64,000 bases of DNA from positions 1,609,875 to 1,673,874 of the forward strand of contig NZ_JAHTBK010000001.1 in assembly GCF_020177575.1 (NCBI RefSeq), written 5' to 3'. The notes below the pieces were generated by a model, which ran no database searches, was not told the DNA's origin, and worked only from the letters and a program-made list of their open reading frames with translations. Positions 1 to 64,000 of this stretch are shown here, in pieces. Position 1 is the first letter of the stretch, and every line of letters starts with the position of its first letter. Origin of the DNA: Hasllibacter sp. MH4015. GTDB lineage: Bacteria > Pseudomonadota > Alphaproteobacteria > Rhodobacterales > Rhodobacteraceae. The position numbers and the translations under genes were made by a program.

Positions 1-3471
<3,471 letters not shown>

Positions 3472-3691
3472 CGTCTTGCCTCTTTGCACTTGGACCGCTC
3501 GATGCGTGCCCCTTGTTCCCTACGAAAGCGGCCTGCCAGGGTCTTCTGCCCTCTGACCGTCAAAAGCGTGTGGGGCGCATTGCGCGCAGCCGATGGCACA
3601 CATCATTCGGGTCGGCCGCTTTTTGTCGCGGTCGGCTGATGCAGCATCCGTGCTAGTCTTTGCTGAGGTTACCCTCTGCCCCCGTCGGGCT

Positions 3692-3738
3692 GCGCTATAT
3701 ATTGTGGCGCTTCACCCGGCCCGCACAACCTGACGTGT
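3692..3738 (-). promoter_or_regulatory. paired NrdR-box-like operator upstream of nrdJ
   Basis: Two 16-base sites match the NrdR consensus acaCwATATwGtgt-type palindrome. Read on the minus strand, 3692-3707 is CCACAATATATAGCGC (about 13 of 16 positions). The site at 3723-3738 has the conserved outer parts (CACAA and GTGT) but a degenerate centre (about 10 of 16). The gap is 15 bases, so the centres are 31 bases apart, which is the usual spacing of paired NrdR boxes. They sit in the 593-base gene-free stretch between nrdJ and tRNA-Pro. A weak -35/-10 pair (TTGTGC, 18 bases, CAATAT) overlaps both boxes. The rest of the stretch shows no gene and no recognisable cobalamin riboswitch. Confidence 0.6.
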
Positions 3739-4064
3739 TTGGACCGATTGGGTCAATGACATTTTTGTATTTTTCCACGGGAATTTTTCCTTGAAATCGT
3801 GATTGCAGGCCGGGCCGTCGACCGCCCATCCGATTCCCCCCACCCGCCCCGGCGCGGGTTTTCCTTTGTTCCGGGCGGGATAGCGGGCGAACTCCAAGTC
3901 ATACCTTCACGGCCCGGTTGACGCAGGGGCCGCCCACAGCATTTCGATGCTGCGCTGCGGCGTGCCACAATATGTAGTCGAATTGTCACAATCCGTGACA
4001 AGGGCCACCACATCAGGGGGCCGCTTGTCGAAAAACACACAACATTTAGACGATGGCGGAGGAG

Positions 4065-4141
4065 TGGTCGGGGAGGCGAGATTCGAACTCACGACCTTCT
4101 GTACCCAAAACAGACGCGCTACCAGGCTGCGCTACACCCCG
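4065..4141 (-). tRNA. tRNA-Pro (anticodon TGG)
   Basis: A 77-base cloverleaf with encoded CCA. The anticodon loop is TTTGGGT, giving TGG, which reads CCA codons. The D-arm carries AGCGCAGCCTGGTAGCGC and the T-loop is TTCGAAT. The acceptor stem pairs except at position 6 with 67, which appears as U opposite U. Confidence 0.95.
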
Positions 4142-4184
4142 ACTGCCGCGCTCATATCGGGGCGGGCGGCCCCAACGCAAGCCC

Positions 4185-4670
4185 TTACTCTTCGCAGGGC
4201 CACACGGCGAGGTCTTGATTGATCGCCGGGTGCCGCAATTCCGTGCCCTCGGCGATCCCGAACCGCTCCGCAACACCGCCATTGATCTCCAGCACATACT
4301 GGATGTCGTTGCTGCCGCCCGGGATCGGCGTGCGGTCCAGCGGCACCGCCTCCGCATGGACATGGCGCACGACGCCCGTTGCATCCACGAAGATCATGTC
4401 GAGCGGGATCAGCGTGTTCTCCATCCAGAAGCTGACCCTCTGCGGGCGGTCATAGACGAAGAGCATCCCGGCCTGTTGCGGCAATTCTTCCACATGCATC
4501 AGGCCCTGCGCCCGCTCCCTCCGGTCATCGGCGACGGAGACACGGAAGCGCGCCGCGCCCCAATCGCCGCGCACCTCAACCCGATCCTCGCGGCACGCGG
4601 CCTGGGCGGCCAACGGAAAGGCGGTCAGGGCGGCAATGGACGCGAGGGCTATAAGCGATGCTTTGAACAT
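4185..4670 (-). CDS. exported DUF192 family protein
   Basis: A 161-residue protein with a cleavable signal peptide (residues 1-24, ending LAAQA) and one DUF192 domain. Family hallmarks seen are RAQGLMHVEELP, the SFWMENTLIPLDMIFVD block and VLEINGG near the C-terminus. The biochemical role of DUF192 proteins is unknown. The start ATG at 4670 was chosen because it begins the signal peptide; longer forms would run into the preceding cold-shock gene. The gene lies 89 bases downstream of that gene and ends 43 bases before tRNA-Pro. Confidence 0.88.
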   Translation of the reverse strand: MFKASLIALASIAALTAFPLAAQAACREDRVEVRGDWGAARFRVSVADDRRERAQGLMHVEELPQQAGMLFVYDRPQRVSFWMENTLIPLDMIFVDATGVVRHVHAEAVPLDRTPIPGGSNDIQYVLEINGGVAERFGIAEGTELRHPAINQDLAVWPCEE

Positions 4671-4759
4671 AACGGCATATTTGCCCCGACATCTTGCGCC
4701 GTGCAATGGGGCCGAAAGCACAAACCTGTGTGTGGGGCCAAGGGAACGCCTGGCGCCTG

Positions 4760-5263
4760 TCAGACCGGGATGTCGTCCCAGACCCTGATTTCCGCTGCCA
4801 TCTTGCCGCGCGGCCCGTCGATCACTTTGATCGCCACGGCCTCCCCCGGCTGCAATTCCGAAAAGCCCGACGCGCGGAGCACTTCTATATGCACGAACAC
4901 ATCCTCGGACTTTCCGAAGACATTGGCGAACCCGAAGCCCTTGCTCTTGTCGAACCATTTCATCCGCGCCGCCTCGAACGGAACGCGGGTCGTGTCGGGC
5001 AGGTCGAAGCTCTTCTCGGGCTGCGCCCCCGGCGGCGTCTCGGGCGTGTCGATCGACAGGATCTCCGTGGCCTGAAGCCCGCGTTGCGTCGGGTTGGCGC
5101 GCAGCGCGACGCGCGCGCCCTCCGCGACCGAGCCGCGCCCGAAATTGCGCAGGACATTGGCGTGCAGCAGGATGTCGGGCCCGCCCTTGTCGTCGATGAC
5201 AAAGCCAAAGCCCTTGCCCGCGTCGAACCACTTCACCTGTCCACTTACAACACCGTCTGCCAT
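4760..5263 (-). CDS. protein with two cold-shock domains
   Basis: A 167-residue protein with two cold-shock domains that bind single-stranded RNA or DNA, probably as an RNA chaperone. The first domain holds GQVKWFDAGKGFGFV and DILLHANVL (residues about 7-65). The second holds MKWFDKSKGFGFANVF and DVFVHIEVL (about 95-160). Duplicated cold-shock domains in one chain are typical of alphaproteobacteria. The start is uncertain: the ATG at 5263 gives MADGVV but has a weak ribosome site, while a GTG at 5285 lies 8 bases after AGGA and would add seven or eight residues. An AT-rich 175-base leader with a perfect palindrome separates it from pdxH. Confidence 0.9.
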   Translation of the reverse strand: MADGVVSGQVKWFDAGKGFGFVIDDKGGPDILLHANVLRNFGRGSVAEGARVALRANPTQRGLQATEILSIDTPETPPGAQPEKSFDLPDTTRVPFEAARMKWFDKSKGFGFANVFGKSEDVFVHIEVLRASGFSELQPGEAVAIKVIDGPRGKMAAEIRVWDDIPV

Positions 5264-5374
5264 CACGTCCCGGACTACGTTCACGGTCAAATTCCTAACA
5301 CTACGACTATGTCCCCATGGTGGCGACACTGTTGCGACATACAAGCAATAAAAATTGTTCAATTTCATCACTTT

Positions 5375-5399
5375 GCAATTTCACGCTACGTGAAATTGC
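5375..5399 (-). promoter_or_regulatory. 25-bp perfect palindrome in the cold-shock gene leader
   Basis: GCAATTTCACG, three bases, then CGTGAAATTGC: 11-base arms with no mismatch, in an AT-rich stretch between pdxH and the cold-shock gene. A further CAATTTCA copy lies at 5360-5367. No U-run follows on either strand, so it looks more like an operator or an mRNA structural element than a terminator for pdxH. Confidence 0.5.
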
Positions 5400-5438
5400 G
5401 AATATGCAACACCGAAAGTCAGGTAACGTTCACGTAAG

Positions 5439-6059
5439 CTAGGGGTTCAGGCGTCGGACATCCCACGCCCCCTCCGGGCCTGTTCTGCGCCACTGAAACC
5501 GGTCGTGCAGGCGGAAGGCTCCGTCGGCCCAGAACTCGATTTCCACCGGCCTGATCCGGAACCCGCCCCAGAATGGCGGGCGTTTCGGGTTGGCGCCCTG
5601 CTCGGCCGTCACGCGGGCCACTTCGGCGACCAAAGCCGCGCGGCTCGACAGCGGTTGCGACTGGTCCGAGGCCCAGGCCCCCAGGCGGCTTTTGAGCGAA
5701 CGGGAGGCATAGTAATCATCGGCCTGCTTGCCGTCCTCACGCTCCGTCAGACCCCGCACCCGGATTTGGCGCCGCAGGCTTTTCCAGTGCATCACGAAGG
5801 CGGCCTTGCCCGCCGCCTCGATCTCGCGCGCCTTGGCCGAGCCGTAATTGGTGTAGAAGACGAACGCCCCCTGCCCGTCGCCCGCGCCCTCGATATCCTT
5901 GAGCAGGACCATCCGCGCATTGGGCAACCCGTCGGCGTCGACGGTCGACAGGGCGATCGCGTTGGGATCGTTGGGCTCCGACGCCTCCGCCTCCGCCAGC
6001 CAGCTCCGGGCGAGCGTGAACGGATCGTCGCCCGCGAAAATTCCTTTTCGGTCACTCAT
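5439..6059 (-). CDS. pdxH: pyridoxamine 5'-phosphate oxidase
   Basis: FMN enzyme that oxidises pyridoxamine or pyridoxine 5'-phosphate to pyridoxal 5'-phosphate, the last step of vitamin B6 synthesis and salvage. The 206-residue length is normal. Visible family blocks are the start of the split-barrel domain ([18 protein letters not shown]), [12 protein letters not shown] for FMN binding, [16 protein letters not shown], and the C-terminal FWGGFRIRP and RFQWRR segments. The ATG at 6059 follows GGGGAGGG at good spacing. It is divergent from fabI, with 135 bases between the two starts. Confidence 0.95.
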
Positions 6060-6194
6060 GCGACCCTCCCCTTCCATGCCCCGTGCGGGTGGAGCTAGCG
6101 GCCACATCGCGCCTCGGCAAGCCCCGCGCTGGCTTGAAGCGCCCCATTAAACGGCCTACGAGAGAGACAGCGAATGAAGTGACGGGGGCTCGGC

Positions 6195-7007
6195 ATGGGT
6201 CTGATGGAAGGAAAACGCGGCCTCATCATGGGGTTGGCCAACGACAAATCCATTGCATGGGGGATCGCAAAGGCCGTGGCCGCCGAAGGGGCGGAACTTG
6301 CGTTTTCGTACCAGGGGGAGGCGCTCCTGAAACGGGTCGGCCCGCTCGCCGAACAACTGGGCTCTTCGCTGGTGGTGCCCTGCGACGTGGGCGATCCCGC
6401 GTCCCTCGATGCGCTGTTCGAGACGCTGAAGGACGAATGGGGCAGCCTCGATTTCGTGGTCCACGCCATCGGCTTTTCCGACAAGAACGAATTGCGCGGA
6501 CGCTACGTGGAGACCTCGTCCGCGAATTTCGCGATGACGATGGACATCTCCGTCTATTCCTTCACCGCCGTGTGCCAGCGGGCGGAGAAGTTGATGCCCA
6601 ATGGCGGCTCCCTCCTGACGCTCACCTATTCCGGGGCGGAGCGGGTGATGCCCCATTACAATGTCATGGGCGTGGCCAAGGCGGCGCTGGAAGCATCGGT
6701 CATGTACCTGGCGGAAGATTTGGGCCGCGACGGCATCCGCGTCAACGCGATCAGCGCGGGCACGATCAAGACACTCGCGGCAAGCGGGATCGGCGATTTT
6801 CGCTACATCCTGAAATGGAACGAGAACAACGCCCCCCTCCGCCGGACCGTCACGCAAGACGAGGTCGGCAAATCCGCCCTTTACCTGCTCAGCGACCTCG
6901 GCTCCGGCGTCACCGGAGAGGTCCACCACGTCGATGCGGGCTATAACGTGATCGGCATGAAAAACCCCGAAGCCCCCGACATGACGCTGGAGAAGAAAGG
7001 CGAATGA
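6195..7007 (+). CDS. fabI: enoyl-[acyl-carrier-protein] reductase (NADH)
   Basis: Reduces the trans-2-enoyl-ACP double bond in each round of type II fatty acid synthesis. The 270-residue protein has the FabI nucleotide-binding start (IMGLANDKSIAWG, residues 11-23) and the Tyr155-x6-Lys162 catalytic pair in HYNVMGVAK, with the additional Tyr145 in TYSG. An SAGTIKTLAASGI block follows near residue 212. Its stop overlaps the start of the LysE-type gene by four bases (ATGA), so the two are translationally coupled. Confidence 0.96.
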   Translation: MGLMEGKRGLIMGLANDKSIAWGIAKAVAAEGAELAFSYQGEALLKRVGPLAEQLGSSLVVPCDVGDPASLDALFETLKDEWGSLDFVVHAIGFSDKNELRGRYVETSSANFAMTMDISVYSFTAVCQRAEKLMPNGGSLLTLTYSGAERVMPHYNVMGVAKAALEASVMYLAEDLGRDGIRVNAISAGTIKTLAASGIGDFRYILKWNENNAPLRRTVTQDEVGKSALYLLSDLGSGVTGEVHHVDAGYNVIGMKNPEAPDMTLEKKGE

Positions 7008-7618
7008 CGATCGAATGGGTGCATGTGCTGGCCTTCAACCTTGCGCTGTTGGCGGCCATCGCCTCTCCCGGGCCGTCGCTGCTGTTTCTCGTCCGCACCG
7101 CGATGGCCGAAGGGCGCGCTGCGGGGCTTTTCGCGGCCTTGGGGTTGGGCGTGATGGCGCCGCTCTGGACATTGGCCGCCCTCCTCGGCCTCGACGTACT
7201 CTTCACGCTCTTTCCATGGGCCTACAGTGCCGTGAAGATCGGCGGCGCCGCCTACCTGATCTGGATCGCCGTGCAAACCTGGCGGCACGCCCGCGCGCCC
7301 ATCGCGCAAACGTCCACACGGGACCACAGGCGCGCCTTCCTGCAGGGGCTGCTCATCAATCTCGCCAATCCCAAATCCGTGCTGTTCGCCGCCGCCGTGA
7401 TCGTGGTGATTTTCCCCGAAGGTTTGACGACCGCCGATAAGGCACTGATTTACCTCAACCACCTGGCGGTGGAGCTGGTGTTGCAACCGGCGCTCGCGAT
7501 TGCCCTCTCGACGGGCGTGGTGCGCAGGCGCTATCTGGGGGCCAAACCGATCTTTGACCGCATCGCGGCTTGCGTCCTGGGCGCGCTTGGCCTGCGGCTG
7601 TTGCTGGAACGAGGCTAA
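7004..7618 (+). CDS. LysE/RhtB family amino-acid exporter
   Basis: A 204-residue inner-membrane protein with about six hydrophobic segments. It has the family's N-terminal AIASPGPSLLFLVRTAMAEG block (residues about 19-38) and the later LLINLANPKSVLFAAAV. Relatives export amino acids or homoserine lactones; the substrate cannot be told from sequence. It starts inside the fabI stop codon and ends three bases before gpt, forming a tight three-gene run. Confidence 0.88.
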   Translation: MTIEWVHVLAFNLALLAAIASPGPSLLFLVRTAMAEGRAAGLFAALGLGVMAPLWTLAALLGLDVLFTLFPWAYSAVKIGGAAYLIWIAVQTWRHARAPIAQTSTRDHRRAFLQGLLINLANPKSVLFAAAVIVVIFPEGLTTADKALIYLNHLAVELVLQPALAIALSTGVVRRRYLGAKPIFDRIAACVLGALGLRLLLERG

Positions 7619-7621
7619 GAC

Positions 7622-8140
7622 ATGACCACGCGACTTCCCCACGAAAAAGGCTTCCACATCTCGTGGGATCAGATCCACCGCGACAGCCGCGCATTGGCGT
7701 GGCGGCTCGATGGCAAGGGCCCCGATGACGGCGCGTGGCGGGCGGTGGTGGCAATCACGCGCGGCGGAATGGCGCCCGCGATGATCGTGGCGCGTGAGCT
7801 GGACATCCGCACGGTCGATACAATCTCGGTCGTGTCCTACCATTCCGGCGGCGGCAAGGCCGACCAGCGGCGGGAGGCCAAGGTACTGAAATCGCCCAAT
7901 GACGATCTGATGGGCGATGGCGAAGGCGTGCTGATCATCGACGACCTCGTGGATAGCGGCAAGACGCTGGAGCTGGTCCGCACCCTCTATCCCAAGGCCC
8001 ATTTCGCCACGGTCTATGCCAAGCCCGAGGGGGAGCCGATGGTGGATACCTTCATCACCGGCGTGAGCCAGGACACCTGGATCTTCTTCCCCTGGGACAT
8101 GGCCCTGCAATACGTGGAGCCCTATCGGGGGGTGGACTGA
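7622..8140 (+). CDS. gpt: xanthine (guanine) phosphoribosyltransferase
   Basis: Salvages xanthine and guanine to nucleotides with PRPP. The 172-residue protein has the PRPP-binding loop [13 protein letters not shown] at residues 103-115 and the [17 protein letters not shown] block near the N-terminus, both typical of bacterial XGPRT. The C-terminal WIFFPWDM is a strong family match. It follows lysE by three bases and is probably cotranscribed with fabI. Confidence 0.93.
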
Positions 8141-8270
8141 CCCACGCCGCAGCATCAGCTCGCGTGAATGATCACAAAGCGAGGCAAAGTCGCCGGTCAG
8201 ATGTCCAACGGCACCACAGACAGGAAACCTGATACGGATATTGCCGTGTCAATTTGGTTCGAGGTGCAGC

Positions 8271-8894
8271 GTGCGAAGTGAGATCCTGAAAGGCTATGAA
8301 GACGCGGCCAACGGCGACTTCATCGCGCGGGTCGAAGCGATTTCGTCAGCCGATCTTCTCGCGCGCGTCATCGAACATATCCCGAAGCAGCCGTGCCGTA
8401 TCCTGGATGTTGGATCAGGGACCGGGCGGGACGCCGCGTGGCTTGCCTCGCTCGCTCACACAGTTGTGGCCGCGGAGCCCGTGGATGCCCTGAGGCAGGC
8501 CGGCATGGCGAAACATGCGTCGCCGAATGTATCTTGGGTAAAAGACGCCTTGCCAGACCTGTCGCGCACGATTTCACTCGGGCAAACGTTCGACATCGTT
8601 CTTCTGAGTGCCGTCTGGCAACATCTGGGTGATGCTGACCGTAAAGTCGCGCTTTCGGTCCTGCGGTCTTTGACCGTCGATGGCGGCAAGGTCATCATGT
8701 CCATCCGACACGGGGCCGGTGCGCCAACTCGACCCGTGTTTCCCGCCAATGTGGAAAACACCGTGCGATGGGCGCAAGCCGTCGGGCTGTCCGCTGTAGA
8801 TCGAACAACAAGCCGGTCGGTTCAATCTGGCAATCGTCAAGCAGGCGTCACATGGACCTGGTTGGTGTTGCAGGCGCAAATCGGCGGCAGTTAA
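8271..8894 (+). CDS. class I SAM-dependent methyltransferase
   Basis: A 207-residue protein with a methyltransferase fold. Motif I is ILDVGSGTGRDAAWLA (residues about 44-59), followed by an acidic AAEP end of strand 2 and a DIVLLSAVWQHL motif near residue 115. The substrate is not evident. The GTG at 8271 is chosen because GAGG lies six bases before it; an upstream ATG at 8241 has no such site and adds a cysteine-rich segment that does not fit the family. It stands alone, 130 bases after gpt and convergent with the VOC gene. Confidence 0.8.
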   Translation: MRSEILKGYEDAANGDFIARVEAISSADLLARVIEHIPKQPCRILDVGSGTGRDAAWLASLAHTVVAAEPVDALRQAGMAKHASPNVSWVKDALPDLSRTISLGQTFDIVLLSAVWQHLGDADRKVALSVLRSLTVDGGKVIMSIRHGAGAPTRPVFPANVENTVRWAQAVGLSAVDRTTSRSVQSGNRQAGVTWTWLVLQAQIGGS

Positions 8895-8925
8895 GGCCGC
8901 AAACCTGCCAATCGCGGCTGGTGCG

Positions 8926-9480
8926 TCAATCGCTCAAACTCGCCCGCTGCGCACACAATCTCTCAATCGCAATCGCCAGGTGCTTGTCGGCAATCGCGTC
9001 GTCGCCCGCCGCGACACGGACCTTGTGCGCCTCCATCAGGACATCGGCGTGGGTGTGGCCCTCGGGCGGCTCGAAGCGATAAGACGCCAGTTCGATCAAC
9101 ATCCCCAGGGGATCGCGGAAGTAGATGGAGTTCATGAAGCCCCTGTCCTTCTCCCCCGAATGGGAAATGCCGCGTTCGTCGAGGCGCTCCACCAATTGCG
9201 AATACATCGACTGGCTGACGGAAAATGCGATGTGGTGGAGCTGGCCGACATTCTGTTCAGCCGCATTGCCCGGTGGCTTGCGGTCTTCCGACGTGAAGAT
9301 CGTGATAAGCCGCCCGTCGCCCGGATCGAAATAGAGGTGCCCCTGATCCGGATCGTCGAGGTTGGGTTGCTCGAAAATGAACGGCATACCCAGCACCCCT
9401 TCCCAGAAGTCGATGGAGGTCTGCCTGTCCGCGCCCATCATCGTGATGTGGTGCAGGCCTTGGGATTGGAGCTTGTGCAT
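8926..9480 (-). CDS. VOC superfamily protein (glyoxalase / extradiol dioxygenase fold)
   Basis: A 184-residue protein of the vicinal oxygen chelate fold. It shows paired half-domains beginning GLHHITMMGADRQTSIDFW and GQLHHIAFSV, and the metal-ligand-like glutamate in DPLGMLIELASYRF. Members bind a divalent metal and include lyases, dioxygenases and antibiotic-binding proteins; which one this is cannot be decided. The ATG at 9480 follows AAAGG by six bases, while the longer frame from 9519 has no ribosome site. Confidence 0.82.
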   Translation of the reverse strand: MHKLQSQGLHHITMMGADRQTSIDFWEGVLGMPFIFEQPNLDDPDQGHLYFDPGDGRLITIFTSEDRKPPGNAAEQNVGQLHHIAFSVSQSMYSQLVERLDERGISHSGEKDRGFMNSIYFRDPLGMLIELASYRFEPPEGHTHADVLMEAHKVRVAAGDDAIADKHLAIAIERLCAQRASLSD

Positions 9481-9596
9481 GGGAAACCTTTCATCGGAGT
9501 GATGGGGTATCACGGTCAACGCAAGGTTAACGGGACCCTCGTAATCTTTTCAAATCAACGGCTTGAGGCAGGGTTGCAACCTTGCAACCTCCGGCC

Positions 9597-10925
9597 TTAC
9601 AGCCGCCTGATCTTGAGCTTCGTCAGCCGGTTCGCCTCCCGCGCGGCCACTTCGAAGCGGAAGCCGTGGAAGGCGAAGCACTGCCCCGGCTCGGGGATCG
9701 TCTGCGCCTCGTGGATTACCAGACCTGCGACCGTATTCGCCTCTTCGTCGGGCAGGGTCCAGTCGGCGGCGCGGTTCAGGTCGCGGATCGTCATGGCCCC
9801 GTCGACGGTGTAATTCCCCGCCGCATCCGTCTTCAGGACCGGCGCATCGGGCGTGTCGAATTCATCCGTGATCTCGCCCACGATCTCTTCCAGGATGTCC
9901 TCCAGCGTGATCAAGCCACGCAGCGCCCCGTATTCATCGACCACGAGGGCGAAGTGCGTGTGGCGGCGCAGGAACTGGCGCATCTGGTCGTCCAGCGTCG
10001 TCGTTTCCGGCACGAAATAGGGCTTCATCGCCACCGCACCGATATCGAACCCCGCAAGGCCCGCCGCATTCTCGCCCCGCGTCAGCCGGTCGATGCCGCG
10101 CAGAAGATCCTTGGCATGGACCACGCCCACGATATTTTCCTGATCTTCCTTGAAGACCGGCAGGCGCGTATGGCGCGATTGCAGGGCCTGGCTCAGAATC
10201 GCTTCGGGGTCGGCATCGGCGTCGATCATCTCGATGCCGGACCGGTGGAGCATGATCTCCTCCACTGTGCGTTCATGGAGGTCGAGCGCGCCAAGAAGCC
10301 GGTCACGCTGTTCCTTCTCCACGCTGCCTTCCTCGTGGCCGATGGACAGCGCGCCCATGATCTCTTCCTTGACGGACAGCATGTTGTCCCCCGCCTCGAT
10401 CCGCGTGCCGAACAGGCGCAGGACCCCGCGCACGAGGAAGCGGACGATGGCCACAACGGGTGCCATGACCGCGATGATAAGGCCGATGGGCCGCGCGATC
10501 CGCGCCGCCGACGTCTCTGGGTTGTTGATGGCATAGGTCTTGGGCAGAACCTCCGCGAAGATCAGCACAAGCGCCGTCATCACAAGGGTCGCAATCGCAA
10601 CGCCGCCTTCGCCCAGAAGGGCCGTGAAGAGCGCCGTGGCCAGCGCCGTGGCGAGGATGTTGACCAGGTTGTTGCCCAGAAGGATGCCGCCGATCAGACG
10701 CTCGTTGTCTTCCTTCAATTCCAGCGCCCGCTCCGCGCCCTTGGCCGGCCCATCCTCCCGCCCGGCGATAGAGCGCAGCTTGCCGCGCGACGCCGCCGTC
10801 AGCGCGGTTTCAGAGCCGGAGAAGAAGCCGGAACACAGCAACAGAAACAGGATCACTGCCGCCATGATCCAGGTCGACGGATCGGACAGGGCGGACGGAT
10901 TGGGTACGGGAAGTTCGTTTTCCAT
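9597..10925 (-). CDS. CNNM/CorC (HlyC) family transporter-associated protein
   Basis: A 442-residue inner-membrane protein. Domains in order are a DUF21/CNNM transmembrane domain (residues about 18-200, with the conserved GFFSGSETALTAASR), a CBS pair (about 215-340, including FALVVDEYGALRG), and a CorC-HlyC C-terminal domain (about 355-440). Relatives are linked to magnesium or cobalt efflux; the name hemolysin is historical. The gene follows xerD on the minus strand after 98 bases, downstream of the xerD stop. Confidence 0.92.
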   Translation of the reverse strand: MENELPVPNPSALSDPSTWIMAAVILFLLLCSGFFSGSETALTAASRGKLRSIAGREDGPAKGAERALELKEDNERLIGGILLGNNLVNILATALATALFTALLGEGGVAIATLVMTALVLIFAEVLPKTYAINNPETSAARIARPIGLIIAVMAPVVAIVRFLVRGVLRLFGTRIEAGDNMLSVKEEIMGALSIGHEEGSVEKEQRDRLLGALDLHERTVEEIMLHRSGIEMIDADADPEAILSQALQSRHTRLPVFKEDQENIVGVVHAKDLLRGIDRLTRGENAAGLAGFDIGAVAMKPYFVPETTTLDDQMRQFLRRHTHFALVVDEYGALRGLITLEDILEEIVGEITDEFDTPDAPVLKTDAAGNYTVDGAMTIRDLNRAADWTLPDEEANTVAGLVIHEAQTIPEPGQCFAFHGFRFEVAAREANRLTKLKIRRL

Positions 10926-11024
10926 GGACGGGTTATGGGGGCGCGGGGCGGGCCGTTCAAGTCAGGCCGCGCCCGGCAACGGCACAGACAGCACTTTTCG
11001 GGTGCTTTTCACGAGGCAAGCGCC

Positions 11025-11966
11025 CTAGTCCGATCGGGCGAGCGGGTGCTTTTCAAGGACCAGCGCGCGCAGGCGTTCGTCCAGGATGTGGGTATAGATC
11101 TCGGTCGTGGCGATGTCGGCATGGCCCAGAAGCGTCTGGATCGCGCGCAAATCGGCCCCGTTCTGCAACAGATGCGTGGCAAAGGCGTGGCGCAGCGTAT
11201 GGGGCGTGACCCGCGCGGGGTCGAGGCCGGCGGTCACGCTCAATTCCTTGATGAGGGTGAAGAACCGCACCCGCGTCAGATGGCCGGATTTGCCACGCGA
11301 AGGGAAGGCAAAGGGGCTGGGTTTTGCCCCGGTCTCAGTCTGCGCGCGCGCCTCCTCCGCATCGCGGTGGGCAAGCCACGCGGCGGCGGCTTCACGGGCG
11401 GGCGGGGACAGGGGCACGACCCGCTCCTTCCCGCCCTTGCCCATCACCAGAAGCATCTGCGGATCGCCGCGCAAGGCCGCCACGGGCAGCGAAACAAGCT
11501 CCGTCACCCGAAGGCCGGTGGCATAGAGGATCTGCATCAACGCGCGGTTGCGGAGACGGTCGGCGGCGTTGCGGCCATGGACCTCCGACGCCGCGAGAAG
11601 CGCATCGACATCCTCAAGGCTCAACGTCTTAGGCAGGCGTCGCGCGCGGGCGGGGCCCGTGATCTGCAAGGTCGGATTGTCGGCGCGCCAGCCTTCTTCA
11701 TGGGCGAAGCGGTAGAGCTGCTTGAGCGAGGACAGACGCCGCGCACGGGTGGCCGGCGCCAGCCCGTCGGCCTCCAGCCCCGCGATATAGCTCTCAAGCG
11801 CCGCACGGTCCGCCATGGCGAACCCGCCGCCTTTGGCCAGCGCGCCCGCGGCATCCTGCAAGTCGCGCCCATAGGCGAGAAGCGTGTTGCGCGCCGCGCC
11901 TTGTTCGGCGGCCGCCGCATCGAGGTAGAGCGTAATCCAGTCGCTGTCGCTGGCCGGTCCTCCCAC
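11025..11966 (-). CDS. xerD: site-specific tyrosine recombinase XerD
   Basis: Resolves chromosome dimers at dif together with a partner recombinase. The 313-residue protein has an N-terminal core-binding domain (residues about 8-95) and a catalytic domain. All active-site residues are visible: Arg153 in GLRVTEL, Lys in GKGGKERVVPL near 180, HTLRH at 256-260, His282 in LLGH and the nucleophile Tyr291 in EIYTHI. The GTG at 11966 is chosen because it lies five bases beyond the stop of the upstream gene and follows GGGG; the open frame extends further upstream but only by reading through that gene. XerC versus XerD is assigned by length and general similarity. Confidence 0.9.
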   Translation of the reverse strand: MGGPASDSDWITLYLDAAAAEQGAARNTLLAYGRDLQDAAGALAKGGGFAMADRAALESYIAGLEADGLAPATRARRLSSLKQLYRFAHEEGWRADNPTLQITGPARARRLPKTLSLEDVDALLAASEVHGRNAADRLRNRALMQILYATGLRVTELVSLPVAALRGDPQMLLVMGKGGKERVVPLSPPAREAAAAWLAHRDAEEARAQTETGAKPSPFAFPSRGKSGHLTRVRFFTLIKELSVTAGLDPARVTPHTLRHAFATHLLQNGADLRAIQTLLGHADIATTEIYTHILDERLRALVLEKHPLARSD

Positions 11967-11970
11967 GCCC

Positions 11971-13515
11971 CTACCCCCGCAACAGATGCAGTTGCAGGGC
12001 CGCGCGGCGGGCCACGTCCTCAAGCCCTACGCTGCGAAACAGCACAAGCGCGTCGGTCAGGTCATCGGCATCGGCACTGCCCGCGCCCCGCGCCAGAACG
12101 ATGGACGCGCGCAAAAGCGCCTCCCCCAACCGATCTTCCGAAAGATAGCTCGCGTAACGGTGGACGGGCGGCTCCGCGGCGAAGGCGGCGGCGATGGCCT
12201 GGTCCGTGGAATGGTCGAACGTGGCGGCGTCGGGGGGAAGGCCGCGCGCGATAGCGAAGGCGAACGCCTCCTCCGTGCTTTGGGCGATGGCGCTTTGGGC
12301 AACCTGCTCGTAGATCGGAGAGAGCAGACCGACGCGCCGGGCAAGGATACCGGCCTCGCCCACCAGGGGCGTGCGCATCAGGCGCTCGGCATAGATATCG
12401 GCGAAGGCCACCTCCAGCCCCGCCTCCTGCATCGCTTGCCACGCGGGGCCAAGACGGCGGCTGGCTTCCACCGGATCACCGGCCAGAAGCGCCGCGTCAA
12501 AGGCCTGCAACGCCGCGACCCGGTCCCATACCGCGCCGGAGGCTGACGGCGCCTGCGCTGTATAGATCGCCAACCATTGCTGCGGTTCGATCGCACCGGA
12601 TCTTGTCAGGCGCTCCGCCGCGTCCAGCTGCGCGCGCCAGCCGGCCAGCACCGACAAATCGGCATAGACGAAGGCCAACGGCAGCCCGGTCATATCGGGC
12701 CGTTCCGCGATTGCCATGCGCATCTTGAATTCCAGCGGCGTCAACGTGCTGTCGGGGGGCAATGGCGGTTCGCCCTCGAACAATTCGGGGTCTAGGAAGC
12801 GCGCGATCAAATCGCCCTCCTCCTCCGTGATCTGGCCCAGAGCCTCTCCGGTGCCGAGTGACAGGGCCGCGGCGGACCAATCGCCGCCCCGCGCAAGGCA
12901 GAAGATGCGCGCAGGAAACGTGGGCGCGATGTCGGGATTCGCATTCATCGCAGCGCAAGCCCGGTCGGAATGGCCCGTCAGGAGGGAGACGTCGAACCAG
13001 CGGCGGAACACGGCCGGATCGGTCGGCCCCGCACGTTCCATCATCGCTTGCGCCGGTTCCAATGCGCCGCGGCTCAGCAACATGTCGAGCCGGGCCAGGA
13101 ACAAGGCGGCGCTTTCGGGGGGCGCGTCCCGCGGCGGGTCCAGTTCGGCCAGGGCCAGCGTTTCCGTGAAACCCAGCATCGCGGGCAGGCCCTGGGCCGG
13201 TTGACGGCGCATCAGGTCGGCCAGCACCGCCGTCTCCGACGCGCCCCACAGGCCCTCCGGCAAGCCGGTGATGGAGGCCGGAAGCAGGCCCGTCGCGTCC
13301 AACTGAACCGCATCCAGCGGTAAAACGGTTATCGCGGGCACGGAGGCATCGGTGGCGACATTTGCGTGCGGGCGAGTGATCGCGTCCGATAACCAATCCG
13401 GTGTGCCAAGCGGCGGCAGGTCACTCGCGACGTCCTGGGCCAGTACCGGGCCGGCAAGCGCGCCACACAACAACGTCAGGGTCAGGGTCGCGCGCGCCAC
13501 CGGCCTAGTCCGCAT
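11971..13515 (-). CDS. conserved exported protein of unknown function
   Basis: A 514-residue protein with a signal peptide (residues 1-26, ending PVLAQ). The rest is alanine- and leucine-rich and almost wholly helical in appearance, without cysteine clusters or a recognised catalytic motif, and resembles a periplasmic helical-repeat protein. It lies immediately upstream of xerD (four bases between the stop and the xerD GTG) and its ATG overlaps the end of a small membrane-protein gene by 11 bases, so all three appear to form one transcription unit. No function is claimed. Confidence 0.8.
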   Translation of the reverse strand: MRTRPVARATLTLTLLCGALAGPVLAQDVASDLPPLGTPDWLSDAITRPHANVATDASVPAITVLPLDAVQLDATGLLPASITGLPEGLWGASETAVLADLMRRQPAQGLPAMLGFTETLALAELDPPRDAPPESAALFLARLDMLLSRGALEPAQAMMERAGPTDPAVFRRWFDVSLLTGHSDRACAAMNANPDIAPTFPARIFCLARGGDWSAAALSLGTGEALGQITEEEGDLIARFLDPELFEGEPPLPPDSTLTPLEFKMRMAIAERPDMTGLPLAFVYADLSVLAGWRAQLDAAERLTRSGAIEPQQWLAIYTAQAPSASGAVWDRVAALQAFDAALLAGDPVEASRRLGPAWQAMQEAGLEVAFADIYAERLMRTPLVGEAGILARRVGLLSPIYEQVAQSAIAQSTEEAFAFAIARGLPPDAATFDHSTDQAIAAAFAAEPPVHRYASYLSEDRLGEALLRASIVLARGAGSADADDLTDALVLFRSVGLEDVARRAALQLHLLRG

Positions 13516-13639
13516 CCAGCGTCACGGGTTGCGTCACGCTGCGCACCTCGGGCTGCATCAGCCCGGAATAGGCATAGCCCACAAGCGCGAGAAACCCGAT
13601 AAAGACCAGGCCAAACAAAAGGATAATGATACGCCCCAT
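13505..13639 (-). CDS. small single-helix membrane protein
   Basis: A 44-residue peptide from the ATG at 13639: one transmembrane helix (RIIILLFGLVFIGFLALVGY, residues 3-22) followed by a short polar tail rich in Val, Pro and Thr. Its 3' end overlaps the start of the exported-protein gene by 11 bases in another frame, suggesting translational coupling. The ribosome site is weak; an in-frame ATG at 13730 would add a 30-residue polar N-terminus. It is divergent from aroK. The coupling and clean hydrophobic profile make it likely to be real, but its role is unknown. Confidence 0.55.
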   Translation of the reverse strand: MGRIIILLFGLVFIGFLALVGYAYSGLMQPEVRSVTQPVTLDAD

Positions 13640-13774
13640 GGAGTGGACCCCAGACCCCGCAATCGTCTTTTCCCGCGCCCCGCGCGCGGGCCGATCGGCG
13701 TTTGCCGCCGGTTGGAAATCACTATAAGCCATGGACGGCGGGAATTTGCCAGTCGGGGGGGACAATTTTCAGGG

Positions 13775-14359
13775 ATGGGCGAAAGCGTGCCACAGACCGG
13801 GCTCAAGCTCACGCGGTCCATCGTGCTGATCGGCATGATGGGCGCGGGCAAGACCGCCATCGGCCGCGCTCTGGCCGCCGAACTGGGTGTGGAGATCCGC
13901 GATTCCGACACGGAGATCGTCGCCTCCGCCCAATTGAGCATCGCCGAGATTTTCGACCGATTCGGAGAGCCGTTTTTCAGGGAGAAGGAGGGCCAGGTCA
14001 TCGCCCGCCTGCTGGAGGGTCCGCCTTGCGTGCTCAGCACCGGGGGCGGCGCGTGGTTGTCGGCCCAAAACCGCGAGATGCTGATGGCACAGGCCAGTGT
14101 CGTCTGGCTGGAGGGCGATCTGAACCTTCTGTGGTCGCGCGTGAAACACAAGAGCCACCGCCCCCTTCTGCGCACCGAGGATCCCAAGGCCACGCTGGCC
14201 GGATTGCTGGCGACGCGCACGCCCGCCTACGCGCTCGCCCCCGCCAAGGTCACGGTGCAGCCCCATTGGTCCATCGACCGCACGGCGGCGGAGGTCATGC
14301 ATATTCTTCGTGCCAATGGCACGGTCGTGGCCTCCGAAAACGCAACGCGCGCGGGATGA
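13775..14359 (+). CDS. aroK: shikimate kinase
   Basis: Phosphorylates shikimate with ATP in the common aromatic amino-acid pathway. The 194-residue protein has Walker A GMMGAGKT (residues 20-27), the RDSDTEI substrate-binding aspartate near 42, the STGGGAWL glycine triplet and the HRPLL lid arginine. The ATG at 13775 directly follows AGGG; a GTG at 13787 is another possibility. It is followed by aroB after 13 bases, the classic aroKB arrangement. Confidence 0.94.
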   Translation: MGESVPQTGLKLTRSIVLIGMMGAGKTAIGRALAAELGVEIRDSDTEIVASAQLSIAEIFDRFGEPFFREKEGQVIARLLEGPPCVLSTGGGAWLSAQNREMLMAQASVVWLEGDLNLLWSRVKHKSHRPLLRTEDPKATLAGLLATRTPAYALAPAKVTVQPHWSIDRTAAEVMHILRANGTVVASENATRAG

Positions 14360-14372
14360 GGGGGCACCGGGT

Positions 14373-15485
14373 ATGAAGGATGTGGTGCATGTCGATCTGG
14401 GCGACCGGGCCTATGATGTGGAAATCGGCTCCGGCCTGTTGGCGCAATCGGGCGCGCGCCTTGCCGCCCTCACCCCACGCCCGAAGGTCTGGATCATCAC
14501 CGAGGCGCGGGTGGCGGAACTGCACCTCACCACCCTGAAAGCTGGCCTGGACGCGGCCGGGATTGAGGCCCGTGAGTTGATCCTGCCCCCGGGCGAGGCG
14601 ACGAAATCCTGGGACCATCTGCAACAGGTCGCCCATTGGCTGCTGTCGGAGAAGGTCGAACGCGCCGATATCGTCGTGGCCTTCGGGGGAGGCGTGATTG
14701 GTGATCTGGTCGGGTTCGCCGCCGCCATCCACCGCCGCGGCATCCGGTTCGTGCAAATCCCCACATCCCTGCTGGCACAGGTCGACAGCTCGGTGGGCGG
14801 CAAGACCGGGATCAACGCGCCCCACGGCAAGAACCTGATCGGGGCGTTCCACCAGCCGACGCTGGTGCTGGCGGATATCGACGTGCTTGGCACAATGACG
14901 CCGCGCGATTTCCTGGCGGGCTACGGCGAAGTGGCAAAATACGGCCTTCTGGGCGCCGCCGACTTCTTCACCTGGCTGGAGGAGAACGGCCCCGCCATGG
15001 CCGCAGGCGATGCCACTTTGCGACAGGAGGCGGTGCGCCGTTCGGTGCAGATGAAGGCCGATATCGTGGTCCGGGACGAGACCGAACAGGGCGACCGCGC
15101 TCTCCTCAACCTTGGCCACACCTTTTGCCACGCGCTGGAGGCCGCGACCGGCTATTCCGATCGCCTGCTCCATGGCGAAGGGGTGGCCATCGGCTGCGCG
15201 CTGGCCTTCGATCTGTCCGCCCGCCTCGGCCTCTGCGCTCAGGAAGATCCCAGCCGGGTACGCGCCCATCTGGCGGCTATGGGCATGAAGCGGGACCTGC
15301 GCGACATCGACGGGTCCCTGCCCGATGCGGACGGTCTTCTCGACCTGATGGGGCAGGACAAGAAGGTTGTGGCGGGGCAGTTGCGCTTCATCCTCGCGCG
15401 CGGCATCGGAGAGGCGTTCGTGACGGGCGACGTCCCGCGCGATGCCGTCCGGGCCCTCCTCCAGGATCATCTGGCAGAGCGTTGA
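14373..15485 (+). CDS. aroB: 3-dehydroquinate synthase
   Basis: NAD- and zinc-dependent enzyme that cyclises DAHP to 3-dehydroquinate, the second shikimate-pathway step. The 370-residue length is normal. Motifs seen are FGGGVIGDLVGFAA (NAD binding), PTSLLAQVDSSVGGKTGIN (substrate loop), GYGEVAKYG and the zinc-ligand region NLGHTFCHALE with a following LLHGEGVAIG. The ATG at 14373 follows a purine-rich GGGGGCACC segment. It lies directly downstream of aroK and is probably cotranscribed with it. Confidence 0.96.
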   Translation: MKDVVHVDLGDRAYDVEIGSGLLAQSGARLAALTPRPKVWIITEARVAELHLTTLKAGLDAAGIEARELILPPGEATKSWDHLQQVAHWLLSEKVERADIVVAFGGGVIGDLVGFAAAIHRRGIRFVQIPTSLLAQVDSSVGGKTGINAPHGKNLIGAFHQPTLVLADIDVLGTMTPRDFLAGYGEVAKYGLLGAADFFTWLEENGPAMAAGDATLRQEAVRRSVQMKADIVVRDETEQGDRALLNLGHTFCHALEAATGYSDRLLHGEGVAIGCALAFDLSARLGLCAQEDPSRVRAHLAAMGMKRDLRDIDGSLPDADGLLDLMGQDKKVVAGQLRFILARGIGEAFVTGDVPRDAVRALLQDHLAER

Positions 15486-15627
15486 GGCCCGCGTTTTCGA
15501 CGGCCTCGGCACACCCCGCCACCGGCGTCGGCCACATGTCAAACGCGCGACCCGCTGATGTCGTTTTCCGGCTTGCCGCCCCCCGCCCCCTGCCCTCAGA
15601 TGAGCCAAATCATACCGGAGGTCGCCC

Positions 15628-18039
15628 ATGAAATCCCATACCCGCGTCTGCATCATCGGCGGTGGCGTCGTCGGGTGCTCGGTCGCGTATCATCTGACGA
15701 AGCTCGGGTGGTCCGATGTTGTGTTGCTGGAACGCTCCGAGCTGACATCCGGCTCCACCTGGCATGCGGCGGGCGGGTTTCACACGCTCAATGGCGATAC
15801 CAACATGGCCGCGCTTCAGGGCTACACGATCCGCCTGTATCGAGAGCTGGAGGAGATGACCGGCATGTCCTGCGGCCTGCACCATGTGGGCGGTGTGACG
15901 CTGGCGGATACGCCGGAGCGGCTGGACATGCTGAAGGCCGAGCGCGCGAAGCATCGGTTTATAGGGCTGGAGACGGAAATCGTCGGCCCGGACGAGATCA
16001 AGGCGCTGGCACCGATCACAAATACCGACGGTATCCTGGGCGGGCTCTACGATCCGCTCGACGGGCATCTGGACCCGTCCGGCACGACCCATGCATATGC
16101 AAAGGCCGCGCGTATGGGCGGGACGGAAATTCACACCCATACCAAGGTGTTGGAGACGAACCCTCGTGTGGATGGATCATGGGAGATTGTAACCGATCAG
16201 GGCACCCTCATCGCTGAGCATGTGGTCAACGCCGCGGGCCTCTGGGCACGGGAAGTGGCGGCGATGGCGGGCTGTTACCTGCCGCTGCACCCGATGGAGC
16301 ATCAATACCTCGTCACCGAGGAGACGCCCGAAATCTACGAACGCGATACCGAACATCCCCACGTGATGGACCCCGCGGGCGAAAGCTATCTTCGACAAGA
16401 AGGGCGCGGGCTTTGCATCGGGTTTTACGAGAAAACCTGTCGCCCCTGGGCCGTCGATGGCACGCCGTGGGAGTTTGGCCACGAATTGCTGCCCGACGAT
16501 TTCGACAAGATCGAGGATTCGATCGCCTTCGCCTATAACCGGTTCCCGGTTCTGGAACGCGCGGGCATCAAATCGGTCATCCATGGCCCCTTCACCTTCG
16601 CCCCCGATGGCAACCCGCTGGTCGGCCCCGTTCCGGGCTTGCGCAATTACTGGTCCGCCTGCGGTGTGATGGCGGGGTTCAGCCAGGGTGGCGGCGTGGG
16701 CCTCAGCCTCGCGCAGTGGATGATCGAGGGCGAGGCGGAGCGCGACGTGATGGCCATGGATGTCGCCCGCTTCGGGCGCATCATCACGCCGGGTTACACG
16801 CTGCCCAAGGTGATCGAGAACTACCAGACGCGATTCTCAGTCGTCTACCCGAACGAGGAGCTGCCCGTCGCGCGGCCTTTCCGCACCACGCCTATGTATG
16901 ACGTCTTCGACGCGATGGGCGCGGTCTGGGGGCAGCAATACGGGTTGGAAGTGCCGAATTACTTCGCGGAACCGGGCGAGCCCCGGTATGAGACACCGTC
17001 GTTCCGCCGCTCCAATGCCTGGGACGCCACGGCGCGAGAGGTCAAAGCGGTGCGGGAGGCGGTCGGCATCAACGAGGTCCAGAATTTCGGCAAATACGAC
17101 GTGCAAGGCCCCGGCGCGCGGGACTGGCTCGACCGCATCATGGCGGGTCGCATCCCGCAGCCCGGTCGCCTGTCCCTCAGCCCGATGTTGTCCCGGCGCG
17201 GCAAGATCATCGGCGATTTCACCATCTCCTGCCTCAGCGAGGGGCATTTCCAGCTGACCGGGTCCTACGGCGCGCAGGATTATCACATGCGCTGGTTTAT
17301 GCAGAACGCGCCGGAGGGCGAAGTCACGCTCGACAACATCTCCGACCGGCGCACAGGGTTCCAGATCGCGGGCCCACGCGCGCGGGACGTTTTGCGGGAA
17401 GTTGCGCGCGAGGATGTGAGCGACATGAAGTTCATGGATGTGCGCCAGCTGACCATCGGGCTCAGCACCGCCATCGTGCAGCGGGTCAGCTATACCGGCG
17501 ATCTCGGATACGAGATCTACGTCAACGCGATGGAACAGCGCGCGCTGTGGGACGTGCTGTGGGACGCGGGCCAGCAATTCGGCATGAATCCGTTCGGGAT
17601 GCGGGCGATGATGTCGCTCAGGCTCGACAAGTTCTTCGGGTCCTGGATGCGCGAATTCTCCCCCGATTACACGCCCGCCGAAACAGGGTTGGACCGCTTC
17701 ATATCCTTCAAGAAGAACGCGGAGTTCATCGGGCGCGCGGCGGCGGCGGCCGAACGCGCCACGCCGCCGGATCGCGTGCTGTCGGCCTTCGAGGTCGATG
17801 CCGACGATGCCGATGTCGTGGCCTATGAGCCGATCTGGATCGACGGGGCGGTGCATGGCTTCTGCACATCGGGCGGTTATTCCCACCACGCGGGCAAGTC
17901 TATCGCGTTGGGGTTCGTCCCGCGCGCGCAAGCCACCGAAGGGTTGGAGGTGGAGATCGAAATCCTCGGCCATATGCGCCGCGCCCACCTCATCACCGCG
18001 CCGCTTTTCGATGCCGACGGCACACGGATGCGGGGATGA
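15628..18039 (+). CDS. FAD-dependent dimethylglycine/sarcosine dehydrogenase-like protein with C-terminal GcvT domain
   Basis: An 803-residue two-part enzyme expected to oxidatively demethylate an N-methyl amino acid and pass the one-carbon unit to tetrahydrofolate. Residues 1-370 form a DAO-type FAD domain with the dinucleotide motif GGGVVGCS (11-18) and STWHAAGG, whose His46 matches the residue that carries covalent FAD in DMGDH and SARDH. An FAO middle domain follows (about 375-430). The C-terminal half is an aminomethyltransferase-like GcvT domain with GYEIYVNA and MRLD-type segments. Dimethylglycine, sarcosine or another methylamine could be the substrate. It overlaps the next gene by four bases. 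Confidence 0.9.
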   Translation: MKSHTRVCIIGGGVVGCSVAYHLTKLGWSDVVLLERSELTSGSTWHAAGGFHTLNGDTNMAALQGYTIRLYRELEEMTGMSCGLHHVGGVTLADTPERLDMLKAERAKHRFIGLETEIVGPDEIKALAPITNTDGILGGLYDPLDGHLDPSGTTHAYAKAARMGGTEIHTHTKVLETNPRVDGSWEIVTDQGTLIAEHVVNAAGLWAREVAAMAGCYLPLHPMEHQYLVTEETPEIYERDTEHPHVMDPAGESYLRQEGRGLCIGFYEKTCRPWAVDGTPWEFGHELLPDDFDKIEDSIAFAYNRFPVLERAGIKSVIHGPFTFAPDGNPLVGPVPGLRNYWSACGVMAGFSQGGGVGLSLAQWMIEGEAERDVMAMDVARFGRIITPGYTLPKVIENYQTRFSVVYPNEELPVARPFRTTPMYDVFDAMGAVWGQQYGLEVPNYFAEPGEPRYETPSFRRSNAWDATAREVKAVREAVGINEVQNFGKYDVQGPGARDWLDRIMAGRIPQPGRLSLSPMLSRRGKIIGDFTISCLSEGHFQLTGSYGAQDYHMRWFMQNAPEGEVTLDNISDRRTGFQIAGPRARDVLREVAREDVSDMKFMDVRQLTIGLSTAIVQRVSYTGDLGYEIYVNAMEQRALWDVLWDAGQQFGMNPFGMRAMMSLRLDKFFGSWMREFSPDYTPAETGLDRFISFKKNAEFIGRAAAAAERATPPDRVLSAFEVDADDADVVAYEPIWIDGAVHGFCTSGGYSHHAGKSIALGFVPRAQATEGLEVEIEILGHMRRAHLITAPLFDADGTRMRG

Positions 18040-18623
18040 GCGACGCACTGATCGTGCTTCTGGCCGCCGGTGCCTCGATGCGGATGAAGGGCAAGGACAA
18101 GCTGTTGGAAGAGGTGGACGGCGAACCCCTTCTGCGCCTGATGGCCGACCGCTGCGCCAAGGCGGGGGCCACACGCGTCGTTCTGGGGCCGGGCCAAGGC
18201 GCGCGCCGCGCCGCTTTGGACAATGCGGATGTCGACATCGTGGAAGCGAAAGGGGACGACGGCATGGCCGCGTCGATCCGCGCGGGCGTGGCGGGGCTCA
18301 CGGATCAGGCGGTGATGATCGTGCTGGCCGACATGCCCGAGATCACGGCGTCGGACCTGCACCTGCTTCTCGGCATGCACGGGCAGGGTCTGGCCCCGAT
18401 CCTGCAAGCCGCAAGCAAGGACGGGCAGCCGGGCCAGCCCGTGGTGTTCGCCCCGAAATACCTCAAATCGCTTGGTAGGCTCCACGGCGACGAAGGGGCG
18501 CGATCCATCCTGAAAGCGCATTCCCGCGACGTGGCCCTGATCCCCCTGCAAGACCACCGTGCGCTGGTCGACCTCGACACGCCGGAAGACTGGGCGGCGT
18601 GGCGCGCGGGGCGCGGCGCCTGA
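18036..18623 (+). CDS. MobA/MocA-like nucleotidyltransferase
   Basis: A 195-residue NTP transferase of the molybdenum-cofactor cytidylyl/guanylyltransferase type. The N-terminal signature LAAGASMRMKGKDKLLE (residues 9-25) binds the nucleotide, and VLADMPEIT near residue 98 carries the metal-binding aspartate. The C-terminal VDLDTPEDW is typical of the family. Close relatives transfer CMP or GMP to molybdopterin. The start overlaps the stop of the dehydrogenase gene (ATGA), so they are coupled, although no molybdoenzyme gene is nearby. Confidence 0.82.
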   Translation: MSDALIVLLAAGASMRMKGKDKLLEEVDGEPLLRLMADRCAKAGATRVVLGPGQGARRAALDNADVDIVEAKGDDGMAASIRAGVAGLTDQAVMIVLADMPEITASDLHLLLGMHGQGLAPILQAASKDGQPGQPVVFAPKYLKSLGRLHGDEGARSILKAHSRDVALIPLQDHRALVDLDTPEDWAAWRAGRGA

Positions 18624-18626
18624 CCC

Positions 18627-18971
18627 CTAGCCCTTCGGCGTCTGCTGATGGGCAAGCAACTTCCACGCCGCACCGTCGCGAATGTAGGTGCTCATGCAAA
18701 ACGCGACGTAAGGCTCCTCCCCTTCGCGCGATCCCGTCGCTTCATAGGCAAGGACGGCGACGTCATCGGTGCCGGTTTCCGTGCGATTCTCGAACGCGAC
18801 CTCGTCCCAACGCGGCGCGTTGCGCAAACCCTCCAAGATCGCGTTGCCCTCCAGGATGCCCACGGGTGCCGGAAACACCATGCGCGCATCGGCCGCCATG
18901 GCCTCGCCGTAGAAATCCGGGCCATCCAGCCAGAACTTCTCCTCCATCGTCCAAAGCTCTTGCATATCCAT
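18627..18971 (-). CDS. NTF2-like protein (DUF4440/SnoaL type)
   Basis: A 114-residue single-domain protein with the pattern of small NTF2-like folds: an N-terminal helix with LWTMEEKFWLDGPDFY, a central strand pair and the C-terminal AAWKLLAHQQTP strand. Members are hydrolases, isomerases or simply binding proteins, so no reaction is assigned. It is convergent with the nucleotidyltransferase gene with three bases between the stops. An ATG at 18965 is an equally possible start. Confidence 0.75.
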   Translation of the reverse strand: MDMQELWTMEEKFWLDGPDFYGEAMAADARMVFPAPVGILEGNAILEGLRNAPRWDEVAFENRTETGTDDVAVLAYEATGSREGEEPYVAFCMSTYIRDGAAWKLLAHQQTPKG

Positions 18972-19106
18972 CGTCGACCCCTCCTTGCCCCATCAATTCA
19001 CAGGGCGCGGCACGGGTTCCCGATAGGGATTCGCGCACAAAAAACGGACGACCCCAGCCCCCTGGGATCGTCCGCGCCACTCGTTACTTGTAGCTACAGA
19101 ATCCGG

Positions 19107-19140
19107 GGGGTCGCGTGTGGTGCGAGCAACACGCGACCCC
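19107..19140 (-). terminator. hairpin after the giant repeat-protein gene
   Basis: Perfect 12-base stem GGGGTCGCGTGT with a 10-base loop, eight bases beyond the stop of the 2507-codon gene. No clear U-run follows, so it may act as a 3' stabilising structure or an atypical terminator. The rest of 18972-19106 holds no gene. Confidence 0.6.
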
Positions 19141-19148
19141 AGGCACAC

Positions 19149-22100
19149 TCAGAGTTGCAGAAGCTTCGCCTCGTGAGCCTTTAGCGAGCGGCGCGCGGCC
19201 GCGTAATCGGTCAGACCGTCCTGGGTCGCAAGCTCGGGGAACAGCGCGAGGATTTCCTCGCGTGTCGCCTCACCCATAGATCCCAGGCTCTGATCGCCGG
19301 GCTGGAAGCTTTCGGTCCAGGCCCCGTCGGACAGAACGACCTCGTGACGGTCGAACATGAAGTGGATGTAGGTGGTCCGCATCGCATCCACGACACTGAC
19401 GCCCTGCTTGCCGACCAGGTGCTTGGCCGCCACCAGAACTTCGCTTTCGTCGAAGTAGAGTTGCGGCGTCTCGCCCGTGACCAGCACGCGGTGTTGCGGG
19501 CTGACCAGCATGTCCCGTTCGGGCAGATTGTGCCCGAGCGAGCCTGCCTTCACGAGGATCGGCTTCATGTTCGGCGCTTCGGCCAGTTCGGTGCGGTTCA
19601 GCGTCCGGCTGCCGGTCCAACGGATCTCCTGGATGCCGTTGTCGCGGGTGATGACCTTGTCGCCTTCGCGCAGGCTTTCGACCGGCACTTCCCCTTTCGG
19701 CGTGGCGATCATGGCCCCCGGCGTGAAGCAGGGGATGACATTCTCGATCTCCTTGAACGTCAGGCGGCCCGATTCTTCGGTCTGCGTGTCGTCCGTGTAG
19801 AAGATCACGGTGCCGGATTCACCCGGCTCACCGCCCGGATCGACCGCATCGTCGAAGATCACCTTGAGCGAGCCCGAGCCGGTGAGGTCAAGGACATCCT
19901 CATCCTCGTCATCGGGGTCTTCCCCGCCGACGATCGTATCGCCCACGCCTTCCTGGTAATCTCCGGTCCCGTTGGGATCGGTGAAGGTGCCGACATTGAA
20001 CGTGTCGTTGCCGAAGCCACCGTCAAGGCTGTCCGCCCCTTGGCCGCCGACAATCACGTCGTTGCCTTCGCCACCCAGCACGGTGTCGTCGTCGATGCCG
20101 CCGTCCAGCGTATCGTCGCCTTCGCCGCCGTCGATCAGGTCATTGTCGTCTTCGCCGTTGACCACGTCGTCGCCCGCGCCGGCATTGATCGTGTCATCGC
20201 CGTTGTCGAGGATCGGATCGCCGGTGAAGCCGTCATTCGGCTCGTCGATGAAGTTGGCCGCAGGATCGCCGACGCCGCCGTCGATGGTGTCATCGCCGTC
20301 ACCGCTGTCGATGCTGTCGCTGCCTTCGCCGCCGACTATGCTGTCATTGCCGTCACCGGTGGTGATGGTGTCCGCATCGGTGCCGCCGTCGATCACGTTG
20401 TCACCATTGCCCGCGTCGATCACGTCAGCGTCGTCACCGGAATTGATGGTGTCGTCGCCGTCACCGGTGGTGATGGTGTCCTTGTTGTCGTCCGGATCGG
20501 CATCCGGGGGCGTCACGATGAACGGACCGGTCAGGCCGCCCGTCGGGATCGGCACGCCGAGATCCGGATCGAAGGAGCCGGGATTGTCGGAGTTGATGAC
20601 ATTGTCGCCGTCGAGATCGGTGATGCTGTCCGCGCCGGTTCCGGCCGTCACGGTATCGTCACCCTCGCCGCCGTCGATCACGTCATCGCCGGAGCCGCCG
20701 GTCAGGCTGTCGTCGCCGGTGCCGCCGTCGAGCGTATCGTCACCCGCGCCGCCCGTGACGCTGTCATCGCCGTCGCCGCCCGAGACGACATCGTCGCCTT
20801 CGTTGCCGCGCACGGTGTCATCGTCGTCACCGCCGTCGATGGTGTCGTCGCCTTCACCGCCGAGGATCGAGTCATTGCCCTCGTCCCCGTCAATGCTGTC
20901 GTCGCCATCATCTGCGCCGCCGTCGATCACGTCGTCGCCGGTGCCACCGGATACGGTATCGGCGCCGAGGCCCGCGTCGATGGTGTCATTGCCACCATTG
21001 CCTTCGATGACATCGTCGATGCCATCGTCGCCGTCGATCTGATCGCCGCCACCATCGGTGGGGGCGTTCGCGTCGTCATAGCCCGGGCCCATCAGCTCGC
21101 CGAACTCCTCGCCGTCGACGATGCCGTCGGCTTCCTTCGGGGGCAGCAGCAGCGTTTCGATCTCGGCGAAGGTGACTTCGACCCATTCGTCCTCGTCGTT
21201 CTTCACCTCGACGGTGCCGGAGGTCGAGTCGCCGTCGCCATCGACCGTTTCCACCAGGTTCCGGTAGGAGACGAAATCGGTCAGGTCGAGCGTGTCACGG
21301 TCATCGCCATTGCCGGAGCCGTCGGCGAAGATGGCGGTGTCGTTCTCGCCGTCGCTGTCGACCTCGTCCTGGTCGATGATGATCGTGTCGCTGTCGCCGC
21401 CGCCGATGATACTGTCGCCCGCGCCGCCGATGATAAGGTCATCGTCGCCGTTGCCTTCCAGCGTATCGTTGCCGCGACCGCCTTCCAGCGTGTCATCGCC
21501 GAAGTTGCCCTGGATGCTGTCGTCCCCATGGTCGCCCAGCAGGCTGTCATCGCCCTGGCCGCCGGAGATCTCATCATCATCCACACCGCCGTCGATCGTA
21601 TCGTTGCCGGTGCCGCCGGTGATGGTGTCGTCATCGTCCTGACCGAAGATCAGGTCGTTGCCAGCGCCGCCGTCGATCAGGTCGGCGTTATTGTCGGTCA
21701 GCGGATCGGGACCGAACGGGGCGCCGAAGCCATCATCGGCCAAGTTCACGCCATCGGGTGCCGGCGTTTCCAGACCGCCGAAGATGGTGTCGTCGTCACC
21801 GCCACCGGACAGGACGTCATTGCCTTCGGACCCGATGATCAGATCTTCACCCGCACCACCCTGCACAGTGTCGTCGTCGATGCCCGCGTCAACGGTGTCG
21901 TTACCGGTGCCCGCGTCGATCAGGTCGGCATCGTCACCGGTGGAGACGACGTCGTCGCCTTCGCCAGCAAAGACCGTGTCCTTATCATTGTCGGGGTCCG
22001 CATCGGGGTCGACGGGCGGGATCGGGCCGTAGCCGGGCCAGCCGGTATCCAGCAGATCCTCGGACCCGGACGTGTCGATGGTGTCGTTGCCGCCACCGCC

Positions 22101-25100
22101 GATCACGCTGTCATTGCCGTCGCCGCCGGTGATCGCGTCATCATCCGCGCCGCCGTCAAGTACATCGTCGCCTTCGCCACCGTCGAGCGTGTCGTCACCG
22201 CCGCCACCGCGCACAGTGTCGTCGCCTTCGTCGCCCGACAGGTCGTCGCCATCGGGCGATGCGCCGCCGTCGATCACGTCGTCGCCGGTGCCGCCCGAGA
22301 CGGTGTCGGAGCCCTGGCCCGCGTTGATCGTATCATCGCCGCCATTGCCTTCGATCACATCGTCGTTGCCATCGTCGCCGTCGATCTGGTCGCCGCCACC
22401 ATCGGTGGGGGCGTTGTCGTCGTTATAGCCCGGCCCCATGTTCTCGCCGAACTCTTCGCCGTCCACGACGCCATCGGGCGGGGTCGGGTCCGCGCCCACT
22501 TCGATCGTGTGAACCGCGCTGTCGGTGCCGCCATTGCCGTCGGAGATGGTATAGGACACGGTCGCCGTACCCTCAAACCCATCGGCGGGCGTAAACAGGT
22601 AATTGCCGCCGCCCTGATCTTCGAGCGTGCCCTGTTCGGCGGGCACGGTGGCCTCGGTCACGGTCAGGCTGTCGCCATCCAGGTCCGTGTCATTGTCGAG
22701 CAGGTCGATGGAAACTGGCGTCTCGAAATCGGTGCTGTCGCTGTCGTCCACGGCATCGGGATCGTCGTTCACCGGGTTCACCGTGAAGGTGATCGTTCCC
22801 GTATCGGTGCCGCCATTGCCGTCGGACACGGTGTAGGTGACTTCATCGGTGCCGTTGAAGTTCGGATCAGGCTCGTAGGTATAGGTGCCGTCACCGTTGT
22901 CGGTCAGCGTACCGTTGGCCGGATCGGTGATGTCGGTCACGGTCAGCGTGTCGCCATCATCGTCCGTGTCATTGTCGGTCGGGTTGAAGGTGACGCTGTC
23001 ATCCTCGTCCACCTCGATCGGGTCGTCATTCGCCACGGGGCCATCGTTCACACCGGCCACATCCACGGTCACAAGGCCCGTATCGGTGCCGCCATTGCCA
23101 TCGGCGATGGTGTAGGTGATCTCGGCCACGCCGTTGAAATCGTCGGCCGGCGTGAATTCCAGCTTGTTGTCGACGATATCGACCGTGCCTTGCGCCGGAT
23201 CGACGGTCGCGGAAATGATCGTCAGATCATCGCCATCCGCATCGGTGTCATTCTCCACAGCGTCGATTGTGACGGTCGTATCCTCGTCGGTGGAGGCACT
23301 GTCATCCACGGCAACGGGGCCGTCATTGACCGCACCCACGGATACGATCGCCTCACCCTCATCGGTACCGCCATTGCCGTCGGACACGGTATAGTTGATC
23401 GTGACCGGCCCGTTATAGTTGAGCGCAGGTGTGAACGTCACCGTGCCGTCGCCATTGTCGACAACCTCACCCAATGCCGGATCGACGGAGACGGAGGCCA
23501 GCTCAAGCGTGTCGCCGTCCACATCGGTGTCGTTGCCAAGCAGGTCGACCACAACCGCGACGTCCTCATCGGTCGTCTCGATGTCATCTACCGCAACCGG
23601 ATCGTCGTTGACCGGCGTGACGGTCACGTTGACCGTGGCGGTGTCGGTGCCGCCGTTATTGTCGGTCACGGTATAGGTGATCTCGGCCGGACCGTTGTAG
23701 TTTTCCGTGGGCGTGAAGACCAATTCATTGCCGATAACCTCGACCGTACCCTGGGCCGGATCGACCGTGGCCCCCACGATCTCCAGCGTGTCGCCGTCGG
23801 GATCGCTGTCATTGTCGAGCACGTCGATGGTGATGGGCGTGTCTTCGTCGGTGGTGGCGCTGTCGTCCTCGGCCACCGGGCCGTCATTCACAGCGCCAAC
23901 CGAGACAACGGCCTGACCATCATCTGTGCCGCCATTGCCGTCGGACACGGTGTAGTCGATCGTCACCGGCCCGTTGTAGTCGGGGGCAGGCGTGAACGTG
24001 ACCGTGCCGTCGCCATTGTCGACAACCTCACCCAATGCGGGATCGACGGAGACGGAGGCCAGCTCAAGCGTATCGCCGTCCACATCGGTGTCGTTGCCGA
24101 TCAGGTCGATCACGACACTTTCGTCCTCCATCGTGGACGCGCTGTCATCCACGGCGACCGGGTCGTCGTTGACCGGCGTGACCGTCACCGTGACCTCGGC
24201 GGTGTCGGTGCCGCCATTGCCATCGGAGATGGAGTAGGAAATCGTCGCTTCGCCGTTGAAATTCTCGGCCGGCTCGAACAGCAGCTCGCCACCGACGATG
24301 GACACAACGCCCTGATCCGCGGGAACGGATGCGCCGGTGATCTCCAGCGTGTCGCCATCCACGTCGGTGTCGTTGTCCAGCACGTCGATGGTGATCGGCG
24401 TGTCTTCATCGGTGGTCACGGAATCGTTCACCGCGTCGGGCGCGTCGTTCACCGGGGCCACGTTGAAGGTCACGGTGGCCGTGTCGGTGCCGCCATTGCC
24501 GTCGGAAATGGTATAGGTGACGGTGTCGGTCCCGTTGAAATCTGGATCGGGCGTGTAAGTGAAGGTGCCGTCGCCATTGTCGGTCAGCGTACCGTTGGCC
24601 GGGTCGGAGATATCGACCAGCACGGGCGTGTCACCATCGGGATCGCTGTCATTGCCAAGCGGATTGAAGGTCGCCGTGGTATCCTCGTCCAGGTCGACCG
24701 TATCGTCCATGGCATCGGGATCTTCGTTGTAGCGTTCGCCGCGGATTTCTTCGATCTCGATGAAGGTCATCTCACCGGTGACGCTGCCATCGGTGGGGTC
24801 GATGAACTGGATCGTGCCGGAGGTGGAGTTTCCGTCGGCATCATTGGTCTCGTTGATGATGCGGAACGGGCCTTCGCCGGTCAGGTCCAGGACGTCGAGG
24901 TCATTCGCGTCGCCCGGCGCGCTGGAGCCGGTGCCGCCATCGGCAATGTCGCCATCGTCGCCGCCGACGATCGTGTCGGCATCGTCGCCGCCCGACAGCT
25001 CGTCCATGCCGATGCCGCCGGTCAGGATATCGTCGCCGCCTTCGCCGAAGATCGTGTCGTCGCCTTCGTTGCCCATCAGGACATCGTCGCCCGCGCCGTT

Positions 25101-26672
25101 GCCCACATCGCCCGGCACGTCGAAATAGACGTCCGTGATGTTGATACCGGAATTGTTGCCGCCATCCTGGCTGTGGTCGATGATGATCGTGGACACGGGG
25201 CCCGGGATCGTCACGAGGACGGAGTAATCGGCCGATGTATCGGGCTGGTAGCCGCCATTGGAATCCGCCGTGTCGTTGCCGGCCACGCCATCGGTGTCCA
25301 GAAGCGTCAGGTTGGACCCGGCCTCCAGCTCGACCGTGATCGGGTTGCCCGCCGCATCCAGCGCGGTGATCTTGACGATCCCGTCGCCGTCGATGTCGTT
25401 CACGCGGAACGAGACGTTTTCGACCGGGTCGGAGAAGTCCAGCTCATAGCTGGCCTCGTTGCCGTTGCCATTGGTCGTGCTGTCATAGGACGACGTGTCG
25501 TCGATTGTCTCGGTGCCGGTGTCGATGCCCGTGACGTTCTGCTGGTCGGAGGCGACTTCGTCTTCCACACCCGCATCGGCGGTCACAACGCGGAAATCCA
25601 CGGTGACGGAGCCGGTATCCTGCGAGAAGGAATCCGCCGTGCCATCGGGCACCGAATTCCACTCAAAGCTTTCGCGCACGGTCGGCGTCGCGGGGCCACC
25701 GTTATCGCCGTAAATCAGGTCATCGCCGACATTGCCGGAAATCGTATCGTTGTCGCCGCCGCCGAAGACAGTGTCGTCGCCAAGGCCCGCGTCGATCTCG
25801 TCATCGCCGCCATTGCCCATGATCACATCGTCAATGCCATCGGCCCCGTCGATGATGTCGCCACCGCCATCGGTGGGCGCGTTGGAATCGTCGTAATCCG
25901 GTTCCATCACCTCGCCGAAATCCTCACCGTCGACGATGCCATCGGGATCGGCCGGGATCGTGTCGTCGGTGGTGTAAAGCGCCACGTAGTCGATGGAGCC
26001 CTGGAATTCCTTGTCGTAGACGCCATCGTCCTTTTCACGGGCGCCGAAGGTGAACTCCTCGTCGTCATTGTCCGTCAGGTCGAAGGTCAGCCCGGTCTCT
26101 TCGGTCACCAGCGTCTCGGACGCCCCGGTCGTCAGGTTTTCCACGATCAGCTGTGCGCCGGTCGCGCTGTCGAAGACGTACTTCACGTTGATGACATCCC
26201 CGGGCGAAAAGAAGCCGGAGGAGGTGCACAGCGTCGCTTCCGCGTTGCCATTGTCGGTGTTGTGGTAGGACTGGACCTGGCCGTCGTTGGTCACGCGGAT
26301 CTCGAAGAAGCCTTCGTCATCCTCGTCGATATGCTTCTCGCCGCGCGACAGGATGACGTCTTCGGAACTGCCGGAATGCGCCGATTGCGTGAACTGGACC
26401 TCCAGCGTCCCCTTGTCGAGGTTGAACTGCTCGTCATCGGCCGAGGTGCTGCTGTCGGCATTGACGTCGAACACCGTGGGGCTCGAATTCGTGCCGCCGC
26501 CGACGTGAAGCTGGTCGTTGGAGAAGGTGGGCGATTGACCGTTGCCGTCGATGGCATTGCCGTTCTGGGCGATCCCGTCATCCAGCCCCGTATCGGCGGT
26601 TTCGTTGCCGCTGCGGAAATCCCACAGGCCGATCAGCTGATCCAGGTTGGACGGCTCGTTAAAATTCGTCAT
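19149..26672 (-). CDS. giant RTX / cadherin-like repeat protein with C-terminal Hint domain
   Basis: A 2507-residue, very acidic protein, presumably secreted and calcium-binding. Order of parts: a LamG-like N-terminal domain (about 10-235); RTX glycine-aspartate nonapeptide clusters (about 277-325, 535-610, 1430-1840, 1885-2290); eight cadherin-like or VCBS-type repeats of about 93 residues (about 650-1395), each ending in SDGNGGTD-like sequence; and a Hint domain starting CFTPGAMIATPKGEVPV with Cys2315, then SPQHRVLV. A module with the pattern DGxVDGEEFGE..NAPTDGGGD occurs three times, each in front of an RTX cluster. No N-terminal signal peptide is seen, as expected for type I secretion, but no ABC exporter is nearby. 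Hint domains of this type may self-cleave; that is inference. It could serve adhesion or surface-layer roles. Confidence 0.93.
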   Translation of the reverse strand: MTNFNEPSNLDQLIGLWDFRSGNETADTGLDDGIAQNGNAIDGNGQSPTFSNDQLHVGGGTNSSPTVFDVNADSSTSADDEQFNLDKGTLEVQFTQSAHSGSSEDVILSRGEKHIDEDDEGFFEIRVTNDGQVQSYHNTDNGNAEATLCTSSGFFSPGDVINVKYVFDSATGAQLIVENLTTGASETLVTEETGLTFDLTDNDDEEFTFGAREKDDGVYDKEFQGSIDYVALYTTDDTIPADPDGIVDGEDFGEVMEPDYDDSNAPTDGGGDIIDGADGIDDVIMGNGGDDEIDAGLGDDTVFGGGDNDTISGNVGDDLIYGDNGGPATPTVRESFEWNSVPDGTADSFSQDTGSVTVDFRVVTADAGVEDEVASDQQNVTGIDTGTETIDDTSSYDSTTNGNGNEASYELDFSDPVENVSFRVNDIDGDGIVKITALDAAGNPITVELEAGSNLTLLDTDGVAGNDTADSNGGYQPDTSADYSVLVTIPGPVSTIIIDHSQDGGNNSGINITDVYFDVPGDVGNGAGDDVLMGNEGDDTIFGEGGDDILTGGIGMDELSGGDDADTIVGGDDGDIADGGTGSSAPGDANDLDVLDLTGEGPFRIINETNDADGNSTSGTIQFIDPTDGSVTGEMTFIEIEEIRGERYNEDPDAMDDTVDLDEDTTATFNPLGNDSDPDGDTPVLVDISDPANGTLTDNGDGTFTYTPDPDFNGTDTVTYTISDGNGGTDTATVTFNVAPVNDAPDAVNDSVTTDEDTPITIDVLDNDTDVDGDTLEITGASVPADQGVVSIVGGELLFEPAENFNGEATISYSISDGNGGTDTAEVTVTVTPVNDDPVAVDDSASTMEDESVVIDLIGNDTDVDGDTLELASVSVDPALGEVVDNGDGTVTFTPAPDYNGPVTIDYTVSDGNGGTDDGQAVVSVGAVNDGPVAEDDSATTDEDTPITIDVLDNDSDPDGDTLEIVGATVDPAQGTVEVIGNELVFTPTENYNGPAEITYTVTDNNGGTDTATVNVTVTPVNDDPVAVDDIETTDEDVAVVVDLLGNDTDVDGDTLELASVSVDPALGEVVDNGDGTVTFTPALNYNGPVTINYTVSDGNGGTDEGEAIVSVGAVNDGPVAVDDSASTDEDTTVTIDAVENDTDADGDDLTIISATVDPAQGTVDIVDNKLEFTPADDFNGVAEITYTIADGNGGTDTGLVTVDVAGVNDGPVANDDPIEVDEDDSVTFNPTDNDTDDDGDTLTVTDITDPANGTLTDNGDGTYTYEPDPNFNGTDEVTYTVSDGNGGTDTGTITFTVNPVNDDPDAVDDSDSTDFETPVSIDLLDNDTDLDGDSLTVTEATVPAEQGTLEDQGGGNYLFTPADGFEGTATVSYTISDGNGGTDSAVHTIEVGADPTPPDGVVDGEEFGENMGPGYNDDNAPTDGGGDQIDGDDGNDDVIEGNGGDDTINAGQGSDTVSGGTGDDVIDGGASPDGDDLSGDEGDDTVRGGGGDDTLDGGEGDDVLDGGADDDAITGGDGNDSVIGGGGNDTIDTSGSEDLLDTGWPGYGPIPPVDPDADPDNDKDTVFAGEGDDVVSTGDDADLIDAGTGNDTVDAGIDDDTVQGGAGEDLIIGSEGNDVLSGGGDDDTIFGGLETPAPDGVNLADDGFGAPFGPDPLTDNNADLIDGGAGNDLIFGQDDDDTITGGTGNDTIDGGVDDDEISGGQGDDSLLGDHGDDSIQGNFGDDTLEGGRGNDTLEGNGDDDLIIGGAGDSIIGGGDSDTIIIDQDEVDSDGENDTAIFADGSGNGDDRDTLDLTDFVSYRNLVETVDGDGDSTSGTVEVKNDEDEWVEVTFAEIETLLLPPKEADGIVDGEEFGELMGPGYDDANAPTDGGGDQIDGDDGIDDVIEGNGGNDTIDAGLGADTVSGGTGDDVIDGGADDGDDSIDGDEGNDSILGGEGDDTIDGGDDDDTVRGNEGDDVVSGGDGDDSVTGGAGDDTLDGGTGDDSLTGGSGDDVIDGGEGDDTVTAGTGADSITDLDGDNVINSDNPGSFDPDLGVPIPTGGLTGPFIVTPPDADPDDNKDTITTGDGDDTINSGDDADVIDAGNGDNVIDGGTDADTITTGDGNDSIVGGEGSDSIDSGDGDDTIDGGVGDPAANFIDEPNDGFTGDPILDNGDDTINAGAGDDVVNGEDDNDLIDGGEGDDTLDGGIDDDTVLGGEGNDVIVGGQGADSLDGGFGNDTFNVGTFTDPNGTGDYQEGVGDTIVGGEDPDDEDEDVLDLTGSGSLKVIFDDAVDPGGEPGESGTVIFYTDDTQTEESGRLTFKEIENVIPCFTPGAMIATPKGEVPVESLREGDKVITRDNGIQEIRWTGSRTLNRTELAEAPNMKPILVKAGSLGHNLPERDMLVSPQHRVLVTGETPQLYFDESEVLVAAKHLVGKQGVSVVDAMRTTYIHFMFDRHEVVLSDGAWTESFQPGDQSLGSMGEATREEILALFPELATQDGLTDYAAARRSLKAHEAKLLQL
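23049..24170 (-). repeat. 561-bp internal duplication (cadherin repeats 3-4 and 5-6)
   Basis: Within the giant gene, repeats 3 and 5 encode almost identical peptides, and repeats 4 and 6 are similar. A common stretch begins CCGTGCCGTCGCCATTGTCG at 23441 and again at 24002, exactly 561 bases (187 codons) apart. The units therefore arose by duplication of a two-domain block. Confidence 0.8.
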
Positions 26673-27461
26673 CTCGCACTCTCCTAATCGCCGACGTCTG
26701 AGCCGGCCCTCCCACGCGCAGGGCGTGGGTCAACACAAGTCAACTGTACATGCGACGACGCGAGGCTAAGGGCGGCACGCAGCACAATGATCCGACTAGA
26801 AGGAGGATGAGGTTACGGGTGGCAGACCCGCATTACGGCACACAGGTGATCTCTGGAGAAGATCGCCGGTCTATCGTTCGTTCCCGAGCCCGGTCTTCGA
26901 CCGGATATTGTTACGGCAACACCCCTCCCGCATCTACAGCGGTCATCGTGTGCGGCCGCCCCCGTGGCCTATTGCAGACATCGCCCCCCAGTTGGGCTGA
27001 AAGTGGAATAGCGGAAAATTTGACGGGATTAGAAGGGAAATTTTCGGGGATTGCGTCAGGAATAGGGCTGAAAGTGGTAAATGACGGCCTCAATCTAAGG
27101 CTGAATCCGGGCCGATTGTTTCGCTTCCGTAAATGAACGCCGCGGGGGGCACCCGATCATAGGCGGCCATCCGCCTGTCTTTCATGGCAAATCATCCAAA
27201 AGCTCTGGCAATCCAGTTTAACCATCACCGAAGATTGTCCACGTACCGGTGACAAACGTTAACTTACCCAACGGAAACAGTGTGTGTCACGAACCGTTGG
27301 GAATGCCCTCCGACCGACCTGTCCTTTTAGACATGTCACAAAGGTACTTATTCCGTTTTGGCCGCGAATCGAGTGACGCGGGACGCCACGAAACACGCGC
27401 GCGCCGCGACGCGCCCGCAAGGGGCGATCCAAAGACGTGATCTAGTCGGCGATAAAATGCA
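26673..27461. other. 789-base gene-free region upstream of the giant repeat-protein gene
   Basis: No convincing gene on either strand. The stretch is less GC-rich than its surroundings. It holds a 13-base direct repeat GGGCTGAAAGTGG at 26994-27006 and 27065-27077, an inverted repeat CCCAACGG / CCGTTGGG at 27267-27274 and 27294-27301, and a GACATGTC palindrome flanked by CCTTT and AAAGG at 27323-27344. These are likely promoter, operator or leader elements of the minus-strand gene starting at 26672, or of a small RNA. A plus-strand frame behind AGAAGGAGG at 26800 was considered and not accepted. Confidence 0.45.
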
Positions 27462-27546
27462 TGGTACCCGCGGTCGGACTCGAACCGACAAGCCTCGCGG
27501 CGGGGGATTTTGAATCCCCTGCGTCTACCAATTCCGCCACGCGGGC
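27462..27546 (-). tRNA. tRNA-Leu (anticodon CAA)
   Basis: An 85-base class II tRNA with long variable arm and encoded CCA. The anticodon loop is TTCAAAA, giving CAA, which reads TTG. The T-loop is TTCGAGT. The terminal acceptor pair is G1-U72. Confidence 0.95.
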
Positions 27547-27658
27547 CCGACGCCCCGCTTACCCCCGCAATTTTGCCGCGTCAACGGCTGCTGACCCGCG
27601 CTTGACCCCCCTGCCCCGATGCGGCACGTCAGGCGGCGAATGATTGTCAGGATACGCG

Positions 27659-28237
27659 ATGCTACGCCGCCTTTACGACTGGACCATGGGGTTTGCGGGC
27701 CATCGCCACGCTTTGTGGGTCCTGGCAATCGTCAGCTTCGCCGAAAGCTCCGTCTTTCCAATTCCGCCCGACGTCCTGATGATACCGATGATCCTTGCGC
27801 GCCCGTCGCGCGCGTGGCTGATCGCGGGCGTGTGTCTCGTGGCCTCGGTCCTGGGCGGGCTTCTGGGTTACGCGATCGGCTACTTCGCGTTCGAGGAGAT
27901 CGGCCGCCCGATATTCGAAGCGTTGGGCAAGGTCGAACGGATCGAACAATTCAACGAACGCTTCAATGATTTCAGCTTCTGGCCGGTCCTGATCGCGGGC
28001 CTGACGCCCTTTCCCTACAAGGTCATCACGATCATGTCGGGCTGGACGGGCCTGCCCCTAGCGACTTTCATCGCCGCGTCCGTGGTGGCCCGCGGGTTGC
28101 GGTTCTTCATCGTTGCCGCCCTTTTGTGGAAATTCGGCGCCCCGATCCGCGACTTCATCGAAAAGCGTCTGGGCCTGATGTTCATCCTGTTTTGCGTCCT
28201 GCTTGTCGGCGGCTTCTATGTGTTGAGGTATCTGTGA
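27659..28237 (+). CDS. YqaA/DedA-like (SNARE-associated) inner-membrane protein
   Basis: A 192-residue membrane protein with four to five hydrophobic segments and the DedA/VTT-type pattern: FAESSVFPIPPDVLMIPM near the N-terminus and LTPFPYKVITIMSGW in the middle. DedA/VTT relatives are linked to lipid flipping and membrane homeostasis. The ATG at 27659 follows AGGA by six bases. Its stop overlaps the GTG of dsbB (GTGA), so the two are coupled. Confidence 0.88.
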   Translation: MLRRLYDWTMGFAGHRHALWVLAIVSFAESSVFPIPPDVLMIPMILARPSRAWLIAGVCLVASVLGGLLGYAIGYFAFEEIGRPIFEALGKVERIEQFNERFNDFSFWPVLIAGLTPFPYKVITIMSGWTGLPLATFIAASVVARGLRFFIVAALLWKFGAPIRDFIEKRLGLMFILFCVLLVGGFYVLRYL

Positions 28238-28710
28238 CCCTCACCCGCCGTCATCTGATCGCCATCGCCGGTGCCGGGTCCCTTGCCCTGTTTCTCGGGG
28301 CGCTCGCCTTTGAATATATCGGCGGGCTTCTGCCTTGTGCGATGTGCCTGTGGCAGCGGTGGCCGCACCGGATCGCCATCGGCCTTGCCCTTGTCGGTGT
28401 GATGGTGCCCAACGCGATCATCGCGTGGTTGGGCGCGCTCAGCATGGTAGTGAATGCGGGCATCTCGCTGTTGCACACGGGGGTGGAGCGGGCTTGGTGG
28501 CAAGGCCCGCAGGTCTGCGGCGCATCGGCGGCGCAGGACCTCGGCTCGCTTTCGGTCGATGAATTGTTCGACACGACGTCCGGGCCCCAGCTGGTTCTGT
28601 GTAACGAGGCCGCGTGGACATTCGCGGGGCTCAGCATGGCAAGCTGGAATGGAATTTTCTGCCTGATCCTGGCCGCGATCTGGATCATGGCCGCCCGCCG
28701 CCCGGCCTAA
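28234..28710 (+). CDS. dsbB: disulfide bond formation protein B
   Basis: Inner-membrane quinone reductase that reoxidises the periplasmic thiol oxidase DsbA. The 158-residue protein has four transmembrane segments and both redox cysteine pairs: Cys35-x2-Cys38 in PCAMC and the separated pair Cys95 and Cys123. The GTG at 28234 overlaps the previous stop and follows GAGG by five bases. Its stop lies 13 bases from the convergent Lrp gene. Confidence 0.92.
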   Translation: MTLTRRHLIAIAGAGSLALFLGALAFEYIGGLLPCAMCLWQRWPHRIAIGLALVGVMVPNAIIAWLGALSMVVNAGISLLHTGVERAWWQGPQVCGASAAQDLGSLSVDELFDTTSGPQLVLCNEAAWTFAGLSMASWNGIFCLILAAIWIMAARRPA

Positions 28711-28723
28711 CGCATCCGTCGCG

Positions 28724-29158
28724 TCAGGCCCGCCGCCCGCCCTTGCGCGTGTTCAGAAGCAGCGAGGTCTCCGACGTCTCAACCCCGTCGACCCGGCGAA
28801 TGTCGAACAGCACGCGGTCGAAGGCTTCCAGCGTATCGGTGCCGATCTCCACGATCAGATCCCATTTGCCATTGGTCGAATGCACCTCTTTGACCGCCGC
28901 GTTGCCCGTCAGGCGATGCATCACGCGCTCCGCCCCCGGCCCGGAAATGGCAAGCATCATCAGCCCGCGCACCGGCGCGTCCATCAGGTCATGGGCCGTC
29001 TGCACCGTGAAGCCCCGGATCACTCCCGCCGTTTGCAGCTTCTCCATCCGCGCGCGCACCGTCGCCCGCGACAGTCCAAGCGCCGCCCCAAGATCGGAGA
29101 GGGACGCCCGCCCGTCGCGGCGCAAGGCCGCCAGCAGTTTCTGATCCGTATCGTCCAT
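28724..29158 (-). CDS. Lrp/AsnC family transcriptional regulator
   Basis: A 144-residue regulator with an N-terminal winged helix-turn-helix (LSDLGAALGLSRATVRARME, about residues 20-39) and a C-terminal RAM ligand-binding domain (about 60-140). It is divergent from the arginase-ornithine cyclodeaminase pair, with 120 bases between starts. It therefore most likely responds to arginine or ornithine and controls that operon, as Lrp-type activators of amino-acid catabolism usually do. The ATG at 29158 is preferred; an upstream TTG at 29179 is possible. Confidence 0.9.
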   Translation of the reverse strand: MDDTDQKLLAALRRDGRASLSDLGAALGLSRATVRARMEKLQTAGVIRGFTVQTAHDLMDAPVRGLMMLAISGPGAERVMHRLTGNAAVKEVHSTNGKWDLIVEIGTDTLEAFDRVLFDIRRVDGVETSETSLLLNTRKGGRRA

Positions 29159-29278
29159 ATCGGCGGCATAATCCGCCAATTTGTGAAAGTCACGCGCGTT
29201 TTGCGCGATCTGACGGCTTCCCGATCACCCGGACCGGACGCCAAAAAGGGCGAAACATCTATCCGGAAGGGCCTTCCC

Positions 29279-30217
29279 ATGTCTCGAACCTGTCTTCTGA
29301 TCGGCGCGCCGGTCGATAGCGGCAAAGATCGTCGCGGCTGCATCATGGGCCCCGACGCCTATCGCACCGCCGGTCTGGCAAAGACGTTGAACGATCTCGG
29401 GCAGGACGTACGCGACCTGGGCAACCTGCACCCTGCCCCGATCCGCGATGTCACCGGTCCAGCCCACCTCAAGGCGCTGCCGCAGACCGTCGCGTGGTGC
29501 GAGGCGCTGACCGACGCCGCGCGGGACGCGATGGGCCAGGGCCTGCCGATCTTCCTGGGCGGGGACCATTCGCTGTCCATGGGCTCTGTCGCGGGCGTGG
29601 CGGCGCATGCATCAGCAGTGGGGCGACCGCAATTCGTCCTGTGGCTCGACGCCCATTCGGATTTCCACACGCCGCGCACCACGACCTCGGGCAATCTGCA
29701 CGGCACGCCGGTGGCCTATCTCACCGGTCAGCCCGGCTTCGATGCCTTTCCGCCCGTCCCCGCCCCGGTCCCGGCGGAGAATGTCTGCATCATGGGCCTG
29801 CGTTCCGTCGATCCGGAGGAACGCGCGGCGCTCGCCGATCTCCCCGTCGACCTCCACGACATGCGCGCGATCGACGAGACGGGCTTCGCAACCCCGCTCA
29901 GCGCATTCCTCGCGCGGGTGGCGGCGGCGGACGGCCTGCTCCATGTCTCGCTCGACGTGGATTTCCTCGACCCCTCCATCGCGCCCGCCGTCGGCACCAC
30001 CGTCCCCGGCGGTGCCACGTTCCGGGAGGCACATCTGGTGATGGAAATGCTCCACGAAAGCGGCCTCGTAACCTCCCTCGACCTGGTGGAGCTGAACCCG
30101 TTTCTCGACGAACGCGGGCGCACCGCGTCGCTCATGGTGGACCTGACCGCGTCGCTCATGGGCCGCAAGGTCTTCGACCGCCCCACGCGCAGCTTCGACG
30201 GGAGGGTCGCGGCATGA
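29279..30217 (+). CDS. rocF: arginase
   Basis: Manganese enzyme hydrolysing arginine to ornithine and urea. The 312-residue length is typical. Metal-binding motifs are GGDHS (residues 94-98), DAHSDFH (124-130, where most arginases have Asn in place of the last His) and the SLDVDFLDP block near 230. The ATG at 29279 follows GGAAGG by about eight bases. The stop overlaps the ATG of ocd by four bases. Another ureohydrolase (agmatinase or formiminoglutamase) is less likely given the OCD partner. Confidence 0.9.
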   Translation: MSRTCLLIGAPVDSGKDRRGCIMGPDAYRTAGLAKTLNDLGQDVRDLGNLHPAPIRDVTGPAHLKALPQTVAWCEALTDAARDAMGQGLPIFLGGDHSLSMGSVAGVAAHASAVGRPQFVLWLDAHSDFHTPRTTTSGNLHGTPVAYLTGQPGFDAFPPVPAPVPAENVCIMGLRSVDPEERAALADLPVDLHDMRAIDETGFATPLSAFLARVAAADGLLHVSLDVDFLDPSIAPAVGTTVPGGATFREAHLVMEMLHESGLVTSLDLVELNPFLDERGRTASLMVDLTASLMGRKVFDRPTRSFDGRVAA

Positions 30218-31272
30218 CCCTTCCCGAACCCTCCGCCCGCGCTTTCGTCCCCTTCGTCTCCGTCGCCAACATGATGGCGCTGATCCACCATATCGGGCTA
30301 GAACGAATGCTGGTGGAGCTTGCCGACGCGATCGAGGCTGACTTCCGCCGCTGGCCGCTGTTCGACAAGACGCCCCGCGTGGCCGCCCATTCGCCCGATG
30401 GCGTGATCGAGCTGATGCCGACCTCCGACGGCACGCAATACGGGTTCAAATACGTCAACGGCCATCCGCTGAACACGCGCGACGGGCTTCAGACCGTGAC
30501 GGCATTCGGATTGCTGGCCGATGTCGATACCGGCTATCCCACCTTGTTGAGCGAGATGACGGTCCTGACCGCTTTGCGCACCGCGGCGATGTCGGCCATG
30601 GCGGCCCGCCACCTTGCCCCCAGGGACGCGCGCGTAATGGCGATGATCGGAAATGGCGCGCAATCCGAATTCCAATGCCACGCCTTCAAATCCGTCTGCG
30701 GGGTGGAGGAGGTGCGCCTCTACGACATCGACGCGGACGCGACCGCAAAGGCCGTGCGGAACCTTGCAGGCAGCGGGCTGCGCGTCATCCCCTGCGCCAC
30801 GCCCGAAGACGCCGTGGAAGGCGCGCAGATCGTCACGACCTGCACCGCCGACAAGCAATGCGCCACGATCCTGACCGACAACATGGTCGGCGCGGGCGTG
30901 CACATCAACGCCATCGGCGGCGACTGCCCCGGCAAGACAGAGCTTCACCGCGACATCCTGCTGCGGTCCGACATCTTCGTGGAATACCCGCCCCAGACCC
31001 GGGTGGAGGGGGAGATCCAGGCCCTGCCAGACGACCATCCGGTGACGGAGCTTTGGCAGGTGATCGAGGGTCAGGCGACGGGCCGCCGCGATCCCCGCCA
31101 GATCACGCTGTTCGATTCGGTGGGGTTCGCGGTCGAGGATTTTTCCGCCCTGCGCTACGTGCGGGAGAAGCTGCGCGGCACGGATTTCTACGACCGGCTC
31201 GACCTGCTGGCCGACCCCGACGATCCGCGGGACCTGTTCGGGATGCTCCAGCGCGCCCGCCCCGCACCTTAG
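30214..31272 (+). CDS. ocd: ornithine cyclodeaminase
   Basis: NAD-dependent enzyme that converts ornithine to proline and ammonia. The 352-residue protein is of the OCD/mu-crystallin family, with an N-terminal substrate domain (DGTQYGFKYVNGHP near residue 70) and a Rossmann segment MAMIGNGAQSEFQCHAF (about residues 144-160). The C-terminal half contains INAIGGDCPGKTEL. Translationally coupled to arginase, it completes an arginine to ornithine to proline route. Confidence 0.92.
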   Translation: MTLPEPSARAFVPFVSVANMMALIHHIGLERMLVELADAIEADFRRWPLFDKTPRVAAHSPDGVIELMPTSDGTQYGFKYVNGHPLNTRDGLQTVTAFGLLADVDTGYPTLLSEMTVLTALRTAAMSAMAARHLAPRDARVMAMIGNGAQSEFQCHAFKSVCGVEEVRLYDIDADATAKAVRNLAGSGLRVIPCATPEDAVEGAQIVTTCTADKQCATILTDNMVGAGVHINAIGGDCPGKTELHRDILLRSDIFVEYPPQTRVEGEIQALPDDHPVTELWQVIEGQATGRRDPRQITLFDSVGFAVEDFSALRYVREKLRGTDFYDRLDLLADPDDPRDLFGMLQRARPAP

Positions 31273-31323
31273 CGCGCGGGTCGCCAGAAGAACCCACCGG
31301 CTTGACGCGTGGATCCCGCGCGC
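31272..31323. terminator. possible shared terminator between ocd and usg
   Basis: Inverted repeat GCGCGCGGG (31272-31280) and CCCGCGCGC (31315-31323) between two convergent genes. The loop is long (34 bases) and no U-run is present, so support is weak. Confidence 0.3.
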
Positions 31324-31324
31324 C

Positions 31325-31588
31325 TCAGTGAACCGTGAATTCGCCCGTCACGTTGCGCCACTGCCCCGGCGCGATCACCTTGCGATGGGTGAAACGGACC
31401 GAGTGCAACGGCCCCTCGATCTCGTCATGCCAGAAGGCAATGAATTCGAACAGCTTCGGATAATCCGGGGCCAGGTCGTAGTCCTGCCATACGAAGGTAT
31501 TGAGAACATTGCGATAATCCGGCATCCGGTAGATCATTTCAGCCGTGGTCAGCCCGTATCCTTGCAGCATCAGCTCGGTCTCGGTCAT
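31325..31588 (-). CDS. usg: Usg family protein
   Basis: An 87-residue protein of the small alphaproteobacterial Usg family, named for its position upstream of other genes elsewhere and of unknown function. Strong family blocks are LTTAEMIYRMPDYRNVL, TFVWQDYDLAPDYPKL and IEGPLHSVRFTHR. It is divergent from gyrA with 195 bases between starts; that gap holds an AAGAGGTGCC ribosome site for usg and an ATATCC/GGATAT inverted repeat at 31718-31734. Confidence 0.88.
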   Translation of the reverse strand: MTETELMLQGYGLTTAEMIYRMPDYRNVLNTFVWQDYDLAPDYPKLFEFIAFWHDEIEGPLHSVRFTHRKVIAPGQWRNVTGEFTVH

Positions 31589-31783
31589 TTGGCACCTCTT
31601 GAATGTTGCCTCCGCTCGTTCATCCAGATTGCCGCGAAATCGGTTACTGTCAAAGAAAACAATGTGTTAGCACGCATGACTGGGCGCTGCCAAAATCCCG
31701 CCTCGGCATTGCGCCCCATATCCCGTGCGGATATAGTGAGAGCCAACAAAATATAGCGTAACGCGCAAGCGACAGGCGGACAT

Positions 31784-34555
31784 ATGACCGATACACCGGA
31801 ACCCCCTGAATCCGATGGGGAAACCCGCCCCGAGCGGCCGCAATATTCCGGCCCCTCGATCGACATCTCGGCGGAGATGAAGACCTCGTTCCTCGACTAC
31901 GCCATGTCGGTCATCATCTCCCGCGCGATCCCGGATCTGCGCGACGGGTTGAAACCGGTGCACCGCCGCATCCTGTTCGCGATGCACGAGACGGGGAATA
32001 CCCACGACAAGTCCTACCGCAAATCCGCGCGGCCTGTGGGTGACGTGATGGGCCAATACCACCCCCACGGCGACGGCGCGATCTACGACGCGCTGGTGCG
32101 GATGGCGCAGGATTTCTCCATGTCGCTGCCCTTACTCGACGGGCAGGGCAATTTCGGTTCCATGGATGGCGATAACCCCGCTGCCATGCGTTATACCGAG
32201 GTGCGCATGGACGCGCCCGCCGCGTTCCTTTTGGCCGATATCGACAAGGAAACGGTTGATTTTCAGGACAATTACGACGGCAAGCAGCAAGAGCCGACGG
32301 TTCTGCCCGCCCGCTTCCCCAACATGCTGGTCAACGGCGCGGGCGGCATCGCGGTCGGCATGGCCACCAACATCCCGCCGCACAATCTGGGTGAGGTGAT
32401 CGACGCCTGCCAGGCGCTGATCGAGAACCCCGATCTGTCCTCGGAGGAATTGATCGAATACGTCCCTGCCCCCGATTTCCCCACGGGTGGCATTATCCTT
32501 GGCCGCTCCGGCGCGCGGAAGGCGTATCTGGAAGGCCGTGGCAGCGTCATCATCCGCGCCAAGACCCGGACCGAGGAAATCCGCAAGGACCGTTACGCCA
32601 TCGTCATCGACGAGATCCCCTATCAGGTGAACAAGGCCTCCATGATCGAACGCATCGCGGAGCTTGTGCGCGAGAAGAAGATCGACGGCATTTCCGGCGT
32701 GGCCGACGAATCCGACCGGATCGGCGTCCGCGTCGTGATCGAACTCAAACGCGACGCGACCCCCGAAGTGGTTCTGAACCAGCTGTTCCGCTTCACACAG
32801 ATGCAGACCTCGTTCGGGTGCAACATGCTGGCGCTCAATGGCGGGCGGCCCGAGCAACTGACGCTGCGCGGGTTCCTGACCGCCTTCCTCGACTTCCGGG
32901 AAGAGGTCGTGGCCCGGCGCACCGCGTTTGAATTGCGCAAGGCCCGTGACCGCGCCCATGTGCTTTGCGGTCTGGCCGTAGCGGTGTCGAACGTGGACGA
33001 GGTCGTGCGCACGATCCGCGCCTCCGCCGATGCGCCCGAGGCGCGGCAAAAATTGATGGAACGGCGCTGGCCCGCCGAAGAAATCCTGCCCTTCATCAAG
33101 CTGATCGACGATCCGACCCATACGGCCAACGAGGACGGCACATACAACCTGTCCGAAACCCAGGCCCGTGCGATCCTTGAGCTGCGCCTGCAACGCCTAA
33201 CCCAATTGGGCGTGAAAGAGGTGACGGATGAGTTGGAGGAGCTTGCAGGCAAGATCAAGGAATACCTCGCCATCCTCGCCTCGCGGGAGCGTATCCTTGC
33301 GATCATCTCCGAGGAATTGGCGGAAGTGCGCGAGAAATTCGCCGTCGACCGCCGGACGGAGATTGTCGACTGGTCCGGCGACATGGAAGACGAGGATCTG
33401 ATCGAGCGCGAGGACATGGTCGTGACGATCACGCAAGGCGGCTACATCAAGCGCACACCGCTCGCCGATTTCCGGGCGCAGAAGCGCGGCGGCAAGGGCC
33501 TCAGCGGCGGGTCGATGAAAGACGATGATGTCGTCACGTCCCTTTTCGTCGCCAACACCCATACACCGCTTTTGTTCTTCACCACCTCCGGCATGGTCTA
33601 CAAGCTGAAGACCTGGCGCCTGCCCCAAGGCTCCCGCTCCAGCCGCGGGAAGGCCATCGTGAATATTCTGCCCATCGAGATCGGCACGGGGATCGCCGCG
33701 ATCATGCCCGTGGATAGGAATGAGGATCACTGGGACGAGTTGCAGGTCGTGTTCTGTACCGACCGCGGCACCGTCCGGCGCAACGCGCTTTCCGATTTCG
33801 CCAACGTGATGCGCAACGGCAAGATCGCCATGAAGTTCGAAGGCGACAGCGAAGGCTGGCGCATGATCAACGCGCGTATCGCCTCGAACGACGACGATGT
33901 GATGCTGGTCACGAAGCAGGGCCGCGCGATCCGCTTCCCCGCAACGGACGTGCGCGTGTTCAATTCCCGCGCCTCCACCGGCGTGCGCGGCATCAAGCTC
34001 GGCCACGATGATGAGGTCGTGTCGATGTCGATCATCCGCCATTTCGACGCGGAGGCTTCCGAACGGGCCGCCTATCTCAAGCAACGCCGCCTGATGGCCG
34101 GCGCGCCGGAGGAGGAGGTTGATCCAGACGAGGAGGAAGTGGCCGAGGGCCAGCTGTCCCAGGAACGCTACGCGGAGATGTCGGCCTCAGAGGATCTGAT
34201 CCTGACCATCACCTCCGGCGGGCTTGGCAAGCTGTCTTCCAGCCACGATTACCCCGTTCGCGGACGCGGCGGTCAGGGTGTCATGGCCATGGACAAGGCG
34301 ATGCGCGGCGGCACGCTCGTGGCCAGTTTCCCCGTGGATATGGACGACCAGATCATGCTTGCCACCTCCACCGGTCAAAGCATCCGGGTGCCGATTGACG
34401 GCATCTCCTTCCGCTCCCGCTCTGCCGGTGGCGTGAAGGTGTTCAACACCGGAAAAGGCGAAGAAGTGGTTTCCGTGGCCTATATCGCTGACCAAGGCGA
34501 CGAAGACGCCGAGGTCATCGACGAGGGCGGGGCGCCGGACACAAGCGGTGACTGA
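31784..34555 (+). CDS. gyrA: DNA gyrase subunit A
   Basis: Catalytic strand-cutting subunit of gyrase, which introduces negative supercoils. The 923-residue protein has the winged-helix domain with catalytic Tyr137 (AMRYTEV), a coiled-coil gate with the DEL-type region around 460-500, and a C-terminal beta-pinwheel starting with the GyrA box QKRGGKG (about residue 566), which separates gyrase from topoisomerase IV. Residue 98, equivalent to E. coli Ser83 in the quinolone-determining region, is Gly ([10 protein letters not shown]), and Asp102 matches Asp87. An acidic C-terminal tail completes the protein. It overlaps the next gene by eight bases. Confidence 0.97.
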
Positions 34556-34925
34556 CGCGCTCGCGCTGATCGGGCGCCTTCTCCTGGCGGCGCTGATGCT
34601 GGCGGGCACCGCGCAGAAGCTGGCTTCCCCGACCGAGGCGCAGGCGCTCCTTGCGCTTGCCGCCCTGCCCGGCTGGCTCCTGTGGCCCGCCGGCCTCTTC
34701 ACCACCATCGCCGGGATCGGCCTCGCCCTCGGCGTTGCCACCCGCCCCCTCGCCATCCTCGCCGCGCTCTATTGCATCGCCACCAGCGTCTTTCACGTGC
34801 TGATGGATGACCCGTGGCAAATGACGATCGCCTTCAAGAACTGGATCATCGCGGGCGGCTACCTGATGCTTGCCGCCCATGGCCCGGGCCGCTTCGCCCT
34901 TTCCCTCGGGCGTCTGAGCGCCTAA
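34548..34925 (+). CDS. DoxX-like small membrane protein
   Basis: A 125-residue protein with four hydrophobic segments and the DoxX pattern: [19 protein letters not shown] at the N-terminus, [10 protein letters not shown] in the middle and [13 protein letters not shown] toward the end. DoxX proteins are membrane components with ill-defined redox-related roles. The GTG at 34548 overlaps the end of gyrA by eight bases, and trmFO begins nine bases after its stop, so it sits inside the gyrA transcription unit. Confidence 0.8.
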
Positions 34926-34934
34926 ATCCCCCCC

Positions 34935-36287
34935 ATGACAGATCTCACCATCATCGGCGGCGGCATGGCCGGGGCGGAGGCCGCGTGGCAAGCCGCAAAT
35001 CAGGGCCTCAAGGTGCGTATCGTGGAGATGCGTCCGAAGGTCGAAACCTTCGCCCACCGTACTGGCCACCTCGCGGAAATGGTCTGCTCCAACTCCTTCC
35101 GTTCCGACGATGACGAACAGAACGCCGTGGGCCTTCTGCATTGGGAAATGCGCGCCGCAGACAGCATCATCATGACGACCGCCGACGCGCACAAACTGCC
35201 CGCGGGTGGCGCGCTGGCGGTGGACCGCGACCCATTTGCCGAAGCTGTCACTGCCAAGCTGTCCGCCCACCCGAATATCGAGATCACCCACGACGAAATC
35301 ACCGCCCTGCCCGACAGCGGCCCGACCATCATCGCCACCGGCCCGCTCACCGGCGGCGCACTGGCCCAGGCCATCGCGGACGAAGCGGGCCAAGACAGTC
35401 TCGCGTTCTTCGACGCCATCGCCCCCATCGTCTACGCCGATAGCATCGACATGTCCGTCGCCTGGCGGCAATCGCGCTACGACAAGGGCGACACGCCGGA
35501 GGAGCGGGAGGCGTACATCAATTGCCCCATGACGAAGGATGAATACGACGCCTTCATCGACGCACTTCTCGCCGCCGACAAGACCGAGTTCAAGGAGGGG
35601 GAGACGGCCACCTATTTCGACGGCTGCCTGCCCATTGAGGTCATGGCCGAACGGGGCCGGGAGACGCTGCGCCACGGCCCGATGAAACCCGTCGGCTTGA
35701 CCAATCCCCACGATCCGCAGACCAAGGCCTGGGCCGTCGTGCAGCTCCGCCGCGACAATAAGCTCGGCACGCTTTACAATATCGTGGGCTTCCAGACCAA
35801 GATGAAGTACGGCGCGCAAACCTCTGTTTTTCGTATGATTCCGGGCCTTCAAGACGCCAGTTTCGCGCGGCTCGGCGGCATCCACCGGAACACCTTCATC
35901 AATTCCCCCACGCTGCTGGATGACCAGATGCGCCTGCGCTCCAAACCCCATATCCGCTTCGCGGGCCAGATCACGGGGGTGGAAGGCTACGTCGAATCCG
36001 CCTCCATGGGCCTGCTTGCGGGCCGCTTGGCCGCCGCCGAACACCACGGGCACGTGCTGCCGCCGGTGCCCCACACCACCGCGATGGGCGCGCTCGTCAC
36101 CCACATCACCGGCGGGGCGGAGGCGAAGAGCTTCCAGCCGATGAACGTAAATTTCGGCCTGTTCCCCCCCGTCGAAGGCCTCAAAGGCGGACGGCGCGGG
36201 CGCAAGGACCGCTACAAGGCCTATACCGATCGCGCCAAGGCCGATTGGCAAACGTGGCTCGCCCCGCAAGCGCAGGCCGCCGAATGA
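34935..36287 (+). CDS. trmFO: tRNA (uracil-54-C5)-methyltransferase, folate- and FAD-dependent
   Basis: Makes 5-methyluridine at position 54 of the tRNA T-loop, using methylenetetrahydrofolate and FAD rather than SAM. The 450-residue protein begins with the FAD motif [13 protein letters not shown] and continues with [13 protein letters not shown] (Cys51), [21 protein letters not shown] and [17 protein letters not shown], all diagnostic of TrmFO. The C-terminal NVNFGLFPP is also typical. It lies in the gyrA-doxX-trmFO run. Confidence 0.95.
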
Positions 36288-36325
36288 TCTGGACGCAGGC
36301 CGTTTGCGCCGCCTAGGCTTCCCCC

Positions 36326-36922
36326 ATGGCAACGTTCGACAAACCGCTCTGGCAGCCCCGCTCACCCGAAGAAACCCAGGCCATCTACCGCGACTGGGCC
36401 GCGACCTATGACGTCGATGTGCAAGGCGCGGGCTATGCCACGCCGGGCCGCCTCGCCAAGGCATTGGCCAAGGTCGCACCCGACAAAACCGTCCCGCTTC
36501 TGGATTTCGGATGCGGCACCGGCCTCTCGGGCATGGCGCTGGCGTCAGAGGGCTTCACTGCCATCGACGGCACCGACATCACGCCCGAAATGCTCGACAT
36601 CGCATCCCGGACCGGCGCTTACCGTTCCACTTGGATAAGCCAACCGGGCGACGCGCCGCCTGGCGGCCATACGATCATCGCGGCCATCGGCGTCGTCAGC
36701 CTCGGTGCCGCCCCGGCGGAGACGTTGCACACGCTCATCGCCGCCTTGCCGCCGGGCGGGCTTCTGGGGTTCAGCTACAATGACGCGACCCTTGCCGATC
36801 AGACCTACATGGAGGCGCTGGCCAAGGCGCGGAACAGCGCCGATCTGATCCATGACAGCTACGGCGATCACCTGCCGGGCAAGGACATGAAGTCCTCCAT
36901 CTACATCCTGCGCAAATCGTGA
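36326..36922 (+). CDS. class I SAM-dependent methyltransferase
   Basis: A 198-residue protein with motif I LLDFGCGTGLSGMAL (residues about 58-72) and a following acidic GTDITPEML. The N-terminal SPEETQAIYRDWAATYD block is shared with small-molecule methyltransferases of the UbiE-like group. The substrate is unknown. Its stop overlaps the GTG of gluQ, so it is coupled to that tRNA-modification gene and lies downstream of trmFO, but this does not prove an RNA substrate. Confidence 0.82.
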   Translation: MATFDKPLWQPRSPEETQAIYRDWAATYDVDVQGAGYATPGRLAKALAKVAPDKTVPLLDFGCGTGLSGMALASEGFTAIDGTDITPEMLDIASRTGAYRSTWISQPGDAPPGGHTIIAAIGVVSLGAAPAETLHTLIAALPPGGLLGFSYNDATLADQTYMEALAKARNSADLIHDSYGDHLPGKDMKSSIYILRKS

Positions 36923-37761
36923 TCACCCGCTTCGCGCCGTCGCCCACCGGGCCGCTGCATCTGGGCCATGCCTATTCGGCGCTGCTGGCCCATGACATGG
37001 CGCGGGCCGCCGGTGGGACATTCCTTCTGCGCATCGACGATCTCGATCAATCCCGGGCCCGCGCGGAATGGGAGGATCTGATTTACGAGGATCTGAGCTG
37101 GCTCGGCATAGGTTGGGACGGCCCCGTGCGCCGCCAATCGGATCATTTCGACGGATACCGGGCAGCCCTGGAAAGCCTTGCGACCCACGGCGCGGTCTAT
37201 CCCTGCCGATGTTCGCGCGCCGACATCGCCGCTGCGGCCTCCGCCCCACAAGAAGGTGTGCCGGATTTCGGCCCCGACGGGCGCATCTATCCCGGCACCT
37301 GCCGGGGCCGCGCCTTTTCAGATCGGCAACCCGGCGACGCCTTGCGCTATGACCTGTCCCGCACGGTCGGACCGCCCTCCCGAATGCCGGCCTTCACGGA
37401 AACCGGCCCCCTTCATGAGGGAGAGCATGACGTGACCGCCGAGCATCTGCTGACCCGTGTGGGCGACCCGGTCCTCGCCCGGCCCGGCATGGCGGCGAGT
37501 TACCATTTCTCGGTCATTCTCGATGACGCCGAGCAGGGTGTGACCCACGTGATACGTGGCGAAGACCTGTTCGAGGCGACATTCCTGCAAAGGTTCCTAC
37601 AATGGGAATTGGGATTGTCGCCACCAATCTACCACCACCATCGTCTGATCCGGGACACGTTCGGCAAGCGGCTGGCCAAGCGTGACGACGCGCGCGCAAT
37701 CCGCAAGTATCGGGAGGATGGGGCGAGCCCGCAAGATGTTCGGGCAATGGTGGGCCTATGA
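36919..37761 (+). CDS. gluQ: glutamyl-queuosine tRNA(Asp) synthetase
   Basis: A truncated GluRS paralogue that attaches glutamate to queuosine at position 34 of tRNA-Asp. The 280-residue length (no anticodon-binding domain) separates it from GluRS. Visible are RFAPSPTGPLHLGHAYS with the HIGH-type motif HLGH (14-17), a zinc site from YPCRCSR and YPGTCRG, the TAEHLLTR and HVIRGEDLF blocks, and a KMSKS variant GKRLAKR. It starts with GTG overlapping the previous stop. Tgt, which begins queuosine synthesis, is encoded at 58207. Confidence 0.93.
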   Translation: MITRFAPSPTGPLHLGHAYSALLAHDMARAAGGTFLLRIDDLDQSRARAEWEDLIYEDLSWLGIGWDGPVRRQSDHFDGYRAALESLATHGAVYPCRCSRADIAAAASAPQEGVPDFGPDGRIYPGTCRGRAFSDRQPGDALRYDLSRTVGPPSRMPAFTETGPLHEGEHDVTAEHLLTRVGDPVLARPGMAASYHFSVILDDAEQGVTHVIRGEDLFEATFLQRFLQWELGLSPPIYHHHRLIRDTFGKRLAKRDDARAIRKYREDGASPQDVRAMVGL

Positions 37762-37847
37762 TCTCCAATCCTTAAGATTTGGTTACCAGAAAAGCCTTTT
37801 TTGTTTTCTTTTAATGACTTAACCCCTGGTTGCAAGCGCGCAACCCC

Positions 37848-38207
37848 TCACTCCGGCGCCATCAATTCCACCTCTTCGCCGGAGGTAACCGAGGTGAAGA
37901 AACACACCCGCCGGTTCGTGTGGCAGGCCGGGCCGGTCTGGTTCACGATCGCCAGCAGGCAGTCGCGGTCGCAATCGACCCGCAGGTCGACCAGGTCCTG
38001 CGTGTGGCCACTGGTCTCTCCCTTCACCCAGAACGCCTGCCGCGACCGGCTCCAATAGGTCACGCGTTTCGTCTCCAGGGTTTTCGCGACGGCATCGGCG
38101 TTCATCCACGCCATCATCAGAACCTCGCCGCTCCCCTTCTCTTGGGCGATGCAGGGGATCAGGCCGTTGGCGTCAAAGCGGAGTGTGGCCGGGTCGAAGG
38201 CGGTCAT
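37848..38207 (-). CDS. hisI: phosphoribosyl-AMP cyclohydrolase
   Basis: Third step of histidine synthesis: opens the adenine ring of PR-AMP. The 119-residue single-domain form lacks the HisE fusion. Family features are VLMMAWMNADAVAKTLET, YWSRSRQAFWVKGETSGH and the metal region DCDRDCLLA with Cys79, Cys83 and the later ACH (Cys95). The ATG at 38207 follows AGGG by eight bases. It is convergent with gluQ; the 86-base gap holds a GGTTGC/GCAACC inverted repeat (37828-37845). Confidence 0.93.
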   Translation of the reverse strand: MTAFDPATLRFDANGLIPCIAQEKGSGEVLMMAWMNADAVAKTLETKRVTYWSRSRQAFWVKGETSGHTQDLVDLRVDCDRDCLLAIVNQTGPACHTNRRVCFFTSVTSGEEVELMAPE

Positions 38208-38273
38208 GGGCGCACCCTTTGCAAATCGAAAACTCACCGCTACCTATGGGCAGACGGCACGAAAGGCAAAGCG

Positions 38274-38726
38274 ATGACGACCGACACCGATCTCATCAAG
38301 CTCTATTCCCAGCGCATCCTCGCGCTTGCGGCGGACATCCCCCACCGCACGCGGCTTGCCGACCCGCAGGCCAGCGTCAAGAAACGCGCGCCCCTCTGCG
38401 GGTCGACGGTGACGGTGGACGTGGTGATGGAGGATGGACGCATCAGCGCGTTCGGGCAGGACGTGAAGGCCTGTGCCCTTGGCCAGGCCGCTGCCGCGCT
38501 GTTGGGCCGGAACGTGATCGGACGCACCCGCGCGGAGGTCGAGGCCGCCCGCGACGCCCTGCGCGCGATGCTGAAGGACGGCGGTGATCCCCCGTCCCTG
38601 CCCTTCGCGGGATATGAGGTGCTGGAACCCGCGCGCGACTATCGCAATCGCCACGCCTCCATCATGCTTGCGCTGGACGCCACCGCCGACGCCATGGCCG
38701 AAGCCGAACGCGCCGCCTGCGCCTAG
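38274..38726 (+). CDS. IscU/NifU-like iron-sulfur cluster assembly scaffold protein
   Basis: A 150-residue protein of the NifU N-terminal type used as a platform for building Fe-S clusters. Conserved cysteines are in APLCGSTV and KACALGQA, positioned like the first two ligands of IscU. The third IscU cysteine is not in its usual context; only a Cys at the extreme C-terminus (AACA) is present, as in shorter alphaproteobacterial relatives. It is divergent from hisI with 66 bases between starts. A role in the SUF pathway is inference. Confidence 0.82.
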   Translation: MTTDTDLIKLYSQRILALAADIPHRTRLADPQASVKKRAPLCGSTVTVDVVMEDGRISAFGQDVKACALGQAAAALLGRNVIGRTRAEVEAARDALRAMLKDGGDPPSLPFAGYEVLEPARDYRNRHASIMLALDATADAMAEAERAACA

Positions 38727-38752
38727 GCGCCGTCCCGAACGACCTGCCATCC

Positions 38753-38790
38753 AAAAAAACCGCCGCGCATCCAGGGCAGGATGGCGGCGG
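38753..38790 (-). terminator. rho-independent terminator
   Basis: Read on the minus strand: a CCGCCGCCATCC / GGATGCGCGGCGG stem with one bulge, then seven U. It lies 122 bases beyond the stop of the small gene at 38912-39034 and before the convergent scaffold-protein gene, so it likely ends that transcript. Confidence 0.75.
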
Positions 38791-38911
38791 AGTGATGCGT
38801 ATCCGTGACGCCCCGAGGCATGGGGCTATGGGCGAGGCAGATGTTCGGGCGGGGACAAGTCGCCGGAACAAGAAACCCAAGAATGGATCGCAGGCAGAAC
38901 CGTGTCGGACC

Positions 38912-39034
38912 TCAGATGAGACCCGGAAGATGCAAGAGCGCGACCGTCATCCCGGCAAGGGCCACGACACCGGCCAAATCATACATCAGCGTGTCGCGCG
39001 ACCGGGCGAGGATCTGAGTGGCTTGGCGGATCAT
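38912..39034 (-). CDS. 40-residue single-helix membrane protein behind a LexA-type box
   Basis: Begins MIRQATQILARSRDTLMYDL and ends with one hydrophobic helix, AGVVALAGMTVALLHLPGLI (residues 21-40). The N-terminus is basic and amphipathic, so it would lie in the cytoplasm with the helix in the inner membrane. The start is well supported by GGAGG five bases upstream. A terminator follows, and a GTTC-N7-GTTC box lies 68 bases upstream (39103-39117), between this gene and recG. Small LexA-controlled membrane peptides such as Caulobacter SidA block cell division; a similar role is possible here but is inference only, since no sequence similarity to SidA is claimed. Confidence 0.7.
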   Translation of the reverse strand: MIRQATQILARSRDTLMYDLAGVVALAGMTVALLHLPGLI

Positions 39035-39102
39035 GGGGACCTCCGGGTGTTGGTTAACGTCTTTGTTGACCCTTTGTTCTCATGTCCGGTCGCATTTGTC
39101 CA

Positions 39103-39117
39103 GAACTTTTTGAGAAC
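39103..39117 (-). promoter_or_regulatory. LexA (SOS) box, alphaproteobacterial type
   Basis: GAACTTTTTGAGAAC on the plus strand, which is GTTC-N7-GTTC on the minus strand, the exact alphaproteobacterial LexA consensus. A near copy with six-base spacing (GTTCGCGAATGTTC) overlaps at 39114-39127, and a 19-base palindrome GAACAAAC-CGC-GTTTGTTC lies at 39124-39142. The box can serve only the minus-strand gene at 38912-39034, as recG ends at 39155 in the same direction. Confidence 0.65.
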
Positions 39118-39154
39118 ATTCGCGAACAAACCGCGTTTGTTCTCATTTTTAGCC

Positions 39155-43553
<4,399 letters not shown>

Positions 43554-43620
43554 CTAGGTGATAGGATCGTGCGCCGCCCGCGTCCAGAGATGGCGGGTTC
43601 GGTGGGCCGGGTTCGGTACG

Positions 43621-43652
43621 GGAAAACGGCCCGGGGCAGTGACCGGGCCGTT
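43621..43652 (-). terminator. rho-independent terminator after ctrA
   Basis: On the minus strand, AACGGCCCGG, an eight-base loop, then CCGGGCCGTT followed by TTCC; a 10-base GC-rich stem running into four U. It lies 80 bases past the ctrA stop. The remaining gap to ligA holds no gene. Confidence 0.75.
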
Positions 43653-43732
43653 CCAAGCGCATCAGGCTGCGTGTTCGGTGAAAGCCCCCACAGAAACCGC
43701 CGCGCCGTGGCGCTAGGGGTGGTGCGGAAGGG

Positions 43733-44446
43733 TCAGGCGGAGGCCGCGATGCCAAGCGGTTCGGCAGCCGGCATCGGATCACGCAACACGTAACCGCGTC
43801 CCCAGACCGTTTCGATATACGTGTCGCCGCCGGTCGCTTCGCTCAGCTTCTTGCGAAGTTTGCAGATGAACACGTCGATGATCTTCAATTCCGGTTCATC
43901 CATGCCGCCATAGAGGTGATTGAGGAACATCTCCTTGGTCAGCGTCGTGCCCTTGCGCAGACTCAGAAGCTCCAGCATTTGGTATTCCTTGCCCGTGAGG
44001 TGGACGGGCGCGCCTTCCACCTCCACCGTTTTGGCGTCGAGATTGACGGAGATGCGACCGGTCTCAATCACCGATTGGGCATGGCCCTTGGAGCGACGGA
44101 TGATGGCGTGGATGCGCGCGACGAGTTCTTCGCGGTGAAACGGCTTGGTCAGGTAATCGTCGGCACCGAAGCCGAAACCCTTGAGCTTGTTTTCCGGATC
44201 GTCGAGGCCTGAAAGGATCAGGATCGGCGTCTCCACCCGTGCGGTGCGCAGGTGGCGCAGCACCTCGTGGCCGGAAACATCAGGAAGGTTCAGGTCCAGA
44301 AGGATGATGTCGTAGTCGTAGAGCTTGGCGAGATCCATCCCCTCCTCCCCCAGATCGGTGGAGTAGACGTTGAGGTTGGCGTGCTTCAACATCATCTCAA
44401 TACTGCGGGACGTGGTGGGATCGTCTTCGACAAGCAGAACGCGCAT
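43733..44446 (-). CDS. ctrA: cell-cycle response regulator CtrA
   Basis: Master response regulator of alphaproteobacteria, controlling motility, division and other cell-cycle genes. The 237-residue protein has a receiver domain with the phospho-acceptor Asp51 ([13 protein letters not shown]), acidic Glu7-Asp9 pocket and Lys in [10 protein letters not shown], then an OmpR-type winged helix with [17 protein letters not shown] and [14 protein letters not shown]. The C-terminus ends GIAASA, similar to the Ala-Ala end that targets Caulobacter CtrA to ClpXP. The ATG at 44446 follows GGAGAGAG. In Rhodobacterales CtrA is often linked to motility and gene transfer agents. Confidence 0.97.
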
Positions 44447-44500
44447 CAGCTCTCTCCGGGTAAACTCTTTTGTGTTGTCGCCCACTTTTCGCCGAAATGG

Positions 44501-44532
44501 TTAATTACAGGTTACTGACACCGGATCGATTC
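44501..44532 (-). promoter_or_regulatory. CtrA-box-like site and GANTC in the ctrA upstream region
   Basis: TTAA-N7-TTAC at 44501-44515 matches the CtrA consensus TTAA-N7-TTAA with one change, and GATTC at 44528-44532 is a CcrM methylation site. Both lie 55-86 bases upstream of the ctrA start, between ctrA and sciP. Autoregulation is inferred from the Caulobacter ctrA promoter. Confidence 0.5.
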
Positions 44533-44559
44533 ACAAAAACATCCGGATTTTTTTGAGCC

Positions 44560-44835
44560 TTAGTCGCGAAACTGCTGCAAAGCTGTTGCTTTCAAGGCGT
44601 TTTCGCCGTGCTGGTGCACCGCGGCGCGCCACGCCTCCAACTCCTCCTCCGACAGGCTGTAGGTACGAATCGCCTCCTCCGCCGTCAGAAGCCCGTGGTC
44701 GACCGCCCGCACGACGGCCGCTTTCCGGCTGGCCACCCACCGCGAGGTGCGCGGCGATGGCAGGTCCGAGCGCGTCATGGTGGAGCCATCGGGCAAGGTG
44801 ACGGCATGGGGCCCCTGGATACGTCTGATGTACAT
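44560..44835 (-). CDS. sciP: CtrA inhibitor SciP (DUF1153)
   Basis: A 91-residue helix-turn-helix protein of the SciP family, which in Caulobacter binds CtrA and blocks transcription of CtrA-activated genes. Family blocks are GPHAVTLPDGSTMTRSDLP, TSRWVASRKAAVVRAV, GLLTAEEAIRTYSLSEEEL and the end KATALQQFRD. The ATG at 44835 follows GAGG at five bases. It is the gene directly upstream of ctrA in the same direction (113 bases apart), so regulator and inhibitor may share a transcript. It is divergent from mnmA. Confidence 0.92.
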   Translation of the reverse strand: MYIRRIQGPHAVTLPDGSTMTRSDLPSPRTSRWVASRKAAVVRAVDHGLLTAEEAIRTYSLSEEELEAWRAAVHQHGENALKATALQQFRD

Positions 44836-44965
44836 CTTGGCCTCAAATCTCGCTTGTGTTGCCGGGACCATGGAACAGGAGGCTTAAGATCGCGTAAGCA
44901 GTCCTTGAGATAGCGCGCCTTTTTCCTATATTCCGCGCTTACCCTTCCTCGTCAGGACCGATCCC

Positions 44966-46108
44966 ATGGCGCTCGACCAAAAAAGCGGCCTCAACTCCCT
45001 TGGCTTTGCCAAATCGCCTGCGGATACGCGCGTGGTGGTGGCGATGTCAGGTGGTGTGGATTCCTCGGTCGTCGCCGCGCAATTGGCCGAAGAAGGCTAT
45101 GACGTGGTGGGCGTGACTTTGCAGCTTTACGACCACGGCGCGGCCTTGGCCAAAAAGGGCGCGTGCTGCGCCGGGCGCGACATCCACGATGCCGCACGCG
45201 TGGCCGAGACGATGGATTTTCCGCACTACGTCCTCGATTACGAGAATGTGTTCCGTGACGCGGTCATCGACGAATTCGCCGACAGCTACCTTGCGGGCGC
45301 CACTCCGGTGCCATGCATCCGCTGCAACGAGCGGGTGAAGTTCAAGGATTTGCTGGCGACGGCGAAAGACCTCGATGCGGATTGCATGGCGACGGGCCAT
45401 TACATTCAACGCAAGATGGGTGTGGAAAAGGCGGAGCTTTACTCCGCCGCCGATGCCGCGCGCGACCAGAGTTATTTCCTTTTCTCTACCACGCAGGAGC
45501 AACTGGATTACCTACGCTTTCCGCTTGGCCACCTGACCTCCAAGGCCGAAACCCGTGCGTTGGCCGCAAAATACGGGCTGAGCGTGGCCGACAAGCCCGA
45601 CAGCCAGGATATCTGCTTCGTGCCGAATGGCGATTATGCGTCCGTCATCGAAAAGCTGCGCCCCGGTGCGGCCGATCCCGGAGAGATCGTGGATACGGAC
45701 GGCAACGTCCTCGGCCAACACCGTGGTGTCATCCATTACACGATCGGGCAACGGCGCGGCCTTGGCATCGGGGGGCTGGCCGATCCGCTTTACGTGGTGA
45801 AACTCGACCCCGACACGCGCCGCGTCATCGTCGGCCCGAAAGAAGCGCTCAGCACCCGAACCGTGCCGGTGCGGGAGATCAACTGGCTGGGGGATGCACC
45901 CTTCGACAGCCGCGATGCGTGGGAGCTGGAGGTCAAGATCCGCTCCACCCGCCCGCCGCGCGCCGCGACAATCCGGCCCCTGTCCCCGACTGAGGCAGAG
46001 GTCGAACTGATCGTGGCCGAAGAAGGCGTCAGCCCCGGACAGGCCTGCGTGTTCTATTCGCCGGAAGGCGGGCGCATCTTCGGGGGCGGCTGGATTCACA
46101 GGGGCTGA
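44966..46108 (+). CDS. mnmA: tRNA 2-thiouridylase
   Basis: Adds sulfur to U34 of tRNA-Lys, -Glu and -Gln. The 380-residue protein has the PP-loop AMSGGVDSS (27-35), the catalytic cysteines in [10 protein letters not shown] and [13 protein letters not shown], and the C-terminal beta-barrel with SPGQACVFY. The start ATG lies 130 bases from the divergent sciP start. It is convergent with the exported-protein gene at 46115, with six bases between the stops. Confidence 0.96.
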
Positions 46109-46114
46109 CGCCCT

Positions 46115-46810
46115 TCAGAACCCACCGCCCATCAGGAAGCTGCGAAAGGTCAGGGATTGGTGTCCGAGGGTCAGGACGATCTGGGCGCTTTCAACGTGGA
46201 TCACAGTATCCGATGGACCGTGCCGTCCGGTAAGGGCATAGCCGTCCGGGCCGTAAAGCGCTTGGCGGAACGCGATATTCGCGCTTGATCCGACCTCCGC
46301 GTAATGCGCGTTCAGCGTGGCAAGCGCGGCATCCTCCGGCACGATGGCCACAACCCGCGCGTCGTCCCACACGAAAGAGCAATGCAGCCGCGCCACGGCC
46401 CCGTCGGGCCAGACATCGGGGTCGTCGGATAGGGGAAGGGCCGCACGCATCAACGCGAACATGCGCGGCTCCACGAAGCCGCGTTCCGCGAACGCCTCCC
46501 GCGTGGCGAGGCCGTACCGCCCGCACCCAAAGATCGCGCCGGGCAAGGCGCGCGCGCTGTCGGGGCCGAACGTGCCGCCGATGGCCCACAGGAACGGGTC
46601 CGGTTCGGGCGTATCCATTGGGCCGGATCGGATCAGATGGGTCGGCACGGCCTCTGACAGGGCCGCGATGAACCGATCCTCCGCCAAGAACGGCTGCCGC
46701 GCCAGATCGAGGATCGCGGCCATCGGCATGATCAGCGGGTCCGGCGCGTCCTGACCTTTAGCGGACGCCGCGGCGCAAAGGCAGAACAGGAAGGCGAATA
46801 CGCGCGTCAT
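46115..46810 (-). CDS. exported protein of unknown function
   Basis: A 231-residue protein with a signal peptide (residues 1-19, ending ASAKG). Two cysteines (in IFGCGRYG and RLHCSFVWDD) could form a disulfide. No family is recognised. The N-terminus is slightly hydrophilic after the signal, with repeated proline, and the C-terminal third is beta-rich. It lies between mnmA and the tRNA-Asp pair; no operon partner. Confidence 0.72.
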   Translation of the reverse strand: MTRVFAFLFCLCAAASAKGQDAPDPLIMPMAAILDLARQPFLAEDRFIAALSEAVPTHLIRSGPMDTPEPDPFLWAIGGTFGPDSARALPGAIFGCGRYGLATREAFAERGFVEPRMFALMRAALPLSDDPDVWPDGAVARLHCSFVWDDARVVAIVPEDAALATLNAHYAEVGSSANIAFRQALYGPDGYALTGRHGPSDTVIHVESAQIVLTLGHQSLTFRSFLMGGGF

Positions 46811-46920
46811 GGGGTTGGATAGAGCGCGGCGAAGCGCCGTTGCAAGGCGCGGGACACAGATGTGATGTCAGCGCGATGCGCGCCCGCGATCCAGAGGGGT
46901 CTAGCATCTGGCATTGGAAT

Positions 46921-46997
46921 TGGCGCGGTTGACGGGGCTCGAACCCGCGACCCCCGGCGTGACAGGCCGGTACTCTAACCAACTGAGCTACAACCGC
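46921..46997 (-). tRNA. tRNA-Asp (anticodon GTC), copy 2
   Basis: A 77-base cloverleaf with encoded CCA. The anticodon loop is CTGTCAC. It is identical to the copy at 47032-47108 and lies 34 bases downstream of it, so both are probably cut from one precursor. Confidence 0.96.
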
Positions 46998-47031
46998 GCA
47001 TCACGCCTTGACCGTCGAAAGTGCAGGATGG

Positions 47032-47108
47032 TGGCGCGGTTGACGGGGCTCGAACCCGCGACCCCCGGCGTGACAGGCCGGTACTCTAACCAACTGAGCT
47101 ACAACCGC
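47032..47108 (-). tRNA. tRNA-Asp (anticodon GTC), copy 1
   Basis: A 77-base cloverleaf with encoded CCA and anticodon GTC in loop CTGTCAC. T-loop is TTCGAGC. The 138 bases between it and the transporter gene hold nothing recognisable. Tgt and GluQRS encoded elsewhere in the window modify G34 of this tRNA. Confidence 0.96.
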
Positions 47109-47246
47109 TCACCCTGCACCGGACTGCTCCGGCGTGAGGGGCGGTTTAAGACCCGCCGCCTACCCCGTCAAGCGCCGTTGCGCGCCCCCGCCCGGTATTG
47201 TTGCGGATAATCCGAAACGTGGCCCCTTCGCCCGGCGCAAACCGCC

Positions 47247-48221
47247 TCAACCCCGCCGGATCGGACGTTCCGCCGCCGGGCCGACGCCCGCTTGCCTGCG
47301 TTCGCGCGCAAAGACATAGAGCCCGCCCCCCGCGATCAGTGCAGCACCCAGGATCGTCGCCACGCCGGGACGTTCGGCAAAGACGGTCCAGCCGATCACG
47401 ATGGCGGCGGGAAGGGCGACGTATTCATAGGACGCGATGGTGGCGGCATTGCCCAAACGATAGGCTTGGCTGAGGCTATAGCCGATCGCCGCTGACATCA
47501 GGCCGAGAGTCGCGAATTTCCACCAATCCCCCGGCTCCGGCCAAATCCACGCGCGCAGCAGGAATTGCAGGCTGGGATTGTTCACGCCCTGCGCGAACCG
47601 CCCGTCGCCTACGCCAACGTAGAACAGCGCCGATACCGCGATAAATGCCACCTGGATGTAGATCGCCATGGCCGATGCCGCCGATTGCGCGCCAAGCTTC
47701 CGCGTCATGACCTGCATGCCCGCGTAACACGCCGCCGCCAGGACCGGCAGGATCAGCGCCCCGCGGGGGGCCTCCCCCCAATCGACGCCGGGGGCCATCA
47801 TCACGGCCACGCCCGCCAGCCCGACCAGAATGGCGGTCAGGCGATGCCGACCGACACGCTCCCCCAGGACAGGGATCGCCAGAAGCGTGATGAAAAGCGG
47901 CGCCACGAAAAACAGCGCAACCGCCGCGCCGAGCGGCATAACCGCAAGGGCCGCGAAATAGAGCATGTTGGCCGCGACGATCAGAAGCGCCCGGATCGCG
48001 TGCAGGCCCGGCTGCGCCGTCCGCAACAGCCGCAAGCCGCCCTCGTATCGCAGAATGATCGCGGTGAAAACGACGCCGATGATCGAACGCACGAAGACCA
48101 TCTGGTGCAGGGGGTAGCCGCCCGAAAGCAGCTTGATGAGCGTGTCATTGACCGAAATGCAGACCATCGCGACGAGGATAAGCACGATCGCGCGCGTGGG
48201 CGTCGGGGCCGCGTCAGCCAT
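47247..48221 (-). CDS. DMT superfamily (EamA) transporter
   Basis: A 324-residue inner-membrane protein with ten hydrophobic segments in two EamA halves (about 12-140 and 155-295), a pattern of drug/metabolite transporters. The substrate is unknown. The ATG at 48221 is chosen because it begins the hydrophobic part; it overlaps the end of the upstream GNAT gene by eight bases, so they are coupled. The region between it and the tRNA genes is short and empty. Confidence 0.87.
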   Translation of the reverse strand: MADAAPTPTRAIVLILVAMVCISVNDTLIKLLSGGYPLHQMVFVRSIIGVVFTAIILRYEGGLRLLRTAQPGLHAIRALLIVAANMLYFAALAVMPLGAAVALFFVAPLFITLLAIPVLGERVGRHRLTAILVGLAGVAVMMAPGVDWGEAPRGALILPVLAAACYAGMQVMTRKLGAQSAASAMAIYIQVAFIAVSALFYVGVGDGRFAQGVNNPSLQFLLRAWIWPEPGDWWKFATLGLMSAAIGYSLSQAYRLGNAATIASYEYVALPAAIVIGWTVFAERPGVATILGAALIAGGGLYVFARERRQAGVGPAAERPIRRG

Positions 48222-48735
48222 GGGGCAGACCCCGCAAACGGTCGACCAGTTGCGTCGCCTCCGGCCAGCCCACGATGACGGATGGTACGGCCTCGCCCAG
48301 GATCGTGTCATTGAATTCCCGCCCCTCGATACCGCCCCAGCTCCGGTAGATCCGGCGCGCCGTGCGATTGGCGCTCAGCACCTCAAGGGTCAGCGCACCG
48401 GGAATGGCGAGGATGGCCACCGCCGACATCAGCGCCCGACCCACCCCCTGGGCGCGTGCCACCGGTGCCACATGCAGATTGTCGAGATACGCACAGCCGT
48501 CCGGCCCCTCATCGAGCATGGCGGCGAACCCGATCAGGTCGTCGCGCGCATCGTGCGCCACGAAGGCGCGGCTGGTCGACAACACCCCCGGATGCCACCG
48601 CTGCTGCATATAGGTGCTGAGCCGGGAACCCAGGGCCGCCTCGGGCAAGAGGCCCGCGTAATCGCGCCGCCAATTCGCCTCGTGCAGATGCGCGATGGCG
48701 GCGAGGTCGTCTTGCATGGCGGGGCGGATGAACAT
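48214..48735 (-). CDS. GNAT family N-acetyltransferase
   Basis: A 173-residue protein with the acetyl-CoA-binding motif A, LHVAPVARAQGVGRALM (about residues 91-107, with the Q/RxxGxG/A pattern), and motif B with VLSANRTARRIYRSWG. The acceptor substrate is unknown. The ATG at 48735 begins the domain (MFIRPAMQDDL); a longer open frame upstream runs antisense over the pirin start and is not credible. Coupled by overlap to the EamA transporter. Confidence 0.82.
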   Translation of the reverse strand: MFIRPAMQDDLAAIAHLHEANWRRDYAGLLPEAALGSRLSTYMQQRWHPGVLSTSRAFVAHDARDDLIGFAAMLDEGPDGCAYLDNLHVAPVARAQGVGRALMSAVAILAIPGALTLEVLSANRTARRIYRSWGGIEGREFNDTILGEAVPSVIVGWPEATQLVDRLRGLPHG

Positions 48736-48823
48736 GCGCGCACGCTGCCTGCGCGCGCAATCGCTGGCAAGGGCGGATAGGGCGGCCCAAGGCGCGGCGA
48801 CGGGCAGGACGGCCCTGGGGCGT

Positions 48824-49762
48824 TTACCGCTCAGGCAGCGGAATGAATTCGCCGTTGTCGGTCGGGGGCAGTTGGAAGCGACCGTGTTGCCAATCCCCTT
48901 GGCGCCAGGCCTCTTTCGCCTCTTCGATGCGCTCCTTGGAGGAGGCGACGAAGTTCCACCAGATGTGACGAGGGCCTTCGAGCGTCTCACCGCCCAGGAT
49001 CATGACGCGCGCGCCTTTCGATCCGGCCTGCATCGACACGCGGTCGCCGGGGCGGAAGACCATCATCTGCCCCCGCTCGAAGGTCTCGCCCGCAATCGTC
49101 ACGTCGCCATCGAGGACGTAAGCGCCGCGATCCTCGTGATCGTCGGGCATCGGCAGTTTGGCACCGGGCTGCAATAGCGCGTCGGCGTAGAACATCTCGG
49201 ACGGCGTCTTGACCGGCGCAGCCGCGCCATAGGCCGTGCCGAGGATCAGGCGAAGCTCTTTACCCTCCCCCTCCAGAAACGGCAGATCGGCCTTTGCGGC
49301 ATGGACGAAATCGGGCGCACCGTCTTCGGCATCCTTGGGCAGGGCGATCCAGGTCTGAATGCCCGAAAGGCGATAGGGTTCGTTCAGCATATCGCCGTCG
49401 ATCCGCTCGGAATGGGTGATCCCACGGCCCGCCGTCATCAGGTTCACCGCGCCCGGCTCAATCCATTGATCCGTGCCGAGGCTGTCGCGGTGGTGAAACT
49501 TGCCCTCGTAAAGGTAGGTCACAGTCGAGAGGCCGATATGGGGGTGCGGACGGATGTCGACCCCCTGGCCCGTCAGGAATTCCGCCGGACCCATCTGGTC
49601 GAAGAAGATGAAGGGGCCGACCATCTGCCGCTTGGGCGCAGGTAGGGCGCGGCGGACCTCGAAATCGCCAAGATCGCGAGCCCGCGGCACGATCACGGTC
49701 TCGATCGCGTCCACGGCGTCACCGGTCGGGCATTCGGGGTCGAGGGCGGGGTTCCAGCTCAT
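48824..49762 (-). CDS. pirin family protein
   Basis: A 312-residue bicupin with an N-terminal pirin domain containing DIRPHPHIGLSTVTYL and RGITHSER, and a C-terminal pirin domain with VLDGDVTIAGETF. The histidines of RPHPHIGL match the metal ligands of pirin. Bacterial pirins act as quercetinases or regulators; the activity here is unknown. The gene stands alone on the minus strand, 88 bases upstream of the GNAT gene. Confidence 0.9.
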   Translation of the reverse strand: MSWNPALDPECPTGDAVDAIETVIVPRARDLGDFEVRRALPAPKRQMVGPFIFFDQMGPAEFLTGQGVDIRPHPHIGLSTVTYLYEGKFHHRDSLGTDQWIEPGAVNLMTAGRGITHSERIDGDMLNEPYRLSGIQTWIALPKDAEDGAPDFVHAAKADLPFLEGEGKELRLILGTAYGAAAPVKTPSEMFYADALLQPGAKLPMPDDHEDRGAYVLDGDVTIAGETFERGQMMVFRPGDRVSMQAGSKGARVMILGGETLEGPRHIWWNFVASSKERIEEAKEAWRQGDWQHGRFQLPPTDNGEFIPLPER

Positions 49763-49866
49763 GTCACGCGGCTCCTTGTGGGCTTGGGACTGAACCAGAG
49801 ATAGCGGTCAGGCCGCCCGCCGCCAATTCCCCCGCACCGAACCCGTCCTGTGCGCCACCGCGCAGA

Positions 49867-50232
49867 TCAGACGGCTTTCAGCCCGAAGAGTTCGACATCG
49901 CGGATCGGCTGTTGTTTCTGGGCCAGTTGGATACCGGTAATCAGGCGAACGATCGTCCAGACCATCCAGAACAACAGCACCAATGCGCCCACCAAGACGA
50001 AGGACAGGATGATTCCAAGCACGATCATCAAGAACCCCCACCAGAAGGTGCGGATCAGGAAATCCAGGTGCGTGTCGAGGACCGCGTTATTGCCCCGTTC
50101 CACGTAGGCGTAGACCAATCCGCCGATGGCCGCGAAGGGCACGAGGAAGCTTCCGGCATAGACGATATAGATGATGATCGCCGGTTGCAGGGGGTTTCCT
50201 TGGCCGGGGGGCATGATCTTGGTGTCGCTCAT
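49867..50232 (-). CDS. DUF4870-like small membrane protein
   Basis: A 121-residue protein with three hydrophobic segments (about residues 20-45, 60-95 with a long LVGALVLLFWMVWTIVRL helix) and a short polar tail. The pattern matches the DUF4870 family of unknown function. It lies between pirin and tRNA-Val without a partner. The 221-base gap upstream, to 50453, holds no gene. Confidence 0.72.
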   Translation of the reverse strand: MSDTKIMPPGQGNPLQPAIIIYIVYAGSFLVPFAAIGGLVYAYVERGNNAVLDTHLDFLIRTFWWGFLMIVLGIILSFVLVGALVLLFWMVWTIVRLITGIQLAQKQQPIRDVELFGLKAV

Positions 50233-50453
50233 CGGGCCGTCCTGTCATGTCTGCGCGTTCGGGCGGAGTGTGGCCAGGACTGGACCGGCGGGTCAAGTCG
50301 GCGGACCCGTCGGGCCGGGATTTGTCGCCTCCCCGGGAAAGGACCGGGCAAGCGTCCCCGCGTGCTCGGCTGGTGTGCAGGAGCGCCGATGCGGCATCGG
50401 CCCCCGGCAGAACCCGCTTCCGGGCGCACGTCTTTTTCTGGAGAAAGGTATGG

Positions 50454-50529
50454 TGGTGGGTGGTGAGGGGCTCGAACCCCCGACATCCTCGGTGTAAACG
50501 AGACGCTCTACCAACTGAGCTAACCACCC
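50454..50529 (-). tRNA. tRNA-Val (anticodon TAC)
   Basis: A 76-base cloverleaf with encoded CCA. The anticodon loop TTTACAC gives TAC, reading GTA codons. The T-loop is TTCGAGC and the acceptor stem GGGTGGT pairs fully. Confidence 0.95.
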
Positions 50530-50575
50530 GAACCGACGCTCCGCATAGCAAAGGACGCGGCCCCCCGGCAAGCGA

Positions 50576-51151
50576 TTACTCGGCCAGGACGCGCGCGCGC
50601 CCCGCCTCCACATGATGCACCACCCCCTGCCCGCCCGGCAGCGCGCCCAGATCGGTCGGCGGCAGATGAAGGGCAAGGCAGCGCAGCAGGCGGGACGTGA
50701 CGCCATGGGTCACGATGACCGTCGGCCCGGTCAGATCGTCGAGGACCGCGCGGCACCGTTGCGTCATCTCCTGCAACGTCTCTCCACCTGGCGCGTCGAA
50801 TTTCCAAAGGTGCCGGTCGCGGGACATGTCGATATCGGGGAACTCGGCCCGGATCTCCCCAAGGCTGCGCCCGACCCAATGGCCCACGTTGATCTCTTTC
50901 AGCCGATCATCGCTTACCGCATTGGCGACCATGGGACCCAACGCAATCTCGGCGGTCATCTGCGCCCGCCCGGACGGGCTGACCCTGATATCGTAGTGAT
51001 CCGGCGCGTGCCGTGCCAGAAGCCGCCCCTGCGCCGCTGCCTGCGCCCGCCCCAGATCGGTCAGGGGGGAATCCTTCCACCCCTGCATCCGATCGGCCAG
51101 GTTCCACTCCGTCTCGCCGTGGCGAAGGATGAAAAGCGGCGGATAGGTCAT
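50576..51151 (-). CDS. histidine phosphatase (phosphoglycerate mutase-like) protein
   Basis: A 191-residue protein with the phosphohistidine signature LFILRHGETEWN (about residues 5-16) and the second catalytic histidine in VIVTHGVTSR. The second signature FDAPGGETLQEM is also present. Members include alpha-ribazole phosphatase and 2,3-bisphosphoglycerate-independent phosphatases, so the substrate stays open. The ATG at 51151 begins the domain; a GTG at 51175 would add eight residues. The ribosome site is weak in both cases. Confidence 0.85.
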   Translation of the reverse strand: MTYPPLFILRHGETEWNLADRMQGWKDSPLTDLGRAQAAAQGRLLARHAPDHYDIRVSPSGRAQMTAEIALGPMVANAVSDDRLKEINVGHWVGRSLGEIRAEFPDIDMSRDRHLWKFDAPGGETLQEMTQRCRAVLDDLTGPTVIVTHGVTSRLLRCLALHLPPTDLGALPGGQGVVHHVEAGRARVLAE

Positions 51152-51198
51152 GCGGGAAGGCTGGATTTCGGGCACGTGATGTCGTCGCGGGATACAAC

Positions 51199-51398
51199 GC
51201 GTCGGTCAGGCCATCCGCAAAACGTCGTGCTCAAAACAACCGTAACAGAAGAAAAATCGTGGGTGATAAGAGACTTGCACTCCTGACCCAGCGCCGCGCA
51301 TAGCGAGGCGCGTCGGTCAGGCCACCCGCAAAACGTCGTGCTCAACACAACCGTAACACAAGAAAAATGGTGGGTGATAAGAGATTTGAACTCCTGAC
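51199..51398 (-). repeat. tandem duplication including the 3' half of tRNA-Val
   Basis: Two 89-base copies, 51199-51287 and 51310-51398, 111 bases apart, with six differences. The right copy covers the 3' part of the intact tRNA-Val(CAC) and its trailer. The left copy holds only the tRNA remnant at 51257-51287 (acceptor and T-arm, with CCA changed to CGA and T-loop TGCAAGT), then its own trailer; the 5' half is lost. It is therefore a decayed tandem copy. Confidence 0.85.
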
Positions 51399-51442
51399 AT
51401 CTTCGATGTGAACGAAGCGCTCTACCACTGAGCTAATCACCC
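51368..51442 (-). tRNA. tRNA-Val (anticodon CAC)
   Basis: A 75-base cloverleaf with encoded CCA. The anticodon loop TTCACAT gives CAC, reading GTG. The T-loop is TTCAAAT and the stems pair well. A decayed 31-base copy of its 3' end lies downstream at 51257-51287. Confidence 0.95.
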
Positions 51443-51455
51443 GTTGGGCGGGCTT

Positions 51456-51950
51456 TTAGCTTCCATCGCCGGCATCTGCAAGGGGGGCGACATCGCCCGC
51501 ATCGGGCGCCTCATCCGCGCGCTTGAGCTTGATCGTCAGCACCGCGCCGTTGGGCTTTTCCATGCGCTTCTTGACCATCAATTTGCCCATGGGCGGCACC
51601 ACGATTTCGTCTGCTTTGTCGAGCGCCTTGCCCAGTTCGTCCAGCAGAACATCCATCACCATCTTGACGTCGGAGCGTTTGACCGACACGCGATTGGACA
51701 CCGCTTCGATGAGGTCCGGACGGCGCAGGCGCTCATCCGCCTCTGCGGTGGCGGGGGCCGCGGGTTCGGGCGCTTTGGCCATTTTGGTGGGCGTTTCCTT
51801 CACGACGCCAAGGGGGGCGGCGGCCTTCTCCTTCGCTGTGCTCTTGGTCGAGGTCGTCCGGCTGCGGGTCGTGCCGGTCGCGGAGCGTCTTGGCCCCGCC
51901 GATGTCGATTTGCGTTTCGTCGTTTTGGTGGATTTCGTGGTCGTCGCCAT
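51456..51950 (-). CDS. HU/IHF family DNA-binding protein with basic N-terminal extension
   Basis: A 164-residue nucleoid protein. The N-terminal part (residues 1-75) is a Lys/Thr/Ser-rich tail, like histone H1 tails. The C-terminal part (about 80-155) has the HU pattern: LIEAVSNRVSVKRSDVKMVM, LGKALDKADEIVVPPMGKL and ending VLTIKLKR. The ATG at 51950 is preferred; a longer frame has only a TTG start. It ends 13 bases from tRNA-Val. Function as a nucleoid-packing protein is inferred. Confidence 0.82.
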   Translation of the reverse strand: MATTTKSTKTTKRKSTSAGPRRSATGTTRSRTTSTKSTAKEKAAAPLGVVKETPTKMAKAPEPAAPATAEADERLRRPDLIEAVSNRVSVKRSDVKMVMDVLLDELGKALDKADEIVVPPMGKLMVKKRMEKPNGAVLTIKLKRADEAPDAGDVAPLADAGDGS

Positions 51951-52074
51951 GCGTCTCGTGCCCCTTTGTCCCTGCGTTGCCTTGATCCCGGCGGATCGGA
52001 GCGCAGATTGTTTCCGTTTCACGAACAACCTAACGGATCAGGGGCTTTTCTGCCACCCCGACGCTACAAAAGCG

Positions 52075-52851
52075 TTAAGCCTGTGGCGAAACCAACCGCA
52101 GACGACGGCGATCCCATCGCGGCCAGCCAATCAGTTCGGACACCGTGACGAATCGAAATCCACGCCCGGTGAGGCCGTCAAGCGCCGACGGCATAGCGCG
52201 CACCGTCGCCGTGTGGATGTCATGGGCAAGGATCACACCACCGGAATGCCCGCCGCGTACGATGCGCTGCGACACCACCGTCGATCCGGGCCGTTGCCAG
52301 TCAAGCGGATCGACCGACCACAGGATCGTGGGCATGGAGCGCGATTGGTGCAGCATCAGGCGCTGGCGGTCATAGAGGTTTCCGTAAGGCGGGCGCATCG
52401 TGACCGGCGGGCGGCCCACGGCCGCGAAGACCGCCTGATTTGTGCGGTCGATCTGGTTCAACAGCGCGCCGTCCGAATGCCCGTAGAGGCTGGGATGCGA
52501 CCACGTGTGATTGCCGATCTCGTGCCCCTCCGCCACCATCCGTTGCAGGATCTGCGGATAGCGCGCGGCGTTGCGCCCGATCACGTAAAAGGTCGCCCGG
52601 ATACCGCGGACGCGGAGCATATCCAGAAGCTGCGGTGTCAGGCGCGGATGGGGGCCATCGTCGAAGGTCATCGCCACCAGCGGCTGCGCCGTGGGGATGT
52701 GCGTGACGGTCGCGTCCACACCGCGCAGGATCGGGCCGCGGCCGGCAAAGCTCTGCCCCGCGGCCTGCGCCTGCGCCGGGCGAACCAAGGCGGGGGCGGC
52801 CAGGGCCGCGATGGAGCCAAGAAGCAGGGAACGGCGGTTGAACGAAGACAT
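52075..52851 (-). CDS. exported polysaccharide deacetylase family protein
   Basis: A 258-residue NodB-type carbohydrate esterase, expected to remove N-acetyl groups from a polysaccharide or peptidoglycan outside the cytoplasm. The N-terminus SFNRRSLLLGSIAALAAPAL with AQA resembles a Tat signal peptide. Catalytic motifs are TFDDGPHPRLT (Asp pair and metal), HTWSHPSL (two histidines), RPPYG and a C-terminal ILAHDIH. The gene lies alone on the minus strand, convergent with nothing. Confidence 0.87.
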   Translation of the reverse strand: MSSFNRRSLLLGSIAALAAPALVRPAQAQAAGQSFAGRGPILRGVDATVTHIPTAQPLVAMTFDDGPHPRLTPQLLDMLRVRGIRATFYVIGRNAARYPQILQRMVAEGHEIGNHTWSHPSLYGHSDGALLNQIDRTNQAVFAAVGRPPVTMRPPYGNLYDRQRLMLHQSRSMPTILWSVDPLDWQRPGSTVVSQRIVRGGHSGGVILAHDIHTATVRAMPSALDGLTGRGFRFVTVSELIGWPRWDRRRLRLVSPQA

Positions 52852-53184
52852 GTAAACGGACGGCGCAAAAAGGAAAAACGATGCGCTCAACCATGGCGTG
52901 CGCTTGCCGCGGCAGGCAACGAATCGGTGGCGGAGGGCTGCGAATCAGTTTTGCTGCGTGGTGTGCGGGCCACGCTTTTCGCGATCTGCGCGCGATTTGA
53001 GCGCCATTCCGCCCGCCGGAACCGTGGCTCTGCGGCCACTTTGGGCGGTTTGAACGGCCCGAAAGGATCGATTCCGGCCCCCGGGCGTTGATCGGGGCGC
53101 ACAAACGTTGTGTTCTACGTGCCGTAATGCTGGCCGTTCCGATCCGGCCACGTCTGCCTGCCTAACTATCTGAGGGGAAATCTC
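52852..53184. other. 333-base gap without a recognised gene
   Basis: Lies between the divergent deacetylase and small exported-protein genes, so it should hold both promoters. Several short frames exist, but none has a ribosome site, a conserved-looking product or a hydrophobic segment. A GGCCG / CGGCC inverted repeat around 53131-53148 is the only structure noticed. Confidence 0.4.
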
Positions 53185-53370
53185 ATGAAAAAGCTCGCCT
53201 GCGCTGCTGCGCTCAGCCTCGCCGTCATGGCGCCCACCGCGAATGCATCGGGTTACGTGCAGCCGCACACGCCCGAAGTTGTCGTGATCGAAGACACAGC
53301 CGCCTCGAACCAAGGCATCTTCGTCCCGGTCTTCGCGCTGCTGCTGCTGATCATGCTGCACCACGGCTGA
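53185..53370 (+). CDS. small exported membrane-anchored protein
   Basis: A 61-residue protein with a signal peptide (residues 1-22, ending ANA), a short acidic middle with EVVVIEDTAAS, and a C-terminal hydrophobic helix GIFVPVFALLLLIMLHH. Mature it is only about 39 residues. A GAGGGG site lies six bases before the ATG, and a strong terminator follows at 53412. The layout resembles small roseobacter proteins of unknown function. It is convergent with lon. Confidence 0.75.
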   Translation: MKKLACAAALSLAVMAPTANASGYVQPHTPEVVVIEDTAASNQGIFVPVFALLLLIMLHHG

Positions 53371-53411
53371 GGCGCCGTCACGGAACATTCCCGTGACATC
53401 CATGAATTGAG

Positions 53412-53445
53412 AAGCCCCGCCGGAGTGGTTTCCGGCGGGGCTTTT
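53412..53445 (+). terminator. bidirectional rho-independent terminator
   Basis: A 12-base stem AGCCCCGCCGGA / TCCGGCGGGGCT with a six-base loop, then TTTT. On the plus strand it ends the small exported-protein gene; the same hairpin faces the end of lon on the other strand. Confidence 0.85.
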
Positions 53446-53471
53446 CATTGTCTGGTGAAAGGCGCGACGGA

Positions 53472-55880
53472 TCAGTGCGCCGTGGCCCCGGTGCCCCCGC
53501 GTTCGAGTGCCGCCTGGGCCGCGGCCGCTTCTTCCGCCGCCTCGTCCCATTCGATCGGCTCGGGCGTGCTGGTCAGGGCATGTTCCAGAACCTCGGATAC
53601 GTGATTGACGGGGATGATATTCAGCCCCTCCTTCACGTTATCAGGAATCTCCGCCAGGTCCTTCTCATTCTCCTGCGGGATCAGAACCGTTGTGATCCCC
53701 CCGCGAAGCGCGGCGAGCAACTTTTCTTTCAACCCGCCGATGGGCATGGCGTTGCCGCGCAGGCTCACCTCACCGGTCATGGCGATGTCGCGTTTCACCG
53801 GAATGCCCGACAGGACCGACACGATGGACGTCACCATCGCAAGACCCGCGCTTGGCCCGTCCTTGGGCGTCGCGCCGTCGGGCACGTGGACGTGGATGTC
53901 CATGCGGTCGAATTTCGGTGGTTTCACCCCGATCTGCGGCGCAATCGACCGGACGTAGGAAGAGGCCGCGTCAATCGACTCCTTCATCACATCGCCCAGT
54001 TTGCCGGTGGTCTTCATCCGACCCTTGCCCGGCAATTGCAGCGCCTCGATATGCAGCAGGTCGCCGCCCACGGAGGTGTAGGCCAACCCGGTGACGACAC
54101 CGACCTGGTCCGCATCCTCCGCCAGACCGTAGCGGTACTTCTTCACGCCCAGGAAATCATCGAGATTGTCGAGGGTTACGACAACTTCTTCAACCTCTTT
54201 GCGGACGATCTTCGTCACCGCCTTGCGGCAGAGTTTGCCGATCTCCCGCTCCAGGTTCCGCACCCCCGCCTCGCGGGTATAGACGCGGATCATTTCCTGC
54301 AGCGCCTCGGGCTCCAGCGTGAATTCCTTGGCCTTCAGCCCGTGGTTCTTCACCTGCTTGGGGATCAGGTGGCGATGGGCAATCTCCGCCTTCTCGTCCT
54401 CGGTGTAGCCCGCCAGCGGGATGATCTCCATCCGGTCCAGAAGTGGGCCCGGCATGTTGTAGGAGTTCGCGGTCGTCAGGAACATCACGTTCGACAGGTC
54501 GTATTCGACCTCAAGATAGTGGTCCACAAAGGTCGAGTTCTGTTCCGGGTCCAGCACTTCAAGCATGGCCGACGCCGGGTCGCCCCGGAAATCCTGCCCC
54601 ATCTTGTCGATTTCATCGAGCAGGATCAGCGGGTTCGTCGTTTTCGCCTTCTTCAGCGCCTGGATGATCTTGCCGGGCATCGAGCCAATGTAAGTCCGAC
54701 GGTGGCCGCGGATCTCGGATTCGTCCCGCACGCCACCCAGCGAGATGCGGATGAACTCGCGCCCCGTCGCCTTGGCAACCGACTTACCGAGCGACGTCTT
54801 GCCCACACCGGGAGGGCCGACAAGGCACATGATCGGGCCTTTCAGCTTTTTCGAGCGTTGCTGCACGGCTAGATACTCGACGATCCGCTCCTTCACCTTC
54901 TCAAGCGAATAGTGGTCGTCATCGAGGATCTTCTGCGCGCGGCCCAGATCCTTCTTCACGCGGGATTTGGTGCCCCACGGGATCGACAGCATCCAGTCGA
55001 GGTAGTTGCGCACGACGGTGGCTTCCGCGCTCATCGGCGACATGTTCTTGAGCTTTTTGAGCTCGGCTTCCGCTTTTTCCCGCGCCTCTTTCGACAGCTT
55101 TGTCTCGGCGATCTTTTCTTCGAGTTCCGCGACCTCGCCCGCGCCCTCTTCGCCATCTCCCAGCTCGCGCTGGATCGCTTTCATCTGTTCGTTGAGGTAA
55201 TATTCGCGCTGCGTCCGCTCCATCTGGGATTTCACGCGGGTCTTGATCTTCTTCTCGACCTGCAGAACCGACATCTCGCCCTGCATCAGGCCATAGACCT
55301 TCTCAAGCCGGCCTGCGACTTCAAGCGTTTCCAGAAGCTCCTGCTTCTGCGCCACCTCAATGCCCAGGTGGCCGGAGACCAGATCCGCAAGCTTCGCGGG
55401 ATCAGAGGCTTCCGAAACCAGCCCTAACGCTTCCTCGGGGACGTTTTTCTTGACCTTGGCGTATTTCTCGAACTCTTCGCCGACAGACCGGGTCAGCGCC
55501 GCGATCGCGTCGAGATCGCCCGCCGTCTCGGCCAGCTCCGTCGCGCGAGCCTCGAAAAACAGGTCGGTGGCGGTATATTCCTCGATCCGGACACGGCGAC
55601 GGCCTTCGACCAGCACCTTGACGGTGCCGTCGGGCAGTTTCAGCAGCTGGAGCACATTGGCCAGCACGCCCATGTCATAGATGCCTTCGGGGCCGGGATC
55701 ATCCTCGGCCGGGTCGCGCTGGGACGACAGAAGGATTTGTTTGTCATCCTCCATCACCTCTTCGAGGGCGCGGACGGATTTTTCCCGCCCGACGAACAGC
55801 GGCACGATCATGTGCGGAAACACGACGATATCGCGCAGCGGCAGGACGGGGTACGTTGTTTGCTCTGGCATAAGCTTCAT
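53472..55880 (-). CDS. lon: ATP-dependent protease Lon
   Basis: AAA+ protease that degrades misfolded and regulatory proteins. The 802-residue protein has the N-terminal substrate domain (LPLRDIVVFPHMIVPLFVGR), a coiled coil (about 190-260), Walker A GPPGVGKT (about 356-363), Walker B LLDEIDKMG, and the protease domain with the Ser-Lys pair: Ser in PKDGPSAG (about 680) and Lys in GGLKEKLLAA (about 722). In Caulobacter, Lon degrades SciP, DnaA and CcrM; sciP is also in this window. Its upstream region holds a heat-shock promoter. The ATG at 55880 follows AAGGAAGG; the next ATG (55871) is possible. Confidence 0.97.
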   Translation of the reverse strand: MKLMPEQTTYPVLPLRDIVVFPHMIVPLFVGREKSVRALEEVMEDDKQILLSSQRDPAEDDPGPEGIYDMGVLANVLQLLKLPDGTVKVLVEGRRRVRIEEYTATDLFFEARATELAETAGDLDAIAALTRSVGEEFEKYAKVKKNVPEEALGLVSEASDPAKLADLVSGHLGIEVAQKQELLETLEVAGRLEKVYGLMQGEMSVLQVEKKIKTRVKSQMERTQREYYLNEQMKAIQRELGDGEEGAGEVAELEEKIAETKLSKEAREKAEAELKKLKNMSPMSAEATVVRNYLDWMLSIPWGTKSRVKKDLGRAQKILDDDHYSLEKVKERIVEYLAVQQRSKKLKGPIMCLVGPPGVGKTSLGKSVAKATGREFIRISLGGVRDESEIRGHRRTYIGSMPGKIIQALKKAKTTNPLILLDEIDKMGQDFRGDPASAMLEVLDPEQNSTFVDHYLEVEYDLSNVMFLTTANSYNMPGPLLDRMEIIPLAGYTEDEKAEIAHRHLIPKQVKNHGLKAKEFTLEPEALQEMIRVYTREAGVRNLEREIGKLCRKAVTKIVRKEVEEVVVTLDNLDDFLGVKKYRYGLAEDADQVGVVTGLAYTSVGGDLLHIEALQLPGKGRMKTTGKLGDVMKESIDAASSYVRSIAPQIGVKPPKFDRMDIHVHVPDGATPKDGPSAGLAMVTSIVSVLSGIPVKRDIAMTGEVSLRGNAMPIGGLKEKLLAALRGGITTVLIPQENEKDLAEIPDNVKEGLNIIPVNHVSEVLEHALTSTPEPIEWDEAAEEAAAAQAALERGGTGATAH

Positions 55881-55953
55881 GCCTTCCTTTGCTTTGGCCG
55901 AAGGTCTGGCCCCGCTTTGCGGCAGCCTAGGCCCTCTCCTCTTCAGGATGTCT

Positions 55954-55984
55954 TAACGTGGGGCGCGCGTGCGGTGGTTTCAAG
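55954..55984 (-). promoter_or_regulatory. RpoH (sigma-32) heat-shock promoter of lon
   Basis: On the minus strand, CTTGAAA (55984-55978), a 14-base spacer, then CCCCACGTTA (55963-55954), close to the sigma-32 consensus CTTGAAA and CCCCATNT. The predicted transcript starts about 65 bases before the lon ATG. The rest of the 380-base gap to 56260 holds no gene; it should also carry the promoter of the plus-strand ATP-grasp gene. Confidence 0.65.
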
Positions 55985-56260
55985 CGCGTCCATCGCCGCA
56001 AATCCTGCACCTCAAGAGGCGTCGCCACAACCCATCCTTTGCGTCCCGCCGACATGACGCCCCAAAATACTGTGGAGAACACCGAAAAACCGACGCCGAC
56101 GCGCGCCCGTAAAGGAAGGTTTAACGCTTGGGGGTCACACCAGTCGGGTGACGCACGGCGCGCGGGTGCACGATTTGCCCGCCTCGCCCAACTTTGGTCA
56201 CTTTTCCCCGGCATTGTTTCCAAAACCGGCCCAATCAAGCAGTCATCAAGAGGCAAGACC

Positions 56261-57451
56261 ATGAATATGCAGGCCCCCATCAGCGCCGCACAGCGCGACT
56301 ACAACAAGTATTCCGGCGGCGAGAAGCTCAGCGTCAGCGAAATGGTGGCCTATGCAGCCAAGAAATCCGGACGCTCCGCCTTGCAGATCGGACGGGAATT
56401 CCAGGCGCTGAACCGGTCGGTACGCAAGATCAACATGGAAGAATATCTGCGCTGGGGCCTCTACGACGACACGCGCTTCGATGATGCCAAGCGCGCGGAG
56501 TTTATCTCCAACGACGTCCACTGGCCCATCGCGCACAAGGTCAACAAACGCTCGTGGCAGGCCAGCGCCGAGGACAAGATGATGGCGGCATCCGTTCTGT
56601 CCACGGGTGGCGTCGCCGTGCCTGAGACAGTCGCCGTGATCGACCATTCGCAACGGATTTACCCCGGCATTGAGAAAGTCGGCTCGCCCGAGCAATTGCG
56701 CGATGTGATCAAGGCGCTTGGTACAAGCAAACTCTTCGGCAAGATGCGCGATGGCATGGTCAGCTTCGGCGCGTTTCGGGTCCGCGACGCCGACGCGACG
56801 CATATCATTTGTGACGGGCTTGACCCGATGACCTATGAGGCCTTCTTCCGCGAACACCTCGCGGGCGACGCCTACCTTTTGCAGCGCCGCCTCGACAATC
56901 ACAGCGACCTTGACCCGTTCGCGTCCGGGCTGGCCACCGTGCGTATGCTGAACCTCGTGCGTCAGCAGGACGTGTATTGTCCGATCGCCATCATCTCCAT
57001 GCCGCAGGGCGACAACGTGGCCGACACGCTTTGGCGCAGCGGCAATATCGCGTGCGAAGTCGACGTCGCAAGCGGCCAGATCAAGACCATCGTTCGCCGC
57101 AATGGCCACGATATCGACTTCCTGCCGGACCATGACGTCAACGCGGGCCTGATGGGCATGACGCTGCCCCATTGGGACAAGCTGCGCGAGATGAACGAAC
57201 GCGCCGCCCGCATCTTCGAGCCGATCAAGTTCCAATCCACCGACATCGCCATCACACAAGATGGCCCGGTCGTGGTTGAACTGAATTACGGAAGTGGCTT
57301 CGGCCTTCCCCAAAACGCCAGTGGTCGCGGCCTTCTAAATCCGGTCGTCCGCGGCTTCTTCGAGCAGAACGGGATCAACTTCGATGGACAGGCCGGCACG
57401 GAAGAGAAGAAGGCCAAGGGCGGTTTCAGCCTCTTCGGCAAACGCAAGTAG
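56261..57451 (+). CDS. ATP-grasp protein, sugar-transfer-associated type
   Basis: A 396-residue protein that appears to belong to the sugar-transfer-associated ATP-grasp family, a group often found near capsule or exopolysaccharide genes but of unknown reaction. The ATP-grasp core is suggested by KMRDGMVSFGAFRV, the DGLDPMTYEAFF strand region and the metal-ligand-like end VVVELNYGSGFGLPQN. No glycosyltransferase is nearby. The ATG at 56261 follows AGAGG; a much longer open frame from 55958 has no ribosome site. It lies divergent from lon. Confidence 0.72.
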   Translation: MNMQAPISAAQRDYNKYSGGEKLSVSEMVAYAAKKSGRSALQIGREFQALNRSVRKINMEEYLRWGLYDDTRFDDAKRAEFISNDVHWPIAHKVNKRSWQASAEDKMMAASVLSTGGVAVPETVAVIDHSQRIYPGIEKVGSPEQLRDVIKALGTSKLFGKMRDGMVSFGAFRVRDADATHIICDGLDPMTYEAFFREHLAGDAYLLQRRLDNHSDLDPFASGLATVRMLNLVRQQDVYCPIAIISMPQGDNVADTLWRSGNIACEVDVASGQIKTIVRRNGHDIDFLPDHDVNAGLMGMTLPHWDKLREMNERAARIFEPIKFQSTDIAITQDGPVVVELNYGSGFGLPQNASGRGLLNPVVRGFFEQNGINFDGQAGTEEKKAKGGFSLFGKRK

Positions 57452-57461
57452 TCGCGACACC

Positions 57462-57498
57462 AAAAAACAATGCGCGTCGGGGGCTCCCCTCGGCGCGC
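57462..57498 (-). terminator. rho-independent terminator of the exported-protein gene
   Basis: On the minus strand, a GCGCG-GGGG-containing stem (CGCGC paired with GCGCG, inner CCCC with GGGG, one bulge), then ATTG and six U. It lies in the 69-base gap between two convergent genes. Confidence 0.6.
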
Positions 57499-57520
57499 TG
57501 TGTCGTACTGGTCCAGATAA

Positions 57521-58078
57521 TTAACGGCTGAGCGTTACGAAACGGCGCGCCGCGTGACCCATGAACTCCATGTGAAAAATGCCCGAAAGCAGGTCTTCGT
57601 TCACCATGTAGAGCAAGGCCTCGAACTGGATCTGCTCCCCTTCCATCACCGCGTCGCCCCGGAAAGACACAAGCGGCAGAAGGTCGGTGGAACAATTTAC
57701 CGCAACGCCCAGATTGTCGAAATCCATGCGGGTTTGCAGGTTCGGGTCGTCCGCCAGCGTGATACCAAAGTCCCCTGCCATGGCCTCATTGACGACGCGC
57801 GTTTCGATGGCCTGCCAATCGCCACCGGCCGCGAAGATCGTGCCGTCGTCGTTGTAGGTGATGGTCACGGCCTCAGCCCCGGACGGCGGTAGGGGCATGT
57901 TCATCTGCGGCCCGGAAATGTAGCCCGCACCGTTCGTGCCGGTCCAGTCGCCATCAAGAAGCGGGGCCACAATCGTCTCATATTCATCGGGCGTGACGCT
58001 GCAACCGTCGAGCTGTTGCGCGGCGACGGGCGCGCTCAGGATGAGGGTTGCAGCGAAGGCAAAGACGGCGCGTGTCAT
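57521..58078 (-). CDS. exported protein of unknown function
   Basis: A 185-residue protein with a signal peptide (residues 1-20, ending PVAAQ). Two cysteines, in DGCSVTP and VNCSTDL, could form a disulfide. The rest looks beta-rich, with repeated aromatic and acidic strands. No family is recognised. It sits between the ATP-grasp gene and tgt, with its own terminator. Confidence 0.75.
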   Translation of the reverse strand: MTRAVFAFAATLILSAPVAAQQLDGCSVTPDEYETIVAPLLDGDWTGTNGAGYISGPQMNMPLPPSGAEAVTITYNDDGTIFAAGGDWQAIETRVVNEAMAGDFGITLADDPNLQTRMDFDNLGVAVNCSTDLLPLVSFRGDAVMEGEQIQFEALLYMVNEDLLSGIFHMEFMGHAARRFVTLSR

Positions 58079-58171
58079 GGGATAAAACCTTTCGATAAAG
58101 CGACAAATCCAACTGCATCACAAATTAGTGAAGACACGACGTGCAGCCCATGGCGGATTTCCCGTCCTTCT

Positions 58172-58198
58172 CGGGGAAGGGCGCGCCCGCCTTCCCCG
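58172..58198 (-). terminator. hairpin after tgt
   Basis: A perfect 9-base stem CGGGGAAGG / CCTTCCCCG with a nine-base loop, directly past the tgt stop. No clear U-run follows, so it is a weak terminator candidate. Confidence 0.4.
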
Positions 58199-58206
58199 TG
58201 CGTGCG

Positions 58207-60292
<2,086 letters not shown>

Positions 60293-60398
60293 GGCCATAT
60301 TCCTTTCGTGAAGATGGACTGACCTAGCCGCGTTTCGGCCAAGGTCGCGACCGCCAGGGGTGAAGCCTCGTTTGCAATAATGAAAAGGATGCGCGCCG

Positions 60399-61226
60399 AT
60401 GTGGGATGATTTCGCCCTGTTCTCCATCGTTGCCCGCCAAGGCAGTCTCACCGCCGCCGCCGCTGAGGCGGGCGTCAGTGTCGCCACGCTCAGCCGGCGC
60501 ATGACGGGGCTTGAGGCGGCGCTTGGCCGCCCGCTCTTCCAGCACGGACGCCTCGGCTACGCACTGACCTCGGAAGGTAGGGAGCTTCTGCGCCGCACCG
60601 AACGGATGGAGGCCGCCGCCGCCGACATCACGGCATGGCGCGACCGCCCCCGGGGCAAACGCCGCGTCCGCATCTCCGCCGGAACCTGGACCTCCCTGAT
60701 GCTGGCGCGGCACCTGGAGGAGTTCTGGCGACCCGAATACGATTGGGTGCCCGAATTCCTGCAAAGCGAGCGGGACATGGACATCGCGCGGCGAGAGATC
60801 GACATCGGCGTGCGAAACCGGCGACCAAACCAACCCTGGCTGGCGGGACGGCGGACGGGCAGCGTCGAATTTGCGGTCTACGGCCGCGATGCGGACGTCA
60901 TGGGCTGGATCGGGGCCGCCGGTGACAGGGCCGTCACCCCGTCGGCGCAGTGGACCGATGCGCATCATGGCGACGCCGTTGTGACCCGCGCGAACGAGGC
61001 GCCCCTTGGCCTTGCCATGGCGCAAGCCGGGATCGGGCGCATGGTCTTGCCGACCTTCGTGGGCGACCTGACAGATGGCCTGATCCGCCTGGACGCGCCG
61101 ATCGATGCGCTGGGCTCAGAGCGTTGGCTCGTCTGTCACCACGAAGGCCGCCACGATCCACCGATCCGCCACGCAATCACCGCGTTGGCGGGCTTTCTCG
61201 CCCCGACCGGACAAACACGGCCCTAG
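60399..61226 (+). CDS. LysR family transcriptional regulator
   Basis: A 275-residue regulator with an N-terminal winged helix-turn-helix (SLTAAAAEAGVSVATLSRRM, about residues 16-35) and a short C-terminal ligand-binding domain. It is about 20 residues shorter than typical LysR proteins. Its target is not clear: it is not divergent from a catabolic gene, and it ends convergent with the methyltransferase gene, sharing the bases CTAG between the two stop codons. Confidence 0.85.
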   Translation: MWDDFALFSIVARQGSLTAAAAEAGVSVATLSRRMTGLEAALGRPLFQHGRLGYALTSEGRELLRRTERMEAAAADITAWRDRPRGKRRVRISAGTWTSLMLARHLEEFWRPEYDWVPEFLQSERDMDIARREIDIGVRNRRPNQPWLAGRRTGSVEFAVYGRDADVMGWIGAAGDRAVTPSAQWTDAHHGDAVVTRANEAPLGLAMAQAGIGRMVLPTFVGDLTDGLIRLDAPIDALGSERWLVCHHEGRHDPPIRHAITALAGFLAPTGQTRP

Positions 61227-62038
61227 GCCACGGCGCGCACGAAGTGGAAATTCCCGGGCACGCGGACGGCACCATCCTCAACCATCTCCGCAAACCCCTC
61301 TACCATCCCGGCTTTCACGGCGTCGCGTTGGCTGTCGGTCAGGGTCCCCGCGTCCTTCGCCTGACCGATCCGCATGGACGCCGCACCGATCGTCATCTGG
61401 ATCGACGCAACATGTTCCGGCGATCCCGGCGGCGCAAGAACCATATCCAGGGTCTCAATCTCTGCCGACCATCCCGCATCGGACAAAATGGCGTGCAACT
61501 TTTCGACATCGCCGAACCGCATCGGACCGGGCCCCGTCGGATCGAATGCCGCGCCCGGCCCGAATACGCCTGCCGCAACACGTCCGGGCATGGTGAAATA
61601 CGGGTTTCTCTCAGGCGGTCCCCAGCAGGCGAAATGCAAGGGTGCACCGGGCTTCATCGCGCGGCGGATATTGGCGAAGGCCGCAACGCTGTCGCGGAAG
61701 AACATCACGCCGAACAAAGATATCGCCGCGTCAAAGGTTGCAGGCTCGAATGCGTGGTCCTGCGCATCGGCGACAATCACGTCCACGTTTCTAGGCGTGC
61801 GCTCGCGCGCCCTGTCCGCGAAGGGTGGCGCGACTTCGATCCCCGTCACCTGACCGTCAGGCCCCACCGCCCGTGCCGCATCCAGAAGCGTGATACCGGC
61901 GCCCGGTCCGATATCGAGAACCCGCTGCCCCTTTTTCAAATTCGCGCGCGCCATCAATTCATGGCGCACCGGGGCGTGGGCCGCATCCGTATCCGCCTCG
62001 ATCCGCAGCCACGGCGCGGCCATTGCAGTCCAATCCAT
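61223..62038 (-). CDS. class I SAM-dependent methyltransferase
   Basis: A 271-residue protein with motif I VLDIGPGAGITLLDA (about residues 42-56) and a GIEVAPPF strand-2 end, in the Methyltransf_25 type. The C-terminal part carries RFGDVEKLHAILSDAGWS, a layout close to UbiE-like small-molecule methyltransferases. The ATG at 62038 is preferred because GGAGGG lies six bases before it; the ATG at 62044 directly abuts that site. The substrate is unknown. Confidence 0.85.
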   Translation of the reverse strand: MDWTAMAAPWLRIEADTDAAHAPVRHELMARANLKKGQRVLDIGPGAGITLLDAARAVGPDGQVTGIEVAPPFADRARERTPRNVDVIVADAQDHAFEPATFDAAISLFGVMFFRDSVAAFANIRRAMKPGAPLHFACWGPPERNPYFTMPGRVAAGVFGPGAAFDPTGPGPMRFGDVEKLHAILSDAGWSAEIETLDMVLAPPGSPEHVASIQMTIGAASMRIGQAKDAGTLTDSQRDAVKAGMVEGFAEMVEDGAVRVPGNFHFVRAVA

Positions 62039-62178
62039 CGACATCCCTCCGCGGTGCACCACGCCACCCTTGCCTGCATGGCGCCCCACAGAAAAGGGAA
62101 TACGCCGCATCGCCTATGCCTTTACGCCCAATGCCCCAATCCTTATATCTTCGCTCAGGTACACAAGCGGATGGCCAC

Positions 62179-62541
62179 ATGACCGAGCAGACACCCAAGA
62201 TGGAAGGCGCGCCGCTGATCCGGCCCTCCACCACCGACCACGCGCTCTACGATTCTGTCGTGGAGGCGTGCCGCTCCGTCTACGATCCTGAAATCCCGGT
62301 GAATATCTATGACCTCGGCCTGATCTACACGATCGAGATCGGCCCGGAGAGTGATGTCGAGATCATCATGACCCTGACCGCACCCGGTTGCCCCGTTGCG
62401 GGCGAGATGCCGGGATGGGTCGCCGACGCGGTGGAGCCACTCGACGGCGTGAAGACGGTGAACGTGGAAATTACTTGGGAGCCGCCCTGGGGCATGGACA
62501 TGATGTCCGACGAGGCGCGCCTGGAGCTTGGCTTCATGTAA
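62179..62541 (+). CDS. sufT: SufT/MIP18 family (DUF59) Fe-S assembly protein
   Basis: A 120-residue protein of the DUF59 family, used as a maturation factor for Fe-S proteins. Family blocks are VVEACRSVYDPEIPVNIYDLGLIY, LTAPGCPVAGEMPGWV and ITWEPPWGMDMMSDEA. The only Cys of the conserved position is in the PGCPV motif. The ATG at 62179 is preferred; the open frame extends upstream over the methyltransferase promoter without support. An IscA-type gene lies 1 kb downstream. Confidence 0.88.
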   Translation: MTEQTPKMEGAPLIRPSTTDHALYDSVVEACRSVYDPEIPVNIYDLGLIYTIEIGPESDVEIIMTLTAPGCPVAGEMPGWVADAVEPLDGVKTVNVEITWEPPWGMDMMSDEARLELGFM

Positions 62542-62739
62542 AGCCGCGTCCGCGCCCAAACGCGACCCGGTTTTTCCCTCCTGTAAAGACAGGCATTCCT
62601 TAACCTTCGGGGCGCTTGTTCCCGGCCCCCGCCCCTGCCATGATCCGCCTGGGGTAAAGACGCAGGGGCCAGCATTCTCGCCGGCTGCCGGTGCCGCGCA
62701 ACGGGCGCGCGCACCCGATCACGAGGATTGATCACCCGG

Positions 62740-63417
62740 ATGGCAGCCTACACGTTTTCGGCCCTGTTCCTGGCCCATGTGATCGCCGATTACGTGCTCC
62801 AGACCACGTGGATGGTCGTGAACAAGAAACGTGCCATCGCGATGGCAGCCCATATCGGGTTGGTCCTTGGCACCATGTGCCTGACGACGCTGTCCTTCCA
62901 TCCCGGTTTCATCGCGCTCGCCCTGGCCCATCTGTGGATCGACATCGTCAAGACCTACGCGATGCCCGAAGGTTTGGGGGCCTATGTCGCGGACCAGCTT
63001 CTGCACATCGCCTCCATCGCCGGGGTGGCCCTGTTCTTCCCGATGATCTGGGCGATGAGCCCGCTGGCGGACGTCGAGAACCTGCCGCTTTACTACATGA
63101 TCGCTGCGGGCGTGCTTTTCGCCGCGCGCGGCGGGCAATATGCGGTCGCCACCATCGTCGCGCGCCAGGGGCTTGGCAAAAGCGACGGCGTGGTCGTCGG
63201 ATGGGCCGAACGCGCGGCTTTGTGCGTAGTGCTGATCGGCGGCTTTCCGATCCTCTCCGCGGCGGTTGTGGCCGCCAAGGGCCTCTACCTTGCCGTTCGT
63301 GCGCCGGGTCGCGAGGATCTGGGCCGCAAACGTCTGATCCTTGGAACGATTGTCAGCCTTCTATGGGGCTTCGGCGTGGCCATCCCCCTCGCCCTTGTGA
63401 TGCCGATGATGCAGTGA
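62740..63417 (+). CDS. DUF3307-like multi-pass membrane protein
   Basis: A 225-residue protein with about six hydrophobic segments. The N-terminal ALFLAHVIADYVLQTTWMV with the HVIADY pattern matches DUF3307, a family with an otherwise unknown role. The histidines of HLWIDIVKTY are also typical. A TTG at 62728 just behind GAGGA is an alternative start. It lies between the sufT-like and iscA-like genes on the same strand but is not tightly coupled to either. Confidence 0.75.
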   Translation: MAAYTFSALFLAHVIADYVLQTTWMVVNKKRAIAMAAHIGLVLGTMCLTTLSFHPGFIALALAHLWIDIVKTYAMPEGLGAYVADQLLHIASIAGVALFFPMIWAMSPLADVENLPLYYMIAAGVLFAARGGQYAVATIVARQGLGKSDGVVVGWAERAALCVVLIGGFPILSAAVVAAKGLYLAVRAPGREDLGRKRLILGTIVSLLWGFGVAIPLALVMPMMQ

Positions 63418-63496
63418 CACCGGCCTTGCGGGGCTTGAGCCGAAGTACACAGGCGCTTACATATCCCCCATACGCGTCATCCAAAGGACCGCCCCG

Positions 63497-63868
63497 ATGT
63501 TCGGTATCCCCGGAAAACAAGCCGTCACCATGACCGACAAGGCCGCGCGGCAGATCGCCAAGCTCATGGAGCAGGGCGGCACGCAAGGTCTGCGGATCGG
63601 GGTGAAGAAGGGCGGCTGCGCGGGCATGGAATACACCATGGATTACGTGTCCGAGATCGACCCCAACGATGAGGTGGTGGAACAGGATGGCGCGCGGGTG
63701 ATGATCGCCCCCATGGCGCAGATGTTCCTGTTCGGGACCGAGATCGACTACGAGGTGTCGCTGCTGGAGGCGTCCTTCCAGTTCCGCAACCCCAACGTGG
63801 CCGATGCCTGTGGCTGCGGTGAGTCGATCAAGTTCAAGGATATCGACGAGTTGAGCGCCGAGACGTGA
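63497..63868 (+). CDS. IscA/SufA-type iron-sulfur carrier protein
   Basis: A 123-residue A-type carrier that accepts and delivers Fe-S clusters. The three conserved cysteines are present: Cys41 in GGCAGMEY and Cys105-Gly-Cys107 in ADACGCGES. The stop overlaps the GTG of the TfoX-type gene (GTGA), so the two are coupled. With SufT and the IscU-like scaffold it is one of three Fe-S genes spread through the window. Confidence 0.92.
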   Translation: MFGIPGKQAVTMTDKAARQIAKLMEQGGTQGLRIGVKKGGCAGMEYTMDYVSEIDPNDEVVEQDGARVMIAPMAQMFLFGTEIDYEVSLLEASFQFRNPNVADACGCGESIKFKDIDELSAET

Positions 63869-64000
63869 GCGTTTCGGCGGAGGAGATTGCCCACGCGGTG
63901 GAGCTGTTCTCGGGTCTTGGCGACATCACCACACGCAAGATGATGGGCGGGTTGTGCCTCTATCACGAGGGCACGATTTTCGCGCTTCTGATGTCCGACG
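63865..64000 (+). CDS. TfoX N-terminal domain protein, 3' end outside window
   Basis: Starts with GTG overlapping the previous stop and is open to the window edge; 45 codons are visible. VELFSGLGDITTRKMMGGLCLYHEGTIFALLMSD matches the TfoX N-terminal domain (RKMFGGL-like motif), known from competence regulation in gamma-proteobacteria but widespread and undefined elsewhere. No TfoX C-terminal domain can be checked. Confidence 0.75.
   Translation, partial: MSVSAEEIAHAVELFSGLGDITTRKMMGGLCLYHEGTIFALLMSD

Follow-up and report, generated by a model that had tools for sequence, protein, structure and literature searches.

SidA of Caulobacter crescentus is a 29-residue, SOS-induced inner-membrane protein that blocks cell division at FtsW (PMC4211646). 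The same organism has DidA, a small single-helix membrane protein that is also damage-induced and division-blocking (PMC4211646). In E. coli, TisB (29 residues) and DinQ (27 residues) are inner-membrane peptides controlled by LexA (PMC8309996, PMC3567139), and SulA, an SOS division inhibitor, is a soluble protein acting on FtsZ (for FtsZ, PMC4211646). The window analysed here (the whole stretch of 64,000 nucleotides, from a genome of 3.7 Mb) contains a small gene 3' of recG that can be compared with these systems. The features of the locus are as follows.

38753..38790, minus strand: intrinsic terminator, about 120 nt past the stop codon of the small gene (RNA fold)
38912..39034, minus strand: small gene for a 40-residue hydrophobic peptide with a single predicted helix (translation, profile, dN/dS, AlphaFold2)
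39040..39044, minus strand: GGAGG ribosome-binding site, 5 bases 5' of the ATG (sequence)
39065..39081, minus strand: GAGAACAAAGGGTCAAC, a probable degenerate second LexA box, GAAC-N7-CAAC, inverted (conserved spacing)
39097..39102, minus strand: -35-like hexamer abutting the box, TGGACA here and mostly TTTACA elsewhere (positional conservation)
39103..39117, minus strand: LexA-type operator GTTCTCAAAAAGTTC, 68 bases 5' of the ATG (conservation across loci)
39124..39127, minus strand: extra GTTC half-site upstream, six bases off the box (39/45 thinned and 8/27 diverged loci)
39155..41275, minus strand: recG, the upstream neighbour on the same strand (RecG_dom3_C and helicase domains)
41268..43523, minus strand: ligA, 5' of recG (NAD-dependent DNA ligase domains)

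The small peptide resembles SidA, a tiny, single-helix, LexA-controlled inner-membrane protein of an alphaproteobacterium (PMC4211646), in that it is itself tiny (31 to 45 residues in its family) with one predicted transmembrane helix. SidA differs in its 29 residues and its demonstrated action on FtsW, and the likeness is one of architecture only (PMC4211646); it may serve as the nearest working model for the small peptide. DidA is unlike it in having 71 residues with cytoplasmic and periplasmic parts, and in being induced by DriD independently of the SOS response (PMC4211646). TisB and DinQ have charged residues inside their helices and antisense-RNA antitoxins (PMC8309996, PMC3567139), whereas the helix end of the small peptide is free of charge: of 158 unique peptides, 157 lack K, R, D and E altogether in their last 15 residues. 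Rfam searched at the gathering threshold found no family in 36000-42000. Of 61 genomes searched, including 37 from the Rhodobacter/Roseobacter family, none contained the SulA domain (PF03846), and no Pfam match was obtained for 22 members of the small-peptide family; SulA therefore does not serve as the SOS division inhibitor in those genomes.

The small gene and its peptide family

The sequence-only reading had described a 41-codon frame with GGAGG five bases before its ATG, one hydrophobic helix, a downstream terminator, and a perfect GTTC-N7-GTTC box 68 bases upstream, between the frame and recG. The locus indeed contains all of them. The frame consists of 40 codons and TGA and encodes MIRQATQILARSRDTLMYDLAGVVALAGMTVALLHLPGLI (translation of 38912-39034, minus strand), the hydrophobic helix is supported by the sequence, and the box lies where it was placed. 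The terminator is present too, but beyond the interval 38912-39142 to which the reading had been assigned. Its stem (38760-38790) is followed by seven U, and the RNA fold of -26.1 kcal/mol (z -2.13) was equalled by 8 of 200 shuffled sequences; it is missing from the output of a simple terminator scan. Between hisI and the small gene, a convergent frame of 150 residues (38274-38726, plus strand) had no Pfam match at E 1e-5.

Within the genus, differences between small-gene sequences at the three codon positions numbered 593, 332 and 1349 (78 pairs), and the median dN/dS was about 0.14 (78 pairs, one of them saturated). This purifying selection, together with the residues G22 and D19 that the peptides share, led us to reject a chance open reading frame, and the frame is almost certainly a real gene.

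Residues were counted in 164 peptides, 158 of them unique; the 38 loci L261-L298 were left out of these counts, and the L220 peptide is truncated where its locus ends. The unique peptides are 31 to 45 residues long, with 107 of the 158 having 40 residues. The most conserved positions are G22 (100%), D19 (99%), P37 (96%), L34 (94%) and L26 (91%). The best 19-residue hydropathy averages 2.17, with a lowest value of 1.38, and the helical moment is low (mean 0.12, maximum 0.25). AlphaFold2, run with 44 sequences, predicted helices at residues 2-11 and 13-39 with a mean pLDDT of 89.4. A net charge of at least +1 precedes the helix in 91 of the 158 unique peptides, and because this signal is weak, an N-terminus-inside orientation is a modestly supported guess. 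In L123, L132, L135, L144, L299 and L300, the peptide has 31 residues, barely more than the helix, and the D-x2-G and LP motifs are kept; by eye, this branch resembles loci titled Paracoccus.

Searches of Pfam, NCBIfam and PADLOC gave no match for any of 22 members, and the missing Pfam and NCBIfam matches may be due to the shortness of the peptide. Two PHROG matches (E 0.04, each for a single member of the 22) and a PDB match (E 0.81) were taken as chance. The charge-free helix with its strictly kept D-x2-G and LP motifs suggests a specific protein partner, the identity of which it leaves unnamed.

Distribution and position relative to recG

With the 40-residue peptide as the query against its own genome and 100 relatives (E up to 0.1), matches were obtained in 35 of the 101 genomes, including all 13 of the genus with the source genome counted. 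recG adjoined the small gene in all 30 loci fetched from this single-peptide search. A family profile (A1), built from 22 members and applied with a cut-off of E up to 0.001, matched 350 of 390 genomes of the order and 132 of 139 genera. The reading frame is thus conserved across Rhodobacterales, as the sequence-only reading had expected for a real gene. That reading had also assigned the gene to the roseobacter lineage; it is present there, but its range is wider and includes genomes titled Rhodobacter, Rhodovulum, Paracoccus and Gemmobacter.

Among the 40 genomes not matched by the profile, 20 were followed up along with 10 weak matches, and the recG locus was fetched in all 30. In 27 of these 30 genomes, recG is followed by the exact box and by a short hydrophobic frame (29-76 residues, 19-residue hydropathy mean above 1.6). 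Counting two genomes with a relocated copy, G272 and G119, the cassette is retained in 29. In G272, box and small gene lie about 25 kb from recG on the same contig, near a hisI-like frame (by eye), and in G119 they lie together about 1 kb beyond recG. The remaining genome, G319 (locus L139; 2.6 Mb), has no cassette and a different frame after recG, and its best profile match has an E value of 0.84; this is likely a real loss.

The promoter pattern was also scanned for in a species collection, using no protein information, and gave at least 118 stretches. The peptide follows the pattern in 117 of the 118 stretches listed (79/80 and 38/38), and in the sole exception, L227, the sequence ends 33 nt past the pattern; L012, read from a contig of identical length, has the peptide at that place. 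The 20-bit profile threshold was passed by 112 of those listed (77/80 and 35/38). recG lies upstream in 117 of them; in L287 (titled Rhodovulum bhavnagarense), box and small gene are present, but recG is absent from the 900 nt upstream. The titles of the listed stretches are what we take to be names of the Rhodobacter, Roseobacter or Paracoccus groups, or unspecific MAG names.

Across the class, 289 evenly drawn genomes gave five profile matches at E up to 0.01, namely the source genome, three others from its family and a marginal one lying within a frame of 290 residues. From 30 genomes representing other alphaproteobacterial families, one genome each, the recG locus was obtained in 29, one of which had just 261 nt after recG; neither the box (0/29) nor a hydrophobic short frame (0/29) was found after recG. 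At this locus, the small gene is therefore not a checkpoint inherited from the alphaproteobacterial ancestor. A mobile origin was rejected, since a plasmid search with one member (L105) and a phage search with P0001 gave no match and the promoter pattern was not found in viral contigs.

The three genomes in which recG does not adjoin the pair (G272, G119 and L287) show that the operator belongs with the small gene, because box and gene persist together there. The earlier suggestion that the gene is expressed apart from or together with ligA-recG holds in its first part, since the operator tracks the small gene in these genomes; elsewhere, read-through from recG into the small gene may occur. 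The box was rejected as a control element of recG, as it is positioned 3' of recG and accompanies the small gene even when recG has a different location.

The operator and the promoter layout

GTTC-N7-GTTC is the LexA motif described for alphaproteobacteria (PMC3323433). Its mere presence was rejected as evidence, with a frequency close to chance both in the window (2 observed against 2.07 expected) and genome-wide (93 against 80 for a reversed control pattern). The box rises above chance through its conservation upstream of the small gene: 59 of the 60 loci carry the exact motif (57 of 58 once two duplicates are removed), which was found in none of 956 other 160-nt segments from the same loci and strand. 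In the family loci, the box starts 70 to 107 nt before the ATG. The order recG, box, small gene, in which the earlier reading had placed the operator, is a conserved one. The one examined locus lacking the exact N7 box, L016 (genome G049), has GTTC half-sites at a different spacing and retains GAGAACAA; it is possibly a natural operator variant.

In 30 genomes of the Rhodobacter/Roseobacter family, the same motif precedes recA in 30/30 and lexA in 30/30, and GTTC-N7-GTTC is therefore the LexA operator of this lineage. The box reads GAAC relative to recA and lexA in 60/60 cases and GTTC relative to the small gene. We consider it very probable that LexA controls the small gene. In the lexA promoters of L070, L066, L075 and others, three tandem half-sites make up two GAAC-N7-GAAC boxes that overlap, offset by 11 nt.

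The surroundings of the box are conserved as well, with the layout GTTC-N6-GTTC-N7-GTTC, then a TTTACA-like hexamer, then GAGAACAA at 36 nt from the box start. The form TT[TG]A[CT] occupies the -35-like position in 41 of 45 thinned and 22 of 27 diverged loci, and the TGGACA of the window departs from it. GAGAACAA is found at its fixed place in 40 of the 45 thinned loci and is part of GAAC-N7-[CG]AAC, which occurs at a constant distance in 40/45 thinned and 20/27 diverged loci. Two oppositely oriented LexA boxes would flank the promoter, the second of which we infer to bind LexA. A strict sigma-70 scan of the small-gene promoter found no promoter, with no recognisable -10 element. Right after the recG stop, the palindrome GAACAAACCGCGTTTGTTC (39124-39142) supplies inverted GAAC/GTTC half-sites beside the operator.

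Possible role of the peptide

The gene, its family, the operator, the promoter layout and the hydrophobic helix are established from sequence. LexA binding, induction, location and target of the peptide are predictions; LexA repression, damage induction and membrane insertion are drawn from the operator, established SOS biology and hydropathy, and the divisome link is drawn solely by analogy. As a full explanation, we propose a LexA-repressed, damage-induced, single-pass membrane peptide that holds the divisome in the manner of SidA, to which we give about an even chance of being right. In the undamaged cell, LexA on the box beside the -35-like element would silence the small gene, and LexA may also occupy the inverted second box. 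Upon DNA damage, RecA would trigger the self-cleavage of LexA, and the small gene would then be transcribed from its own promoter, independently of recG. The product of 31 to 45 residues would insert as a single inner-membrane helix, probably with its N-terminus inside, placing the invariant D-x2-G at the membrane entry of the helix and the conserved L-x-L-P near its outer end. The helix could grip a partner in the inner membrane, most likely a late divisome component (FtsW, FtsI, FtsN or a neighbour), so that division would be held back until the DNA is repaired.

The partner could also lie elsewhere. With the same regulation, the peptide might regulate another membrane protein, such as a CckA-like sensor kinase, a protease, or the gene transfer agent or competence machinery. 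The charge-free helix with D-x2-G and LP agrees with this, as it implies a specific partner and does not name one. Furthermore, LexA has been linked to cckA in R. capsulatus and, in D. shibae, to flagella, pilus and gene transfer agent (GTA) genes, the targets given for D. shibae LexA also including lexA, recA, dprA and pde2 (PMC6473078). On the other side, the targets known for SOS-induced single-helix proteins in alphaproteobacteria lie in cell division (PMC4211646). We regard a partner of this other kind as unlikely, though still a serious prospect.

A second alternative is a membrane-depolarising SOS toxin like TisB or DinQ, which would send damaged cells into dormancy. The size, the single helix and the LexA control are similar, and two LexA operators likewise overlap the promoter of DinQ (PMC3567139). 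The TisB helix, however, displays four charged residues along a polar strip (PMC8309996). The charge-free helix end and the low helical moment of the small peptides speak against such a strip and make a TisB-like pore unlikely; a specific contact between helix and protein would fit the charge-free helix with D-x2-G and LP better. In addition, most type I toxins are not known to be near-universally conserved at one locus, which also counts against a depolarising peptide, and we consider this role distinctly improbable.

It is hardly credible that the box arises as a side effect of the regulation of recG or ligA-recG, with a reading frame open only by chance: the genomic density of the box near that of the control and the apparent LexA regulation of recG in some alphaproteobacteria (PMC3323433) would allow it, but it is already contradicted by the sequence results, with the box 3' and not 5' of recG, box and peptide together even where recG is elsewhere, and a frame under purifying selection with G22 in every unique peptide and D19 in nearly all.

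Neither recG nor the term 'cell division inhibitor' occurs in the main text of the D. shibae study (PMC6473078). Among the titles and abstract openings listed, a set with most subscription journals outside it, neither the small gene nor any SOS division inhibitor for the Rhodobacter/Roseobacter family was found. Returning to the SidA-like checkpoint, we tentatively suggest, at somewhat less than even confidence, that this unnamed family provides the chief brake on division during the SOS response in almost all of the Rhodobacter/Roseobacter/Paracoccus family, independent of SidA in origin, acting through the D-x2-G/LP helix and expressed from a promoter flanked by two opposed LexA boxes. The peptide family is present in 132 of the 139 genera sampled, yet the 22 members scanned have no Pfam or NCBIfam match. 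The small gene is a near-universal, sequence-defined candidate for the SOS division inhibitor of a large marine and freshwater family.
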